64,000 bases of DNA. It comes from Alkalihalophilus pseudofirmus OF4 (lineage in GTDB: Bacteria; Bacillota; Bacilli; Bacillales; Bacillaceae_D). Each line of letters begins with the position of its first letter. Positions within the stretch are counted from its first letter, which is position 1. Location: contig NC_013791.2 of NCBI RefSeq assembly GCF_000005825.2, positions 3,286,001 to 3,350,000 on the forward strand. Reading direction: 5' to 3'. Below, piece after piece: positions 1 to 64,000 of this stretch. The translations under genes were made by a program, and so were the position numbers. The notes beneath the pieces were generated by a model that worked only from the letters and a program-made list of their open reading frames with translations, was not told where the DNA came from and made no database searches.

Positions 1-1
1 T

Positions 2-493
2 CAATTATCAAAAGGTATGACTTCAGCTCTTGGAATTTCTATCGGTATTGCAAGCAGAGCCCCTCTCACAATCTTTGATGAACCGTATATCGGTATGGAT
101 GCAGCAGCAAGACAAACCTTCTATGATTTGCTGCTCGATGATTACACTACTCACCCAAGAACAATCATACTCTCCACTCACTTAATTGATGAAGTAAGCA
201 ATTTGTTTCAAGATATCCACCTAATCAATCATGGACGGCTTGCTTTAACAGAAAGCGTAGAGGCATTAAAGGAAAAGACGTATGTCCTGCGTGGATCTAA
301 AGAAGCAATCGCCCCGCTTCTTAATGAGGTTAAACTATTGAGTGAGTCGTCTTTTATCGGCGAATACTCAGCTACTGTATATGACCCTGATCTAGTGCTT
401 GACGCGCTGCCGCCATCGATCGAGAAAAAGACACTGACCCTCCAGCAATCTATGGTCATGCTTACGGACGGAAAAAAGGAGGCAAGAATATGA
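2..493 (+). CDS. ABC transporter ATP-binding protein (partial, 5' end outside window)
   Basis: C-terminal half of an ABC ATPase. The open frame enters from the left edge with QLSKGMTSAL, a variant of the LSGGQ signature. It continues to a Walker B-like segment (LTIFDEPYIGMD) and the H-loop (ILSTHLIDEV). The Walker A part lies upstream of the window. The stop overlaps the next start in an ATGA junction, so the ATPase and the following membrane protein are translationally coupled and form an exporter of the YtrB/BcrA type. The substrate cannot be read from the sequence. Confidence 0.9.
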   Translation, partial: QLSKGMTSALGISIGIASRAPLTIFDEPYIGMDAAARQTFYDLLLDDYTTHPRTIILSTHLIDEVSNLFQDIHLINHGRLALTESVEALKEKTYVLRGSKEAIAPLLNEVKLLSESSFIGEYSATVYDPDLVLDALPPSIEKKTLTLQQSMVMLTDGKKEARI

Positions 494-1179
494 GACAATT
501 TACTGCACAAAGTACGATGATTATGTCTGATTTAAAAAAGAGCTTCATCACCTTCTGGGCGATTTTGACAGGGTTTGTTCTCTTCTTCCTTTTACTCGTG
601 TTATTTCTTGGAATTCCTAATATGATTGTGATGACAAATGCACCAATGTATGTGTTCCTTGCTATTTTTGGCTACAGATTATTAAGCAGCGGGGATTTTG
701 AACATGCGATTCACTTAGGAACGACTAGAAAGGCATTTGTTTTCAATGTGACGATTTTCACTTTGCTGCTTAGTCTTGTATTCTCTCTCATTAATCAACT
801 CTACATTTTCTTTATCGATCTAATTCAATCGTTTCTTATTCAAAGTGAAATTACGTTTTTCACGTGGGATTCCGTTCTTTCTTCCGGTAATGGATTTTGG
901 GTAAATCTAGTGGCTGATGGATTAATTATGAGTATGCTTGGAATGCTTTTATTCTTCCTTGCCTCCTTACAAGTGAGGTTTGGTCAATGGGCTATGCTGT
1001 CTGTTGTAGCAGCTTCCGTGCTCTTATTATTTATCCCGGCGATTCATACACCAATCATTGATTGGATGATCACTTTACCAAACAGCGGTACGTTTATAAC
1101 AGAATTTCTTGTTATGCTTGCACTAACTTTTGTTTTAGGAGTCATAAGCTATTTCAGTCTATCAAAAGCTTCCATCTAA
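490..1179 (+). CDS. ABC transporter permease-like membrane protein
   Basis: A 229-residue very hydrophobic protein with about six predicted membrane segments (roughly residues 15-40, 50-65, 85-110, 140-160, 165-185 and 200-225). It overlaps the preceding ATPase by four bases, which identifies it as the membrane partner of that transporter. No conserved family motif was recognised. The role is inferred from context, and drug or peptide export is one possibility. Confidence 0.75.
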   Translation: MRQFTAQSTMIMSDLKKSFITFWAILTGFVLFFLLLVLFLGIPNMIVMTNAPMYVFLAIFGYRLLSSGDFEHAIHLGTTRKAFVFNVTIFTLLLSLVFSLINQLYIFFIDLIQSFLIQSEITFFTWDSVLSSGNGFWVNLVADGLIMSMLGMLLFFLASLQVRFGQWAMLSVVAASVLLLFIPAIHTPIIDWMITLPNSGTFITEFLVMLALTFVLGVISYFSLSKASI

Positions 1180-1194
1180 AAACTTTTCCATATC

Positions 1195-1233
1195 AAAGAC
1201 GATTCTCCATCATAGGAGGATCGTCTTATTTTC
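1195..1233 (+). terminator. Intrinsic terminator after ABC permease
   Basis: An inverted repeat with arms AAGACGATTCTCC and GGAGGATCGTCTT around a 6-nt loop, followed by ATTTT, lies 15 bp after the permease stop. Confidence 0.75.
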
Positions 1234-1309
1234 GGTTAAAATGTTTAGGATCTTTCTATATGGGAACAGACTACTGTACACCAAAATTTGGATCAGGAGG
1301 TTTTATAAA

Positions 1310-1615
1310 ATGAACGAAAACAAAATTGAGAGTGAAGTTCAACAATCTATTCCTGAAGAAAAAGAAGAGATCCTGCAAAACTTTGAGCAGTTTAAGGATT
1401 ACTTAGGTGACAAAGTAGCAAAAGGTGAAAAATTAGGCATGAGCGAAGAGACACTGGCAAAATATGCTGAAAAAGTCGGCGATTACCTCGCTGCAAAAGA
1501 AGATCCTAGAAACCGTGAAGAAAAGCTTCTTCAAGAGCTATGGCAATTAGGTGATCAAGAACAACGTCATCATCTAGCACATATGCTTGTACGATTGGCA
1601 CAATCTACAAATTAA
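1310..1615 (+). CDS. DUF3243 family protein (YmfJ-like)
   Basis: A 101-residue acidic helical protein. The start is the ATG after a strong AGGAGG 9 bp upstream; the longer open frame before it has no ribosome site. The core (NFEQFKDYLGDKV, LGMSEETLAKYAEKVGDYLA, ELWQLGDQEQRHHLAHMLVRL) matches my memory of the small Bacillus DUF3243 family, whose function is unknown. It is a single-gene unit between two terminators. Confidence 0.75.
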   Translation: MNENKIESEVQQSIPEEKEEILQNFEQFKDYLGDKVAKGEKLGMSEETLAKYAEKVGDYLAAKEDPRNREEKLLQELWQLGDQEQRHHLAHMLVRLAQSTN

Positions 1616-1616
1616 T

Positions 1617-1649
1617 AAAAAGGCTGTCCTCTAGCGGGCAGCCTTTTTA
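1617..1649 (+). terminator. Intrinsic terminator after DUF3243 gene
   Basis: Arms AAAAAGGCTG and CAGCCTTTTT enclose a 12-nt loop directly after the stop codon. Confidence 0.85.
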
Positions 1650-1782
1650 GTTTGACCTCAGACAGTGCCCTAATGTAAGCCCGATTAATTCCCTCATTTA
1701 TTCGACACAATCCCACCAAATTTTCCCTATCCAAGAGGAAAATAGATGCGTATAATTAGGTAGAAATCACTACAGTACGGAT

Positions 1783-2886
1783 GTGAAAATTTTGATCCAA
1801 TCAATTCTAGCTAATATTTCAATTCTATTATTTATGCACCTCTGTATTCAGAGCCTCTATTTTAAAGAGAAAAATATTACAAAACTCAAGTTTGAAAAAT
1901 CATTTATGCATGTCTTGATTATTTCAAGTGCAATCATTGCAATGTTTTATATGCCAATCTTTATTGATGAGTTCAGGTTTGATTTGCGTACGATTCCAAT
2001 AACGATTTTAGCAATCCTGCATGGACCTTTGCTCGCTATTCCAACGCTGATCATCACCTCTATTTGGCGCTTCGCAGTTATAGGAGGACCCGGGGCTGTG
2101 CCTGGGGTTATTTTCGGATTAATGATTCCGACGTTTATCGCATTAGGAGTGTTTCACCTTAAAAAAGCGCCTTTAACGTATATGAAAGGTTTCTTCTTAT
2201 ACACTTTATTTTGGTTAATTTGTGATCTGCCGATTATTTTCTTTGTTCCAAACGGTCTTGAAGCATTTCAGGATTTTTGGCTCATCCGCTTCGTTTCATT
2301 TCATTTAGGCGCATTTACGTTGTTTTACTTTATTACACTTAGCTACCGAAATCTTGAGCTTATGGATAAGCTTAAACATTATGCCGATCATGACCCGTTG
2401 ACAGGTCTTTATAATGTAAGGAAGTTTTCTGAGATGATTCGCGAGAAAAAGTCGGCAGGCTCTTCATATATTGCTATGCTCGATATTGACCATTTTAAAA
2501 GTATTAACGATTCGAATGGACACCCAAGCGGTGATAAAGTGTTAAAAGACCTTGCTACAATTCTTACGTTATATTCATCAAACCATTTGCTTTGTGCAAG
2601 GTATGGCGGAGAAGAATTTATTCTGTGTATCGAAGCTTCTTCTATTAGAGATGCCTATGTGGTCGCAGATCTTATTAGAGAGAAAGTAGAGTCTTTTCCT
2701 TTTCAGAACATTGAAGGGGAGAAAATCGGCAGGGTAACCATCTCGGTCGGTATAGCCCGCCTAGAGGCTCCTGATCAGTTAAATGAAGCCATTGAAGCTG
2801 CAGATAGACAGCTTTATACTGCTAAAACAGAAGGACGAAACCGGGTAAACATTAAAAAAGGACATTCTCATACTGCGAGCAGTTAA
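1783..2886 (+). CDS. Membrane diguanylate cyclase (5TM-LYT-like sensor plus GGDEF)
   Basis: A 367-residue protein started by GTG with only a weak ribosome site. Residues 1-190 form five to six membrane helices resembling the 5TM receptors of the LytS-YhcK type. Residues 200-355 are a GGDEF domain (DHDPLTGLYNVRKF, DIDHFKSINDSNGHPSGD, and the intact active site RYGGEEF near residue 276). The family makes cyclic-di-GMP from two GTP at the cytoplasmic membrane. The RxxD inhibitory site normally found just before the active loop is absent (SNHL in its place), so product inhibition through that site is unlikely. It is monocistronic, and its ligand is unknown. Confidence 0.9.
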   Translation: MKILIQSILANISILLFMHLCIQSLYFKEKNITKLKFEKSFMHVLIISSAIIAMFYMPIFIDEFRFDLRTIPITILAILHGPLLAIPTLIITSIWRFAVIGGPGAVPGVIFGLMIPTFIALGVFHLKKAPLTYMKGFFLYTLFWLICDLPIIFFVPNGLEAFQDFWLIRFVSFHLGAFTLFYFITLSYRNLELMDKLKHYADHDPLTGLYNVRKFSEMIREKKSAGSSYIAMLDIDHFKSINDSNGHPSGDKVLKDLATILTLYSSNHLLCARYGGEEFILCIEASSIRDAYVVADLIREKVESFPFQNIEGEKIGRVTISVGIARLEAPDQLNEAIEAADRQLYTAKTEGRNRVNIKKGHSHTASS

Positions 2887-2943
2887 CCGCATATTTCTAT
2901 GATGATCTGCACACCCTAACCTTCAGTTAAAGGAGGGGTATAG

Positions 2944-3123
2944 ATGAACTCACTACGCGCACAAGAGATTGCCGCATCACCAGTAATGGCAAACGTCATG
3001 TACAATGAACAGGCTGTGTATATTCAACATGTTGATGAAGGCGCACAAATGGCTAGAATTTATCCGCTGAACGAGCCGAATAATGAGCAGGACGTACCAT
3101 TATCACAGCTGGTAGAGCAGTAA
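2944..3123 (+). CDS. sspH: Small acid-soluble spore protein, H type
   Basis: A 59-residue protein behind a very strong AAAGGAGGGG site. Its sequence aligns end to end with B. subtilis SspH as I recall it: RAQEIAASP near the N terminus, then YIQHVDEGAQMARIYPLNEP, then a conserved VPLSQL before the C terminus. H-type SASPs are minor spore-core proteins made in the forespore, usually under sigma-G; no promoter was assigned here. Its presence shows a spore former. Confidence 0.9.
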   Translation: MNSLRAQEIAASPVMANVMYNEQAVYIQHVDEGAQMARIYPLNEPNNEQDVPLSQLVEQ

Positions 3124-3139
3124 GAACTGATAGCAAGCC

Positions 3140-3215
3140 GCCTATCATTAGGTGTTATCTCGGCTCCTAGGCACTCGTTTCCTGCGGGCAGCCTCGGAGT
3201 CTTTTATCAATAGAG
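3140..3215 (+). repeat. Degenerate A-type repeat arm
   Basis: Contains CACTCGTTTCCTGCGGGC and GGAGTC blocks matching the A arm of the composite element found at 8563, 21200, 32081 and 59661. It is shorter and decayed. Confidence 0.45.
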
Positions 3216-3357
3216 TGAGAATATAGTTAAACAATTTCATCATTAAAAACACCTGTTCATTGATCTTTGCAAACGAAGCCCTAGACACCAGCTTTTTTTA
3301 CGTTGAACTGAATTATAACAAAATCAATCCACTTGATAATTACCAAAGCAATAACTT

Positions 3358-3473
3358 AGCGGATGAAATATACGTAGACTTCTGCAGGGACTAGAGCAGG
3401 GGTGAGATCCCACAGGGCAAAGCCCGAGGAGCTCACTAGCTCCTCGCGAAAAGCGAAGTATATGTCAGGAGCG
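3358..3473 (+). repeat. B-type repeat arm (variant)
   Basis: Begins AGCGGATGAAATATACG, ends near GTATATGTCAGGAGCG, and has the internal CTAGAGCAGGGGTGAGATCC block. It is homologous to the B arms elsewhere in the window and roughly reverse-complementary to the A arm. Between sspH and position 3553 I see only these repeats and a terminator. Confidence 0.8.
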
Positions 3474-3507
3474 GCGAGCTTAGTATGCATAGAAAATATT
3501 TCAAATA

Positions 3508-3547
3508 AGAAAACCATAGGGAGATTTTAGTTTCCCTATGGTTTTCT
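3508..3547. terminator. Intrinsic terminator of the small basic gene
   Basis: Long inverted repeat with arms AAGAAAACCATAGGGA and TCCCTATGGTTTTCTT, just beyond the stop of the minus-strand gene at 3553. It could work in both directions. Confidence 0.8.
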
Positions 3548-3552
3548 TATTA

Positions 3553-3696
3553 TTATTTATCTGTTTGCTTTTTTTTCAAATACTCCGCACGTATTTTTTC
3601 GAGTCGCTGCTTTTTATCCAATTTAGCAGGCTTCTGTTTTTCATGAAACTTTGTTACAGCTGCCTTACCTTTAGAATCCAATTGATATTTTCCCAC
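3553..3696 (-). CDS. Small basic hypothetical protein (47 aa)
   Basis: GTG start behind AGGTGA with a 5-nt spacer. The product is 47 residues, rich in Lys, with KGKAAVTKFHEKQKPAKLD then a helix-like KKQRLEKIRAEYLKKK tail. It ends just before a strong terminator, which supports a real gene. I do not recognise the family. The charge pattern would suit nucleic-acid or ribosome binding, but that is a guess. Confidence 0.6.
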   Translation of the reverse strand: MGKYQLDSKGKAAVTKFHEKQKPAKLDKKQRLEKIRAEYLKKKQTDK

Positions 3697-3845
3697 TTTG
3701 TTCACCTACTTTTCTTGTCTTTAAAGAGAATCTATTCAACAAATATAGTATACCTTATTTTACTGAGTAAACCTTATTACCTTATCATGTACCGCTGTCT
3801 TTGTATATATTAATAATCCCCATGAAGTAAGCTTATTCAACAAGA

Positions 3846-3884
3846 AAAAGACGACATTTCATTTCAATCAATGAATCGTCGTCT
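3846..3884 (-). terminator. Intrinsic terminator of the DAACS symporter gene
   Basis: Arms AAGACGAC and GTCGTCTT with an AT-rich centre lie 20 bp past the stop of the minus-strand symporter gene. Confidence 0.65.
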
Positions 3885-3904
3885 TCTTCATTAACCTATA
3901 TACA

Positions 3905-5131
3905 CTAACTTGCTGGCCGTTCTGCTTCGTCCATCCATTCGTCTCCTTCAACCGCGCGGGAAACAAGCATACTAGATACGGCATCCCCTGAAGCATTAAC
4001 CATCGTTGCAGGCGGATCAACCAACGTACCGAGAATTGCTAAAATAGGGAGAGCCTCCATCGGAAAACCATACATCGTAATGATCAGCATTTCCCCAATA
4101 AATCCACCGCCAGGCACCCCGCTCATCACAGTCCCTACTAACAGAGAGATACCAATCGCAATAGCGAACGTTTGAAAGCTTAGAAAATCCATTTGAAAAA
4201 TCCCAAACAAGAAAGCAATTTTTAATATTGCCGCTAAGGCGGAGCCATCCATATGGATTGATGCACCTAGCGGAATGACGACATCTCGTACATCTTTATG
4301 TACACCCATCTTTTCTGTCGCTTGCAAGTTGGCTGGAATGGTCGCTACACTGCTTCCCGTCGATAAAGCGGTCACTGCAGGCGTTAAAATATTCTTCCAA
4401 AACACCTTCACTCCTGACTTCCCTCCGGCAATAAAAGCATATAACGTAAATCCAATCAGGAAATAGAGAATCGCAACCGGATAATAGACGATCATTGCTT
4501 TTGCATAGCTCCCTAAAAGTTCTGGCCCGAATACCCCTACTAATGAAGCGAAATAAGCGCCGAGACCAATTGGAGCATAATACATAATAATGCCGACAAG
4601 CTTGCGCATCACTTGAGCGCCGCTATTTAAAAACTGTGCAAAAATACGTCCCTCGCTTCCGGCGAGATTCGTTGCAAACCCTACTAATACACTCATAATA
4701 ATCAAAGCGAGCATACTCGTTCTTGAGAAAATATCAACGAAATCAGGAACAGTCACAGCTTGGACAATTTGAGCACCTAGACTAAGTGACTCATCGATTT
4801 CTTCTGGGGTTTCAAATTGAATTGACACACCAGCAGCTGGCGGCGATAGAGTGACCGCTGCAATCATGACGATCGAGGAGATAATGCCCGTTACAATAAA
4901 GACGATCATCATCCACGTCATAATTGTGCCAAGCCTCTTTAAGTTTGACATATTGGCAATCACCGCACTAATCGAGAAAAAGACGAGCGGTACAACAATC
5001 GTGAACATGAGATTTAAGAAGATATCACCTAAAGGCTTCAACACTTCTGCTCGTTCACCTAATAAAATACCTAAAATACTACCTATAATAATGGCTGCTA
5101 TTAAAAATAAAGGAAAACGATATGCTTTCAA
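3905..5131 (-). CDS. Sodium/dicarboxylate (DAACS, SLC1-type) symporter
   Basis: A 408-residue integral membrane protein started by TTG behind AAGGAG (8-nt spacer). Hallmarks of the glutamate/aspartate/C4-dicarboxylate symporter family are all present: the serine-rich hairpin (TALSTGSSVATIP, about residue 252), the HMDGSA helix near 290, the second hairpin SGVPGGGF (about 338), and the substrate-binding VNASGD near 377. It would import an acidic or related amino acid with Na+ or H+. The exact substrate (glutamate, aspartate, cystine, serine) is not fixed by the sequence. Its leader contains a possible attenuator. Confidence 0.9.
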   Translation of the reverse strand: MKAYRFPLFLIAAIIIGSILGILLGERAEVLKPLGDIFLNLMFTIVVPLVFFSISAVIANMSNLKRLGTIMTWMMIVFIVTGIISSIVMIAAVTLSPPAAGVSIQFETPEEIDESLSLGAQIVQAVTVPDFVDIFSRTSMLALIIMSVLVGFATNLAGSEGRIFAQFLNSGAQVMRKLVGIIMYYAPIGLGAYFASLVGVFGPELLGSYAKAMIVYYPVAILYFLIGFTLYAFIAGGKSGVKVFWKNILTPAVTALSTGSSVATIPANLQATEKMGVHKDVRDVVIPLGASIHMDGSALAAILKIAFLFGIFQMDFLSFQTFAIAIGISLLVGTVMSGVPGGGFIGEMLIITMYGFPMEALPILAILGTLVDPPATMVNASGDAVSSMLVSRAVEGDEWMDEAERPAS

Positions 5132-5212
5132 TCTAGTCAGCTCCTTTCCTATTTATAGTAAGTCATTTCTTTCCAAATGAATAGATCCATAAGTCTTGAG
5201 AAAATCATTACT

Positions 5213-5252
5213 CATAAAAAAAGAACTCTGCCGGAGTAAGGCTAGTTCTTGA
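5213..5252 (-). promoter_or_regulatory. Candidate leader terminator/attenuator upstream of symporter gene
   Basis: Read on the minus strand, arms AAGAACT and AGTTCTT enclose a GC-containing loop and are followed by seven T residues, about 80 bp upstream of the symporter start. A terminator inside a 5' leader would suggest attenuation. No known riboswitch fold was recognised. Confidence 0.45.
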
Positions 5253-5364
5253 CCCTACCACCCTTCTGACGTACCTTACAATTCCTGCATAGATCAGAAT
5301 AGCTTTCATACTTTCTGCACCATACTACTATATGGGAATGACGAAAAGATGAGGAGTGTAGTAT

Positions 5365-6498
5365 ATGAAAGCTGTGACGTATCAAGGAAATCACTCAGTT
5401 GAAGTAAGTGAAGTGCCCGATGCAAAGCTTGAAAAACGAGATGATGTGATCGTTCGTATCACCTCGACAGCTATTTGCGGGTCTGACCTTCACTTGTATC
5501 AAGGAAATATGCCTTTGCCAAAAGGATACATCATCGGTCATGAACCGATGGGAATCGTAGAAGAAGTAGGACCTGATGTCGAGCGAGTCAAAAAAGGAGA
5601 CCGCGTCGTTATTCCATTCAATGTTTCCTGTGGTGAATGTATGTATTGCCAGCATGATTTGACCAGTCAATGTGATAATTCTAATCCTCACTATGATTCC
5701 GGCGGATATTTTGGATACACGGAAAAGTTCGGAAACCATCCCGGAGGTCAGGCAGAATATTTAAAAGTTCCTTTTGGAAATTACACACCATTTGTGATTC
5801 CTGAATCATGCGAACTTGAAGATGAATCATTGCTGTTTTTAAGTGATGTACTCCCGACTGCCTATTGGAGTGTGGTTCATTCCGGTGTCAAAAAAGGAGA
5901 TACGGTTATTGTACTCGGTTGTGGGCCGGTTGGTTTAATGACCCAAAAATTTGCTTGGATGCACGGAGCTAAAAGAGTGATTGCAGTGGATTATCTCGAT
6001 TACCGCTTAAGACGAGCAAAAGCATTAAATAACGTAGAAGTATTTGACTTCGCTGCGTTTGAAGATATGGGTGAATATTTAAAAGAAATTACTAAAGGCG
6101 GAGCGGATGTTGTCATTGATTGTGTGGGGATGGACGGTAAAAAATCGCCGATTGAGTTTATTGAACAGAAATTAAAACTGCAAGGCGGGACACTCGGTCC
6201 TATTCAAATAGCCACTAAAGCTGTTCGGAAAGCAGGCACTGTTCAGATCACAGGGGTATATGGGAGTCTCTATAATCAATTCCCTTTAGGGGCTTTTTTC
6301 ACAAGGAATATCACTTTAAAAATGGGACAGGCTCCTGTTATACCGTTTATGCCTCTTTTATTAGATAAAATAACTAATAAAGAGTTTGACCCAAAGGAGA
6401 TCATTACTCATAAACTCCCACTAAATGAGGCGAAGAAAGGATATGAAATCTTTAATAACCATGAAGATGACTGTATTAAAGTTGTTTTAAAGCCATAA
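5365..6498 (+). CDS. Zinc-dependent alcohol dehydrogenase (formaldehyde-dehydrogenase-like)
   Basis: A 377-residue medium-chain dehydrogenase. The catalytic zinc site (ICGSDLH, then GHEPMG) is intact. The structural zinc lobe has four cysteines in the CxxCxxCx7C pattern (CGECMYCQHDLTSQC, about residues 91-105). The Rossmann motif is VIVLGCGPVGLM. The long C-terminal part and overall pattern match the glutathione-independent formaldehyde dehydrogenase / AdhB-like subgroup. It oxidises an alcohol or aldehyde with NAD(P) in the cytosol; the real substrate is unknown. It is monocistronic and converges on glpD across a shared terminator. Confidence 0.85.
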   Translation: MKAVTYQGNHSVEVSEVPDAKLEKRDDVIVRITSTAICGSDLHLYQGNMPLPKGYIIGHEPMGIVEEVGPDVERVKKGDRVVIPFNVSCGECMYCQHDLTSQCDNSNPHYDSGGYFGYTEKFGNHPGGQAEYLKVPFGNYTPFVIPESCELEDESLLFLSDVLPTAYWSVVHSGVKKGDTVIVLGCGPVGLMTQKFAWMHGAKRVIAVDYLDYRLRRAKALNNVEVFDFAAFEDMGEYLKEITKGGADVVIDCVGMDGKKSPIEFIEQKLKLQGGTLGPIQIATKAVRKAGTVQITGVYGSLYNQFPLGAFFTRNITLKMGQAPVIPFMPLLLDKITNKEFDPKEIITHKLPLNEAKKGYEIFNNHEDDCIKVVLKP

Positions 6499-6500
6499 TA

Positions 6501-6549
6501 AAAAAGCTGCACCTTACATGTTGCAACATGCAAGGTGCAGTTCGTTTTT
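6501..6549. terminator. Bidirectional terminator between adh and glpD
   Basis: Arms CTGCACCTT and AAGGTGCAG with an inner palindromic loop, and T/A runs on both sides, between convergent genes. Confidence 0.85.
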
Positions 6550-8245
6550 ATGATGAGCGTTTTGCCATCTGAGCTTCTGTTTGAAGGTCTACTGGAATAA
6601 CTGCATCTGTTAGCTCTTTGTCTAACTCATTGCGGTAGGTGTTTAATTCCTCTTTAGACCAGCCAAGTTCAGACTTCATATAAGCAAGAACCGGCTCTTT
6701 CCATGTGCGGACCCACTGAATATCAAAGAATAGAGCCCCTGTGCGGCGAATAAAGAAATCCACAGGCTTCACTGTCATCTCATCATTCATTGCATATTTT
6801 AATTTCACATATACATAAAGGCTAAGCTTTGTCTCTTCTTCACTCTTATAATCTTTAGCATAAGAGAAGAGTTTATCAACATTAGAGCCATACATGCCAG
6901 CAAGCTTTTTACCTTCCTCGTACGTAAAGCCATATCCTGTTGCTTCTTCTGCTTTTTTAGCAATGAATGGCTCTAGACCAATAGATCCGCCTACATCTCC
7001 GCCTGAAATCGGGAATTTCTTTGTCCCACACGTGCTGAACACTTTATATTGATCTTCTTTAAAGCGTCTGGCAATTAAATTGACAACAGACTCAGCCATT
7101 TTACGGTAGCCTGTTAATTTACCGCCAGCCATCGTAAGAAGACCGCTCTCGCCTTCCCAAATCTCATCTTTACGAGAGATTTCAGATGGATCTTTTCCTT
7201 TTTCATAAATAAGCGGACGAACCCCTGCCCAGCTTGACTCTACATCCTCTTTTGTGACAGTCACATCCGGGAACATGTAGTGGATAGCGTTTAAAATATA
7301 CTCACGATCCTCAGAAGTCATCTTAGGGCTTGCCGTTTCTTGATCAAAGAACGTATCGGTTGTTCCGACATATGTTTTTCCATCACGAGGAATCGCAAAC
7401 ACCATGCGGCCGTCCGGAGTATCAAAGTAAATCGCTTGGCGCAGCGGGAACACCGATTGATCAATCACTAAGTGAACCCCTTTTGTTAGACGCAGCTGCT
7501 TATTGGTTTCAGAGTAATCCTTTTTAATAATCTGATCGACCCAAGGACCTCCTGCATTAACTACTTTTCTCGCATTAATTTGATACGTGTTTTCTGTCAG
7601 ACGATCAGAGACGACAGCACCAGATACTTTCTTATTTTCATCATATAAGAAGTCTTCTGCTTTCGTGTAGTTAATAATATCTGCACCATGCTCAGCTGCT
7701 GCTTTAATAACCTCAATTGTCAGGCGTGCATCATCTGTTCTGTACTCTACATAATAACCGCCGCCTGTTAAGCCGTCCTTTTTCACAAGCGGTTCTCTGT
7801 TTGCTGTTTCTTCAGCTGAGAGCATTTTTCTGCGCTCAGACTTCTTAACCCCAGCTAGCATGTCGTATACAAACAACCCAAGGGAAGCACTGTTCTTTCC
7901 GAATGTTCCGCCCTTATGCATCGGCAGCATCATCCATTCAGGTGTTGTTACATGCGGTCCATTTTCATAAACGATTGCTCGTTCTTTACCAACTTCAGCT
8001 ACCATCCCGACTTGGAATTGTTTTAAATAACGCAGACCGCCGTGAACAAGCTTCGTTGAGCGGCTAGATGTACCTGCCGCAAAATCCTGCATTTCCACAA
8101 GGGCTACTTTCATTCCACGCAGGGCTGCATCTAGAGCGATTCCTGCTCCAGTAATACCCCCGCCGATAATTAATACATCATATTGCTCTTTTTCCATTTG
8201 TTTAAATTGATCTGATCTAGTCCGTGCTGAGAAATGTGTGCTCAT
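6548..8245 (-). CDS. glpD: Aerobic glycerol-3-phosphate dehydrogenase
   Basis: A 565-residue FAD enzyme oxidising sn-glycerol-3-phosphate to dihydroxyacetone phosphate and feeding electrons to quinone at the membrane. The FAD Rossmann motif [19 protein letters not shown] sits near the N terminus. Family blocks [20 protein letters not shown] and [13 protein letters not shown] are present, and the GlpD C-terminal helical domain is complete. The chosen ATG follows TGGAGGATC; six extra upstream codons in the open frame lack a ribosome site. No glpF/glpK is adjacent. The leader carries a long terminator hairpin typical of GlpP control. Confidence 0.95.
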
Positions 8246-8280
8246 GATCCTCCAAACCTCCACTTTTTATTTTTGTATAC

Positions 8281-8352
8281 AAAAAAGACACCGAGAAACG
8301 ACAACAAGCATAATAACAAGTTTGTTATTACGCGCATTGGTTCTCCGTGTCT
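8281..8352 (-). promoter_or_regulatory. glpD leader terminator (putative GlpP antitermination target)
   Basis: On the minus strand a long imperfect hairpin, outer arms AGACACGGAGAA and TTCTCGGTGTCT with an inner TAATAACA/TGTTATTA stem, is followed by six T residues, about 35 bp upstream of the glpD start. In B. subtilis glpD, GlpP with glycerol-3-phosphate prevents termination at such a leader hairpin. The same logic is inferred here. Confidence 0.75.
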
Positions 8353-8562
8353 CCTACCGTCTATTAACTTAACTTCATGATAACATAGTTTTTTCTGTTT
8401 GGATAGCAAGAAGCGTATGGGAAAAAGAGACTGGACAAAAGTATTTTGTCTCAGGGGACTCCAAGCATTACAAATGCAGGCTGTATAGTATTACCACTGC
8501 TGAATACCTCATAGTGCTTGAGTGTGCTCGCCGCTCCTGAGATACACTTCCCTGCCATAGTT

Positions 8563-8688
8563 GTTGATTTCCACTGCAGGCGCACGCTTTCCGCGGGCGG
8601 CCCGGGAGCTTCCTCGTCGCTTTGCTCCTGTGGGATCTCCCTGGTCACGCGCATCCCGCTGGAGTCGGCGCCTTCCGCTCCAATCAAC
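8563..8688 (+). repeat. Composite repeat, A arm (copy 1)
   Basis: Starts GTTGATTTCC, ends CCAATCAAC, and has internal CGCTTTCCGCGGGCGGCC and GGAGTCGG blocks. With the B arm at 8801 it forms one composite inverted element of about 350 bp between glpD and the LCP gene. Short open frames inside it are not genes. Confidence 0.9.
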
Positions 8689-8800
8689 GGAGGAAGGATG
8701 TTGTTCAGTTGCTCCCTCAAAATAAGTAGTACTTAGTGAATAGAACTGAGCCTATTAACTACATTATTCCACCCCATTCCTGGAAAAAACAATAACTCAG

Positions 8801-8914
8801 CTCCTGAAATATGCGCAGACTCCTGCGGTGCCTAGAGCAGGGCTGAGATCCCGCAGGGCACAAGCCCGAGGAAGCTCAGCAGCTCACCGCGGAAAGCGAA
8901 GCATATTTCAGGAG
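8801..8914 (+). repeat. Composite repeat, B arm (copy 1)
   Basis: Bounded by perfect 14-bp terminal inverted repeats (CTCCTGAAATATGC and GCATATTTCAGGAG). Inside is the conserved CCTAGAGCAGGGCTGAGATC block. It is homologous, in reverse orientation, to the A arm. Confidence 0.9.
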
Positions 8915-9146
8915 CGGCGAGCTTACGCCTACACTGCATTTTTTCCCTTGAACTAAACTGTGACATCACTAGATTCCTCTAGCTTCCTGGTGTTTTTTCA
9001 GTTGCCTTATGTACGTTAAAAACAAGACCCCACAGGAGAAAAGACAAGTAGGCTCCCGTACCCGCCCACGGTAATCAACCACTACTAATAGGAGGAGCTT
9101 TTCAGCGCCCTCCTTTTCTCCCGTTTGATTCGTACTTTGTAAGGTA

Positions 9147-10064
9147 TCAATCCTCTAACTCTAGATGTTCTTTTAGCTTAGTTGATAGGGATGCAAGCTC
9201 TTCTTCATCAGGAGAGAAATAATAAATACCGTCTTTCTTTATATCTTCTCCTTCTAATTCATGCTGTTCGATTTGATCAATAGCCACATTATAAGTGGAA
9301 TAAATGTCCCATAGTTCTCCTAAAGAGAGATTCGTTAAAACATTATCTTCTACGACTTTTAGAATATCATTGAAATTAGTGAGTGAAGAAATACTCGACC
9401 CCTTTTCCATCACCGCTTCCATTACTTCACGCTGCCTTTCTTGGCGTCCGAAATCATCATCCGGATCTAAATGCCTCATCCGAGCATAGCCAAGCGCTTT
9501 TTCGCCATCAAGCTTAATCGTTCCTTCAGGGTAATGCATCTCATGAAAAGTAAACTCTTGATCATTTTCTACCTCAATGCCCCCTACTGCATCGACGGTA
9601 TCTTTAAAGCTTTCCATATTCACTTTCACATAGTAATCTACCGGCACATCTAAGAAATGCTCCACCGTATAAACAGCCGTTTCTCTGCCGCCTAAGGCAT
9701 GCGCATGACTGATTTTATCTTTTGTTACATAACCTCTTATATCCACCAGCGTATCACGTGGAATACTGACCATCTGGATCGACTCCTGATTAGGATTAAT
9801 CGTTAGAAGGATCATCGTATCGCTGCGCCCAAGATCTTCTCGACCTTCAAGTTCATCTACTCCCATTAATAAAACAGAAAGAGGATCTCCTTCATCTAAG
9901 TTAAGTTCTTCGAGCCGCTTTTCAGACTTTGAACGATCCAAGTTTTCTTGAATACTGCCAAAAGCAGACGTCGCAGCACTCCACACATATCCACCCGCTC
10001 CAACTACAAGTACTAGAGCAGCCGTCATTAGAATAAGGACTATTTTTTTCATTTTATCTGACAT
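9147..10064 (-). CDS. LytR-CpsA-Psr (LCP) family wall-polymer ligase
   Basis: A 305-residue protein with one N-terminal membrane anchor (residues 7-29) and an extracytoplasmic LCP domain. Family blocks seen are LLMGVDE, GRSDTMILLTINP, VSIPRDTLVDI, KISHAHALGG, VDAVGGIEV, LDGEKALGYARMRH and FGRQERQREVM, including the Arg residues that bind polyprenyl phosphate. LCP enzymes transfer lipid-linked anionic polymers such as teichoic acid, teichuronic acid or capsule to peptidoglycan. It lies 100 bp downstream of the GGT-glycosyltransferase fusion on the same strand, with a weak terminator between, so it may attach the polymer made by that protein. Start: ATG behind GGAGGTG. Confidence 0.9.
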   Translation of the reverse strand: MSDKMKKIVLILMTAALVLVVGAGGYVWSAATSAFGSIQENLDRSKSEKRLEELNLDEGDPLSVLLMGVDELEGREDLGRSDTMILLTINPNQESIQMVSIPRDTLVDIRGYVTKDKISHAHALGGRETAVYTVEHFLDVPVDYYVKVNMESFKDTVDAVGGIEVENDQEFTFHEMHYPEGTIKLDGEKALGYARMRHLDPDDDFGRQERQREVMEAVMEKGSSISSLTNFNDILKVVEDNVLTNLSLGELWDIYSTYNVAIDQIEQHELEGEDIKKDGIYYFSPDEEELASLSTKLKEHLELED

Positions 10065-10098
10065 GTCGACACCTCCATTCTAGCTTCAGCTTAAAAGA

Positions 10099-10131
10099 CG
10101 TAAATGCCCAACAGCAGATTGAGCATTTACG
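10099..10131 (-). terminator. Intercistronic hairpin between GGT-GT2 and LCP genes
   Basis: Arms CGTAAATGC and GCATTTACG, then TCTTTT on the minus strand. It may partially terminate, lowering LCP expression relative to the upstream gene. Confidence 0.6.
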
Positions 10132-10163
10132 ATTTATTTCCTGATTTAATTCCCCATTGCGAG

Positions 10164-13100
10164 TTAAGCAGCAGGACTTGTCTCTGACTTTGTTTCCGTT
10201 TGATAGTTTCGGCCTGTACGAGATACTTTGTTCCAATCAGTGTTGAAGAAGTACTCAATGGTCCCGTGCATAACAATGTACATCAGAGCAAATCGATAAA
10301 CAAATACATCTAAGAGAATCGTTACAAATAAAGACGGGATATCTTTCCACCTAAATCTAAACCCGTGATAGCGATTCATAATGAGCGCAAAAATATCATA
10401 AACGACCCCGAAGATAAGCAGGAAGGTTAGATAGTACAGCACATAAGCTAGATACGATTCCGGCGGCGATATAATCGCGTTGGCAATAAAGAAGCCGGTC
10501 ATAATAAAGGCTGAAACAATTCCGACTAAAAATGATTCGAAAATATAAAAGAAAGAAACAGCCTTCCTAAATAAGGTCTTTCTAAAGAAGGAGTGGAAAT
10601 GAATCACGCAATCAATATAAGCCTTCTGCCATCGTACACGCTGCTTGAAAAAGTCGTTCCATGTTTCAGGCATCTCCGTATAAGAAATGGCTTCTTTCAA
10701 GTGGATAACTTTCTTGTTCACATGTTTGGCAATATACTCGTGCATTTTCAAGGTGATATCAATATCCTCGCCGATCGTTGAACGGTACCCTCCTACTTCA
10801 AGCAATGCATCTTTTCTAAAAATCCCAAATGCCCCTGAAATAACCGCTAGCGCGTGAAAACGTGCTAATGATATTTTGGTTATATAGAAGGCTTTTAAGA
10901 AATCAAACATTTGCAAGCGGACAAGGAAGTTAGCGTGACGGAGCGATAAACGCTTGAGCGGGTTCTTTGTTTTCGTTTGCAGGACATGCACCATCCCTCC
11001 AGCAGCAACCACATCCTCATCTTCAAAAGCCTCATTTACTTTCGGCAAGGCATTTTCAGTTAAGACAGTATCGGCGTCTAATGATACGACGATGTCCTCT
11101 CCGGCATATTCAATCCCAGCATTCAGCGCATCCGCTTTTCCTCCATTTTCTTTATCAATAACGTAAATAAACGGATACAGTTCGGATTGATAGACACCCC
11201 TCACTCGTTTATGCGATAATTTTTGTAAAGGTTTTTTCGTACTCGGCTTAAGCTTTAAATACGTATTTAACAGTGAAAACGTTCGGTCTTTCGAGCCGTC
11301 ATTAATATAAATAACTTCCTTCTTTTGATAAGGCAAGGAGCTCATATTTTTTAATGAGGTTTCGATGATCCCTTGCTCGTTGTAACAAGGAACCAACACA
11401 CTGATGCCTTTTTCTTCTTCAAGCTGTCTTCTAATACTCTCACCTTTTGATTTGAACCAAGGCAGAGAATGAAGTAAATGAAGTGCAGGAAAAATAATCC
11501 CTAATATAAAGAAGACAAAAAACAGCTTCTCAAAAAACTCACTCCATTTAAATAAATCCTTAGCGTCCCATAATCCGCTTCGTCTCAAATCAGCAATCCC
11601 CGTGATTGCTCCGTTGACTTTATTTAGCTCCAGTGCTTGAATACCGCCAAAATAGACGGCAAGCTGCCTGTTTTGAAACTGATAGCCCGCTCGTGCAATA
11701 TCGCCTAATACGTCCTCAGGAAAGCCATCTTCTACATATAAGACATCATCTTCCCCGTAAAACCGTTTGGCATCCACTGCATCTTCAAGCGGCTCATCGA
11801 AATAGAGGTGCCTTGATAACACCTGGGCCATGACAGGAGGTATTCGGTTCCCTCCAGGCGTCCCAATTCCAATCACTCGCTCGTCCTCTACATAAATAGT
11901 AGGTGCCGATAAACTTCTTGAACGTTTATTGGGTGCATATGCGTTTGGAGAATTAGCGAACTCACTAAATTGCTCAGTAGAATTATTGATAAAAAAACCA
12001 GATGTATATTCACCAGAACCAAAGAAGTTGCTCAGAGTATCGGTCGCTGATACGACCATTCCATCAGGATCCACAACGACAAAATGTGTCGTATCTGTTT
12101 TTTCATCATGTTCTCTTTCTTCATCAAAGATCGTTTCTTCGGATGGTTCAGAAAGTGAAATTTGACTTGCCAGCTCTTTAATATGTTCGTCGCTTGTCAG
12201 CTCGTCCACATCAACATCAGCAAATTCCGGATCCCCCACTTTTTTAATTCGCTCGTTCTTTGTAATCTTTGAAATTTCATTCATAATATGAACAAATTCA
12301 AATTCATTGTCTTTCGTTTCCTCTATATTCATTTCTTCCGCGAGAAGCATAGACTGCACAACAGAAACCCCGGCTAGTGGCGCACTTGCAGAGTATAGCG
12401 TTCCATTTTCAAGCTCACCTTTTACTGCTTCAGTTCTTTCTACTTCATATGCAGCTAACTCTTCAGCATCTATATAAGGAACTGCCGCTGTGAATTTCTC
12501 ACCAATTTCCCCTGCATAAAAGGCTCTTGGCCCCATTTCCTGGATAGCCGATAATGTCTCTGCTAACTCTGGCTGCTTTAAGCTGTCTCCAGGCTCAATA
12601 GTCTGACCGTTTGGGAAGAAATGTGGAAGTTCTTCAACTGGCAGACGAGGTTTCGCAGCTTCAAGCCGTTCCCATAGAAGATAGTCGACTTCAAACCCCT
12701 CTTCTGCAAGAGTAACCGCCGGTGAAATCAGATGTTCCATCGGTGTTAACCCAAGATCCTCATGAATCTCAGCAAGTCCTCTGACTTGTCCTGGGACGCC
12801 CGTTGATTGTTCATTCCATTCTTCATCAGATGTTGCACTTGCCCGGTAATCATACACAACCGGCTCTTCTTTCTCAGGAGGTAAAATAAGCATTTGACCG
12901 CCGCCGCCAATCCCTGATCCATATGGTTCAACTACACCTAACACATAGGAAACAGCAATTGCCGCATCAACAGCATTTCCTCCATTTTCAAGAACCTCCA
13001 TCCCCGCTTCGACTGCAGCAGGGTGGGAAGCACTGACACCGTAATTATCGTATTTACTTTCTTTAGGTAATCCTTGTTCTTCAGCAGAAGCCGCATGCAT

Positions 13101-13166
13101 TGGTATCAGACTGCTTAAGACAAGACTATTTATGATAAATAAAATAGCTGCTTTCTTTATAAACAA
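10164..13166 (-). CDS. Gamma-glutamyltransferase / processive GT2 glycosyltransferase fusion
   Basis: About 1000 residues. I chose the TTG start at 13166, nine bases after GGAGGTG; the GTG four codons earlier lies inside the Shine-Dalgarno. Residues 1-28 are a signal peptide (AASA before EEQ). Residues 35-525 are a complete gamma-glutamyltransferase: DYRASA with the substrate Arg near 108, TDTTHFVVVD with the expected autocleavage nucleophile Thr near 359, and GTPGGNRIPP near 435. A membrane helix (about 547-569) leads to a GT2 domain (588-850) with CYNEQ, NDGSKD, DxD (697-699), GED and QRVRW, as in IcaA, NodC and hyaluronan synthases. Three or more membrane segments follow. The topology is coherent: GGT outside, glycosyltransferase inside. 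The polymer is unknown; a glutamate-plus-sugar wall polymer is inferred from the pairing and the LCP neighbour. Confidence 0.88.
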   Translation of the reverse strand: MFIKKAAILFIINSLVLSSLIPMHAASAEEQGLPKESKYDNYGVSASHPAAVEAGMEVLENGGNAVDAAIAVSYVLGVVEPYGSGIGGGGQMLILPPEKEEPVVYDYRASATSDEEWNEQSTGVPGQVRGLAEIHEDLGLTPMEHLISPAVTLAEEGFEVDYLLWERLEAAKPRLPVEELPHFFPNGQTIEPGDSLKQPELAETLSAIQEMGPRAFYAGEIGEKFTAAVPYIDAEELAAYEVERTEAVKGELENGTLYSASAPLAGVSVVQSMLLAEEMNIEETKDNEFEFVHIMNEISKITKNERIKKVGDPEFADVDVDELTSDEHIKELASQISLSEPSEETIFDEEREHDEKTDTTHFVVVDPDGMVVSATDTLSNFFGSGEYTSGFFINNSTEQFSEFANSPNAYAPNKRSRSLSAPTIYVEDERVIGIGTPGGNRIPPVMAQVLSRHLYFDEPLEDAVDAKRFYGEDDVLYVEDGFPEDVLGDIARAGYQFQNRQLAVYFGGIQALELNKVNGAITGIADLRRSGLWDAKDLFKWSEFFEKLFFVFFILGIIFPALHLLHSLPWFKSKGESIRRQLEEEKGISVLVPCYNEQGIIETSLKNMSSLPYQKKEVIYINDGSKDRTFSLLNTYLKLKPSTKKPLQKLSHKRVRGVYQSELYPFIYVIDKENGGKADALNAGIEYAGEDIVVSLDADTVLTENALPKVNEAFEDEDVVAAGGMVHVLQTKTKNPLKRLSLRHANFLVRLQMFDFLKAFYITKISLARFHALAVISGAFGIFRKDALLEVGGYRSTIGEDIDITLKMHEYIAKHVNKKVIHLKEAISYTEMPETWNDFFKQRVRWQKAYIDCVIHFHSFFRKTLFRKAVSFFYIFESFLVGIVSAFIMTGFFIANAIISPPESYLAYVLYYLTFLLIFGVVYDIFALIMNRYHGFRFRWKDIPSLFVTILLDVFVYRFALMYIVMHGTIEYFFNTDWNKVSRTGRNYQTETKSETSPAA

Positions 13167-13179
13167 ATAACCGTTCACC

Positions 13180-13720
13180 TCCGTCTTCCTATATAAAATA
13201 CATTCGTATCCTATATCAATAAGACGAACCCTGCAATTGTGTGCTGAGCGGTGATAACGAGGTGGCGGCAGTCATTCTTAGTACTATTTCATTATCGTTC
13301 ACTATGCTTTTTTCACCGAAAACAGAGATACACCCTAAATTAAATTAAGCACAATGATACCTTTATCTTTCGAATACCTAACATTAATCAAGACGTTTTG
13401 CACATGCATTCCCGGACTGAATTAGTTACTTCAAAACTAACCTAATTCGACTTATTCCTTTTTTACCGGCCTATCCTCCTCTTAAAATCCAAATTTTTTA
13501 CAATTTAATTAAACGAAACTAACAGAGGGTCATCCCCTATTGGCATTATGCCGCTTTAACTTTTGTTCCCGTATGAGCTAGGCATTATTTTTTTGGACAA
13601 TTTTATAGGGGTTTTCATTTATTTTGGATGATTGGTATAAAAGCTATAATCGGTTTCGAACAATGTTTAAACATTACGAGTGGAGGTATACGTAGAAAGA
13701 ATACAATTCTAAGGAGGGCT
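13180..13720. other. Intergenic region, no gene seen
   Basis: About 540 bp between divergent genes. It is AT-rich and only the promoter at 13622-13650 could be assigned. No repeat arm, tRNA or ORF with a ribosome site was recognised. Confidence 0.5.
13622..13650 (+). promoter_or_regulatory. Putative sigma-A promoter for Cys-rich protein gene
   Basis: A perfect TATAAT (13645-13650) follows a weak TTTTGG by 17 bp, about 75 bp upstream of the start codon. No copper-responsive palindrome was recognised. Confidence 0.5.
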
Positions 13721-13724
13721 TTTG

Positions 13725-14054
13725 ATGTCACATGAGAAATATAAGTCAATGATAACGACATTGCATGAATGCATGACTGCTTGTAACCATTGTTATGACT
13801 CTTGTTTAAAAGAAGATCACCTTGAGATGATGAGAGAGTGTATTCGATTAGACCGAGAATGTGCCGACATATGCAGTTATTTTGAACAAGCTCTAGTTAG
13901 AGGCACACCTTATGTAAGTGAGCTCGCTGCCTTATGTGCAAAAATATGCGAGGATTGTGGAAATGAGTGCAAAAAGCATGATCACGACCACTGCCAAAAA
14001 TGCGCAGAAGCATGCTTTAAGTGTGCGGAAGAGTGCAGGAAATTAGCAGCTTAG
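13725..14054 (+). CDS. Cys-rich four-helix copper-storage-like protein (Csp/DUF326)
   Basis: A 109-residue protein with 16 cysteines, mostly in CxxxC or CxxC spacing along helices (HECMTACNHCYDSC, CIRLDRECADIC, CAKICEDCGNEC, CQKCAEACFKCAEEC), plus a His-Asp cluster (KHDHDHC). This is the pattern of cytosolic copper storage proteins (Csp3/YhjQ-like), whose four-helix bundle fills with Cu(I). No signal peptide is present, so it should be cytosolic. The ATG follows AAGGAGGGC; a TTG one codon earlier is less well placed. Copper binding is inferred from family resemblance. Confidence 0.85.
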   Translation: MSHEKYKSMITTLHECMTACNHCYDSCLKEDHLEMMRECIRLDRECADICSYFEQALVRGTPYVSELAALCAKICEDCGNECKKHDHDHCQKCAEACFKCAEECRKLAA

Positions 14055-14098
14055 TATGTATGCAAAATGAGGCTGGGGCTGTTGATATATCAACAAAA

Positions 14099-14136
14099 AA
14101 TAGCGTACCAAATCATTGCGAATTGGTACGCTATTC
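14099..14136. terminator. Bidirectional terminator
   Basis: Perfect 13-bp arms AATAGCGTACCAA and TTGGTACGCTATT lie between the Cys-rich gene and the convergent tiny membrane protein gene. Confidence 0.8.
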
Positions 14137-14177
14137 TTATTCCTATTTTTATTCTCTACCTCAAAACGATGTTTTTA

Positions 14178-14288
14178 TTATGAAAAAGCTTCTAAGCCAA
14201 AAACAAAATGAGCGACTAGAAACACGATAATCATTAATACAATTCCCACTACTAGTCCTGTGAACGGCTCTTTAATATCATTATTCAT
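14178..14288 (-). CDS. Tiny single-span membrane protein (36 aa)
   Basis: ATG behind GAGGAG (about 9 bp upstream) opens a 36-residue frame: a short acidic N terminus (MNNDIKEPF) and one membrane helix (TGLVVGIVLMIIVFLVAHFVFGL). The in-frame ATG three codons earlier touches the ribosome site and is less likely. It ends before a strong terminator. It is not recognised, and may be a small membrane regulator or a subunit partner. Confidence 0.6.
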   Translation of the reverse strand: MNNDIKEPFTGLVVGIVLMIIVFLVAHFVFGLEAFS

Positions 14289-14318
14289 TGATTTCATCTC
14301 CTCTAATGTGTGAGTTGT

Positions 14319-14657
14319 TTATAACTTGTGAATAACATTAGAGTGAGCGAAAAAAGTACTTTGATATTTGATCGTCATGAGTAGGCATTTTATCTTAAGT
14401 AAAGGAATAGATGATTTCAGATAAAACTGGAGATGAGCTGAAATACTGTCTGCACAAGCCAAGACATAAGCCTTTAAAACATAACCCGTATACTCAATGG
14501 TTGGTCCAGAGCTCAGTCCTCCCAGCTTTTCTAACTCTTCTAGTTCATGGGTAATGTATGCAGGGTGATCATGATGTCCTTCAGGTATGAGTACATGGCT
14601 GTAAGAACTCACAATAACTGATAACAAAAAACTAACGATAAGTAACCCTTTGCCCAT
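14319..14657 (-). CDS. Hypothetical secreted or membrane-anchored protein
   Basis: A 112-residue protein. The ATG chosen lies 8 bp after GGGGAGGTG. The N terminus (GKGLLIVSFLLSVIVSSYSHV) looks like a signal peptide or anchor, followed by a His-rich stretch (PEGHHDHPAYITHELEEL). I do not recognise the family. It is 30 bp upstream of the tiny membrane protein gene on the same strand, so the two may be co-transcribed. The ribosome site is the main support. Confidence 0.5.
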   Translation of the reverse strand: MGKGLLIVSFLLSVIVSSYSHVLIPEGHHDHPAYITHELEELEKLGGLSSGPTIEYTGYVLKAYVLACADSISAHLQFYLKSSIPLLKIKCLLMTIKYQSTFFAHSNVIHKL

Positions 14658-14900
14658 CCTACACACACCTCCCCTACCTAATTTTTGATTCCCCTTTGTG
14701 GATAATCGTACTATAATCTAGTTTTTTCCTTTTGTCTATTGAATATGTGAATAAGAAGTGGATAACATCAGCTTTAAAAAACAGCAATACCTTCTGACCC
14801 TGAAAACAATCGGGAAACGCTCAAATATGTGCCTTCAGTTATTGCGTTAGGAAGATGTTTTGTTTATGGAGGTTACTTTATAAAGAAAGGAGCTGTATTA

Positions 14901-15311
14901 ATGTTAGAAAAAACTGAAGCTGCTTATTTAGCCGGAATTATTGATGGGGAAGGTACAATTTCTTTAACTAGAGCGCATTTGAAAGAAAATCGTAGACCTG
15001 TTATTTCTATACCGAGTAAAGACAGGGAACTATTAGACTACATTAAAAACCTGGTTGGAGGTTATATTACATCAAAGAAAAACTACAAGCCTGGAACTCA
15101 TAAAGATTCTTATGTTTTATCGGTCAAGAATAAAAGTATGGTTATGAGTATTCTAAGAGACATTATTCCCTATCTCAAAATAAAACAAAAAAAATTACGG
15201 GCTCAATTTATATTAGATCATTACGAAAACGTGACTTGTCGGAATGGTAAATACACTGATGAAAAATTAATATTAAAACGAAAATTCGAGCAAGATTTTT
15301 TCTCTTTATAA
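14901..15311 (+). CDS. LAGLIDADG homing endonuclease, single motif, next to intron-bearing ssrA
   Basis: A 136-residue protein behind AAAGGAG. It has one LAGLIDADG motif (YLAGIIDGEG, residues 9-18) including the metal-binding acidic residue, followed by a typical beta-rich body (VISIPSKDRELLDYIKNLVGG, SYVLSVKNKSMVMSILRDIIPYLKIKQKKLRAQFILDHYE). Single-motif enzymes act as homodimers on pseudo-palindromic DNA. The gene is not inside an intron: it is convergent with ssrA and ends about 50 bp before the tmRNA 3' end, with a hairpin between. A role in spreading the ssrA intron is inferred from the position. Confidence 0.85.
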   Translation: MLEKTEAAYLAGIIDGEGTISLTRAHLKENRRPVISIPSKDRELLDYIKNLVGGYITSKKNYKPGTHKDSYVLSVKNKSMVMSILRDIIPYLKIKQKKLRAQFILDHYENVTCRNGKYTDEKLILKRKFEQDFFSL

Positions 15312-15347
15312 CAAAACAACCCGATCACCTGGTGCAGTGATCGGGTT
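15312..15347. terminator. Terminator between ssrA and the LAGLIDADG gene
   Basis: Perfect 11-bp arms AACCCGATCAC and GTGATCGGGTT. On the minus strand they are followed by GTTTTGTT, so it mainly ends ssrA. Confidence 0.85.
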
Positions 15348-15360
15348 GACGGTATAAGTA

Positions 15361-15998
15361 TGGTGGAGACGGTGGGACATGTAATTCCATGCTTTCGCAA
15401 TGGCACTGACTATATCTTGAACTTGATCAACAAGTCCCTTGGCGTATTATGGAACATGTATTTTGTGCAATCTATTGCAGAATGCTCCATCCTAGTACTA
15501 CCTTGTAGGCAGCCTATAAGTCGATACACGGCTGTTGGATTGCTCCACATACCGCTCGGCATCACCTTATCATAACGTATTCGTCATGACGTAGACTTCA
15601 CCGATAAAGCCAAGTTATCACTCATGCGTCACCACATGAGGCGACTATTTCCATAATCGAACCCACGTCCAGAAACAACGACACTTATGCTTCTACGAGT
15701 GTAGTTACTGTATTAGCATTTCGCCAATTCTTCTGCCCAGTAACAGGCGTCCGAACGGCTAGTCTGATCAATCTCTTCCTTCGCTCACAGACGGAGAGCA
15801 GCCGGCGTAGCCCACTTAGAGTGAGTTCCAGTACCTACCACATGGGCGATGGAGGGTGGAACCGCAGAGTGCTATTAGGCAGCTACTGCGAAGTTGTTGT
15901 TTTCTTTGCCAGTTATAGGCTTTGGCGTTTTAACGAGGCCGACCCCCTCGACTCGCAACATAAGCACGACCTATCCCTGTCGAATCCTAAACGTCCCC
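15361..15998 (-). ncRNA. ssrA: tmRNA (ssrA) interrupted by a group I intron
   Basis: Exon 1 is 15998-15656 and exon 2 is 15377-15361; the spliced RNA would be 360 nt. The 5' end GGGGACG pairs with CGTCTCC before the encoded ACCA tail (one G-U pair). The tag frame begins GGCAAAGAAAAC and encodes GKENNNFAVAA then TAA TAG, so the degradation tag is A plus this peptide. The T arm GTGGG-TTCGAT is split from TCCCAC; joining them gives a 5-bp stem with a 7-nt loop, TTCGATT. The tmRNA rescues stalled ribosomes with SmpB, whose gene is directly upstream. Mature function would require intron splicing. Confidence 0.95.
15378..15655 (-). other. Group I intron (IA-like) in the ssrA T-loop
   Basis: 278 nt, no internal ORF. 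P1 is a hairpin across the 5' splice site: exon CGAU with a U-G wobble at the cut, extended by UAU/AUA and closed by a GGAA tetraloop. P2: CTCATG/CATGAG. P3: CTTGGC pairs with GCCAAG. P8: ACTTG-TTGAT-CAAGT, followed by the hallmark AAGATATAGTC, whose 3' part pairs with GACTTATA as P7 with a bulge. Extra hairpins between P7 and P3 resemble P7.1/P7.2 of subgroup IA. P9 is capped by GAAA. The intron ends with the required G at 15378. Confidence 0.93.
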
Positions 15999-16087
15999 AT
16001 GTTGTAAAAAATATGTGGGATCTCTTTGTATTACCGAAGCCATCCGTTGTAATCAACAGCCCAGAACATCTGTGCTCTGGACTTCTT

Positions 16088-16116
16088 ATTATAGCATCCC
16101 TTACTTTTTCTTGCAA
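16088..16116 (-). promoter_or_regulatory. Sigma-A promoter of ssrA
   Basis: On the minus strand TTGCAA and a perfect TATAAT are separated by 17 bp, just after smpB. Transcription would begin about 80 nt before the mature tmRNA 5' end, leaving a leader (with a CCAGA/TCTGG hairpin) for removal, presumably by RNase P. Confidence 0.8.
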
Positions 16117-16125
16117 CTGGAAGTG

Positions 16126-16593
16126 TTACCCTCTCATCCGGTCCTTTAATGCACGTTCTACTTCACGTTTGGCATCCTTACGCTTAAGCGTTTCACGTTT
16201 ATCAAAGTTCTTCTTACCTTTAGCAAGGCCGATTAAAATCTTGGCATAGCCGTTTTTAATATAGACCTTTAAAGGAACAAGTGAGTAACCTTGTTGCTTG
16301 GTTAAACCAATTAACTGATTGATTTGCTTTTTGTGAAGCAGCAGCTTGCGGGCACGTTCTGGTTCATGGTTGTAACGGTTTCCTTGTTCATACTCGCTGA
16401 TATGAGCGTTATGAAGGTATACTTCCCCGTTTTTAATCCGCGCAAACGAGTCCTTTAAATTCATACGGCCGGCACGCATCGATTTAATCTCAGTTCCCTG
16501 CAGTACCATACCTGCTTCATATGTTTCTTCAATGAAATAATCATGTCTTGCTTTTTTATTTTGGGCAATTACTTTTCCTTCTGTTCCAGCCAT
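16126..16593 (-). CDS. smpB: SsrA-binding protein SmpB
   Basis: A 155-residue RNA-binding protein that delivers tmRNA to stalled ribosomes. Typical blocks are [56 protein letters not shown] and the basic C-terminal tail ([25 protein letters not shown]) that enters the empty mRNA channel. The start is the ATG after GAGGTGTCGG; six upstream codons are excluded. It follows rnr and precedes ssrA, so the tmRNA, its cofactor and the nuclease that destroys tagged mRNA are neighbours. Confidence 0.97.
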
Positions 16594-16708
16594 TGTCCGA
16601 CACCTCGTCATTCTTCATTCTTTCATCTTAGCAAATAGAAGCGGAATGCGTCAATCAGGTCAATCAGCGGGTCAACCAGCGTCCGGTGTCGTATGTGTTA
16701 AAAGGAAA

Positions 16709-16737
16709 GGCTGCCTACTTAAATAGACAGCCTGCAT
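16709..16737 (-). terminator. Terminator after rnr
   Basis: Arms AGGCTG and CAGCCT followed on the minus strand by TTCCTTTT, between rnr and smpB. Confidence 0.65.
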
Positions 16738-16742
16738 AAGTG

Positions 16743-19118
16743 TTAACGTTTTTTCTTACGTCCTTTTTTACGCTTCACACTTGGCGCATTCTCATAAAAA
16801 GCACGTTTCTTTTTCTTCTTACTAGAACCATTACCGCCCTCGCTTAAATTAAGCCCTTTGCTGTTTCCTTTTTTACTGCGCCCGCCTCGTCTACGGTCGC
16901 CTTCTTCGCCGCCTTGACCTGCGCGTTTTTTTCGTTTACCACCTTCAATGACTTTCGGACGGCCGCGGCCTTCTCGCGGTTTACGCGGCTTCATGCCTAC
17001 TACTTCAAAATCAATTGAAGCTTCGTCGACATTAACATTGAGCACACGTACTTCAATTTCATCTCCAATACGGAAGACTTGGCCGGTACGCTCACCGATC
17101 ATCGCATATTGCTTCTCATCATAGTGATAGTAATCATCTGTTAAGTAGCTGACATGCACAAGACCTTCAATTGTGTTCTCAAGCTCAACAAACAAGCCAA
17201 AGTTGGTCACGCCGCTGATCATACCTGGGAACGTTTCACCAATTTTATCTTCCATATATTGAGCTTTTTTCACACTGTCCGTATCGCGTTCTGCCTCTAC
17301 TGCACGACGCTCCATTTCCGATGCGTGGCGAGTAAGATCTGGCAGTTTTTCACGCCAATGCTCCTGCGTCTCGGCATCGACATTACCCTTGATTAAATAC
17401 GTACGAATTAATCTATGGACAAGTAGATCCGGGTAACGACGGATTGGGGATGTGAAATGTGTGTAGAACTCTGTTGATAACCCAAAGTGGCCTAAACTGT
17501 TCGGGTCATATTTTGCTTGCTGCATCGAACGAAGCATAACCGTGCTGATTACCGTTTCCTCAGGCTCTCCTCGAACTTCTTCTAAAAGCTTTTGCAACGC
17601 ACGCGGATGAACCGTGTTGGCATTTCCTCGTACGACATAGCCGAAGTTTGTGATAAACTCTAAGAATTTAGTGAGCTTTTCAGCATCAGGATCTTCGTGA
17701 ATTCGATAAACAAATGGCAGCTTCAGCCAGTGGAAATGCTCAGCAATCGTTTCGTTCGCTGCGAGCATGAATTCTTCGATTAAACGCTCAGCTACAGAAC
17801 GTGAACGAAGCACCACATCATTTGCTTTCCCTTCTTCATCCACAAGAACCTTTGCTTCTTTAAAATCAAAATCAATGGCTCCGCGCTCAAAACGTTTGTT
17901 GCGAAGAATCGCTGCAAGCTTCTCCATCGCTTCAAAATTTGGAACAAGGGACTCATAACGAGCTTTTACTTCTTCGTCATTATCCACTAGAATTTTATTC
18001 ACATCTGAATAGGTCATTCGCTCAGTCGTTTTAATCACACTTTGGAAAATCTCGTGGTTAACCACTTGTCCATCAGGCGTGATTTCCATTTCACACGACA
18101 ATGTCAGGCGGTCGACTTGTGGATTCAAACTGCAGATTCCATTTGAGAGACGGTGCGGGATCATCGGAATGACTCGGTCTACTAAATATACACTAGTCGC
18201 CCGATCAGCCGCTTCCTTATCAATAGGCGATCCTTCTGTGACATAATGGCTGACATCAGCAATATGAACACCAAGTAAGAAGTTGCCGTTACTTAACTGC
18301 TTTACATGAACTGCATCATCTAGATCTTTTGCATCGGCCCCGTCAATCGTGACGATCACTTCATCTCGAAGGTCACGTCGGCCCTCGATATCTTTCGGAT
18401 CGATTTCATCACTAATTGAGTTGGCATGCTGAAGCACTTCATCGGTAAATTCAAGCGGAATGCCATGCTTATAAATAATAGAGAGAATGTCCATCCCTGG
18501 GTCATTTTTATGCCCAAGAATTTTCGTCACTTCTCCTTCTGCACTCATTCGGCCTTCAGGGTACTTCGTAATAGATACGACGACTTTATGTCCGTCAACA
18601 GCACCTTTATTTGCGGTGCTTGGAATTAAAATATCATTTGGTATACGCTTGTCATCAGCTACAACCATTCCGTATGAATCATGATCTAAGTACGTCCCCA
18701 CTACATCGGTGACACCACGTTCTAAAATACGGACAACCTTTCCTTCAGGCCTGTCACCTCTTGAATGCTGGTGCAAACGGACAAGAACCGTATCACCATT
18801 CATCGCACTTTCAAGGTCTGCTTGAGATACATACACATCTTTCTCTCCCTCAATATCAGGGATAATAAAGGCAAACCCTTTCGCATGTCCTTGTACACGG
18901 CCTCTGACAAGATTCATTTTTTCCGGAACCCCGTAACGGTCGCTTCTTGTACGAACGACAAGACCACGGGCCTCCATTTCATTTAATGATTTCACTAGCT
19001 CTTTAAAGTTCTCGCTACCTTCTACTTGAAAAACCTCTTCAAGCTCAGCTACAGAAACGGGCTTCTCGGCTTCGTCGCGAAAGTAGGTCAACAGTTGCTG
19101 GATTTGTTCTTCATTCAT
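16743..19118 (-). CDS. rnr: Ribonuclease R
   Basis: A 791-residue processive 3'-5' exoribonuclease that degrades structured RNA and acts with tmRNA on faulty mRNA. Order: N-terminal winged helix (1-65), two cold-shock domains (70-230), RNB catalytic domain with the aspartate cluster [12 protein letters not shown] (about 259-270), S1 domain (about 630-710), and a long Lys/Arg/Gly tail of about 80 residues. ATG behind AAGGAG. It is in the order secG-hydrolases-rnr-smpB-ssrA, as in other Bacillaceae. Confidence 0.96.
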
Positions 19119-19161
19119 TTTATAATCTCCTTTCGGTACAAACAGCCCCGCCTGTTCTGTT

Positions 19162-19902
19162 CTATACAGTCCAGTCTAATCCTTCTAAAAATTGAAGAAT
19201 ATCTTCATGAAGCTGTTCTTTTTCTTTATCTAATGTAATAACATGGCCTGATTCCTCATACCATTTTAATGATTTTTCATCTGATTCGATTTGATCATGG
19301 ATAATATTTGCACTTTCCACGTCAATCATCTCATCATTCCTAGCCTGAACCACAAAAGTTGGAGAATAAATATGATCGAGATGATTGTGAACATCTTGTA
19401 TTAACTCACCAAGGGCACTTAGCGTTCCCATCGGTTTAAATGCTTCCATCTCTTGATTGATCACATCATCTGACTTTTGTTCACGCTTTTTGTACTCACG
19501 GGCATAGGCTAGAACGCCTTTATACATCGCATCCTCTGTTTTTGGGCGAACGGGAGCGCACATTGGCACAATACCCTTTACAGGTAAAGTGTACCCGATT
19601 TTCAGGGAGAATACCCCGCCAAGAGAAAGCCCGCACACCGCAATTTCCTCATGACCTTTTTCTTTTAGGTAGTTATAGCCTGCCTCTACATCCTTCCACC
19701 AATCTTCAGGACCTGTATGAACAAGCTCTTCAGGAGGAACTCCGTGCCCCTTATATAAAGGGGCGTGGCATGTGTACCCTTCTTTTTGTAAGTGGCGTCC
19801 GATCATTCTCACATCGGCCGTTGTTCCAGTGAAGCCGTGCAACAGAAGAACCGCACGGTCTCCTCCTTCAAATGTAAATGGCTTAGGTGCTACTACTTTC
19901 AT
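19162..19902 (-). CDS. est: Carboxylesterase Est (Est30/YvaK-like)
   Basis: A 246-residue alpha/beta hydrolase. The oxyanion loop is [10 protein letters not shown]. The nucleophile elbow GLSLGG holds the catalytic Ser near residue 94. The acid is probably the Asp in ARNDEMID and the base the His in SGHVITLD. Size and motifs match the thermostable Est30-type carboxylesterases. Its start lies inside the 3' end of the upstream hydrolase gene (20-bp overlap), so the two are co-translated. The physiological ester is unknown. Confidence 0.9.
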
Positions 19903-20626
19903 GTTCGTCTTCCTCTCTTGATTTAAATGAATCTATATCGGTTCCGTCAAATAAAAATTCTTCAATTACTTCAATTAATACGTCACGTTCAAAGCCGTGG
20001 CAGATCATATGATTGGACTTCTCTAAAAAGCGAAGCTCCTTTTCCTCTGAGGTAATCATATCGAATAAATACTGCGCACTCTTTTTGGGGACCACACCGT
20101 CTTTTCCCCCTTGAATAATAAGAGTGGGAATATTTACTTTAGCTAAATACGGCCGGATTAGTTTCACTGCCTGCATAAATTGAAAAACCGCAGCCATTGG
20201 GGTTTCAAGAACTTTTTTACGATATAAATTATAAGTGAAATCATCCTTTAACTCACCGCGAAACTGCATCCGTACAGCTTCTTTTAAATCTTGCAACAGC
20301 TGCATTGGATTCAAGTAATAAGCTGCGGCACTAAGGAGCACCAGCTTTGATACAGGATATTTAGAAGCTATATAACAGGCTAACATACCGCCCATTGAAA
20401 AACCAATCACATACACCTTTTCACAGCGGTCTAATAATTCTTTGACCGCCACTTCAGCCATGTACACCCATTCTTTATACGTAACGTCTTTTAAATTCCC
20501 GCTAGGTCCGTGTCCAGGAAGCGTTGGGGCATAGACAAGCCACCCCTGTTTTTGCAAATGAGAGGCCACAGGCTCCACTTCCCACGGTTCACCGGTAAAG
20601 CCATGCAAACAGAGGCATCCGATCAT
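19883..20626 (-). CDS. Alpha/beta hydrolase (second Est-like paralogue)
   Basis: A 247-residue serine hydrolase related to the adjacent esterase. It has [12 protein letters not shown], the nucleophile elbow GFSMGG, an acidic residue in GGKDGVVP and a His in KSNHMICHG. The ATG at 20626 is preferred; the GTG three codons earlier abuts the ribosome site. The pair of hydrolases between secG and rnr occurs in related genomes. Substrate unknown. Confidence 0.85.
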
Positions 20627-20731
20627 CTCTCTCACCCTTCTCTGCTGTTACTATGATTGTACCCGATTGACATGTTTTACAATCTTCTTTTCCATACATT
20701 CTTCTATATCTTTATGCTTCCCTAACAAAAG

Positions 20732-20759
20732 AAGCAGCAGGTATCGCACCCGCTGCTTA
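20732..20759 (-). terminator. Terminator after secG
   Basis: Arms AAGCAGCGGG and CCTGCTGCTT followed on the minus strand by CTTTTGTT. Confidence 0.8.
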
Positions 20760-20763
20760 GTAA

Positions 20764-20994
20764 TTACATGAAATATGCGACGGCAATTGTTAAGACAAAG
20801 AACAATACCGCAAGAACAACTGTCGCTCGGCTTAACACTGCATCAATTCCACGCGCTTTTTGCTTACCTACTAATTGTTCTGCTCCACCAGAGATTGCAC
20901 CAGATAAACCAGCACTACGTCCAGATTGAAGTAGAACAACCGCAATTAACGCGATTGAAACGATAATTAACATAACAAAAGCAACCGTTTGCAC
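20764..20994 (-). CDS. secG: Preprotein translocase subunit SecG
   Basis: A 76-residue protein with two membrane helices (about 3-24 and 52-74) and the conserved central [21 protein letters not shown]. It joins SecYE in the plasma membrane and assists SecA-driven export. The GTG about 10 bp after GGAGG is chosen; seven upstream codons are excluded because they contain the ribosome site. Confidence 0.95.
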
Positions 20995-21199
20995 CCCTTC
21001 TACACCTCCAAGCACAATATGCGCTTCTATAACTTTACCACAAATAAGAGTGTTGTAACAACATTATTTACAGAATCACCTAACAACTAAATATAAAAGA
21101 GTTCGAAGTTAAATATCATAATTCTTATGAAATATGCTCCATATCCACAGGGTAACGCGTCCTCTCGTACTATGCTTGAGGCTTCTCCTGGCAGTAATT

Positions 21200-21325
21200 G
21201 TTGATCTCCGCTCCAGGCACACGCTTTCCGCGGGCGGCCCGGGAGCCTCCTCGTCGCTACGCTCCTGTGGGGTCTCCCTGGTCACGCGCATCCCGCTGGA
21301 GTCGGTGCCTTCCGCTCCAATCAAC
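21200..21325 (+). repeat. Composite repeat, A arm (copy 2)
   Basis: GTTGATCTCC to CCAATCAAC with the GC-rich CGCTTTCCGCGGGCGGCC core, between secG and eno. Confidence 0.9.
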
Positions 21326-21471
21326 AGAGAAAGGATGTTGTTAAGTTACTCCCTCAGTATAAGTAGCTTCTAAAACCTAAAAGACGGTAAGGAAGATGAA
21401 AGCGATAATAATTAGAACTAAGCTCACTTCCGATCTCAATCGGCTACATTTTTGGAAAAAGCAATAACCCA

Positions 21472-21588
21472 GCGGATGAAATATGCGTAGACTCCTGCGG
21501 TGCCTAGAGCAGGGCTGAGATCCCACAGGGCATAAGCCCGAGGAAGCTCAGCAGCTCACCGCGGAAAGCGAAGCATATTTCAGGAGCG
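21472..21588 (+). repeat. Composite repeat, B arm (copy 2a)
   Basis: AGCGGATGAAATATGCG to TATTTCAGGAGCG. It is the first of two B arms spaced 216 bp apart, sharing a spacer (ATAACTAAATCGCTCCACAT) also seen at 32.3 kb and 60.1 kb. Confidence 0.9.
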
Positions 21589-21687
21589 ACGACTTTGCTA
21601 TAACCTTTGTTTGAGCCGCTTTATGTTTAATTGCTTTTAAAGTATAACTAAATCGCTCCACATAATAATTACAAAAAGCAGTAACCC

Positions 21688-21805
21688 AGCGGATGAAATA
21701 TGTGTAGACTCCTGCGGTGCCTAGAGCAGGGCTGAGATCCCACAGGGCATAAGCCCGAGGAAGCTCAGCAGCTCACCGCGGAAAGCGAAGCATATTTCAG
21801 GAGCG
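21688..21805 (+). repeat. Composite repeat, B arm (copy 2b)
   Basis: Near-identical to the copy at 21472, immediately upstream of the eno terminator. The gap from secG to eno otherwise holds nothing recognisable. Confidence 0.9.
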
Positions 21806-21849
21806 GTGAATCCTCTAGAACCCATATTAAAGACCGTTGTTGTTCAAAA

Positions 21850-21877
21850 GAAAAAGAAGCGCATCGTCATGCGCTCC
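21850..21877 (-). terminator. Terminator of the glycolytic operon
   Basis: Arms GAGCGCAT and ATGCGCTTC then TTTTTCTTTT on the minus strand, beyond eno. Confidence 0.85.
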
Positions 21878-21890
21878 TTTCATCGATTTA

Positions 21891-25504
<3,614 letters not shown>

Positions 25505-26686
25505 TTATTTTTCGTTTAATGCAACGACGCCCGGAAGTTGTTTTCCTTCCATGAACTCAAGGGAAGCCCCGCCGCCAGTAGAAATGTGACTCATCTTATC
25601 TGCTAAGTCAAACTTCTCAACAGCTGCAGCAGAATCTCCGCCGCCGATTACTGAATAAGCATCACTTGTTGCAAGAGCATCAGCTACTGCCTTTGTTCCA
25701 TTTGCAAATACGCTTAATTCAAATACACCCATTGGTCCATTCCAGATCACAAGCTTCGATTCCTCGATAACGCTGCGATATGTATCACGTGTTTTCGGTC
25801 CGATATCTAGCGCTTCCCAATCAGCTGGAATCGAATCAATATCTACTACCTCTGTATTTGCCTCTTCTGAGAAATCATCAGCGACAACCACATCTTCTGG
25901 CATGTAGAATTTCACGCCTTTTTCTTTCGCCTTGTCCATAAATGACCGAGCTAAGTCAATCTTATCTTCTTCTAGAAGCGACTTCCCTACTTCATGACCT
26001 TGAGCTTTGACGAATGTGTAAGCAAGCCCTCCGCCAATGATTAAGTTGTCTACTTTTTCTAGAAGATTATCAATCACACCGATCTTATCTTTTACTTTCG
26101 CCCCGCCGATAATCGCTGTGAAAGGACGCTCAGGATTAGATAATGCTTTGCCAAGTACATCAAGTTCTTTTTCCATAAGAAGGCCGGCAACTGCAGGAAT
26201 ATGTTTTGCAATTCCTTCTGTTGAAGCGTGAGCACGGTGAGCTGCGCCAAATGCATCATTCACATACACATCAGCAAGGCTTGCAAATGCCTTAGCTAGT
26301 TCAGGATCATTTTTCTCCTCACCAGCATAGAAACGAACATTCTCAAGCAATAACACATCACCATCTTGCAGGCTGTTTGCAGCGGCTTCCGCTTCTGCAC
26401 CATGCGCTTCGTCTACTTTTTTAACATCTTTATTAAGAAGTTCTCCAAGACGAGCAGCAACTGGTGTTAAACGAAGCTCTTCTACTACCTCGCCTTTAGG
26501 ACGGCCAAGGTGGCTTGCAAGAATTACTTTTGCCCCTTTTTCTATTAAGAACTCAATCGTAGGAAGTGCTGCACGAATACGAGTCTCATCAGTGATTTCG
26601 CCATCTTTCATCGGAACATTAAAGTCCACACGGCAAAATACCTTTTTTCCCTTAAGATCAATGTCGCGAACGGTTTTTTTGTTCAT
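25505..26686 (-). CDS. pgk: Phosphoglycerate kinase
   Basis: A 393-residue enzyme making ATP from 1,3-bisphosphoglycerate. It has the N-terminal substrate block CRVDFNVPM and [11 protein letters not shown], and the C-terminal nucleotide domain with NGPMGVFE and [15 protein letters not shown] behind GGAGG. A hairpin of CCCC/GGGG type (26734-26766) lies between gap and pgk and could trim or partly terminate the transcript so that gap is expressed more than the rest. Confidence 0.98.
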
Positions 26687-26733
26687 TAGATCGGACCTCC
26701 AGTCACATTCTACTCTCTATACTTGACAGCGGA

Positions 26734-26766
26734 AAGGGGAGTTAGTACTCATACTCTCCTCCCCCA
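26734..26766 (-). promoter_or_regulatory. Intercistronic hairpin between gap and pgk
   Basis: GGGGAG and CTCCCC arms on the minus strand followed by TTTCC. It may act as a weak terminator or mRNA stabiliser after gap. Confidence 0.45.
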
Positions 26767-26782
26767 TTGCTATCTTATTTGA

Positions 26783-27880
<1,098 letters not shown>

Positions 27881-27914
27881 TTATCTACCATCATTATGTT
27901 TACTCGATTATGCT

Positions 27915-28934
27915 TTACTCGATTTCAAGCAATCGTCTTGCTGCAGACTCATCTGTAATCAGTACATCGCTTGGGCGGTATTTCATGTATGCAGAGATGG
28001 CCTCTGCCTTAGATTCTCCCCCAGCAACGCTTATCACATACTTGTTATCTAACTCGTCAAGCTGCAGGCCGATCGTACGCTGTTTGTGAATAATGTCACC
28101 TTCACGGTTAAAGTAGTAGCCAAATGCTTCTGCTACCGCTTGTTCCCGCTCAATCTTCTCGATAAACGTGCTCTTAGATCCTCGGCGTGACGCCATTGTA
28201 TTGGCTTCACCTATTCCGTGAATAACCACACGGGCTGATTTAATCAGCTTTAGGATATCCCCGATTGAAGGCTCTAATACAAGAGAAGAATAAGCATCTT
28301 CACTTAGTTGGTCAGGAACGTGAAGCAGCCTGTACTGAGCCCCTGCTCTAGTTGCAAGCTCGGCGCTGATTGTATTGGCTTGATTTTCTACGTTCTCACC
28401 TAACCCACCGCGTGCCGGCACAAACGTGACATCCCGCATTCCAACATCAGGCGTCATCATTTCAGCAACAGCGGCTAGTGTGGTTCCTCCCATGACAGCA
28501 ATAACATCACTTGGTTCACGTTTGGCTTTCAGCTCAGCCACACTTGCACGTCCAAGCTCATGCTTTACCCAATGGTCTTCATCACTATTTCCAGCGACAA
28601 CTAATACCTTTTTTACACCAAGCTTAAGCTCTACTTGCTCTTCAAGATTTCTAAGACCAAGCAATTCTTTCATTACATCTTCCAGCTGGTAAAAAAGCGC
28701 CTCACCAGAAGGTGTAACCGTCATTCCTGATGTGGCAAAGTGAACGAGTCCTTGGTCTTTTAAAAACGTCACTTCTGTTCTCAGTACTCGCTCTGACATT
28801 TGCAGATTTGTGGATAAGCTCCTTCTACCAATCGGCTGCATCAAACGAATGTACTGGAGAATTTTGAAACGTTTTACCATAACATCGAGCAAGTCTGGTA
28901 ATAATTTTTGCTGAATATCTAATAATACTCGCAT
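27915..28934 (-). CDS. cggR: Central glycolytic gene repressor CggR
   Basis: A 339-residue SorC/DeoR-type regulator. The N-terminal winged helix (about 20-80, with RRSLSTNLQMSERVLRTEVTFLKDQGLV) binds DNA. The C-terminal sugar-phosphate domain (VIAVMGGTTLAAVAEMM, ARGGLGENVENQANT, GIGEANTMASRRGS) binds fructose-1,6-bisphosphate in homologues, releasing repression. It is the first gene of the glycolytic operon and represses its own promoter; the operator is visible at 28979-29014. ATG chosen behind GAGGAG. Confidence 0.97.
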   Translation of the reverse strand: MRVLLDIQQKLLPDLLDVMVKRFKILQYIRLMQPIGRRSLSTNLQMSERVLRTEVTFLKDQGLVHFATSGMTVTPSGEALFYQLEDVMKELLGLRNLEEQVELKLGVKKVLVVAGNSDEDHWVKHELGRASVAELKAKREPSDVIAVMGGTTLAAVAEMMTPDVGMRDVTFVPARGGLGENVENQANTISAELATRAGAQYRLLHVPDQLSEDAYSSLVLEPSIGDILKLIKSARVVIHGIGEANTMASRRGSKSTFIEKIEREQAVAEAFGYYFNREGDIIHKQRTIGLQLDELDNKYVISVAGGESKAEAISAYMKYRPSDVLITDESAARRLLEIE

Positions 28935-28978
28935 CACACAAAACTCCTCATTCGTTACTCACATAAAATTCCTATTGG

Positions 28979-29014
28979 GTTATTTTGTGTCCCGCACAGT
29001 CATTTTACGTCCCG
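28979..29014 (-). promoter_or_regulatory. CggR operator
   Basis: On the minus strand two direct repeats, CGGGACGTAAAATGAC and CGGGACACAAAATAAC, are separated by 4 bp. This matches the B. subtilis CggR site (two CGGGAC-N6-TGTC units, N4 apart) with small changes in the second halves. It lies between promoter and gene, as expected for a roadblock-type repressor. Confidence 0.9.
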
Positions 29015-29053
29015 ATATGGGTAAAAAAAGATCAAATCCTCATCTTCACGTTC

Positions 29054-29082
29054 ATTTTAACAAGGATATGATCTGGTTACAA
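29054..29082 (-). promoter_or_regulatory. Sigma-A promoter of cggR-gap operon
   Basis: TTGTAA and TAAAAT with 17-bp spacing on the minus strand, about 40 bp upstream of the CggR operator and just after the thioredoxin-fold gene. Confidence 0.75.
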
Positions 29083-29089
29083 GCGATAT

Positions 29090-29347
29090 TTACCCAATTA
29101 TCTGAAGTAAACGTTTTCTTATTTTTTCTTTTGATAATTGCCCGTAATCAATTTCTTCGATGCCTTCTTCTGTTTGCACCGCTGCAACTGGAATCATCAG
29201 TTGATAATTCAAAAGCAGTTCATCGTCTTTATAAATATCCACTACCGATAACTCAAAAGGAAGCTCTTCTTTTAGTTCTTGCAGCATTTGCTCCCCTTTA
29301 TCACAAAGCGGGCATTGCTCTTTCGAATACATTACTACTTGTAGCAT
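29090..29347 (-). CDS. Glutaredoxin-like thioredoxin-fold protein (DUF836)
   Basis: An 85-residue protein with an N-terminal CPLC redox motif (YSKEQCPLCDKGEQML) and a thioredoxin-fold body with cis-Pro-like IPVAAV. Related small glutaredoxin-like proteins exchange thiol-disulfide equivalents, but the partner is unknown. It lies 18 bp downstream of rpoN and probably shares its transcript. The cggR promoter begins just beyond its stop. Confidence 0.85.
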   Translation of the reverse strand: MLQVVMYSKEQCPLCDKGEQMLQELKEELPFELSVVDIYKDDELLLNYQLMIPVAAVQTEEGIEEIDYGQLSKEKIRKRLLQIIG

Positions 29348-29364
29348 GCGTCACTATTCATCTC

Positions 29365-30705
29365 CTATTCATACCTCTTGCGCTTTGAGGAAGACGGAAT
29401 CCCAAGCTCATCTCTGTATTTCGCAATCGCACGGCGAGAAACAGTGATTCCTTTTTCACTCTCAAGCCATGTGACAATTTTTTGGTCTGATAATGGCTTT
29501 TGCTTCGATTCACCTGCAATCAGCTCTTTGATCAATTCTTTGATTGATTGACTCGAGGTGGATTCCCCGAAGCCGTTCTTCACACTTGATGTAAAGAATG
29601 CTTTCAGCTCATACAGCCCGCGCGGTGTCTGCGCGTATTTATGAGTGGTGGCACGGCTGACAGTGGACTCATGCATATCAATTTCTTCAGCAATATCTTT
29701 TAGTGTCAGTGGCTTCAATACCCCACTTTTTGATTCAAAGAAATCGCGCTGATGACGGACAATCGCTTCGGCTACTTTTTTAATCGTCTGCTGACGCTGT
29801 TCAATACTTTTTAGGAGCCATTGAATCTGTTGATATTTTTGCTTAGCATATTCAGTCGCTTCCGCATGATTCGAACGATGCAGAAGCTGTTCATAATCAC
29901 GGTTAAGCCTGATTGGCGGCAAGGAGTCATCTATTAACTGCACGACTAACTCGCCGTTCTTCCATGTAATTGAAAGATCCGGGATCAAATAATTCGTCGG
30001 CTCCCCTGAGTATTGGGTGCCCGGACGCGGATCTAGTGTTTGAATTAAGTCGTACACATCTTGGATATCACTCATTGTCACATCTAATTCAGTCGCGAGA
30101 GTCTTCCATTTTTTAGAAGCAAGATCCTCCATATGCCGGGAAACGATGATTTCAGCCAATGGCGCTTTATTTGAAAGGTGCTTAAGCTGCAGGAGAAGAC
30201 ATTCTGAAAGAGATCTAGCACCTACCCCGGCAGGCTCAAAGCTTTGCAAAATACGTAAAACATCTTCTCCCTCTTCTGTTGAGATGGCTAAATCACTGCA
30301 CACCTCTTCAAACGGGCGGCAAAAGTAGCCGTCTTCTCTCAAGCTGAAAATAAAATAATGAAGCTGACGCTCAAGTTCTTCTGATAACGCAATCTCCCCT
30401 GCTTGGGAAACTAAGTGCTCGCTCAAACTTTTATGGTCAACAAGGGCATAGTCAATAGGCGATGCCTCGTCTTCACTCTTTCTAGTGCTACCGGACCTCG
30501 GTGCCGGTGCCCCTATATATGAAGATTCGCTCCCCGCTTGCATAGAAGCTTGATCTTGTAAGTCAATTAATGGATTCTCAAGTGCCTGTTCATGTATGAA
30601 GGCGGACAAGTCTGTTGTGGAGTACTGCAACAAATTAATCGCCTGGCGCAGCTGCTGCGTCATAATTAATGTTGTTGTCTGCTGTTGAAAAAGACCAAAC
30701 TGCAT
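29365..30705 (-). CDS. rpoN: RNA polymerase sigma-54 factor (SigL)
   Basis: A 446-residue sigma-54. N-terminal Gln/Leu-rich activator region (FQQQTTTLIMTQQLRQAINLLQYS), core-binding middle part, HTH (LTLKDIAEEIDMHESTVSRATTHKYAQTPRG), and the C-terminal RpoN box (SRRAIAKYRDELGIPSSSKRK) that reads the -24 element. It needs AAA+ enhancer-binding activators; none is encoded in the window. The ATG follows GGAGGAAG; the 31 upstream codons in the open frame are discarded. Confidence 0.97.
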   Translation of the reverse strand: MQFGLFQQQTTTLIMTQQLRQAINLLQYSTTDLSAFIHEQALENPLIDLQDQASMQAGSESSYIGAPAPRSGSTRKSEDEASPIDYALVDHKSLSEHLVSQAGEIALSEELERQLHYFIFSLREDGYFCRPFEEVCSDLAISTEEGEDVLRILQSFEPAGVGARSLSECLLLQLKHLSNKAPLAEIIVSRHMEDLASKKWKTLATELDVTMSDIQDVYDLIQTLDPRPGTQYSGEPTNYLIPDLSITWKNGELVVQLIDDSLPPIRLNRDYEQLLHRSNHAEATEYAKQKYQQIQWLLKSIEQRQQTIKKVAEAIVRHQRDFFESKSGVLKPLTLKDIAEEIDMHESTVSRATTHKYAQTPRGLYELKAFFTSSVKNGFGESTSSQSIKELIKELIAGESKQKPLSDQKIVTWLESEKGITVSRRAIAKYRDELGIPSSSKRKRYE

Positions 30706-30832
30706 AAACTTCCTCCTTCCTTCCGTAAAAGTATCATACCATAAAAACCAGATATGCGAGCCGCATTGTAAGCGCTTACTAAAATAGTATGAATACAAAT
30801 AAAAATCAGACCAACTAAAGCCATTATACTAC

Positions 30833-31143
30833 AGAAAAGTGGAAATGAGTGTTCTGGCATGTAGAAAAATTAGAGGAAACAATATGAAGTCGTTCTTTGA
30901 CTTCATTTGGTTCATCGTTTTTTCTAGCAGGCCAACGAATTGAAACTAGACAGAAAAGTGATTTTGGCTCGTTTAGGTATGAAGGTGGTGGAGCTTTGGC
31001 AATGAGAAGTCGTTCTTTGACTTCGTTTGACAAAGTGAAGCATCCGAATACCTGAGCCAATGAGCTAGACAAGAAAAGTGGAAATGAGTGTTCTGGCATG
31101 GAGAAAAATTAGAGGAAACAATAAGAAGTCGCTCTTTGACTTC
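30833..31143. repeat. Three-hairpin repeat region between rpoN and clpP
   Basis: Two near-identical 72-bp units (30833-30904 and 31072-31143) flank a related middle copy at 31006-31024. Each ends in a hairpin with arms GAAGTC and GACTTC around a 7-nt loop (GTTCTTT or GCTCTTT). Outer units share AGTGGAAATGAGTGTTCTGG. On the minus strand TTTTCTTGTCTAGCT recalls a dispersed Bacillaceae repeat. Short ORFs here are not credible genes. Confidence 0.8.
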
Positions 31144-31256
31144 TTTTAAGACCAGCCAAAAGCATTTTACGTTTGAACTACTTTAAATTCGGCTATGATG
31201 TAAGAAGGGTTTAAGCACCAACATAGGGAATAGTATGTAATAGAGGAGGCAAAACA

Positions 31257-31273
31257 TTTGACCTTCTTTGACC
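31257..31273 (-). promoter_or_regulatory. CtsR operator of clpP
   Basis: On the minus strand GGTCAAA-GAA-GGTCAAA, a perfect tandem CtsR heptad with NAN spacer. It covers the -35 element of the clpP promoter, so CtsR should repress clpP until heat or protein stress. Confidence 0.95.
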
Positions 31274-31286
31274 TATTAGGTATGAT
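31258..31286 (+). promoter_or_regulatory. Sigma-A promoter of clpP
   Basis: TTGACC and TATGAT with a 17-bp spacer, overlapped by the CtsR heptads. The leader to the start codon is about 110 nt. Confidence 0.8.
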
Positions 31287-31400
31287 GTACATATATTTAA
31301 AAAGCCGTTCGTACATAAGAAACTGTTTACCAGACGGCGGCAAGACAGCTAGAATCAGCCTAATGATTTTAGAACAATCCATTATAAGGAGGAACTTATT

Positions 31401-31988
31401 ATGAACTTAATTCCTACAGTTATTGAGCAGACAAACCGAGGTGAGCGTGCTTATGACATCTACTCTCGCCTACTTAAAGACCGTATCATCATGCTTGGTA
31501 GTGCTATTGATGACAACGTAGCAAACTCTATTGTTGCTCAGCTTTTATTCCTACAAGCAGAAGATCCAGAAAAAGATATTTCTCTTTATATTAACAGCCC
31601 AGGTGGTTCGATCACAGCTGGTATGGCGATCTATGATACGATGAACTTTATCAAGCCGAAAGTATCAACTATTTGTATCGGTATGGCAGCTTCTATGGGG
31701 GCATTCCTTCTTGCTGCTGGTGAGCCTGGCAAACGTCTTGCTCTTCCAAACAGTGAAGTGATGATTCACCAACCGCTTGGCGGAACACGCGGTCAAGCTT
31801 CTGATATCGAAATCCATGCTCGCCGCATTATTGAAATGCGCGAAACATTAAACAAAATTCTTGCTGAGCGTACAGGTCAACCATTAGAAGTCATCGCACG
31901 CGATACAGACCGTGATAACTTCATGACTGCCTCAAGAGCAAAAGAATACGGCTTAATTGACGAAGTAATTTCTTCACCAAAAAAATAA
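31401..31988 (+). CDS. clpP: ATP-dependent Clp protease proteolytic subunit
   Basis: A 195-residue serine protease forming the double-heptamer chamber that works with ClpX, ClpC or ClpE. Catalytic Ser98 (GMAASMGAF), His123 (MIHQP) and Asp172 (DRDNFM) are at their standard positions. ATG behind AAGGAGGAAC. It would also degrade SsrA-tagged peptides from the tmRNA system encoded in this window. Monocistronic with its own CtsR-controlled promoter and a terminator. Confidence 0.98.
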
Positions 31989-31998
31989 GCACAAAACG

Positions 31999-32032
31999 AA
32001 AAACCACCTGGCATTTTGTCAGGCGGTTTTCT
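31999..32032 (+). terminator. Terminator after clpP
   Basis: Arms AAAACCACCTG and CAGGCGGTTTT around a short loop, then CTTGTT. Confidence 0.85.
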
Positions 32033-32080
32033 TGTTATAGATATCCCAAGGTCTTTGATTGAGTTCCTCCTACAGTAGTT

Positions 32081-32207
32081 GTTGATTTCCGCTGCAGGCA
32101 CTCGCTTTCCGCGGGCGGCCCGGGAGCTTCCTCGTCGCTACGGCTCCTGTGGGATCTCCCTGGTCACGCGCATCCCGCAGGAGTCGGTGCCTTCCGCTCC
32201 AATCAAC
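32081..32207 (+). repeat. Composite repeat, A arm (copy 3)
   Basis: GTTGATTTCCGCTGCAGGC to CCAATCAAC. It is followed by a spacer nearly identical to that after the A arm at 59661, then the B arm. Confidence 0.9.
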
Positions 32208-32343
32208 CGAGAGAGAAGGTTGGATAGTGCTCCCTCATCGAACGTGTTCTTTGCTCAGTGGTTTAGTAAACGAAGAGCGGTTTATAATTTGAACTGAGCC
32301 TAACTAAATCGCTCCACATAATAATTACAAAAAGCAGTAACCC

Positions 32344-32461
32344 CGCGGATGAAATATGTGTAGACTCCTGCGGTGCCTAGAGCAGGGCTGAGATCCCACA
32401 GGGCACAAGCCCGAGGAAGCTCAGCAGCTCACCGCGGAAAGCGAAGCATATTTTAGGAGCG
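32344..32461 (+). repeat. Composite repeat, B arm (copy 3)
   Basis: GCGGATGAAATATGTG to GCATATTTTAGGAGCG. A further end fragment (AGCGGATTTTCTCAGGAGCG, 32531-32550) suggests an older decayed or deleted copy next to it. Confidence 0.9.
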
Positions 32462-32592
32462 ACGAGTTTACACCTACACTGCATTTTTGTTTTTCACTTG
32501 ATCTTCTAACTCCCCAAAAAAGCATAACATAGCGGATTTTCTCAGGAGCGTCAAGCCAACTTACGTACCATTGTATTGAAACTATTCCCAAA

Positions 32593-32622
32593 CAAAAAAA
32601 CGGCCCTGCATCAGGCCGTCCC
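32593..32622 (-). terminator. Terminator after crh
   Basis: Arms ACGGCCTG and CAGGGCCGT followed by seven T residues on the minus strand. Confidence 0.85.
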
Positions 32623-32625
32623 TTT

Positions 32626-32883
32626 TTAAGCTTCTTTCTCTACATAGGCAGCTAGTGCTTTTAACGCTTCTGCCTCATCATGTCCTTCAGTAATAAGGGT
32701 AATCGACGTGCCCTGGCTTAAAGCTAGGCTCATAAGACCCATAATACTCTTCGCATTCACTTTCTTTTCACCCTTTTGAATAAATACATCAGATGAAAAA
32801 CGATTCGCTTCTTGGACAAATAGAGCTGCAGGTCTTGCTTGCAAACCGGTTTTTAGTTTAACTTGTACTTCTTTTTCTGCCAT
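32626..32883 (-). CDS. crh: Catabolite repression HPr-like protein Crh
   Basis: An 85-residue HPr paralogue. The phosphotransfer His15 is replaced by Gln15 (TGLQARPAA) while the regulatory Ser46 is kept (AKSIMGLMSL), which is the defining difference between Crh and HPr. HPr kinase (gene at 49.7-50.6 kb) phosphorylates Ser46, and Crh-Ser-P then acts as a CcpA co-repressor. It closes the yvcJ-yvcK-whiA-crh cluster as in B. subtilis. Confidence 0.96.
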   Translation of the reverse strand: MAEKEVQVKLKTGLQARPAALFVQEANRFSSDVFIQKGEKKVNAKSIMGLMSLALSQGTSITLITEGHDEAEALKALAAYVEKEA

Positions 32884-32917
32884 CTGTGTCCCTCCTCTAC
32901 TGTTTTTCGTTCTAGTC

Positions 32918-33874
32918 TTACATTTTTAATTCCACCGATTGCCCAGAGCGAATACGTTCAGCCAGCTGGTCAATTTTCCGGAGACGATGATTGATGCCTG
33001 ATTTACTAACGACACCGCTTTCCACCATTTCCCCAAGCTCTTTCAATGTAACATCTTGGTGTTTCATTCGAAGTTCTGCGATTTCACGTAGTTTCGGCGG
33101 GAGCTGCTCAAGGCCGATCTCACGTTCCACCAGCCGGATATTCTCCACTTGTCTTAAAGCTGCACCTACCGTCTTATTTAAGTTAGCGGTTTCGCAGTTT
33201 ACAAGACGGTTTACAGAATTACGCATATCTTTCATAATACGCACGTCCTCAAAATAAAGAAGAGCTTGATGTGCGCCGATGATGTTTAAGAACTCCGTAA
33301 TTTTTTCGCTCTCTTTCATATACGTGATGAACCCCTTCTTACGTTCCAATGTTTTTGCATTTAGATCGTATTCGTTCATCAATTCACATAAAGATTGATT
33401 ATGTTCCTCATATAGAGAAAAAACCTCTAAATGATAAGATGAGGTTTCTGGGTGATTAATTGAGCCCCCTGCTAAAAACGCCCCTCTTAAGTATGCTCTC
33501 TTACAGCATGATGTGTTCACTATTTCTTGTGAGATCGTGCGAATAAATGAAAACCCTTCTCCAAGGATTCCAAGCTGCTCAAGCAATCGTTTTGCCTCAT
33601 GAGAGATTCGAACAAGATAGACGTTATTTTTCTTTAAGCGCATCTTTTTTCGAACCAGAAGCTCTACAAAAATCTCTGGATATAATTTTTTAATTAAAGT
33701 GTAAATCCGACGAGCAATCGCTGCGTTCTCGGTGGTCACATCAAGTCCAAGCTGCTTGTTTCCAAGTGACATCGATCCATTCATACGGATTAAAGCGGAA
33801 AGTTCTGCTTTAGCACAACAATCCTCCTGCTCAAACTGGGTTAGTTCTTTTTTAGTAGTGGCTGCGAAGGACAT
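32918..33874 (-). CDS. whiA: WhiA family DNA-binding protein
   Basis: A 318-residue protein. The N-terminal two-thirds has a degenerate LAGLIDADG-fold (for example [18 protein letters not shown]) without endonuclease function in known homologues. The C-terminal helix-turn-helix ([34 protein letters not shown]) binds DNA. WhiA influences cell division and chromosome segregation in Bacillus. The ATG behind AAAGGAG is used; 25 upstream codons are dropped. Confidence 0.95.
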
Positions 33875-33978
33875 TACGTTCACTCCTTTCAGCCGTGCAG
33901 CACGCATGTATGACCCGCTTTTACTAATTGATCGTTTGCAAAACCACACGCCAATATTCTAGTAACCTTTTACGCCAT

Positions 33979-34932
33979 TTACCTTTTATCTATTACATCT
34001 ATCAATGCCTTAGATACTTTAATCGCATCATGTCTCAGCATTTTCTCATACTCTACAACAAAATGATCACAGATTATGCCGACGCCCATTGATTGAAGCC
34101 GGTCTGTATCTACAGTAACAGGGACAGCATGTTCTTTTGAATAATGCTTCCTCACTTCATCAGATATAGATGACCCATGAACGAGGATTTCATCTATCAT
34201 ACCTTTTCCGCAATGAGAAAACAACGCATCGAGGTGTTCGGATGCTGTATAGCCGTCAGTCTCTCCGCTTTGTGTCATCACATTGCAGATATATACCTTT
34301 TTCGCTTCTGACTCTGAAACAGCTTCACTGATCCCTGGAACAAGCAGATTTGGCAGGACACTTGTATATAAGCTTCCTGGTCCAAGTACGATGAGGTCTG
34401 CCTCTTGAATAGCTTTAACACTTTCATAAAGCGGACTAATGTCTGCTGGTGTTAAAAAGACTCGTTTAATTCGTTTTTTGGAAAGCGGTATTTTAGACTC
34501 CCCTGTTACCACGGTGCCATCTTCCATCTCACCATGTAAGACGACACTGCGATTAGCAGCAGGAAATACTTTTCCACGTACATTTAAGACCTTGCTGAGC
34601 TCTGCAATCCCTTTGGCAAAATCACCAGTTAGAGAAGTCATTCCTGCTAACAGCAAGTTGCCTAAGGAATGTCCTGATAAGCCATTCCCATTTTGAAAAC
34701 GATGCTGAAATAACTCTTCTACTAATGGCTCTACTTCAGCAAGGGCAACGAGAACGTTACGAACATCTCCTGGAGGCGGAATATCAAGCTCTTGCCTCAA
34801 ACGCCCTGAGCTGCCCCCATCATCGGCCACTGTTACAACCGCCGTGATCGAAACAGGAAATGTTTTTAATCCTCGAAGCAATACAGATAGTCCTGTTCCT
34901 CCGCCGATTACAACAATTTTTTTTTGCTTCAC
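33979..34932 (-). CDS. yvcK: YvcK (CofD-like) gluconeogenic growth factor
   Basis: A 317-residue CofD-fold protein with the glycine-rich nucleotide loop [17 protein letters not shown] and the block [22 protein letters not shown]. In B. subtilis it binds UDP-GlcNAc and supports cell shape and growth on gluconeogenic carbon. GTG start overlapping the rapZ stop by four bases. Confidence 0.95.
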
Positions 34933-35822
34933 GTTGTTTTTTCCTTCCCCTTTTCAATATCTCTATGACTCACATGCATTACATACTCATTTGAAAATGC
35001 CTCACCAAAGTATTCCGCTAAAGTAACCGAACGGTGCTTTCCGCCAGTACATCCAATTCCGATGACGACCTGGCTCTTCCCTTCACGTTTATACTGAGGA
35101 AGCATATACGTCAGCAAGTCACGAAGCTTTTCAATAAATGTCTGTGTTTCACTCCACTTTAATACATAAGATGAAACCTCTTCATTTAATCCTGTTTGAG
35201 GTCTTAGATGATCGACATAATGAGGGTTAGGCAGGAATCTCACATCAAAAACAAGGTCGGCATCAATCGGAATTCCGTATTTAAAGCCAAACGACATAAT
35301 ATTGATCGAGAATGGATGACGGTCCGTCGTTTTAAAGCGCTGGATGATTCTCTCACGCAGCTGGATTGGCTTCATCTCTGTTGTATCAATAATTTGCTGG
35401 GCGCGGCCTTTTAACTCTTCAAGCAATTCACGTTCTTTTTTAATTCCATCCAGCGGAAGCCCGCCTTTAGCTAATGGATGAGACCTTCTCGTTTCTTTGT
35501 AGCGTTGTACGAGCTTGGCATCCTTTGCATCTAAGAACAAAATTTGCATTTTAAGCTGGATGTTTTCTTCTATGCTGATCGCATCAATTGCCTCAAATAA
35601 ATGATCAAAAAATGCTTTCCCGCGAAGGTCAATGACGAGTGCGACTTTATTCATCGTCCCGTTAGATCCTTTTAAGAGATCAACAAATTTTGGAATTAAA
35701 GCAGGCGGCAAATTATCCACACAGAAATATCCTAAGTCTTCAAAACTTTGGACAGCCACAGTTTTTCCTGCCCCAGACATTCCTGTGATGATTACGATTT
35801 GTATTTCTTCTTGATTGGTCAT
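34929..35822 (-). CDS. rapZ: RapZ/YvcJ nucleotide-binding protein
   Basis: A 297-residue P-loop protein. Walker A GMSGAGKT, conserved [17 protein letters not shown], the [26 protein letters not shown] block and the C-terminal [16 protein letters not shown], which resembles a phosphosugar site. Homologues bind GTP; in enterobacteria RapZ senses glucosamine-6-phosphate through small RNAs, while the Bacillus role is less clear. First gene of the yvcJ-yvcK-whiA-crh run. Confidence 0.94.
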
Positions 35823-35916
35823 AGCCTATCACCTGCTCTTAGATTTAGTTCAATCTTATTAAAAATAACCTTATTTATGTTTAATTTATCTTTCAGCTTA
35901 TCTTTACTTAGATTGA

Positions 35917-36396
35917 TCAGGGATCTGATGGATCTGGATCTAATCGATAAGATAGTAATTTAAAATCGGGTGTGTAATGGAATGTTCCATACATCAGTCC
36001 GTCGTGTTCTAACACGTGATGGAATAACTGTTTATCTCCTTCAGCCATAGGCAGGGATGTAATCTGATCTAGCGGCTGCCATTTTAAAGATCCTTCTGGT
36101 GATTCCTCAAGCTGTTCACCTTCATACTGTGTTGCTTGAAATGTAAACATCATCCACTCAGATTGAATCTTGTCATCTTCAATAATAACCATTGAAAAAA
36201 CGGCACGCAGCTTCGCATCTTTCACAAGAAATCCTGTTTCTTCACGGAACTCTCTTGTCACTGCTTCTTTAATGGATTCACCAGATTCCATTTTTCCGCC
36301 TGGTGCCACCCACCATCCTCTACGTGGCTTCTGTAACAATAACGCTTGTTCTCCATTTACTAGTACACAGTTTGTAACCCTTTGCAACAGCTTCAC
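35917..36396 (-). CDS. Nudix hydrolase (YvcI/MutT-like)
   Basis: A 159-residue pyrophosphohydrolase. The Nudix box is complete (GGKMESGESIKEAVTREFREETGF, about residues 33-56) with all Glu metal ligands. It hydrolyses a nucleoside diphosphate linked to another group; the substrate is unknown. Same strand and position (between trxB and rapZ) as yvcI in B. subtilis. Confidence 0.9.
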   Translation of the reverse strand: MKLLQRVTNCVLVNGEQALLLQKPRRGWWVAPGGKMESGESIKEAVTREFREETGFLVKDAKLRAVFSMVIIEDDKIQSEWMMFTFQATQYEGEQLEESPEGSLKWQPLDQITSLPMAEGDKQLFHHVLEHDGLMYGTFHYTPDFKLLSYRLDPDPSDP

Positions 36397-36511
36397 CTCA
36401 GTTCTACTACTCCTTAATATTATACATTCATTTTGATAACGTCACAATTACTTGGATTAGGGAAAATTTGCATGGGGAGTTGATTTTGTCGAATAATTTC
36501 AAAAATAGACA

Positions 36512-36541
36512 AAAAAAGGGCACGGACGGTGTGTCCGTGCA
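36512..36541 (-). terminator. Terminator after trxB
   Basis: Perfect arms GCACGGAC and GTCCGTGC then CCTTTTTTT on the minus strand. The 110 bp from here to the trxB stop shows nothing else. Confidence 0.85.
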
Positions 36542-36653
36542 AATTATATAAAAAAGGGGGTCAATTACTTATTTATATCATACCCCATATATATTTCATC
36601 CTTGTTACAAACTCATTAAGACCGAATTACGTTTTTTTCTGCAGTTTTTTGAA

Positions 36654-37613
<960 letters not shown>

Positions 37614-37703
37614 TCATTGCTGTAAATTGATTTCTACCCTTATCCTAATCAAGAGACATATAAGTGTCTACTTATATGCTCAAACGACACAAATTCTTTA
37701 CAA

Positions 37704-38771
37704 TTACCACAGGCGGTATTCCACATCGCGCGCCAAAAGGGTGCCTTGCTCTACTTTTTCAAGAATTTCTGCCGCAGCTTTATTCCCTAGCTTTTCCGCT
37801 CTGCGCCAGTAAAATAAGGCCTTTTCGTATTGGTCTGTATGATAGTGCGCAACAGCTAAGCAATGGAACAGATCCGGCTCACGATCTAAAATAAATGGCT
37901 CTACACGCATAATCCGACCGATAACCTGCTCGTAATGTCCGACTGCTGCCAGCACTTGTGCTACCTTCATATGATGTTCGATATCAAGCGGATAAATGCG
38001 CTTAATCGCATCAATAAAAGGAGATGCAGACAAATCATCCTCTTTCATCGTATAAAATACAGCTAAATTACAAAGGGCGAATAAATTCCCCTCATCTTCT
38101 TGTAACACATTTCTGCTTAGTTCAAACGCCGAATCATCGCCTAACCGAAAAAGTGCTTCAGCTAAATGGTTATGCGCCGACCAGCAAGCAGGGTGCTCCG
38201 TAATAATATCTTGCAAAATAGGAAGCGCCTCTTCAGGCTTCCCATCCCTAAGAAGCGTACGGGCACGGCCATGCTCAATAATATATTCATCAGATGACAA
38301 ATCAAACGACTCCCAATCTTCTTCGTCGTCCGCATCTGCCTCTGCTTCATTTTGCTCTACTTGCATGAGATCCAACAGATCCCCTGCATCTTTAAAGAAC
38401 TCCCCTCCAGGAGTTAATACCATATAACGCTTTGCCGCCTCTTCAGCCTTTTCAAATAATCCAAGGTAGGCGTAGTTGTTTGCCATAAAGAAATAACATT
38501 CAGATTGATCGTCGCCGTGATTCGTTAGGACCATCTCTAAAATGTCATTCGATCTCTCATACTGGCCGACCTCTGAGAGAACTGCCGCTAATTGAACATG
38601 AAAAACCGGCTCTTGATCCGTCAGCTTAACAGCACGTTCAAATAGTTTCACTGCACGCTTCAGATGGTTTTTACGGTAAGCGATAATACCTCTATGAAAG
38701 AAATAATCGCCGCTGCGATAAAACGGAACCACATTTCGGTTTTCTTGCTCGTTTTCAGGTGTTAAGTTCAT
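37704..38771 (-). CDS. Tetratricopeptide-repeat protein (YvcD-like)
   Basis: About 355 residues built of helical TPR-type repeats (for example RSGDYFFHRGIIAYRKNHLKRAVKLFERAVKLT and KALFYWRRAEKLGNKAAAEIL), with an acidic hinge (EQNEAEADADDEEDWESFD) near the middle. No signal peptide, so a cytosolic scaffold. Function unknown. The ATG at 38771 has GGGGGA upstream; an earlier in-frame ATG (38801) lacks a spaced site. Confidence 0.85.
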   Translation of the reverse strand: MNLTPENEQENRNVVPFYRSGDYFFHRGIIAYRKNHLKRAVKLFERAVKLTDQEPVFHVQLAAVLSEVGQYERSNDILEMVLTNHGDDQSECYFFMANNYAYLGLFEKAEEAAKRYMVLTPGGEFFKDAGDLLDLMQVEQNEAEADADDEEDWESFDLSSDEYIIEHGRARTLLRDGKPEEALPILQDIITEHPACWSAHNHLAEALFRLGDDSAFELSRNVLQEDEGNLFALCNLAVFYTMKEDDLSASPFIDAIKRIYPLDIEHHMKVAQVLAAVGHYEQVIGRIMRVEPFILDREPDLFHCLAVAHYHTDQYEKALFYWRRAEKLGNKAAAEILEKVEQGTLLARDVEYRLW

Positions 38772-38892
38772 GAAGTTTAATTCCCCCAAGTTCTCATTCA
38801 TACACCCAAGTATACAATAAACAACGAGAAGTAGGAATGTGAAATAAATAATCTATTAAGTAGAAGTTCTCTTCGCCTCTGTCCACTAAAGA

Positions 38893-38928
38893 AAACTCAG
38901 GAACATATCATCATGTTCCTGAGTTTTT
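38893..38928 (-). terminator. Terminator after DoxX gene
   Basis: Perfect arms ACTCAGGAACAT and ATGTTCCTGAGT, then TTTTC on the minus strand. Confidence 0.85.
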
Positions 38929-38936
38929 ATAGAATG

Positions 38937-39455
38937 TTAAGCCGCCTTCGCCATATCCCTATGAATGCTTTGGCCGCCATTTCGTTTGTTGTTAATGAAC
39001 CCTTTCATATATGGGATTAACCAGCGGTCGCCGCCGTATCTGCCTGCATTCGCTCCTGCTGCCAAGATAAAGATGGTAAATAAGATCATCCACGGATTAG
39101 AAGAAATCGTTCCGGCAAATAAGAAGGCAAAATTCATCATAATCCCGAAGAAGGCTGCAGCCGTTGTAAATACCCCAAAGATCAATCCAAGACCGACAAA
39201 CAACTCTCCCCATGCCACCATGAAGCTGAACAATTCTGCATTAGGAACAGCAAACCCCTCAATAAAAGCATGGTATGTTGGATATTGCTCAAGCACAGCG
39301 GGGTTATTCACAACGCCCATTAAATATCCCTCAGCACTAAATCCTCCCGTTACTTTACCAAAGCCGGCTGTCACCCACATCCAGCCAATATATAATCGGA
39401 TCAACGTTAGAGCTCCTGCTGCATAGCGGTTCGTCCGTAAAAAATTCATAAACAT
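38937..39455 (-). CDS. DoxX family membrane protein
   Basis: A 172-residue protein with four membrane helices. DoxX hallmarks: LIRLYIGWMWVTAGFGKVTGGF near the N terminus and MVAWGELFVGLGLIFGVFTTAAAFFGIMMNFAFLFAGT. Family members are linked to quinone-dependent thiosulfate oxidation or membrane redox stress complexes; the role here is unknown. The ATG after GAGGAGGAC is chosen. The upstream region carries redox-regulator-like palindromes. Confidence 0.85.
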   Translation of the reverse strand: MFMNFLRTNRYAAGALTLIRLYIGWMWVTAGFGKVTGGFSAEGYLMGVVNNPAVLEQYPTYHAFIEGFAVPNAELFSFMVAWGELFVGLGLIFGVFTTAAAFFGIMMNFAFLFAGTISSNPWMILFTIFILAAGANAGRYGGDRWLIPYMKGFINNKRNGGQSIHRDMAKAA

Positions 39456-39511
39456 CGTAATGTCCTCCTCTTGTTTTCCTTTTAGGTATGATTTCAGTTT
39501 GCAAATTGCTT

Positions 39512-39527
39512 TGTGAAACATTTCACA
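39512..39527. promoter_or_regulatory. FNR/Rex-like palindrome near DoxX start
   Basis: TGTGAAACATTTCACA, fitting the Bacillus FNR consensus TGTGA-N6-TCACA. With flanks it also fits the Rex consensus TTGTGAA-N4-TTCACAA with one mismatch. It lies between promoter and gene, suggesting repression. Confidence 0.7.
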
Positions 39528-39583
39528 TGACAAGTTAAAAAAATTTGATTTGGATTAGTGATCACTAACTTCCTTACACTCAT

Positions 39584-39612
39584 AGTATACTACGATTAGT
39601 TTGTGAAGTTAA
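39584..39612 (-). promoter_or_regulatory. Sigma-A promoter of DoxX gene
   Basis: TTAACT and TATACT with 17-bp spacing on the minus strand. The -35 lies inside the upstream FNR-like box. Confidence 0.6.
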
Positions 39613-39617
39613 TCACA
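39602..39617. promoter_or_regulatory. FNR-like box over DoxX promoter
   Basis: TGTGAAGTTAATCACA, a perfect TGTGA-N6-TCACA palindrome overlapping the -35 element. Confidence 0.7.
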
Positions 39618-39670
39618 TATCAATGTTTTCTGTGACTACTTCGTGAAATGTTGAGCAAACTTTATATAAA

Positions 39671-39702
39671 AAGAGACCTATCCACATGTGAATAAGTCTC
39701 TG
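39671..39702 (-). terminator. Terminator of the his operon
   Basis: Arms AGAGACTTAT and ATAGGTCTCT then TTTTTAT on the minus strand, just after hisIE. Confidence 0.75.
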
Positions 39703-39706
39703 TCTC

Positions 39707-40339
39707 TTATGATTTAGGCTTATGGCGTTCTTCAAGCACTGATAACACTTCGTCTAACGGCAGCTTTTGTTCTCTTAACAACACGAGAACATGATAAAGG
39801 AGATCTGCCACTTCCCATTTTAATTCTTCTGGGTCACGGTTTTTCGCAGCGATAATCACTTCCCCTGCTTCCTCGCCGACTTTCTTCAAAATCTTATCGA
39901 CCCCTTTTTCAAAAAGATAGGTCGTGTACGCACCTTCAGGCATCTCCGCCTCTCGCTTAGCAATGACACGCTCTAGCTCATCAATAATTGCAAATCGTGT
40001 AGGATTGGTACGGATATTTTCGCCGAAAAGCGAATCGCTGAAGCATGTGTAATCTCCTTTATGGCATGCCGGACCTGCCGGTGTGACGAGTACTACAATC
40101 GCATCAGCATCACAGTCATAACGCATGTCAACAATCAGCTGCGTATTGCCAGAAGTTGCGCCTTTATGCCACAGTTCTTCTCTAGAACGGCTGTAAAACC
40201 ATGTTTCTCGTGTTTCTAGAGATTTTTGCAGAGATTCTTCGTTCATATAAGCTAATGTCAGCACTTCTTTACTTGTCGCATCTTGAACGATTGCCGGCAC
40301 TAGTCCACGTTCGTCAAATTTGATTTTATCTACACTCAT
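39707..40339 (-). CDS. hisI: Bifunctional phosphoribosyl-AMP cyclohydrolase / phosphoribosyl-ATP pyrophosphatase
   Basis: A 210-residue HisIE fusion doing steps 2 and 3 of histidine synthesis. The N-terminal cyclohydrolase (to about residue 115) has [19 protein letters not shown] and the zinc/magnesium site DCDADAI with HKGDYTCF. The C-terminal pyrophosphatase has [13 protein letters not shown] and [13 protein letters not shown]. Last gene of the operon, overlapping hisF by four bases. Confidence 0.97.
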
Positions 40340-41094
40340 CGAACGAGCACCCCTTCCTCTCTCAAGTATGTTTTTACTTCTTCTACAGATGTTTCCTTGT
40401 AATGGAAAATTGAAGCTGCGAGTGCCGCATCCGCGTTGGCTTCTTTAAACACATCAGCAAAGTCTTCTTTTTTGCCTGCACCGCCTGAAGCAATAACCGG
40501 TACGCTGACCACTTCATTGACCGCTTTTGTTAAAGCAAGATCAAATCCAGTCTTAGCCCCGTCTTGGTCCATGCTTGTAAGCAAAATTTCACCTGCACCT
40601 AAACGCGTCGCTTCCTTCGCCCAATCACGTACTTCCCACTCCGTTGCTTGACGGCCGCCATGTGTATAAATTCTCCATGAGCCAAGCTCTTCGTCATATT
40701 TCGCATCAATCGCCACGACAATACATTGCGAGCCAAAAAAGTCTGCTCCCTCACGAATCAGCTCAGGACGTTTCACTGCTGCTGTATTCAGTGATACTTT
40801 ATCAGCACCGGCCCGCAGCACTCTCTTCATATCTGCAAGCGTATTAATCCCGCCGCCGACCGTAAAGGGAATAGCAAGCTTTCCGGCCACTTCTTCCACG
40901 ACTTCGACCATCGTTTCACGCCCTTCATGCGAGGCGGAAATATCTAAGAATACTAGTTCATCAGCTCCCTGCTCATCATAAAAGGCAGCGAGTTCAACTG
41001 GATCACCTGCATCACGCAAGTCCACAAATTGAACCCCTTTGACCACACGTCCTTCTTTCACATCCAAGCATGGAATCATTCGTTTCGTAAGCAT
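40336..41094 (-). CDS. hisF: Imidazole glycerol phosphate synthase cyclase subunit
   Basis: A 252-residue TIM barrel that takes ammonia from HisH and makes IGP plus AICAR. Catalytic Asp in [13 protein letters not shown] and in [12 protein letters not shown], and the phosphate loops GGGI and ASGGAG, are present. Six bp downstream of hisA. Confidence 0.98.
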
Positions 41095-41100
41095 GCGGTC

Positions 41101-41829
41101 TCACTCTCCTTTTAATGCGTCTTCGAGGGTAAATTGATTCGTATATAAAGCCTTGCCGACGATTGCTCCGCCGATCTCACTTGGGTGTTCGCGCAGTTCT
41201 TTCAAGTCAGCCAAATTGCTGACGCCGCCTGAAGCAATCACTTCTTTCCCTGTCGCCTCAGCGAGTTTTGCAATTGCATCTGTGTTAGGACCGGATAACA
41301 TCCCATCTCTTGAGATATCTGTGAAAATAAATACCTCGGCCCCGTGGCGTGCGAGCTCATTGGCAAGATCAACTGCCTGAACAGAAGATGTCTCAAGCCA
41401 GCCGTCAGTTGCCACATAGCCATCGCGCGCATCTAAGCCGATTGCAATTTTCTCACCGCCGTATGTAGAAAGCATTTCTTTAGTGAAAGCAGGATTATTG
41501 ACTGCGACACTTCCTAAAATGACACGATCAACCCCGCGCTCTAGATAATACGCAATATCTTCAGCGGTACGGATGCCGCCACCAACTTGAACGGACACAT
41601 CAAGTTCTTGCGCTACTTTTACAACATGCTCATGGTTAATGCGAGTCTTCGCTTTCGCCCCGTCTAAGTCGACCATATGAATCCACTTTGCTCCTGCTTC
41701 AGCAAATAATTCAGCCATCTCAAACGGTGAATCACCGTACACCGTCTCTTGGTTGTAATCGCCTTGAACAAGACGCACACATTTCCCATCACGCATATCA
41801 ATTGCTGGATAGATCTCAAACTTAGCCAC
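41101..41829 (-). CDS. hisA: Phosphoribosylformimino-AICAR-phosphate isomerase
   Basis: A 242-residue TIM barrel homologous to HisF. Catalytic Asp in [13 protein letters not shown] and in [14 protein letters not shown]; phosphate loops VGGGIR and ASGGVS. The GTG start about 10 bp after AGGAG is preferred over TTG two codons earlier. It overlaps the end of hisH. Confidence 0.97.
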
Positions 41830-42463
41830 GTGCAATCGCTCCTCTCTCTACATAAGCCCCGTAATTTTTCAGGATCGCCAGTCCGACCGTGCTGCTTTTC
41901 TCTGGGTGAAATTGTGTTCCTAATACATTCTCACGGCCAACAACGGCGGGAACGACTCTTCCATACTCACTTGTAGCAAGGAGTACATCCTTATCGTCTG
42001 TTTTCACAACATAGGAATGCACAAAATACACATGACCTTGTTCTACCCCGCGAAGCAGCGAGCTTTCTTTATGAAACTTCAGTTTGTTCCAGCCCATATG
42101 CGGTACTTTATAGGTCTGGCCCGAATCATCCACCCCGCTGAAGCGTTCCACACGTCCAGGGAGAAAACCAAGCCCTGATGTAAGGCCATGCTCCTCACTG
42201 CTTTCAAATAAAAGCTGCATTCCTAGACAGATACCAAGCAGCGGTTTGCCCTCATTTGCCCAGTTACGTAAAAATAGCGCAAGACCTGTTTCATTTAAAA
42301 TACTCATCGCATCACGAAACGCGCCTACTCCCGGCAAGATCAGCCCATCTGCCTTTTCAAGCTCAGCCGGGTCCGCTGATAGAAAATAAGGCATGTCCTT
42401 GCGCTCTAATGCTTTACTGACACTATGTAAATTCCCCATGCCATAATCGACAATGCCAATCAT
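41822..42463 (-). CDS. hisH: Imidazole glycerol phosphate synthase amidotransferase subunit
   Basis: A 213-residue class I glutaminase. Oxyanion region PGVGAF, catalytic Cys in [13 protein letters not shown] and the His/Glu in TQFHPEKS are intact. It pairs with HisF and channels ammonia. Adjacent to hisB with no gap. Confidence 0.98.
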
Positions 42464-43048
42464 CTACAACATTCCTTTCGTGGATGGAACCCCTTTAACA
42501 CGCTCATCAATAGTTGTTGCCTCATCTAAGGCACGCGCTAGTGCTTTAAAGATTGCCTCAATAATATGGTGAGTGTTCTGTCCGTAATGAACAATAACGT
42601 GCAGATTCATTCTAGCTTCAAGTGCAAGCTTCCATAAAAACTCATGCACAAGCTCCGTATCAAATGTGCCCACCTTCTGGCTCGGGAACTCAGCACGGAA
42701 CTCGAGATGCGGACGGTTGCTTAAGTCCACTACCACTTGGGCAAGTGTTTCATCCATTGGAACAAAGGCACTTCCATAACGCTTAATCCCTTTTTTATCA
42801 CCTAAAGCTTCTTTTAAAGCCGTCCCAAGACAGATTCCGATATCCTCAGTTGTGTGGTGATCATCTACTTCTGTGTCACCATTCGCATCAACCGTCAAAT
42901 CAAAGTGGCCGTGCTTTGTAAACAAATCAAGCATATGAGTGAGAAATGGAACGCCTGTCTCAAGCTTAGAAGTACCTTCCCCATCAATTGAAAAATCAAG
43001 AACAATATCTGTTTCTCCAGTCTTTCTTGCCAGTCTAGCTTGTCTCAT
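42464..43048 (-). CDS. hisB: Imidazoleglycerol-phosphate dehydratase
   Basis: A 194-residue stand-alone dehydratase, without the phosphatase fusion of enterobacteria. Mn-binding His/Glu clusters DDHHTTEDIGI and GQNTHHIIEAIFKALARAL are present. It makes imidazole-acetol phosphate from IGP. Two bp from hisD. Confidence 0.98.
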   Translation of the reverse strand: MRQARLARKTGETDIVLDFSIDGEGTSKLETGVPFLTHMLDLFTKHGHFDLTVDANGDTEVDDHHTTEDIGICLGTALKEALGDKKGIKRYGSAFVPMDETLAQVVVDLSNRPHLEFRAEFPSQKVGTFDTELVHEFLWKLALEARMNLHVIVHYGQNTHHIIEAIFKALARALDEATTIDERVKGVPSTKGML

Positions 43049-43050
43049 CT

Positions 43051-44322
43051 CTATTCATCCTCCAACCTAATATCGATTGCTCTTGCATGCGCTTCTAATC
43101 CTTCTAATCTAGCAAGGGCTGAAATACTTGCTCCGTTCTGCTTCATTGCCTGTTTACTGTAGCTAATAACACTTGATTTCTTCACAAAATCATCGACACT
43201 TAACGGACTTGAAAAGCGTGCGGTGCCATTTGTCGGTAACACATGATTCGGTCCGGCAAAGTAATCACCCACTGGCTCTGAGCTGTATGGTCCAACGAAA
43301 ATCGCTCCCGCATGGCGGATACGACCAACAAGTGACATCGCATCCTCTGTTAGGATCTCCAGATGTTCTGGTGCCAGTTCATTCGTTACATTCACGGCTT
43401 CTTCTAAATCCTTCGTCACATAAATGGCTCCATAATCTTGAATTGATGCTTGGGCAATTTCTCGCTTCGGCAAGGTTTCAAGCTGACGAATGACCTCCGC
43501 TTTTACTTCATCGGCGAGGTCCTGACTTGGTGTCACAAGTACGGCCGATGCTCGTTCATCATGCTCTGCTTGACTCAACAGATCTGCTGCAATGTATTGC
43601 GCATTCGCATTCTCATCCGCTAAGACGACAATTTCACTCGGTCCTGCAATCATATCAATATCCACTCGTCCAAATACCGCGCGTTTTGCCAAAGCCACGA
43701 AAATGTTGCCTGGTCCTGTGATTTTATCGACAGCTTGAATGGTCTCTGTTCCGTAAGCGAGAGCGGCAATTGCCTGAGCGCCTCCTACTTTGTAAATAGA
43801 AGTGATGCCAAGCTCCTTCGCTGTAACGAGAACACTGGCCGGGATTGTGCCGTCTTTTTGCGGGGGAGTAACGATCGAAATTCTTCCTACGCCCGCTGCC
43901 TGCGCCGGGATCACGTTCATCATAATCGAAGAAGGATAAGCTGCCTTGCCGCCTGGCACATATAAGCCAACAGCATCAAGCGGAGTTACTTTCTGGCCAA
44001 GGATTGTTCCGTCTTCTTTTGTCGTCATCCAAGACTGCTGCACCTGCCGCTGATGAAAATCACGGATATTCCCAATTGCCTCTCTAATAGCTTTTAAAAC
44101 GCCTGGGTCCAGCTGTTCATAAGCCGCAAGAAATTCTGGCTCTTCAACAAGAAGTGCGTCAAGCTTCGCCCCGTCGAACTTCTCGGTATATGAGAACAAG
44201 GCTTGATCGCCGCGATTTCGCACCTCTTCAATAATCGCATTCACTGCCTCGCGCTGCTCTCTCGTACCAGCATCTAAGTCTCTTTTTAAACTAACCGAAT
44301 CTGTCACCTCTATAATCCTCAT
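43051..44322 (-). CDS. hisD: Histidinol dehydrogenase
   Basis: A 423-residue Zn/NAD enzyme for the last two oxidation steps to histidine. It has [22 protein letters not shown], the NAD region [16 protein letters not shown], the signature [19 protein letters not shown], and the catalytic [10 protein letters not shown] segment. Overlaps hisG by four bases. Confidence 0.98.
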
Positions 44323-44957
44323 GCTTCCACACCATCCACAACACCCGACAAACGTTCAACCATGCGGTCAATCTGCTCATCTTTCATGCGGTAGCTGACT
44401 GGGTTAACGATTAAACGGGAGGTGATCGGCACAATTGTTTCAAACTCAACCAGACCGTTTTCTTTCAAGGTGCGCCCCGTTGAAACAATATCAACAATGC
44501 GATCCGCCAGTCCGATAAGCGGTGCAAGCTCGATGGAACCATTCAGCTTAATCATCTCGACCTGCTCGCCTTGCTCTTTAAAATACTGCGCTGCAAGATT
44601 TGGATACTTGGAGGCAACTTTCGGATTAATGTCTTTTTTCTCATATCCCGGAAGACCTGCCACCGCTAAATAGCACTCGCTGATTTTTAGGTCAAGCACC
44701 TCGTACACATCACGTTCTTCTTCAATCATGACATCTTTTCCGGCTACCCCAATATCAGCTACCCCGTGCTCCACATACGTCGGTACATCCATCGGCTTTG
44801 CTAGAATGAAGCGCAGGTTCTCTTCTTCGACATCTATAATTAACTTTCTTGAATCATCAAATTCCTCTGGGAGGCGGTAGCCGGCTTTACGTAATAACTC
44901 AACCGCCTCTTCAAAAATACGTCCTTTTGGCATTGCCACTGTTAACACTTCGCTCAT
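44319..44957 (-). CDS. hisG: ATP phosphoribosyltransferase, short form catalytic subunit
   Basis: A 212-residue HisG lacking the C-terminal allosteric domain. This short form needs HisZ as regulatory subunit, and hisZ is directly upstream. Core motifs [20 protein letters not shown] and [16 protein letters not shown] are intact. Catalyses the first, feedback-controlled step. The ATG after GGAGGCGAG is chosen. Confidence 0.97.
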
Positions 44958-44958
44958 T

Positions 44959-46140
44959 CTACTCGCCTCCTTTTTTAGACTTTCCAATGCAATAGATTAC
45001 ATCATCGTACTGCTCGCTCATTTGATCCACATCGCCAACTCCAGAGAGATCTTGCAGGACAACAGAAATCCCTTCTTCACGTTTCCCACGGGCTAACTCT
45101 GTTGCTTCAGTGCGGCGCTCCTTGCTGAAAATCACACATACATTCTCATTACCAGGCGCTGTCTTGCCGATCGCTTCCGTTAATAAGTCTAAACGCACGC
45201 CAAACCCTGTCGCAGGTGCTGGACGGTTAAACTTTTCAAGCAGCTGGTCATAACGGCCGCCGCTGCTTAATGGCACACCAAGGTCACCGCCGTAGCCTTC
45301 AAATACAACCCCTGTATAATAGCTCAGGTGCAATACAAGATTTAGGTCAAGCTTCACATACGAATCAATACCGTAACTCTCAAGCACATCCCATAACTGT
45401 GTTAATTCATTGAGAGCGCGCTCTCCTTGTTCTGTTTGAATCAATTCACGTGCTTGATCAAGTGCTTCTTTCCCGCCGCGCAGCTTAAGCAGCTTTAAGA
45501 GTCGGTCCTTATCTATTGATGAAAGGCTGAGCTCTTTTACATGCTCTTTGAAGCCGACGTAATTCTTCTCATATAAATAACGGCGAAGAACAAGCGCTCG
45601 TTCCTCATTTCCGACGACATCTAAGAGCAAGGCATCGACATAGCCGACATGCCCAATCGCTACTTTAAAGTTATCAAGACCGGCACGCTTTAAGCTTGCG
45701 ATCATTAAAGCAATCACTTCACCATCAGCACTTACTGTCCCATCTCCAATCAGCTCGACACCAACTTGTTCAAATTCAGCCGGCTTGCCGCCTTCATGCT
45801 GCTGGGCACGGTATACATTTGACTGATAGTTAAGACGCACTGGGAATGTTGCTTCCTTTAAGCTTGATGCAACAAGTCTTGCAATCGGTGCAGTCATATC
45901 TGGACGAAGCACAAGGGTATGTCCTTTTGAATCCAGTAATTTAAAGAGCTGCTGATCTAAAATCGCAGACGCATCTCCAACCGTATCGTAAAATTCAAGT
46001 GTTGGGGTATCAATTGTTTGATAGCCCCATAATGACATTTCTGTCGTCAGCTGATCGCGAATCAACTTTTTCGTTCGATAAAGAGCAGGTAAGGTATCTC
46101 TCATTCCAATCGGCTTTTCAAACATAAATGGCTTCGACAT
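44959..46140 (-). CDS. hisZ: ATP phosphoribosyltransferase regulatory subunit HisZ
   Basis: A 393-residue paralogue of histidyl-tRNA synthetase without the anticodon-binding half. Class II motif 1/2 regions ([28 protein letters not shown]) and [10 protein letters not shown] are present. It forms an octamer with HisG and gives histidine inhibition. First gene of the operon; the ATG follows AAGGAGTGG and 20 upstream codons are discarded. No T-box was recognised upstream. Confidence 0.96.
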
Positions 46141-46364
46141 CACGTTCCACTCCTTGTTATCTCTATTTATAAGGTGAGTCAGCTTAAGCGGCTTCCTCAT
46201 ACTAGTTCGTTTCGTTTTGCTTTAGTTCGCTAATATACTACCGAAATAAAGAATTTATATGTAGTCTACACGAGGTTACCCATACCGTCAACTGAAAAGA
46301 CTGATTTTTTTGAGATTATAGAGTAATAGAAGATGGGGCTTCAGCGGGACAGTGAGGCCGATTG

Positions 46365-46560
46365 ACGCAATTATAGCTCGAACGAATACTATAACGTCTG
46401 AGACCAACGCAATAACGTCTGAGACCAACGCAATAACCCATCCAACCCGCGTAATTACATCCAATCGGCGCAATAAGGCCTTGAAGCGGCGCAATTACTT
46501 GAGCAAGCGACACTATTACCATTTGAACAGACGCGATTACGTCTCCAACCGACGCAATCC
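46365..46560. repeat. 21-bp tandem repeat array upstream of his operon
   Basis: Nine units of exactly 21 bp plus a 7-bp remnant. Units diverge (for example ACGCAATAACGTCTGAGACCA, ACGCAATAACCCATCCAACCC) but keep GCAAT-A near the front. All frames stay partly open because 21 is a multiple of three. No ribosome site is present, so it is probably not coding. Confidence 0.85.
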
Positions 46561-46636
46561 CCTTGCTCCGCACAAACCAATAACCTTCCCATTCTACTTA
46601 GTATTCGACTTTTTCTCCTATAAATCCTCCAGCACA

Positions 46637-46677
46637 GAAAAACCGCTCCAGCACATTATTTGTGCTGAAGCGGTTCT
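46637..46677 (-). terminator. Terminator after acyltransferase gene
   Basis: Arms AACCGCT-CAGCACA and TGTGCTG-AGCGGTT then TTTTCTG on the minus strand. Confidence 0.85.
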
Positions 46678-47164
46678 AGACTCGTTCTTTTATTATTTGC
46701 ATCGGGTTGCCGCCGACAAATGCGCCGGCTGGTACATCACGGTGGACAAGTGTTCCAGCTGAGATGACAGCCCCGTCACCAATCGTTACACCTGGAAGAA
46801 TTGTCGTATTCGCACCGATCATCACTTCATCGCCGATCACGACATCTCCAAGCCGGTACTCTTTAATCAAATATTCATGGGCAAGGATCGTCGTATTATA
46901 GCCGATAATCGTATTGCGCCCAATCGAGATACGTTCTGGGAACATAACATCCATCATCACCATCAAGGCGACCGCCGTCTCAGGTCCGACTTTCATTCTG
47001 AGAAACATGCGGTACAGCCAATTTTTCACCTTTAGAAAAGGAGTGTAGCGGGCAATTTGGATTACAATAAAATTTTTAACAACTTTAAAAAACGGAACTG
47101 TGCGGTAAATATGCCATAAGGAATTTGCGGTTTTCACCGGATAGCTCTCAGTTTTTCGACTCAC
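46676..47164 (-). CDS. Left-handed beta-helix acyltransferase (YvoF-like)
   Basis: A 162-residue hexapeptide-repeat acyltransferase (ISIGRNTIIGYNTTILAHEY, VVIGDEVMIGANTTILPGVTIGDGAVISAGTLV, FVGGNPMQII). The active-site His is probably in LAHEY. It would transfer an acetyl group from acetyl-CoA to a sugar or similar acceptor. It abuts ppaX and shares the lgt-yvoD-ppaX-yvoF order of B. subtilis. Acceptor unknown. Confidence 0.9.
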   Translation of the reverse strand: MSRKTESYPVKTANSLWHIYRTVPFFKVVKNFIVIQIARYTPFLKVKNWLYRMFLRMKVGPETAVALMVMMDVMFPERISIGRNTIIGYNTTILAHEYLIKEYRLGDVVIGDEVMIGANTTILPGVTIGDGAVISAGTLVHRDVPAGAFVGGNPMQIIKERV

Positions 47165-47829
47165 TATCTCGCCTCCACGATATCTAGCAGATCACTCATT
47201 TCTGCTAAAATGAAGTCCGGATCTAAGGCGCGCATCGCTTCTTCCCCTTTGATTGACCAGCTGACCGCAGCTGTTGGGATCCCCATATTTTTGCCGGCAT
47301 GAATGTCATGAGGACTATCGCCAATCATCATCGCGCCTTCTTTTGTGACACCAAGGGCATTCAATGCTTTTTCAAGCGGCTCTGTGTGCGGTTTCGCATT
47401 TTCAACATCATCAAGACCAATGACAACATCGAAAAATTGATCGAGCTTCATCAGCTTCAGCCCCATCAAGGCCGTTTTGCGGATTTTTGTTGTCACGATC
47501 GCTAGGTTATAGCCTTTTTCGTGAAGTTCCTTAATGGTCTCATAAACACCTTCGTATTCTTTGACTAGCTCATCGTGGAAGGAATGGTTATGCGTACGAT
47601 ACACGTCAATCATTTCCTCATAACGCTCAGGGTCCACTTTTCTGAAGCTGTCAATTAACGGCGGGCCGATAAAATTGATTACCTGTTCACGGGTGTACTC
47701 TCCAGGCTTAAATTGCTCAAGAGTGTGCAGAAATGAAGCAATAATTAAATCATTGGTATTAATTAATGTTCCATCCAGATCAAATAATAGTGTTTTGATA
47801 CCTGTTTCAGTGTTCGTATTAATGTTCAT
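47164..47829 (-). CDS. ppaX: Pyrophosphatase PpaX (HAD family)
   Basis: A 221-residue HAD phosphatase with LLFDLDGTLINT, VTTKIRKTA and MIGDSPHDIHAGKNMG. In B. subtilis PpaX hydrolyses pyrophosphate released when HprK dephosphorylates HPr/Crh-Ser-P by phosphorolysis, and the gene sits in the hprK operon as here. Its start overlaps the yvoD end by 11 bp. Confidence 0.94.
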   Translation of the reverse strand: MNINTNTETGIKTLLFDLDGTLINTNDLIIASFLHTLEQFKPGEYTREQVINFIGPPLIDSFRKVDPERYEEMIDVYRTHNHSFHDELVKEYEGVYETIKELHEKGYNLAIVTTKIRKTALMGLKLMKLDQFFDVVIGLDDVENAKPHTEPLEKALNALGVTKEGAMMIGDSPHDIHAGKNMGIPTAAVSWSIKGEEAMRALDPDFILAEMSDLLDIVEAR

Positions 47830-48769
47830 AGGTCGTCGCTTCCTTTCGATTTACCTGTTGATCTTTTTCAAGCCGGTTCCAGATGAAGGCCACCGCCATC
47901 GTGAGAACAATTGCCGTAACAAGACGGATAATTAACAGCGGCCAAATAGGGATGCCAAGAGGAATAAAGATCAATGTGTCTTCAACTACCGCATGACAAG
48001 CCACGAGAAAAATAAAAACTAAGTACAAATCTTTCTTCGAGACATTGTCTTCTTTCACCGCTTGAATCATCACCCCGGCCCCGTAGGCCAAGCCGAATGC
48101 TAAACCCGAAGCGAGTGTAGTGGATGTATTTTCACGAATGCCAAGCAGCCGCGTAAAAGGCGCCATCCAGCGTGACATCACTTGCAGCCAATTCATTTCT
48201 TTTGCAATTTGCACAAAAATCATTAACGGAATGACGATCATAGCAAGCTGCAGGATACCAAGTGTCGCACTTTCCACACCTGACCAAGCAATTCCTAGCC
48301 ATGTCGTCGGGTCAGCACTTGGAGTTGTGGAGACAAACCCATACTGTGCCTGCTCGCCTCCTCCGCTCCAAAAAAGATTGATCATAAAAGCGGAAAATAA
48401 CGCAAGCCCGACGCGGACTGCTAAGACGACGCTCATTCTGATGCCGACTTTGGTCGCAACTGCCGACTCTACAAAAAGATTGTGAGAGAAAGAGAGCATA
48501 ACAGCGAGGATAAACACTTCTTTCACTGTAAAATCAAGCGTCAAAATGGCTCCAATCCCTGCGTACAGATTTAACACATTTCCAAGAACGAGCGGAATCG
48601 CTGCTTCCCCAGGAAGTCCAATAAATCTCATTAACGGTGCAAGCCAATCAGCCATCCATCCCAGCAGCGGTGTATAGCCTAGGATCGTCACAATTAACGT
48701 GATCGGAAAAATGATTTTCCCAAGTGTCCACGTCGTTTTGAGACCGACTAAGAAACCTCTTTTCAGCAT
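47819..48769 (-). CDS. yvoD: Nucleoside-recognition (Gate) domain membrane protein YvoD
   Basis: A 316-residue membrane protein with about eight helices and two Gate-type blocks (PGEAAIPLVLGNVLNLYAGIGAILTLD and TTLASGLAFGLAYGAGVMIQAVKED), as in SpmA/SpmB/FeoB Gate domains. The substrate and function are unknown. It is part of the conserved hprK-lgt-yvoD-ppaX-yvoF unit. Confidence 0.88.
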   Translation of the reverse strand: MLKRGFLVGLKTTWTLGKIIFPITLIVTILGYTPLLGWMADWLAPLMRFIGLPGEAAIPLVLGNVLNLYAGIGAILTLDFTVKEVFILAVMLSFSHNLFVESAVATKVGIRMSVVLAVRVGLALFSAFMINLFWSGGGEQAQYGFVSTTPSADPTTWLGIAWSGVESATLGILQLAMIVIPLMIFVQIAKEMNWLQVMSRWMAPFTRLLGIRENTSTTLASGLAFGLAYGAGVMIQAVKEDNVSKKDLYLVFIFLVACHAVVEDTLIFIPLGIPIWPLLIIRLVTAIVLTMAVAFIWNRLEKDQQVNRKEATTYEH

Positions 48770-48796
48770 GTGCTCTCTCCCCCTCTAACTCCTTAT

Positions 48797-49663
48797 TTAC
48801 TTCTTCTTTTTCTTTGTCTTTTTAGAAGAAGCTTTTGCTTTAGTTACTGGCAGTGCAGGATCTAAATATCTTTTCGTATCAGGCTGTTTTCTGCGGTACA
48901 CCCATAGAATAACGGCACCAATTACTAATACGATTGAAATGACCTGCGCTGTTTTAAGCACGCCGAAAATGAGTAAATAATCTAAGCGAATGATCTCGAT
49001 AAAGAAACGTCCTACTGAATACCAGATCACATACGTAAAGAAAATTTCCCCTTGTTTCAAGTTCACTCTACGTAAGTACAGCAACAAGGCTACCCCGAGC
49101 AGATTCCAGATCGATTCGTAAAGAAAGGTCGGGTGATAGTAGGTGCCGTTAATATACATTTGATTAATAATGAATTCAGGCAGCATAAGCCCTTCAAGAA
49201 ACTCACGCGTCACAGGTCCGCCGTATACTTCTTGGTTCATAAAATTACCCCAGCGGCCAATCGCCTGTCCTAATAAAATACTTGGTGCGGCTACGTCAAC
49301 GAGCTGCCAAAAGGAAAGATTATGTCTTTTTGTGAACACATAGGCCGTTAAGACCCCTCCAATAAGAGCTCCGTGAATCGCAATTCCACCTTCCCATATG
49401 TAGAAAACACGAATTGGATCGTCAGCAAACTGTTCCCACCTAAAGGTCACATAGTATATACGAGCTGAAATTATTGAAATTGGAATCGCAAACAGCAAGA
49501 GGTCAGCGAAAGTTTCCTTCGGCATTCCTAAGCGAACGGATTCTCTTGAAGCTAAGATGTAGCCAAGAAATACCCCAAGCCCAATAATGACGCCATACCA
49601 ATAAATCGTAAATGGACCTATATCTAAAAAGATCCGACTAAGCGGTTCAATCGATTCTTCCAT
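48797..49663 (-). CDS. lgt: Prolipoprotein diacylglyceryl transferase
   Basis: A 288-residue membrane enzyme that adds diacylglycerol from phosphatidylglycerol to the lipobox Cys. Conserved IHGALIGG, the signature [15 protein letters not shown], and YHPTFLYES are present. It ends in a Lys-rich cytosolic tail of 10-15 residues. Start: ATG behind GAGAGGATG. Between hprK and yvoD. Confidence 0.97.
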
Positions 49664-49697
49664 TTAAATCATCCTCTCTATCTCTTGTTTTAGTCAT

Positions 49698-50636
49698 TTA
49701 GTTGAATTCGTCACGGTCTCCTTCTTCTATTACATCCGTTAAACGCTCAGAAAATTCTTCCGCTGCGTTAAAGCCAAGGCGTTTTAAACGGAAGTTCATC
49801 GCTGCAACTTCAATAATAACAGCAAGGTTACGACCTGGACGTACAGGCACGGTCAACTTTTGAATTTCTGAGTCCATGATTTTCATCGTCTCTTCTTCAA
49901 GCCCTAAGCGATCATAGGCTTTCTTTTGATCCCAGAGCTCAAGATGAATACATAACACAATTCGTTTATACGGACGAACCGCCCCGGCACCGAATAACGT
50001 CATTACGTTAATAATGCCTAGTCCGCGAATTTCTAATAAGTGCTGAATCAATTCAGGAGAACGGCCGACGAGCGTATCTTCATTTTCCTGGCGAATTTCT
50101 ACTGAATCATCCGCTACTAATCTGTGTCCACGGCGAACTAAGTCTAGAGCGGTTTCACTTTTACCCACACCGCTGTTTCCTGTAATCAGCACACCAATGC
50201 CATAAATGTCCACCAACACACCGTGTACAGCTGTCATTGGTGAGAGCTTACTTTCAAGATAGTTTGTCAATTTACTGCTCAAACGTGTTGTTGTCTGCTT
50301 CGAGCGCATAACAGGAACGCCGTTTTGCTCAGCCGCTTCGAGTAGCGCACGAGGAGCCTCGTTCCCACGTGAAATAATAATTCCCGGTGTATCATATGTA
50401 CATAATTTAAGCATCCGCTCTTGTTGAACTTCTTTTGTCAGCTGCTCAAAGAACGTGAGCTCCGTTCTACCTAACAGCTGCAGACGTTTTGCCGGGTAAT
50501 ACGTGAAAAAGCCTGCCATTTCCATACCAGGACGCGATATATCACTCGTTGTAATCGGACGGTAGATTCCTTCCTCACCCGCTAATAACTCTAATTGAAA
50601 TTGTTCTAGTAAATCATTTGCTGTTACTTTAGCCAT
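49698..50636 (-). CDS. hprK: HPr kinase/phosphorylase
   Basis: A 312-residue bifunctional enzyme acting on Ser46 of HPr and Crh. Walker [10 protein letters not shown], the adjacent [14 protein letters not shown] and the HprK signature [22 protein letters not shown] are present. It is the sensor kinase of carbon catabolite repression. Its target crh and the pyrophosphate-clearing ppaX are both in the window. Confidence 0.98.
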
Positions 50637-50773
50637 GCTATTCCCACCTCGTCACTTTCCCACATTTATGCCGATTTAAAATCTCTAATCCAGTTTTAAA
50701 ACCTATTTTCCATTTTATCATGTTTTAAGGAGCAAGACGAACATGAGAAGCACTGCTCATTTCTTTCACTAGA

Positions 50774-50808
50774 AAAAGGCCGGACCTTTAGAGGCCAGAC
50801 CTTTTTGT
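50774..50808 (-). terminator. Terminator after yvlD
   Basis: Arms AAAAAGGTCTGGCC and GGTCCGGCCTTTTT on the minus strand, 5-10 bp past the stop. Confidence 0.85.
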
Positions 50809-50811
50809 CAA

Positions 50812-51153
50812 TTAATTACGGAGCGGCTTAACGACAAATGTTTGGATTAAAGCGATTAGAATAGAAGCAAGCAGCGCCATGCCAAATCCATTAATCACAA
50901 ACGCATCACCCATAAGGGCCGCTGTCAGCATTAGTGTTAACGCACTAACCACAAACAAAAATAACCCTAATGTTAAAATCGTGATCGGCAGCGTTAATAC
51001 GACCAAGATTGGTTTAACAATTGCGTTCACAATCGAAAGCAGCACACTGGCAACAATGGCAGCCAAAAAACCAGAAAGCTCAAAGCCGTCAAAGACATAT
51101 GCAATGAGTAATAAAATGACAGCATTTATAACAAGACCTATGATCCATCTCAT
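50812..51153 (-). CDS. yvlD: YvlD-like four-helix membrane protein (phage holin IV-like)
   Basis: A 113-residue membrane protein with four hydrophobic helices (1-20, 28-50, 55-85, 90-110). The pattern NAIVKPILVVLTLPITILTLGLFLFVVSALTLMLTA is typical of the family. It follows yvlB and yvlC, a cell-envelope stress group in Bacillus. Molecular role unknown. Confidence 0.88.
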   Translation of the reverse strand: MRWIIGLVINAVILLLIAYVFDGFELSGFLAAIVASVLLSIVNAIVKPILVVLTLPITILTLGLFLFVVSALTLMLTAALMGDAFVINGFGMALLASILIALIQTFVVKPLRN

Positions 51154-51156
51154 TGA

Positions 51157-51354
51157 TTAACGCACATCCTCTTCATTAGGGATTAGGAAGATGGCGATAA
51201 AGTAAGCAAGGAGAAGCGGAAAACCGACTGACAAGAAGAAAAGTACGATAAAGATAATTCGTACAATCGTTGAATCAATGCCAAAGTATTTCGCAAGTCC
51301 TCCACATACACCAGCTAATTTGCGATCATATTGTGTTCTGACTAATTTTTTCAT
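51157..51354 (-). CDS. yvlC: PspC-domain membrane protein (YvlC)
   Basis: A 65-residue protein with the PspC block KLVRTQYDRKLAGVCGGLAKYFGIDSTIVRIIFIVLFF and one to two membrane helices. PspC domains report or relay envelope stress in phage-shock and LiaFSR-like systems. It is just upstream of yvlD (3 bp). Confidence 0.92.
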   Translation of the reverse strand: MKKLVRTQYDRKLAGVCGGLAKYFGIDSTIVRIIFIVLFFLSVGFPLLLAYFIAIFLIPNEEDVR

Positions 51355-51397
51355 CTCATATCACCTCATTTTCTGGACGGCTTCACGTGTATTTAAC

Positions 51398-52492
51398 TTA
51401 GCGGTCTTTTACCAAAATAGAGCCTGTATAGGTCACAGCATTCACCTTCACGCGTGGCGAGGACTGCTGGTTCCCTACAAAGCTTGTGCTTTTTTGGGCA
51501 AATTCTTTCTTCTCATCTAGAATTTCATGGTTGGCTAAGTCCACTGTAAAGCCGCCCACATTCGTTTTCAGCTTACCTTCGACGCGGATATCCTCCGGCA
51601 CATATAAATGAATACTGCCGGTCGTCGCTTTAAGGTCCGCATATCCGGACTCATTCAAGGCATCTAGTTTGTATGTGATGCCACCGTTAACTGTCTCCGC
51701 ATCCACATCCTGAGCTTTTCCAGATAACGTGATGCTTCCATTGACCGTTTTCACATCAACAAGATCAGACTCTTGATGCTCGAGTTCAATAGCACCATTT
51801 ACTGTTTCTGCCATGATCTTTTTCGCTTTGATGGATTTAAAAGATATCGCTCCGTTTAACGTATTTACATCAAATGTATCGACATGAATCTGTTCCCCTT
51901 TTATTTGACCGTTAAACGTATAGAGCTTAAGGTGTTCAAATGTCGTTTTAGGAACATAAACAGTCGCTTGCACTTTTATTGATTTTACTTTGGTATGGAA
52001 TAATACTTTTTGCTCGTTCACGCGGAAAGTCGCTTCCTGCAAGAACACACGGCGTGCCTCTTCTGAGTCTTTCACGCGATATACACGCGCCTGACATTCA
52101 ATTCGAACATCCGGCTCTTCCCAAGGAACAAAGGTAATCGACCCGTTTTCAAGTGAAATATCCACATTAGCAGGAGCTAGGTCACGATGTTGGAAAATGT
52201 GGTCCACCACAACAGAAGAACCAAAGTTAAAGTCTAGATCAAAGTCTTTAATTTTCTGGAGTGCCGTGTCAATGAAGCTTGCAAATCGATTTTCAGCAGA
52301 AGTGGATTGACGGTTGCGTTTCTTATACTCTTCTCCCTCATCCCAATTCACATCTGTTGATAGAGAAGCTGGCTCAGCACGCCTTGGTTCAGGTTCCGCC
52401 TTCGTATCCATCGCTTCTAAAAGCTTAATGCCCTCTTCAGCTGTAATTTTACCATCCTCGATCATCTTCAAAATCATTTTCCGCTCTTCCAT
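51398..52492 (-). CDS. yvlB: YvlB (DUF4097 beta-solenoid, LiaX-like) protein
   Basis: A 364-residue protein. The N-terminal short helical domain (MEERKMILKMIEDGKITAEEGIKLLEAM) is the SHOCT-like YvlB N domain. Residues 110-360 are a DUF4097 beta-repeat (repeated TVNGAIELE, TVNGSITLSG, TVNGGITY, TTGSIHLYV). It resembles LiaX, which senses daptomycin-type envelope stress in enterococci. ATG behind AAGGAGGC. It forms a stress unit with yvlC and yvlD. Confidence 0.9.
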   Translation of the reverse strand: MEERKMILKMIEDGKITAEEGIKLLEAMDTKAEPEPRRAEPASLSTDVNWDEGEEYKKRNRQSTSAENRFASFIDTALQKIKDFDLDFNFGSSVVVDHIFQHRDLAPANVDISLENGSITFVPWEEPDVRIECQARVYRVKDSEEARRVFLQEATFRVNEQKVLFHTKVKSIKVQATVYVPKTTFEHLKLYTFNGQIKGEQIHVDTFDVNTLNGAISFKSIKAKKIMAETVNGAIELEHQESDLVDVKTVNGSITLSGKAQDVDAETVNGGITYKLDALNESGYADLKATTGSIHLYVPEDIRVEGKLKTNVGGFTVDLANHEILDEKKEFAQKSTSFVGNQQSSPRVKVNAVTYTGSILVKDR

Positions 52493-52635
52493 CGTTAAAG
52501 CCTCCTTAATTAATGTAGCTCATGTCAGATTTTCTATAATACTTAGTAGAAAAGGTACGCACTAAAAGCACGCACCTTTTCTGTTGTCATCTTCTATTGT
52601 ATTACGGATGAACCTGCAATCATGTTTCAAATCTT

Positions 52636-55521
52636 TTAGCTTTTTTGTAACTCTTTTTCTTTCATTTGATCATTCATTTGATCTTCCATCCGTTTACGAT
52701 CACGTTCAAGTATCGGTTTTAAATAGCGGCCGGTATAAGAAGCTTTTGTTTCAGCCACTTGCTCTGGTGTCCCTTCAGCGACAATCTGCCCGCCTTTGTC
52801 CCCGCCTTCAGGTCCAAGATCAATAATATGGTCCACCGTTTTGATCACATCTAAATTATGTTCAATAACAAGGACTGTATCCCCATTATCGACAAGTCGC
52901 TGCAACACTTTTAATAAACGGTCAATATCATCAACATGAAGACCAGTGGTTGGTTCATCTAAAATATATAACGTTCTGCCTGTCGCACGACGGTGAAGCT
53001 GAGAAGCAAGTTTCACACGCTGCGCTTCCCCCCCTGATAAAGTCGTTGCTGGCTGGCCAAGTTTAATGTAGCCGAGCCCAACATCGACCAAGGTCTGCAC
53101 CTTGCGTTTAATTTTCGGGATGTTAGCGAAGAAGTCTACACTCTCTTCCACTGTCATTTCAAGCACATCAGAAATGGTCTTTCCTTTGTACTTAATTTCA
53201 AGTGTTTCACGGTTATAACGTTTCCCTTCGCACACTTCACAAGGCACATATACATCAGGCAGGAAATGCATCTCAATTTTAATAATCCCATCCCCGCGGC
53301 AAGCCTCACAGCGGCCGCCTTTTACATTAAAGCTGAAGCGGCCTTTCTTATATCCGCGCACTTTTGCCTCGTTTGTCATCGCAAACACATCGCGGATATC
53401 ATCAAACACTCCCGTATACGTTGCAGGATTTGAACGAGGTGTACGGCCGATCGGCGACTGGTCAATATCAATAACCTTGTCGATCTCATCGATACCAGCA
53501 ATTTCTTTATGTTTCCCTGGCTTGTCCTTCGCACGATGAAGCTTTTGAGCCAATGATTTATACACAATCTCGTTAATAAGGGTACTTTTTCCTGAGCCCG
53601 AAACGCCTGTTACGGCCATAAATAAACCAAGCGGGAACGTAACTGAAACGTTTTTCAAGTTATTTTCGCTTGCTTTTTTCACAGTAAATGAACGACCGTC
53701 TGAATTTCTGCGTTCTGTTGGCAGCGGAATAAACTTTTTGCCGGATAAATACTGGCCTGTAAGTGATTCTTTATCTTTCATAATCTCTTCTGGCGTCCCT
53801 TGTGCCGTAATCTGTCCACCGTGAACGCCCGCACCTGGACCAATATCAATAATATAGTCAGCTGCCATCATCGTATCCTCGTCATGTTCAACCACAATCA
53901 ATGTGTTCCCAAGATTCCGCATATGTTCAAGCGTTTGAATTAAGCGGTCATTATCCCGTTGATGAAGGCCAATGGACGGTTCGTCAAGAATGTAGAGAAC
54001 GCCCATTAACGAGGACCCAATTTGAGTCGCCAGGCGGATACGCTGCGCCTCACCGCCTGATAAGGTACCCGCTGCACGCGATAGAGATAAGTAGTCGAGC
54101 CCAACATTGATCAAAAAGCCGATACGGTCATTAATTTCTTTTAGAATAAGGCGAGCAATTGCATAATCCTTCTCACTCAGTTCTAGGTTTTCAAAAAACT
54201 CTTTTGCTTCTTTTACTGAAAGAGAGGAAACCTCACCAATATGTGTTCCATTAATCTTTACAGCTAGAGCTTCCTTCTTTAAACGGTAGCCCTTACAGCT
54301 AGGACAATGCTTATGCGTCATATACGTTTCCATTTGATCACGAATATAATCAGAGCTTGTCTCATGATAGCGGCGTGAAATATTGTTCGCTACCCCTTCA
54401 AAAACAATCTCATTTTCTCTCACTTGTCCGAATTCATTTTCATAACGGAAGAAGATCTTCTCTCGTCCGCTTCCATGGAGCACTTTATCAAATAAAGCTT
54501 CAGGTATCTGTTCCACCGGCTGATCAAGATCAATTCCGTAGTGATCTGCAGCTGCAGCTAGGAGCTGTGGATAATACTGTGAACTCGTCGGCTCCCACGC
54601 TGCGATTGCATGCTCACGAAGTGTTTTTGATTTGTCAGGGACCACAAGCTCTAAGTCCAATTCAAGCTTTGAACCAAGTCCATCACATGTTGGACACGCG
54701 CCGTATGGACTGTTAAACGAGAACATCCGCGGTTCAAGCTCTGAGATCGAAAAGCCGCACTCAGGGCATGCATGATGCTGGCTGAAGAGCAGCTCTTCTT
54801 CACCAATTACATCAACAAGGACACGTCCGTCTGCTAATTGCAGTGCAGTTTCAAGTGAGTCAGCTAAACGAGTATGAATGCCCTCTTTGATTACAATTCG
54901 GTCAATAACGACTTCAATGCTGTGCTTTTTATTCTTTTCCAGCTCAATTTCCTCTGCTGCTTCACGCATTTCGCCGTCCACACGCACACGGACAAAGCCT
55001 TGTTTCTTAATGTCTTCAAGCACCTTCACATGTGTTCCTTTCCGCCCTGAAACGAGCGGTGCTAAAATTTGCATTTTCGTCCGCTCAGGATATTCAATCA
55101 GGCGGTCCACCATTTGCTGAATCGTCTGCGAGGAGATTTCAATCCCATGCTTCGGACAAACTGGTTTTCCGATACGTGCATATAAAAGCCGCAGATAATC
55201 ATGGATTTCTGTTACCGTACCGACAGTAGATCTTGGATTGCGGCTTGTTGTTTTCTGATCAATTGAGATAGCTGGTGAAAGGCCTTCAATTGCATCCACA
55301 TCAGGCTTATCCATCTGTCCTAAAAATTGACGAGCATAGGCAGAAAGGGATTCAACATATCTTCTTTGCCCTTCTGCATAAATCGTATCAAAGGCAAGCG
55401 AAGATTTACCTGAGCCTGATAAGCCTGTTAATACGACAAGCTTGTCGCGAGGAATCGTCACATCAATATTTTTTAAGTTATGTGAGCGAGCTCCTTTTAC
55501 GACGATTTCTTCTAATGCCAT
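52636..55521 (-). CDS. uvrA: UvrABC system protein A
   Basis: A 961-residue DNA damage sensor with two ABC ATPase modules. First Walker [10 protein letters not shown], second GVSGSGKST, two LSGGEAQR signatures and zinc-finger cysteines ([10 protein letters not shown].., [12 protein letters not shown]). It loads UvrB at lesions in nucleotide excision repair. The ATG at 55521 follows AAGGGTGA and overlaps... it lies 6 bp before the uvrB stop, so translation is coupled. The C-terminal tail is Met/Lys/Gln-rich. Confidence 0.98.
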
Positions 55522-55526
55522 CCTGT

Positions 55527-57506
55527 TCACCCTTCCGCTTTTAGCTCTAATAATAAATCACGAAGCTCTGCCGCACGCTCGAAATTTAATTCGCGGGCAG
55601 CATCCTTCATTTCTTTTTCCATTCGTTCGATCATTGCTTCTTTGTCTTTCTTGCTTAACTTCGTCTTCGGTGCGGCTGTTGCCTCGCCGTCTTCATCCGA
55701 TACAATCGTTGCCTGGATCACCTCTGGAATTTTCTTTTGAATCGTCTTAGGGGTGATGCCATGTTTTTCGTTATATTCTTCTTGAATGCTGCGGCGTCTT
55801 GCCGTTTCATCAATGGCGATCTGCATCGATTTCGTCATCTTATCTGCATACATAATGACATGACCATTAGAGTTACGAGCAGCACGTCCTATCGTTTGAA
55901 TTAACGAACGTTCTGCACGCAAGAACCCTTCCTTATCAGCATCGAGTATCGCAACAAGAGACACCTCAGGAATATCAAGCCCTTCACGCAGCAAGTTAAT
56001 GCCGACTAACACATCAAACGTTCCCATCCGCAGCTGACGAATAATTTCGATTCGTTCAAGCGTCTTTATCTCTGAGTGGAGATAACGTACTTTAATGCCG
56101 ATCTCTTTTAAGTAATCCGTTAAATCCTCAGACATTTTCTTCGTCAGTGTCGTGACAAGCACTCGTTCATTTTTCTCGACTCTTGCATTAATTTCGCCGA
56201 TCATATCGTCAATCTGGCCTTCGATCGGGCGCACGTCAATGGTTGGGTCGAGTAACCCTGTTGGACGGATAATCTGCTCGACCATTTTCGGCGTGTGTTC
56301 AAGCTCATACGGCCCTGGTGTCGCTGAAACGTATACGCTTTGTGAAATCTTCTTTTCAAACTCATCGAATTTTAAAGGCCGGTTATCCAGCGCTGAAGGC
56401 AGACGGAATCCGTGATTCACGAGCACTTCTTTTCTAGCTCTGTCTCCGTTATACATTCCCCGAACTTGCGGAAGTGTAACATGTGACTCATCGACAATCA
56501 GTAAAAAGTCTTCAGGGAAGAAGTCAAGCAGTGTATAAGGGGTAGCTCCCGCTTCGCGCAACGTTAAGTGTCGTGAATAGTTCTCGATGCCTGAACAAAA
56601 GCCCATTTCAGCCATCATCTCTAAATCATAGCGCGTTCTCTGTTCAAGACGCTGCGCTTCTAGAAGCTTCCCTTCCTCATGCATTTTCTTCAGCTGTTCT
56701 TCAAGTTCTACTTCGATATTAGCAATCGCTTTTTTAAGCTTTGCTTCACGGGTAACGAAGTGGGATGCTGGGAAAATGGCTACATGATTTCGCTCGCCTT
56801 TAATTTCACCTGTCAGCGCATCTACTTCTGTCATCCGGTCAATTTCATCACCAAAAAACTCCACACGAATACATTGTTCATCACGAGATGCCGGGAAAAT
56901 TTCTACGACATCGCCGCGAACTCGGAACGTACCACGCGTGAAATTGACATCATTTCGGTCATATTGAATGTCTACTAAATTACGCAATAAAGCATTACGG
57001 TCCATTTCCATTCCAGTTCTAAGAGACACGACTAAGTCGCGGTACTCCTCAGGCGAACCTAAGCCGTAAATACAAGAGACACTGGCAATAATGATGACAT
57101 CTTTCCTTTCAAAAAGCGCACTTGTAGCCGAGTGTCTAAGTTTATCTATTTCTTCATTTATACTTGCATCTTTTTCAATATACGTATCAGAACTAGGGAC
57201 GTAAGCTTCTGGCTGGTAATAATCATAGTAGCTGACAAAATACTCTACAGCATTGTTTGGGAAGAACTCTTTAAACTCACTATAAAGCTGGCCTGCAAGA
57301 GTTTTATTATGGGCGATAATTAATGTGGGCTTGTTTACTTCTTGTATAACATTAGATATCGTAAATGTCTTACCTGTACCTGTTGCACCAAGCAAAGTCT
57401 GATGCTTTTTTCCTTCTTTTATCCCTGCTACAATCTCTTTAATCGCAGCAGGCTGATCGCCATCTGGTTGATAAGGCGAGTTAAGTTCAAATGTCTGATC
57501 CACCAA
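55527..57506 (-). CDS. uvrB: UvrABC system protein B
   Basis: A 659-residue helicase-like protein that verifies damage and recruits UvrC. Walker A GATGTGKT, the beta-hairpin segment [26 protein letters not shown] box, helicase motif VI (QTIGRAARN) and the C-terminal UVR domain ([24 protein letters not shown]). GTG start behind GGAGG. Followed directly by uvrA and preceded by csbA, as in B. subtilis. Confidence 0.98.
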
Positions 57507-57637
57507 AAAACCTCCTCACGAACCTATGATCTCTTAGCAATAGTATATCACAACCAGCTAGGTTAAAAGCAAATAATAAGAACGTACGTCCCCATGTTTT
57601 TTCCTTAAATTTGAAACTACTTCGTATTAACATAAAG

Positions 57638-57662
57638 AAAGAGAGCCGATTTCTCGACTCTC
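57638..57662 (-). terminator. Terminator between csbA and uvrB
   Basis: Arms GAGAGTCGAG and the complementary CGGCTCTC followed on the minus strand by TTTCTTT. Confidence 0.65.
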
Positions 57663-57664
57663 CG

Positions 57665-57889
57665 CTACATACCTGGACGTTTGGTTAATACTTTTTTAGC
57701 GATAAGGACGCCTGCTGCAAATGATGGGATGGCAAGCAGCAAAAGCCACCAAGGTTTATCATACACACTGATGACAGACAGAATGACCATCCATGTGACA
57801 ATACTTGCTCCGACCAAACTAAAGGTTACTCTTGTGGTGATGACCATTAGCAAGAACGGGGCGAACAGTGCTAATAATATTTCTGACAT
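57665..57889 (-). CDS. csbA: CsbA-like small membrane protein (DUF2198)
   Basis: A 74-residue, two- to three-helix membrane protein (ALFAPFLLMVITTRVTFSLVGASIVTWMVILSVISVYDKPWWLLLLAIPSF). Size, hydrophobic pattern and the position upstream of uvrBA match B. subtilis CsbA, a general-stress (sigma-B) protein of unknown function. No sigma-B promoter was recognised here. Confidence 0.88.
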   Translation of the reverse strand: MSEILLALFAPFLLMVITTRVTFSLVGASIVTWMVILSVISVYDKPWWLLLLAIPSFAAGVLIAKKVLTKRPGM

Positions 57890-57924
57890 GCTCTATACGA
57901 TTTCTCCTTTACTTTATCTCAAGC

Positions 57925-59115
57925 TTAAACCACCGAATCTTGCAATTGATAGTCTTGCTTTACTAATAATACACCTAGCTGATGATGTTCTCCGTCATAA
58001 AGGGCCCCTTGGGTAAATCGAACTTCCCCGGAATGGTCAAGCACATCTAATTTACAGAAGGCAGCAGCATTAAGCTGGAGCGCCTCATAGAAACTGTTCT
58101 CATCATGGACGGTTTGACCATTCACTTTAACTATTGTCTCTCCTACTTGCAGTTTCATTTTCGTAGCTGGACTATTCGGAATCACGCCTAAAATCACACA
58201 GCCCTTATCCCTTGATCCGTAAAATGCAGGGCCTGCCTCATCACGAGCCTTGGCAAGCATCCATAACACTTCTCGTAAAATGATTGCTAGTGAAGCTGCG
58301 AGCACCGCGACAAATGGATACCAATAGCTTACTGCAGCAAGAATACCTAGAAACACCCCAAGCCCGGCTACTCGCATACCCATCATCTTTATAGGCTCTT
58401 TTGGCAAGCTTGAACGAACACGCTGTCCAAACCCTACTAGTACAGGAAACAGGATCGGCTGAAAGCTTGTCTCACCTAAAGAGAATACCGGCCAATACTC
58501 AAAGCCAGGTATGATTCCTGTGGGTACGAAGAAGAAGACAGGAACAATCCATAATCTCTTAGCCTCTTGAAATCCTACCCATTTACCACGCTTACTTCGT
58601 TCAACACCTGGTGATGTATACACATCTCCATTGCGATAAATAAGGATCCCTTCACCCATCACTAATAAAGCAAGAATAACGGCTATATAATGCAGCGGGA
58701 AGCCGCTCAGAAAAGCAGCGATATTTTGCAGCATACTAACCTTAGTAAATACAGGTGCAAACGCCACAGCTAAAAGGGACAGACCCATAATATAAGAAGG
58801 TGACATCCATCTGACAGAGGTAGTTAACACCATCACAATCGAAGCCGCGATCATGACAAAAACCACTTCCATCGTGATCACAATTCCAATTCCAAGCGTT
58901 GCGGCTGAAATAATGAGCCCAATCAATAACGCAGGCAAGAATGGAATGACAAAATCAGCAATCTTATCTGTCACACGCGTATGAAACGCTACCCGTTCTC
59001 TTTGAACGCGGCGATGCGCAATTAAAAAAATCACAAATAATCCTATGTACAAGATGGGGTTGGCGAAAAATGAGCCAATCGTAAGTCCCAAGCTTTTCAG
59101 AATGTCGATCATCAT
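57925..59115 (-). CDS. minJ: MinJ-like cell-division topological protein (PDZ)
   Basis: A 396-residue protein with about eight membrane helices (residues 10-300) and a C-terminal PDZ domain (about 305-385, CVILGVIPNSPATKMKLQVGETIVKVNGQTV). The architecture and csbA/ctpB neighbourhood match B. subtilis MinJ, which bridges DivIVA and MinCD to restrict division sites. ATG behind GGAGGCG. Confidence 0.88.
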   Translation of the reverse strand: MMIDILKSLGLTIGSFFANPILYIGLFVIFLIAHRRVQRERVAFHTRVTDKIADFVIPFLPALLIGLIISAATLGIGIVITMEVVFVMIAASIVMVLTTSVRWMSPSYIMGLSLLAVAFAPVFTKVSMLQNIAAFLSGFPLHYIAVILALLVMGEGILIYRNGDVYTSPGVERSKRGKWVGFQEAKRLWIVPVFFFVPTGIIPGFEYWPVFSLGETSFQPILFPVLVGFGQRVRSSLPKEPIKMMGMRVAGLGVFLGILAAVSYWYPFVAVLAASLAIILREVLWMLAKARDEAGPAFYGSRDKGCVILGVIPNSPATKMKLQVGETIVKVNGQTVHDENSFYEALQLNAAAFCKLDVLDHSGEVRFTQGALYDGEHHQLGVLLVKQDYQLQDSVV

Positions 59116-59288
59116 ACATCTAACGCCTCCAGAACTCTTTCTCTCTATTCTACATTATATAAGGGGAAAAGAGATAAAGGATCTATGAGAAATTGTGATT
59201 TTTGATAATTTCCTACAAAGGAGAGGGTGGTTAAGAAAAATTAACTAAAAATAACATGCACTAACTTAGTATCCTACTTACAATAGTT

Positions 59289-59660
59289 GTTGATTACCGC
59301 TGCAGGCACACGCTTTCCACGGGCTGACCGGGAGCATAGCCATAGCTTCACTCATACGGGATCACCATGGCCACGCATCTCAGGCTACTAAAGAGTTCTC
59401 CCTGCAATAATTGTTGATCTCCGCTGCAGGCACACGCTTTCCGCGGGCGGCCCGGGAGCATAGCCATAGCTTCACTCATACGGGATCACCATGGCCACGC
59501 ATCTCAGGCTACTAAAGAGTTCTCCCTGCAATAATTGTTGATCTCCGCTGCAGGCACACGCTTTCCGCGGGCGGCCCGGGAGCATAGCCATAGCTTCACT
59601 CATACGGGATCACCACGGCCACGCATCTCAGGCTACTAAAGAGTTCTCCCTGCAATAATT
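59289..59660 (+). repeat. 124-bp tandem array of truncated A arms (3 units)
   Basis: Three units begin at 59289, 59413 and 59537, exactly 124 bp apart. Each starts GTTGAT, carries the CGCTTTCC(A/G)CGGGC start of an A arm, then switches to a shared segment (AGCATAGCCATAGCTTCACT, ending CTACTAAAGAGTTCTCCCTG) in place of the rest of the arm. The full A arm follows at 59661. Confidence 0.9.
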
Positions 59661-59787
59661 GTTGATCTCCGCTGCAGGCACACGCTTTCCGCGGGCGGCC
59701 CGGGAGCTTCCTCGTCGCTTTAGCTCCTGTGGGATCTCCCTGGTCACGCGCATCCCGCTGGAGTCGGTGCCTTCCGCTCCAATCAAC
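59661..59787 (+). repeat. Composite repeat, A arm (copy 4)
   Basis: Complete arm from GTTGATCTCC to CCAATCAAC, followed by the same spacer as at 32.2 kb (TAGTGCTCCCTCATCGAAC, then ATTTAGTAAACGAAG). Confidence 0.9.
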
Positions 59788-59922
59788 GAAGCGAGAAGGT
59801 TGTATAGTGCTCCCTCATCGAACTTGTTCGTTGCTCAGTGATTTAGTAAACGAAGGGCGGTTTATAATGTGAACTGAGCTTAACAAAATCGCTCTACATC
59901 CTAATTACTAAAAGCAATAACC

Positions 59923-60473
59923 AGCGGATGAAATATGCGAAGACTTCTGCGGTGCCTAGAGCAGGGCTGAGATCCCACAGGGCATAAGCCCGAGGAAGCT
60001 CAGCAGCTCACCGCGAAAAGCGAAGCATATTTCAGGAGCGACAACTATTCTATAACCCTTGTTTGAGGCATCTTATTTAAGGTATTTTTTTAAAGATAAC
60101 TAAATCACTCCACATAATAATTACATTAAGCATTAACCCAGCGGATGAAATATGCGTAGACTTCTGCGGTGCCTAGAGCAGGGCTGAGATCCCACAGGGC
60201 ATAAGCCTGAGGAAGCTCAGCAGCTCACCGCGAAAAGCGAAGCATATTTCAGGAGCGACAACTATTCTATAACCCTTGTTTGAGGCATCTTATTTAAGGT
60301 ATTTTTTTTAAGATAACTAAATCACTCCACATAATAATTACATTAAGCATTAACCCAGCGGATGAAATATGCGAAGACTCCTGCGGTGCCTAGAGCAGGG
60401 CTGAGATCCCACAGGGCTAAAGCCCGAGGAAGCTCACTAGCTCCCCACGGAAAGCGAAGCATATTTCAGGAGC
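59923..60473 (+). repeat. 217-bp tandem array of B arms (3 units)
   Basis: B arms start at 59923, 60140 and 60357, exactly 217 bp apart. Each unit is a 117-bp arm plus a 100-bp spacer (CAACTATTCTATAACCCTTG through AAATCACTCCACATAATAAT). The eno-side pair at 21472/21688 has the same structure with 216-bp spacing. Between minJ and ctpB nothing but repeats and the ctpB terminator is seen. Confidence 0.9.
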
Positions 60474-60505
60474 GGCGAGTCCGCTATTACCCATGTTTAT
60501 TACAT

Positions 60506-60560
60506 ACAAAAGGCCCTTATCCAAACTTTTCAATAAGAAAAGCTCGCGATAAGGGCCCGG
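60506..60560 (-). terminator. Terminator after ctpB
   Basis: Arms GGGCCCTTATC and GATAAGGGCC with an inner AGCTTTTC/GAAAAGTT stem, then TTTTGT on the minus strand. Confidence 0.8.
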
Positions 60561-60594
60561 TTAGAGACTTCGTTTCATCCCCGTCTCTTCGTCA

Positions 60595-62058
60595 TTAATT
60601 CACTTGTTTCATAATTAACTCAATCGCTGTTTGCAGCTGCTTGTCATTAGACTCATCGCGGACTTCATCAACGATTATCTGCTGCAATGCGCCAGCTGTT
60701 TCTTCGTCAATATCGCCTGTCTCACTCAATCCTTGGGCTTTTTGAAACGCACGAACCGCTTGCTCCGTTTGTTCATCATAATACCCATCTGTGCGGCCAG
60801 GCTCATGACCAAGTCCTTTAAGCATCGTCTGCGCACTACGGATCTGCTCATTCATCATATCGAGCGTTAACGTCTCATCACCTGTGAGCGGTGCAGAATA
60901 GAAGTAATCTGGCTGCTTCACTTCCACAGTAGGGTCGACCCCTTTGCCATTAATATCATTCCCAGCTGATGTCAACCATTTGAATAAGGAAAGCTTTAAT
61001 TCACTTCCATCACCGAGCTGAATCGTTTGCTGTACCGTTCCTTTTCCAAATGTTGTCTCACCGACCACATCATAATCACCTGCTTCAATTAAAGCAGCCG
61101 ATAAAATCTCAGACGCAGAAGCGCTTGAACGGTCTGTTAAGCCAACAATCGGATAAGGCTTTCTCTCATCTAATGAAGATACGTAACGAACACGCTCTCC
61201 GGCACGATCTTGGATTTGTACAATTGGTTCGCCGCCAGGAATAATCAGCTTACCGATTTTTTCCACGCTATCTAAGTAGCCGCCCGGATTTCCGCGAACA
61301 TCAATTAATAGTCCATCAATACCTTGTGCTTCTAGTTCCGCCAAGCCTTCTTCAAAACGTTCAGCTGTATCAACAGAGAACGAAGTAATGTCGAGCATTC
61401 CGATCGTTTTTCCGTCACGCTCAATCGTGCTGACTCTTACCGTTTCAATTGGAATGTCATCTCGTACTACTGGAATCGTTAGTAATTCGTTTGCTCCAGC
61501 ACGTTCAACGGTAAGTGTTACGGTCGTTCCCTTTTCCCCGCGGATCTTTAACACTGCTTCATAAAGGGATAAACCGTCTGTTGACTCGCCGTCAATTTCA
61601 ATAATCTTATCGTTCGGCTGAAGACCTGCTTGTTCTGCAGGGGACTCACGGAACGGTGCCACAATCGTGACCGTGCCATCTGTCATGCTTACTTCAGCTC
61701 CGATTCCTTCAAAGCTTGAGCCAAGCGACTCCACAAATTGATTAGCCGTTTCTTGATCCATATACACGGAATAAGGATCATCTAACGTATCAAGCATTCC
61801 TTCAATGGCCCCTTGAATTAACTCTTCTTCACTCACATCTTCTACATATTGCTCTTGAATAATTGCGAGTGTCTTCGCAATCTTCTCAAGTGACTCAATA
61901 TCCTCTAGCTGAACCTCTTCTGCAGGCTGGTTATCTGAATCAGTTGTTGACGCCCTCTCATTTCCTTCTAATGCAAATGAGCCTGTAAATAAAAAGATAC
62001 TTCCTAAGCCGATCGCCACTACAGCGACTAGTATGAGAAGCAATTTCTTGCTATTCAT
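60595..62058 (-). CDS. ctpB: C-terminal processing peptidase CtpB (S41)
   Basis: A 487-residue exported serine protease. Signal/anchor at residues 5-28, PDZ domain (about 105-190; VSMTDGTVTIVAPFRESPAEQAGLQPNDKIIEIDG), S41 catalytic domain with the Ser in SSASASEILSAALIEAGDYDV and the Lys in FGKGTVQ, and a C-terminal peptidoglycan-binding domain (TMLKGLGHEPGRTDGYYDEQTEQAVRAFQ). In B. subtilis CtpB cuts SpoIVFA to release pro-sigma-K processing. ATG behind GGGAGTGGTGAGG. Confidence 0.94.
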   Translation of the reverse strand: MNSKKLLLILVAVVAIGLGSIFLFTGSFALEGNERASTTDSDNQPAEEVQLEDIESLEKIAKTLAIIQEQYVEDVSEEELIQGAIEGMLDTLDDPYSVYMDQETANQFVESLGSSFEGIGAEVSMTDGTVTIVAPFRESPAEQAGLQPNDKIIEIDGESTDGLSLYEAVLKIRGEKGTTVTLTVERAGANELLTIPVVRDDIPIETVRVSTIERDGKTIGMLDITSFSVDTAERFEEGLAELEAQGIDGLLIDVRGNPGGYLDSVEKIGKLIIPGGEPIVQIQDRAGERVRYVSSLDERKPYPIVGLTDRSSASASEILSAALIEAGDYDVVGETTFGKGTVQQTIQLGDGSELKLSLFKWLTSAGNDINGKGVDPTVEVKQPDYFYSAPLTGDETLTLDMMNEQIRSAQTMLKGLGHEPGRTDGYYDEQTEQAVRAFQKAQGLSETGDIDEETAGALQQIIVDEVRDESNDKQLQTAIELIMKQVN

Positions 62059-62203
62059 CCTCACCACTCCCACTTGATCTCAAACCACAAGGGCCGATTG
62101 ATTATCTTGTTTGTTACGATCTTGCAAAAACATTTCAAGAAAAAACACATATGTTGAGCGGTATGCGTGTATTAATTTCCCCGAACACTCTTTCATGTGC
62201 AAT

Positions 62204-62232
62204 AAAAGGCATTACACGCGCATGTGCAATGC
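62204..62232. other. Hairpin between ctpB and nitrate transporter
   Basis: GGCATT/AATGCC arms with an inner CAC-GCGC-GTG-like stem. On the minus strand it is followed by TTTTATT, so it could be a terminator or leader structure ahead of ctpB. Rest of this 430-bp gap shows only the promoter at 62421. Confidence 0.45.
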
Positions 62233-62420
62233 CCTATCTTACCTTCATCTTATGTGTAGCTTGTACGGTTTATGTCGCATCTATCTAATACTTCCATTTT
62301 AAACAAGGACCTTTCGCAAGTCAAAAGAGGATAAGTGTTTATAGTATGAAAGATTGTCAAAGAGAAGGATTGTGAATCTCTTTGCAGATAAAAAGAATGT
62401 GACATTTCCTGCCGAATATT

Positions 62421-62449
62421 CTGACAATTACTCCTAATTCCTGTATAAA
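62421..62449 (+). promoter_or_regulatory. Putative sigma-A promoter of nitrate transporter gene
   Basis: CTGACA and TATAAA with 17-bp spacing, about 40 bp upstream of the start. Unlike many narK promoters, no full TGTGA-N6-TCACA box was seen. Confidence 0.6.
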
Positions 62450-62489
62450 AATACTTAGCGACATACCTACTATTAGGAGGACTAGTTAA

Positions 62490-64000
62490 ATGACTGTAAC
62501 TGAGCTTTTCAAATTCAAAAATGAAAGAATCAAGGTATTGCATTTTACATGGTTCGCTTTCTTTATTTCCTTTTTCACTTGGTATAATATGGCGCCTCTT
62601 GCAACAACAATGCTTGAAACTATGGACTGGTTAACCCCTCAGCATATTGCAGCTCTAGGTATTTGTAATGTTGCCCTAACCATACCAGCCCGTGTAATTA
62701 TTGGTACGTTGTTAGATAAATACGGTCCTAGAAAGGTCTATTCAGCATTACTGATTATCATGTCCTTCCCCGCTATCGTATTTGCTTTTGGAGATAGTTG
62801 GGCACAATTAATGATTGCCCGTTTAGTACTTGGAAGTATTGGCGCTAGTTTTGTAATCGGGATTAGAATGGTTGCTGAATGGTTCCCTCCAAAAAGCATT
62901 GGTTTTGCAGAAGGAATTTATGGCGGTTGGGGAAATTTCGGGTCCGCAGTAGCTGCTATGCTTCTTCCTTGGTTCGCTCTTACTCTATTAGGTGGAGATG
63001 AGGGATGGAGATATGCACTAGCTTTCACTGGAGTAGTATGTTTTGTTTATGGGTTCATCTATTATTTTAATGTTAAAGATACTCCAGATGGAAAAGAGTT
63101 TATTAGACCCAAGAGAAGCGGGGCACTAGAAGTGAGCAGCTGGGGAGATCTAGCACAATTAATCTTCTGGACGTTACCACTCGGGGGAGCACTAGCCCTT
63201 AGTGCATGGAGACTTGCAAACCTCGGTTTCATCTCAAATACGGCTCTCTATCTTGTATATGCAGTCATTGGTATCACCCTTATCTATCAAATTTTCATGA
63301 TTTTAAAAGTGAACATACCTATCCTAAAAAAAGGAGTACCTGAGGATGATCGCTATAAATTCAAAAATGTCGGTGCTCTAAACAGTACTTACTTTGCTAA
63401 TTTTGGAGCTGAATTAGCCATTGTTTCCATGCTTCCAATGTTTTTTCAATTAACATTCTCTCTCTCTGCCTCTCAAGCTGGTCTTATTGCCGCCTCATTC
63501 GCCTTTGTGAACTTGTTAGCCAGACCTCTAGGCGGAATACTATCTGATCGGATGGGCAGCAGAAGAAAAGTGATGCTTATCTACATGTTCGGAATTACCC
63601 TCGGTCTTTTCGGAATGGGATTTATGGATTCTAGCTGGCCGCTTATATTTGCTGTCGCCATTACCGTCTTAACGTCCATGTTTATCCAAGGTGCCGAAGG
63701 GGCTACTTTTGCCGTGATTCCTATGATTAAAAAGAGAGTAACAGGTCAAATTGCAGGAATGGCTGGAGCTTACGGGAATGTTGGAGCGACTATTTATTTA
63801 ACTCTTTACACTTTTGTAACGCCTCAACAGTTCTTTTTTATCCTTGCCACAGGGGCATTAGGCAGCTTTATTATTTGCTTCTTTACACTGGAAGAGCCTA
63901 AAAATTCATTTAGCGAGGAATATTATCTTTCCTCAGATGAATTAAAATCAGAGGAAGAGGAAGTTTCTCAAACCATCAATGAAGAAGGACTTAAAAGAAA
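62490..64000 (+). CDS. MFS nitrate/nitrite transporter (NNP family, 3' end outside window)
   Basis: At least 503 residues, open to the window end. ATG behind TAGGAGGACTAG. Twelve-helix MFS pattern with NNP signatures: the MFS loop GTLLDKYGPRKVY, first nitrate motif GIYGGWGNFGSAVAAMLLP (about 145-165), second motif GAEGATFAVIPMI (about 400) and GMAGAYGNVGAT. An Arg in helix 2 (IPARVIIG) and RPLGGILSDRMGSRR in helix 8 fit nitrate binding. An acidic cytosolic tail follows. It imports nitrate or exchanges nitrite (NarK/NasA); which one is not decided. Confidence 0.92.
   Translation, partial: MTVTELFKFKNERIKVLHFTWFAFFISFFTWYNMAPLATTMLETMDWLTPQHIAALGICNVALTIPARVIIGTLLDKYGPRKVYSALLIIMSFPAIVFAFGDSWAQLMIARLVLGSIGASFVIGIRMVAEWFPPKSIGFAEGIYGGWGNFGSAVAAMLLPWFALTLLGGDEGWRYALAFTGVVCFVYGFIYYFNVKDTPDGKEFIRPKRSGALEVSSWGDLAQLIFWTLPLGGALALSAWRLANLGFISNTALYLVYAVIGITLIYQIFMILKVNIPILKKGVPEDDRYKFKNVGALNSTYFANFGAELAIVSMLPMFFQLTFSLSASQAGLIAASFAFVNLLARPLGGILSDRMGSRRKVMLIYMFGITLGLFGMGFMDSSWPLIFAVAITVLTSMFIQGAEGATFAVIPMIKKRVTGQIAGMAGAYGNVGATIYLTLYTFVTPQQFFFILATGALGSFIICFFTLEEPKNSFSEEYYLSSDELKSEEEEVSQTINEEGLKR

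Follow-up and report, generated by a model that had tools for sequence, protein, structure and literature searches.

Capsules of poly-gamma-glutamate and glycans of the cell wall are commonly regarded as distinct systems. On the glycan side, Asp, DxD, ED and QxxRW motifs define processive GT2 synthases, and LCP enzymes act on lipid-linked glycans, which PgaC-type synthases are not known to make. Teichuronopeptide, a wall polymer of alkaliphilic bacilli, has polyglucuronate and polyglutamate parts. On the glutamate side, a review (PMC7759979) describes CapD of Bacillus anthracis as cutting poly-gamma-glutamate and forming amide bonds to peptidoglycan cross-bridges, and also reports a depolymerase activity of the enzyme. 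According to the same review, capsule anchoring by CapD was impaired in two N-deacetylase mutants of B. anthracis, and these N-deacetylases appear to create the GlcNAc amines where CapD anchors poly-gamma-glutamate (PMC7759979).

Here we describe a conserved gene in which a CapD-type transpeptidase and a GT2 synthase form one polypeptide, often within poly-glutamate clusters and followed by an LCP gene. A hybrid polymer with a covalent bond is what this arrangement predicts, and the genes in which to probe that prediction are thereby identified; it also offers an entry to the acceptor of CapD-type enzymes. The recurrence of the join in several families hints at wall material in which both polymers are bonded together. 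Should the host be an alkaliphile, as assumed in the original prediction, the acidic walls of alkaliphiles also become approachable through it. Full-text search of one open library, a scope that leaves most subscription papers outside, returned no paper describing this architecture or a hybrid polymer; within it, the claim that no characterised protein has this architecture stands. The words fusion, fused and glycosyl are absent from the main text of a survey of GGT subfamilies (PMC4568574). The parts belong to known families; their joining and the predicted hybrid polymer are undescribed in the literature searched.

A CapD-type transpeptidase and a GT2 synthase in one reading frame

The fusion gene lies on the minus strand of the window, the whole stretch of 64,000 nucleotides analysed, and is stop-free over 1004 codons from a GTG (10164-13178). 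The original prediction named no strand; over its interval, 10164 to 13166, the plus strand is full of stops and the frame exists on the minus strand only. A Shine-Dalgarno-like GGAGGTGA, read by eye, overlaps GTG 13178 and sits 8 nt upstream of TTG 13166, making this TTG, which is also the start originally proposed, the better and likely start of translation. Residue numbers count from GTG 13178. An internal start for a separate GT2 was also considered, and residues 530-600 hold no in-frame methionine codon, a GTG or TTG start being conceivable. The features of the locus are as follows:

10164..13178, minus strand: CapD-GT2 fusion gene, from GTG 13178 or, more likely, TTG 13166; 1004 (or 1000) residues
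13083..13166, minus strand: predicted Sec signal peptide ending in AASA (residues 5-32 in GTG numbering; hydropathy, cleavage site by eye)
12093..13082, minus strand: CapD-type large subunit (residues 33-362; residues 43-339 match the CapD L chain, 239 bits)
11556..12092, minus strand: CapD-type small subunit (residues 363-541, the first residue being the nucleophile T363; CapD S chain match)
11454..11546, minus strand: predicted transmembrane helix (residues 545-575; hydropathy), also the N-terminus of free GT2 relatives
10599..11411, minus strand: GT2 catalytic domain (residues 590-860; CYNEQ, NDGS, DADT, GED, QRVRW)
10263..10565, minus strand: three C-terminal hydrophobic segments (residues 872-972; hydropathy)
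10099..10131, minus strand: terminator-like hairpin between fusion and LCP gene (consensus match; 14 pairs)
9147..10064, minus strand: LytR-CpsA-Psr (LCP) wall-glycopolymer ligase (best NCBIfam match TagU, 371 of the 441 bits needed)

The transpeptidase half matches PF01019 at residues 61-535 (Pfam, E 2e-104; 350 bits against a gathering cut-off of 27, profile positions 2-512 of 512), and the N-terminus is hydrophobic in all fusions aligned. Among solved structures, the best match of residues 43-539 is CapD of B. anthracis (PDB 3g9k, 3ga9), whose large and small chains score 239 and 153 bits, whereas the best whole GGT reaches 238 bits, and the S chain match begins exactly at T363, at the first residue of that chain. 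The nucleophile T363, the following T and H, and the GG at 442-443 show no variation across the eight fusion species or across 23 of 23 further CapD-like proteins in the alignment. The original reading as a GGT with an intact autocleavage threonine near residue 359 was thus right about the family, the TTH site and the residue, which is T363 here and T359 if counted from the TTG; the type is refined to CapD, and cleavage is predicted. By these scores, this half is nearer CapD than an ordinary secreted gamma-glutamyltranspeptidase, with which it shares PF01019, and it has in common with CapD the TTH nucleophile site, the GG motif and an RR near the C-terminus. This likeness makes poly-gamma-glutamate made by PgsBCA a more likely donor than glutathione or single glutamyl units. 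An ordinary GGT for glutathione is disfavoured by score and gene context.

R112, the likely donor-site arginine, is R in six of the eight fusion species and W in two, which speaks against full uniformity of the donor site. Both R445 and R533 are conserved, and single ones of them also occur in ordinary GGTs in printed alignments, so that they are consistent with a CapD type and non-diagnostic. The review PMC8062742 gives Arg423 and Arg520 as the acceptor residues of CapD; counted on the printed chain, Arg520 corresponds to R533 and position 423 is no arginine, and Arg423 is possibly a slip for 432, that is R445. The GGT-like contrast group of the residue alignment is a distant paralogue (25-28% identity) rather than a classical GGT, and contrasts with it therefore prove little. 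The fusion scores 317 bits with the GGT model TIGR00066 (NCBIfam), below the cut-off of 358, and two free CapD relatives exceed that cut-off (364 and 391 bits); therefore, this model cannot separate CapD from GGT.

The second half matches GT2 families at residues 593-921 (Pfam, best E 7e-25), and the processive motifs NDGS, DADT, GED and QR(V/I/Y)RW are intact in the nine fusions aligned. The single frame originally claimed is present, with TTH, CYNEQ, a DxD (DADT), GED and QRVRW all in place and both domains recognized by Pfam. The top curated match is the PgaC/IcaA poly-GlcNAc synthase model TIGR03937, at 142.6 of 422.3 bits, so that the NCBIfam cut-off is missed. PgaC/IcaA poly-beta-1,6-GlcNAc synthases and NodC share with the fusion the processive-type motifs and the flanking membrane segments, but the fusion falls far under both cut-offs (142 of 422 and 53 of 550 bits) and differs in having a secreted enzyme ahead of the N-terminal helix and an LCP partner.

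Hydropathy places one membrane segment before the GT2 catalytic domain and three after it. The spacing between the RR at the CapD C-terminus and the FP of the helix is 31 residues in seven of the eight species and 29 in the other. A similar single N-terminal helix is seen in 14 free GT2 relatives aligned, some with a short extension first, and as this helix is single, their N-terminus should lie outside. We infer that the CapD half was joined, via a short linker, at the outward-facing end of the GT2. The suggestion that autocleavage would leave the small subunit tethered to the synthase on the outer face fits this topology, as predicted from hydropathy and alignment.

A cross-genome search for the combined GGT and GT2 architecture returned uncharacterised homologues in eight further genomes, giving full-length fusions in nine genomes of eight species and four families, all within one order (G000 and G002 of the window species, G013, G216, G425, G388, G443, G445 and G150). 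In samples that overlap, and where diverged fusions may be missed, fusions were present in two of four genomes of the genus and three of 41 of the family (E limit 1e-3), in four of 397 of the order (E limit 1e-40, two candidates scored per genome), and in 2/35, 3/29, 1/16 and 0/34 genomes of four other families (E limit 1e-140). The sole match in a 398-genome phylum sample was the window's own genome (E 1e-110, two candidates per genome, a setting that weaker fusions could escape). No record of the plasmid collection held 80% of the query in one place, and a contig scan with patterns from one sequence returned just a distant Prevotella GT2.

As both halves also exist free-standing, two genes joined through a sequencing or assembly error had to be considered. 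A stop between residues 525 and 590 on resequencing would have pointed to such an error, but no stop interrupts the frame in a second assembly of the window species, where 41 of 1005 codons differ and 35 of the differences are silent, and in seven further species, in all of which PF01019 and GT2 are both confirmed (Pfam). Identity among the eight species spans 56-77% for the CapD halves and 64-83% for the GT2 halves, and the linker is nearly constant. One open frame recurring in nine genomes and eight species at such divergence refutes the error, which we regard as practically impossible.

Gene neighbourhood and free-standing relatives

In all nine genomes, an LCP gene comes after the fusion. 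In the window, it encodes a clear LCP protein, exceeding the cut-offs of both PF03816 (172 against 24.6 bits) and TIGR00350 (160 against 62.3), and so resembles the TagU/LytR glycopolymer ligases, although it falls under the TagU equivalog cut-off and is paired with a GT2 synthase. The hairpin between the two genes means that co-transcription at the window locus is not assured; terminator-like sites numbered nine in the 5-kb region against 4.2 expected. Over the eight species, the two halves and the LCP protein diverge in step (r 0.92, 0.85 and 0.85).

Like capD in the cap operon, the fusion adjoins poly-gamma-glutamate synthase genes, with pgsB-pgsC just upstream on the same strand in six of the nine loci. 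The gene order is pgsBCA-capD-fusion-LCP in G013, G388 and G445, pgsBC-fusion-LCP in G216 and G425, and pgsBCA-fusion-LCP-polysaccharide deacetylase in G443 (deacetylase by Pfam), the one locus of nine with a deacetylase beside the fusion cluster, none being found at the window locus. The fusion-LCP pair of both window-species genomes and of G150 has no pgs genes beside it, pgsBCA being encoded elsewhere in the genome (L096 and L142 in the window species, L113 in G150); in the window genome, pgsBCA-capD is about 300 kb from the fusion. Of the 397 order genomes, 71 carry PgsC (70 over its cut-off), including all four that have the fusion (p 0.001). Several pgs loci have NlpC/P60 genes nearby. 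The fusion differs from CapD by the added C-terminal membrane helix and GT2 synthase, and by coexisting with a free CapD in three clusters (G013, G388, G445), which argues for a different acceptor for each of the two enzymes.

We also mapped free-standing GT2 relatives: all 17 loci with a separate GT2 from the order search (54-64% identity) and one from a search of another family. An LCP gene adjoins the GT2 in 14 of these 18 loci, one LCP being split into two frames (L086), and is missing from L082, L094, L105 and L106. Ten of the 16 genomes sampled that encode a free GT2 have no PgsC. With LCP as the usual neighbour, this makes GT2-LCP look like a wall-glycan module in its own right, to which CapD would have been added in poly-glutamate producers. 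The six genomes with PgsC are nonetheless slightly above the order rate (p 0.048), and the module may not be independent of poly-glutamate. A deacetylase gene is next to the GT2 in three of the 18 free loci and in all three mapped relatives at 48-50% identity (of 12 listed at 46-50%), each of them without LCP, and it comes after the LCP gene in G443. Of two relatives at 43%, the one in G003 adjoins a GH16 hydrolase, and that in G183 has neither LCP nor deacetylase beside it.

Origin, probable splits and possible mobility of the fusion

One of the two near-identical window-species sequences was left out of the trees. In the CapD tree, the eight fusions cluster with three unfused rows (100/100), to the exclusion of the other CapD-like rows; in the GT2 tree, they group with an unfused gene of G371 (96/87). 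The split CapD and GT2 genes of G371 adjoin, and the N-terminus of this GT2 still holds a signal peptide matching that of the neighbouring CapD gene (score 130, where 2000 shuffles gave at most 39; 148 nt at 76% identity), while the CapD itself (L051) carries LysM-like repeats with a SafA-type NCBIfam match in two stretches. We read G371 as a fusion that would have been duplicated and then split. Once four long rows were removed, separating the fusions from G371 in the GT2 tree was not rejected (p-AU 0.38), so that the tree alone does not prove the split.

In G443, a CapD without GT2 nests next to the fusion of the same genome in the CapD tree. Of its unfused CapDs, L119 has a C-terminal hydrophobic tail and L122 neither LysM-like repeats nor such a tail. 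Topologies were compared on 20 hand-picked rows of the 52 CapD rows: keeping the fusions apart from all unfused rows was rejected (p-AU 6.5e-5), and one clade of the fusions, the G443 CapD row and G371 was not (p-AU 0.30). We therefore read the unfused genes of these two lineages as probable remnants of later splits of the fusion, which itself possibly, and likely, arose once. As such splits survive in G371 and G443, the joining would be dispensable.

The window's fusion-LCP pair sits between glpD and ssrA-smpB. At the same site, G001, whose RNase R is 100% identical, carries other genes, and in G003 the same flanks are about 0.4 kb apart. The window halves are 65-76% identical to those of families f25 and f35, against 63 and 68% for G013 of their own family. 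Together with the patchy spread of the fusion, this variable site and the nearer relatives in f25 and f35 suggest that the pair moved horizontally.

A proposed grafted glycan and its alternatives

We tentatively favour, while holding it short of probable, a bifunctional wall-polymer enzyme that would extrude a glycan and transfer poly-gamma-glutamate onto it at the exit, the LCP protein tying the product to peptidoglycan. The GT2 domain, at the inner membrane face, would build and extrude a homopolymeric glycan, probably with an amino sugar backbone. Held outside at a short distance from the membrane and self-cut at T363, the CapD domain would take PgsBCA-made poly-gamma-glutamate as a covalent acyl-threonine intermediate and move it onto amino groups of the emerging glycan, and LCP would then link the product to peptidoglycan. 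The sequences themselves show the architecture, the catalytic motifs, their recurrence and the linkage to pgs and LCP genes, from which activity, topology, sugar, acceptor and covalent bond are deduced. The N-deacetylase precedent in B. anthracis makes an amino-glycan from the fused synthase a plausible acceptor, in keeping with the deacetylase genes beside several free GT2 relatives and after the LCP gene of G443. The presence of a deacetylase beside only one of nine fusion loci counts against such an acceptor, and the graft model as a whole is weakened by the three genomes with the pair away from pgs, by the hairpin ahead of LCP in the window, by the W at R112 in two species, by the splits in G371 and G443, by the slight excess of PgsC among genomes with only the free GT2, and by the lipid-linked substrates of LCP enzymes as set against the products of PgaC-type synthases. 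That one polypeptide spins out the glycan and grafts poly-gamma-glutamate onto the emerging chain, giving a brush fixed to the wall by LCP, is a picture that we regard with somewhat greater doubt.

Other products are conceivable. The original prediction had linked the locus to teichuronopeptide, and a polyglucuronate-polyglutamate copolymer would be a known wall polymer of alkaliphilic bacilli, one that resembles the present proposal in combining glutamate with sugar. TupA (PF14305), however, has no match in the genomes of the window species (G000, G002) and is missing from seven of the nine fusion genomes (present in two, and in four of 22 others searched), and the best curated match of the GT2 is a GlcNAc synthase, TuaG reaching 27 bits. 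This leaves the link unsupported and such a copolymer very unlikely. The CapD domain might instead trim or hydrolyse poly-gamma-glutamate near the membrane and set its chain length, the glycan being unrelated, in agreement with the depolymerase activity reported in PMC7759979 and with the NlpC/P60 genes near several pgs loci. We consider this role improbable, as it accounts neither for the join to a glycan synthase nor for the LCP gene following in nine of nine genomes.

In a simpler rival, nearly as likely as the graft model, the CapD half would attach poly-gamma-glutamate to peptidoglycan, as its B. anthracis counterpart does, and the GT2 half would produce a separate wall glycan; joining them would then just hold CapD at the membrane and couple the dosage of two wall polymers. 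We take both parts of this reading as possible, if rather doubtful. They are favoured by the free GT2-LCP modules in genomes without PgsC (10 of 16) and by the other possible anchors of unfused CapDs of the same clade (LysM-like repeats in G371 L051, a hydrophobic tail in G443 L119), which fit a need for placement at the wall or membrane rather than for the GT2. Against a mere tether, a free CapD already stands next to the fusion in three clusters, the nearly constant linker length fits a closer partnership, and the split genes of G371 remain adjacent.

A variable chromosomal site holding the fusion-LCP pair

The CapD-GT2 fusion and the wall-glycopolymer ligase (LCP) gene after it lie, together with other genes, in a stretch of the chromosome that was recognized as variable by comparison with G001 (locus L140) and G003 (locus L141). 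The principal flank matches are 77-96% identical despite differing contents between them: in G001 the gene content of the site includes G6PD and 6PGD, and in G003 its flanks are separated by ~0.4 kb.

8264-15654: variable site between glpD and the tmRNA gene
13722-14054, plus strand: cysteine-rich DUF326 protein gene, upstream of the fusion on the opposite strand
14829-15311, plus strand: LAGLIDADG endonuclease-like reading frame, lying ~340 bases past the 3' end of the tmRNA gene
15654-15990, minus strand: tmRNA gene, matched by Rfam at 157 bits but absent from the ARAGORN output
3353-3482 and 8794-8987: two copies of a repeated stretch of ~75-140 bases

The repeated stretch, present as a single copy in each stretch fetched from G001 and G003, is a small interspersed repeat.

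Fused, probably split and free relatives in other genomes

We also found the fusion associated with poly-gamma-glutamate synthase (pgs) genes. G216 possesses 2 back-to-back pgs clusters, pgsBC-fusion-LCP and pgsBCA-capD (L077, 8264-19999), and G443 packs into ~28 kb of L128 and L129 (C1:4196001-4236000) one fusion, 3 additional CapD-like genes and a free GT2-LCP pair, as well as pgsBCA, one deacetylase gene and NlpC/P60 genes. In G371, a GT2 retaining a CapD signal peptide adjoins a divergent CapD with LysM-like repeats (L080, 7331-12683), a pair that is probably a split fusion. Finally, within the window's own genus, G003 carries a free GT2, 43% identical, adjoining a GH16 glycosidase (L097, 9459-11639).
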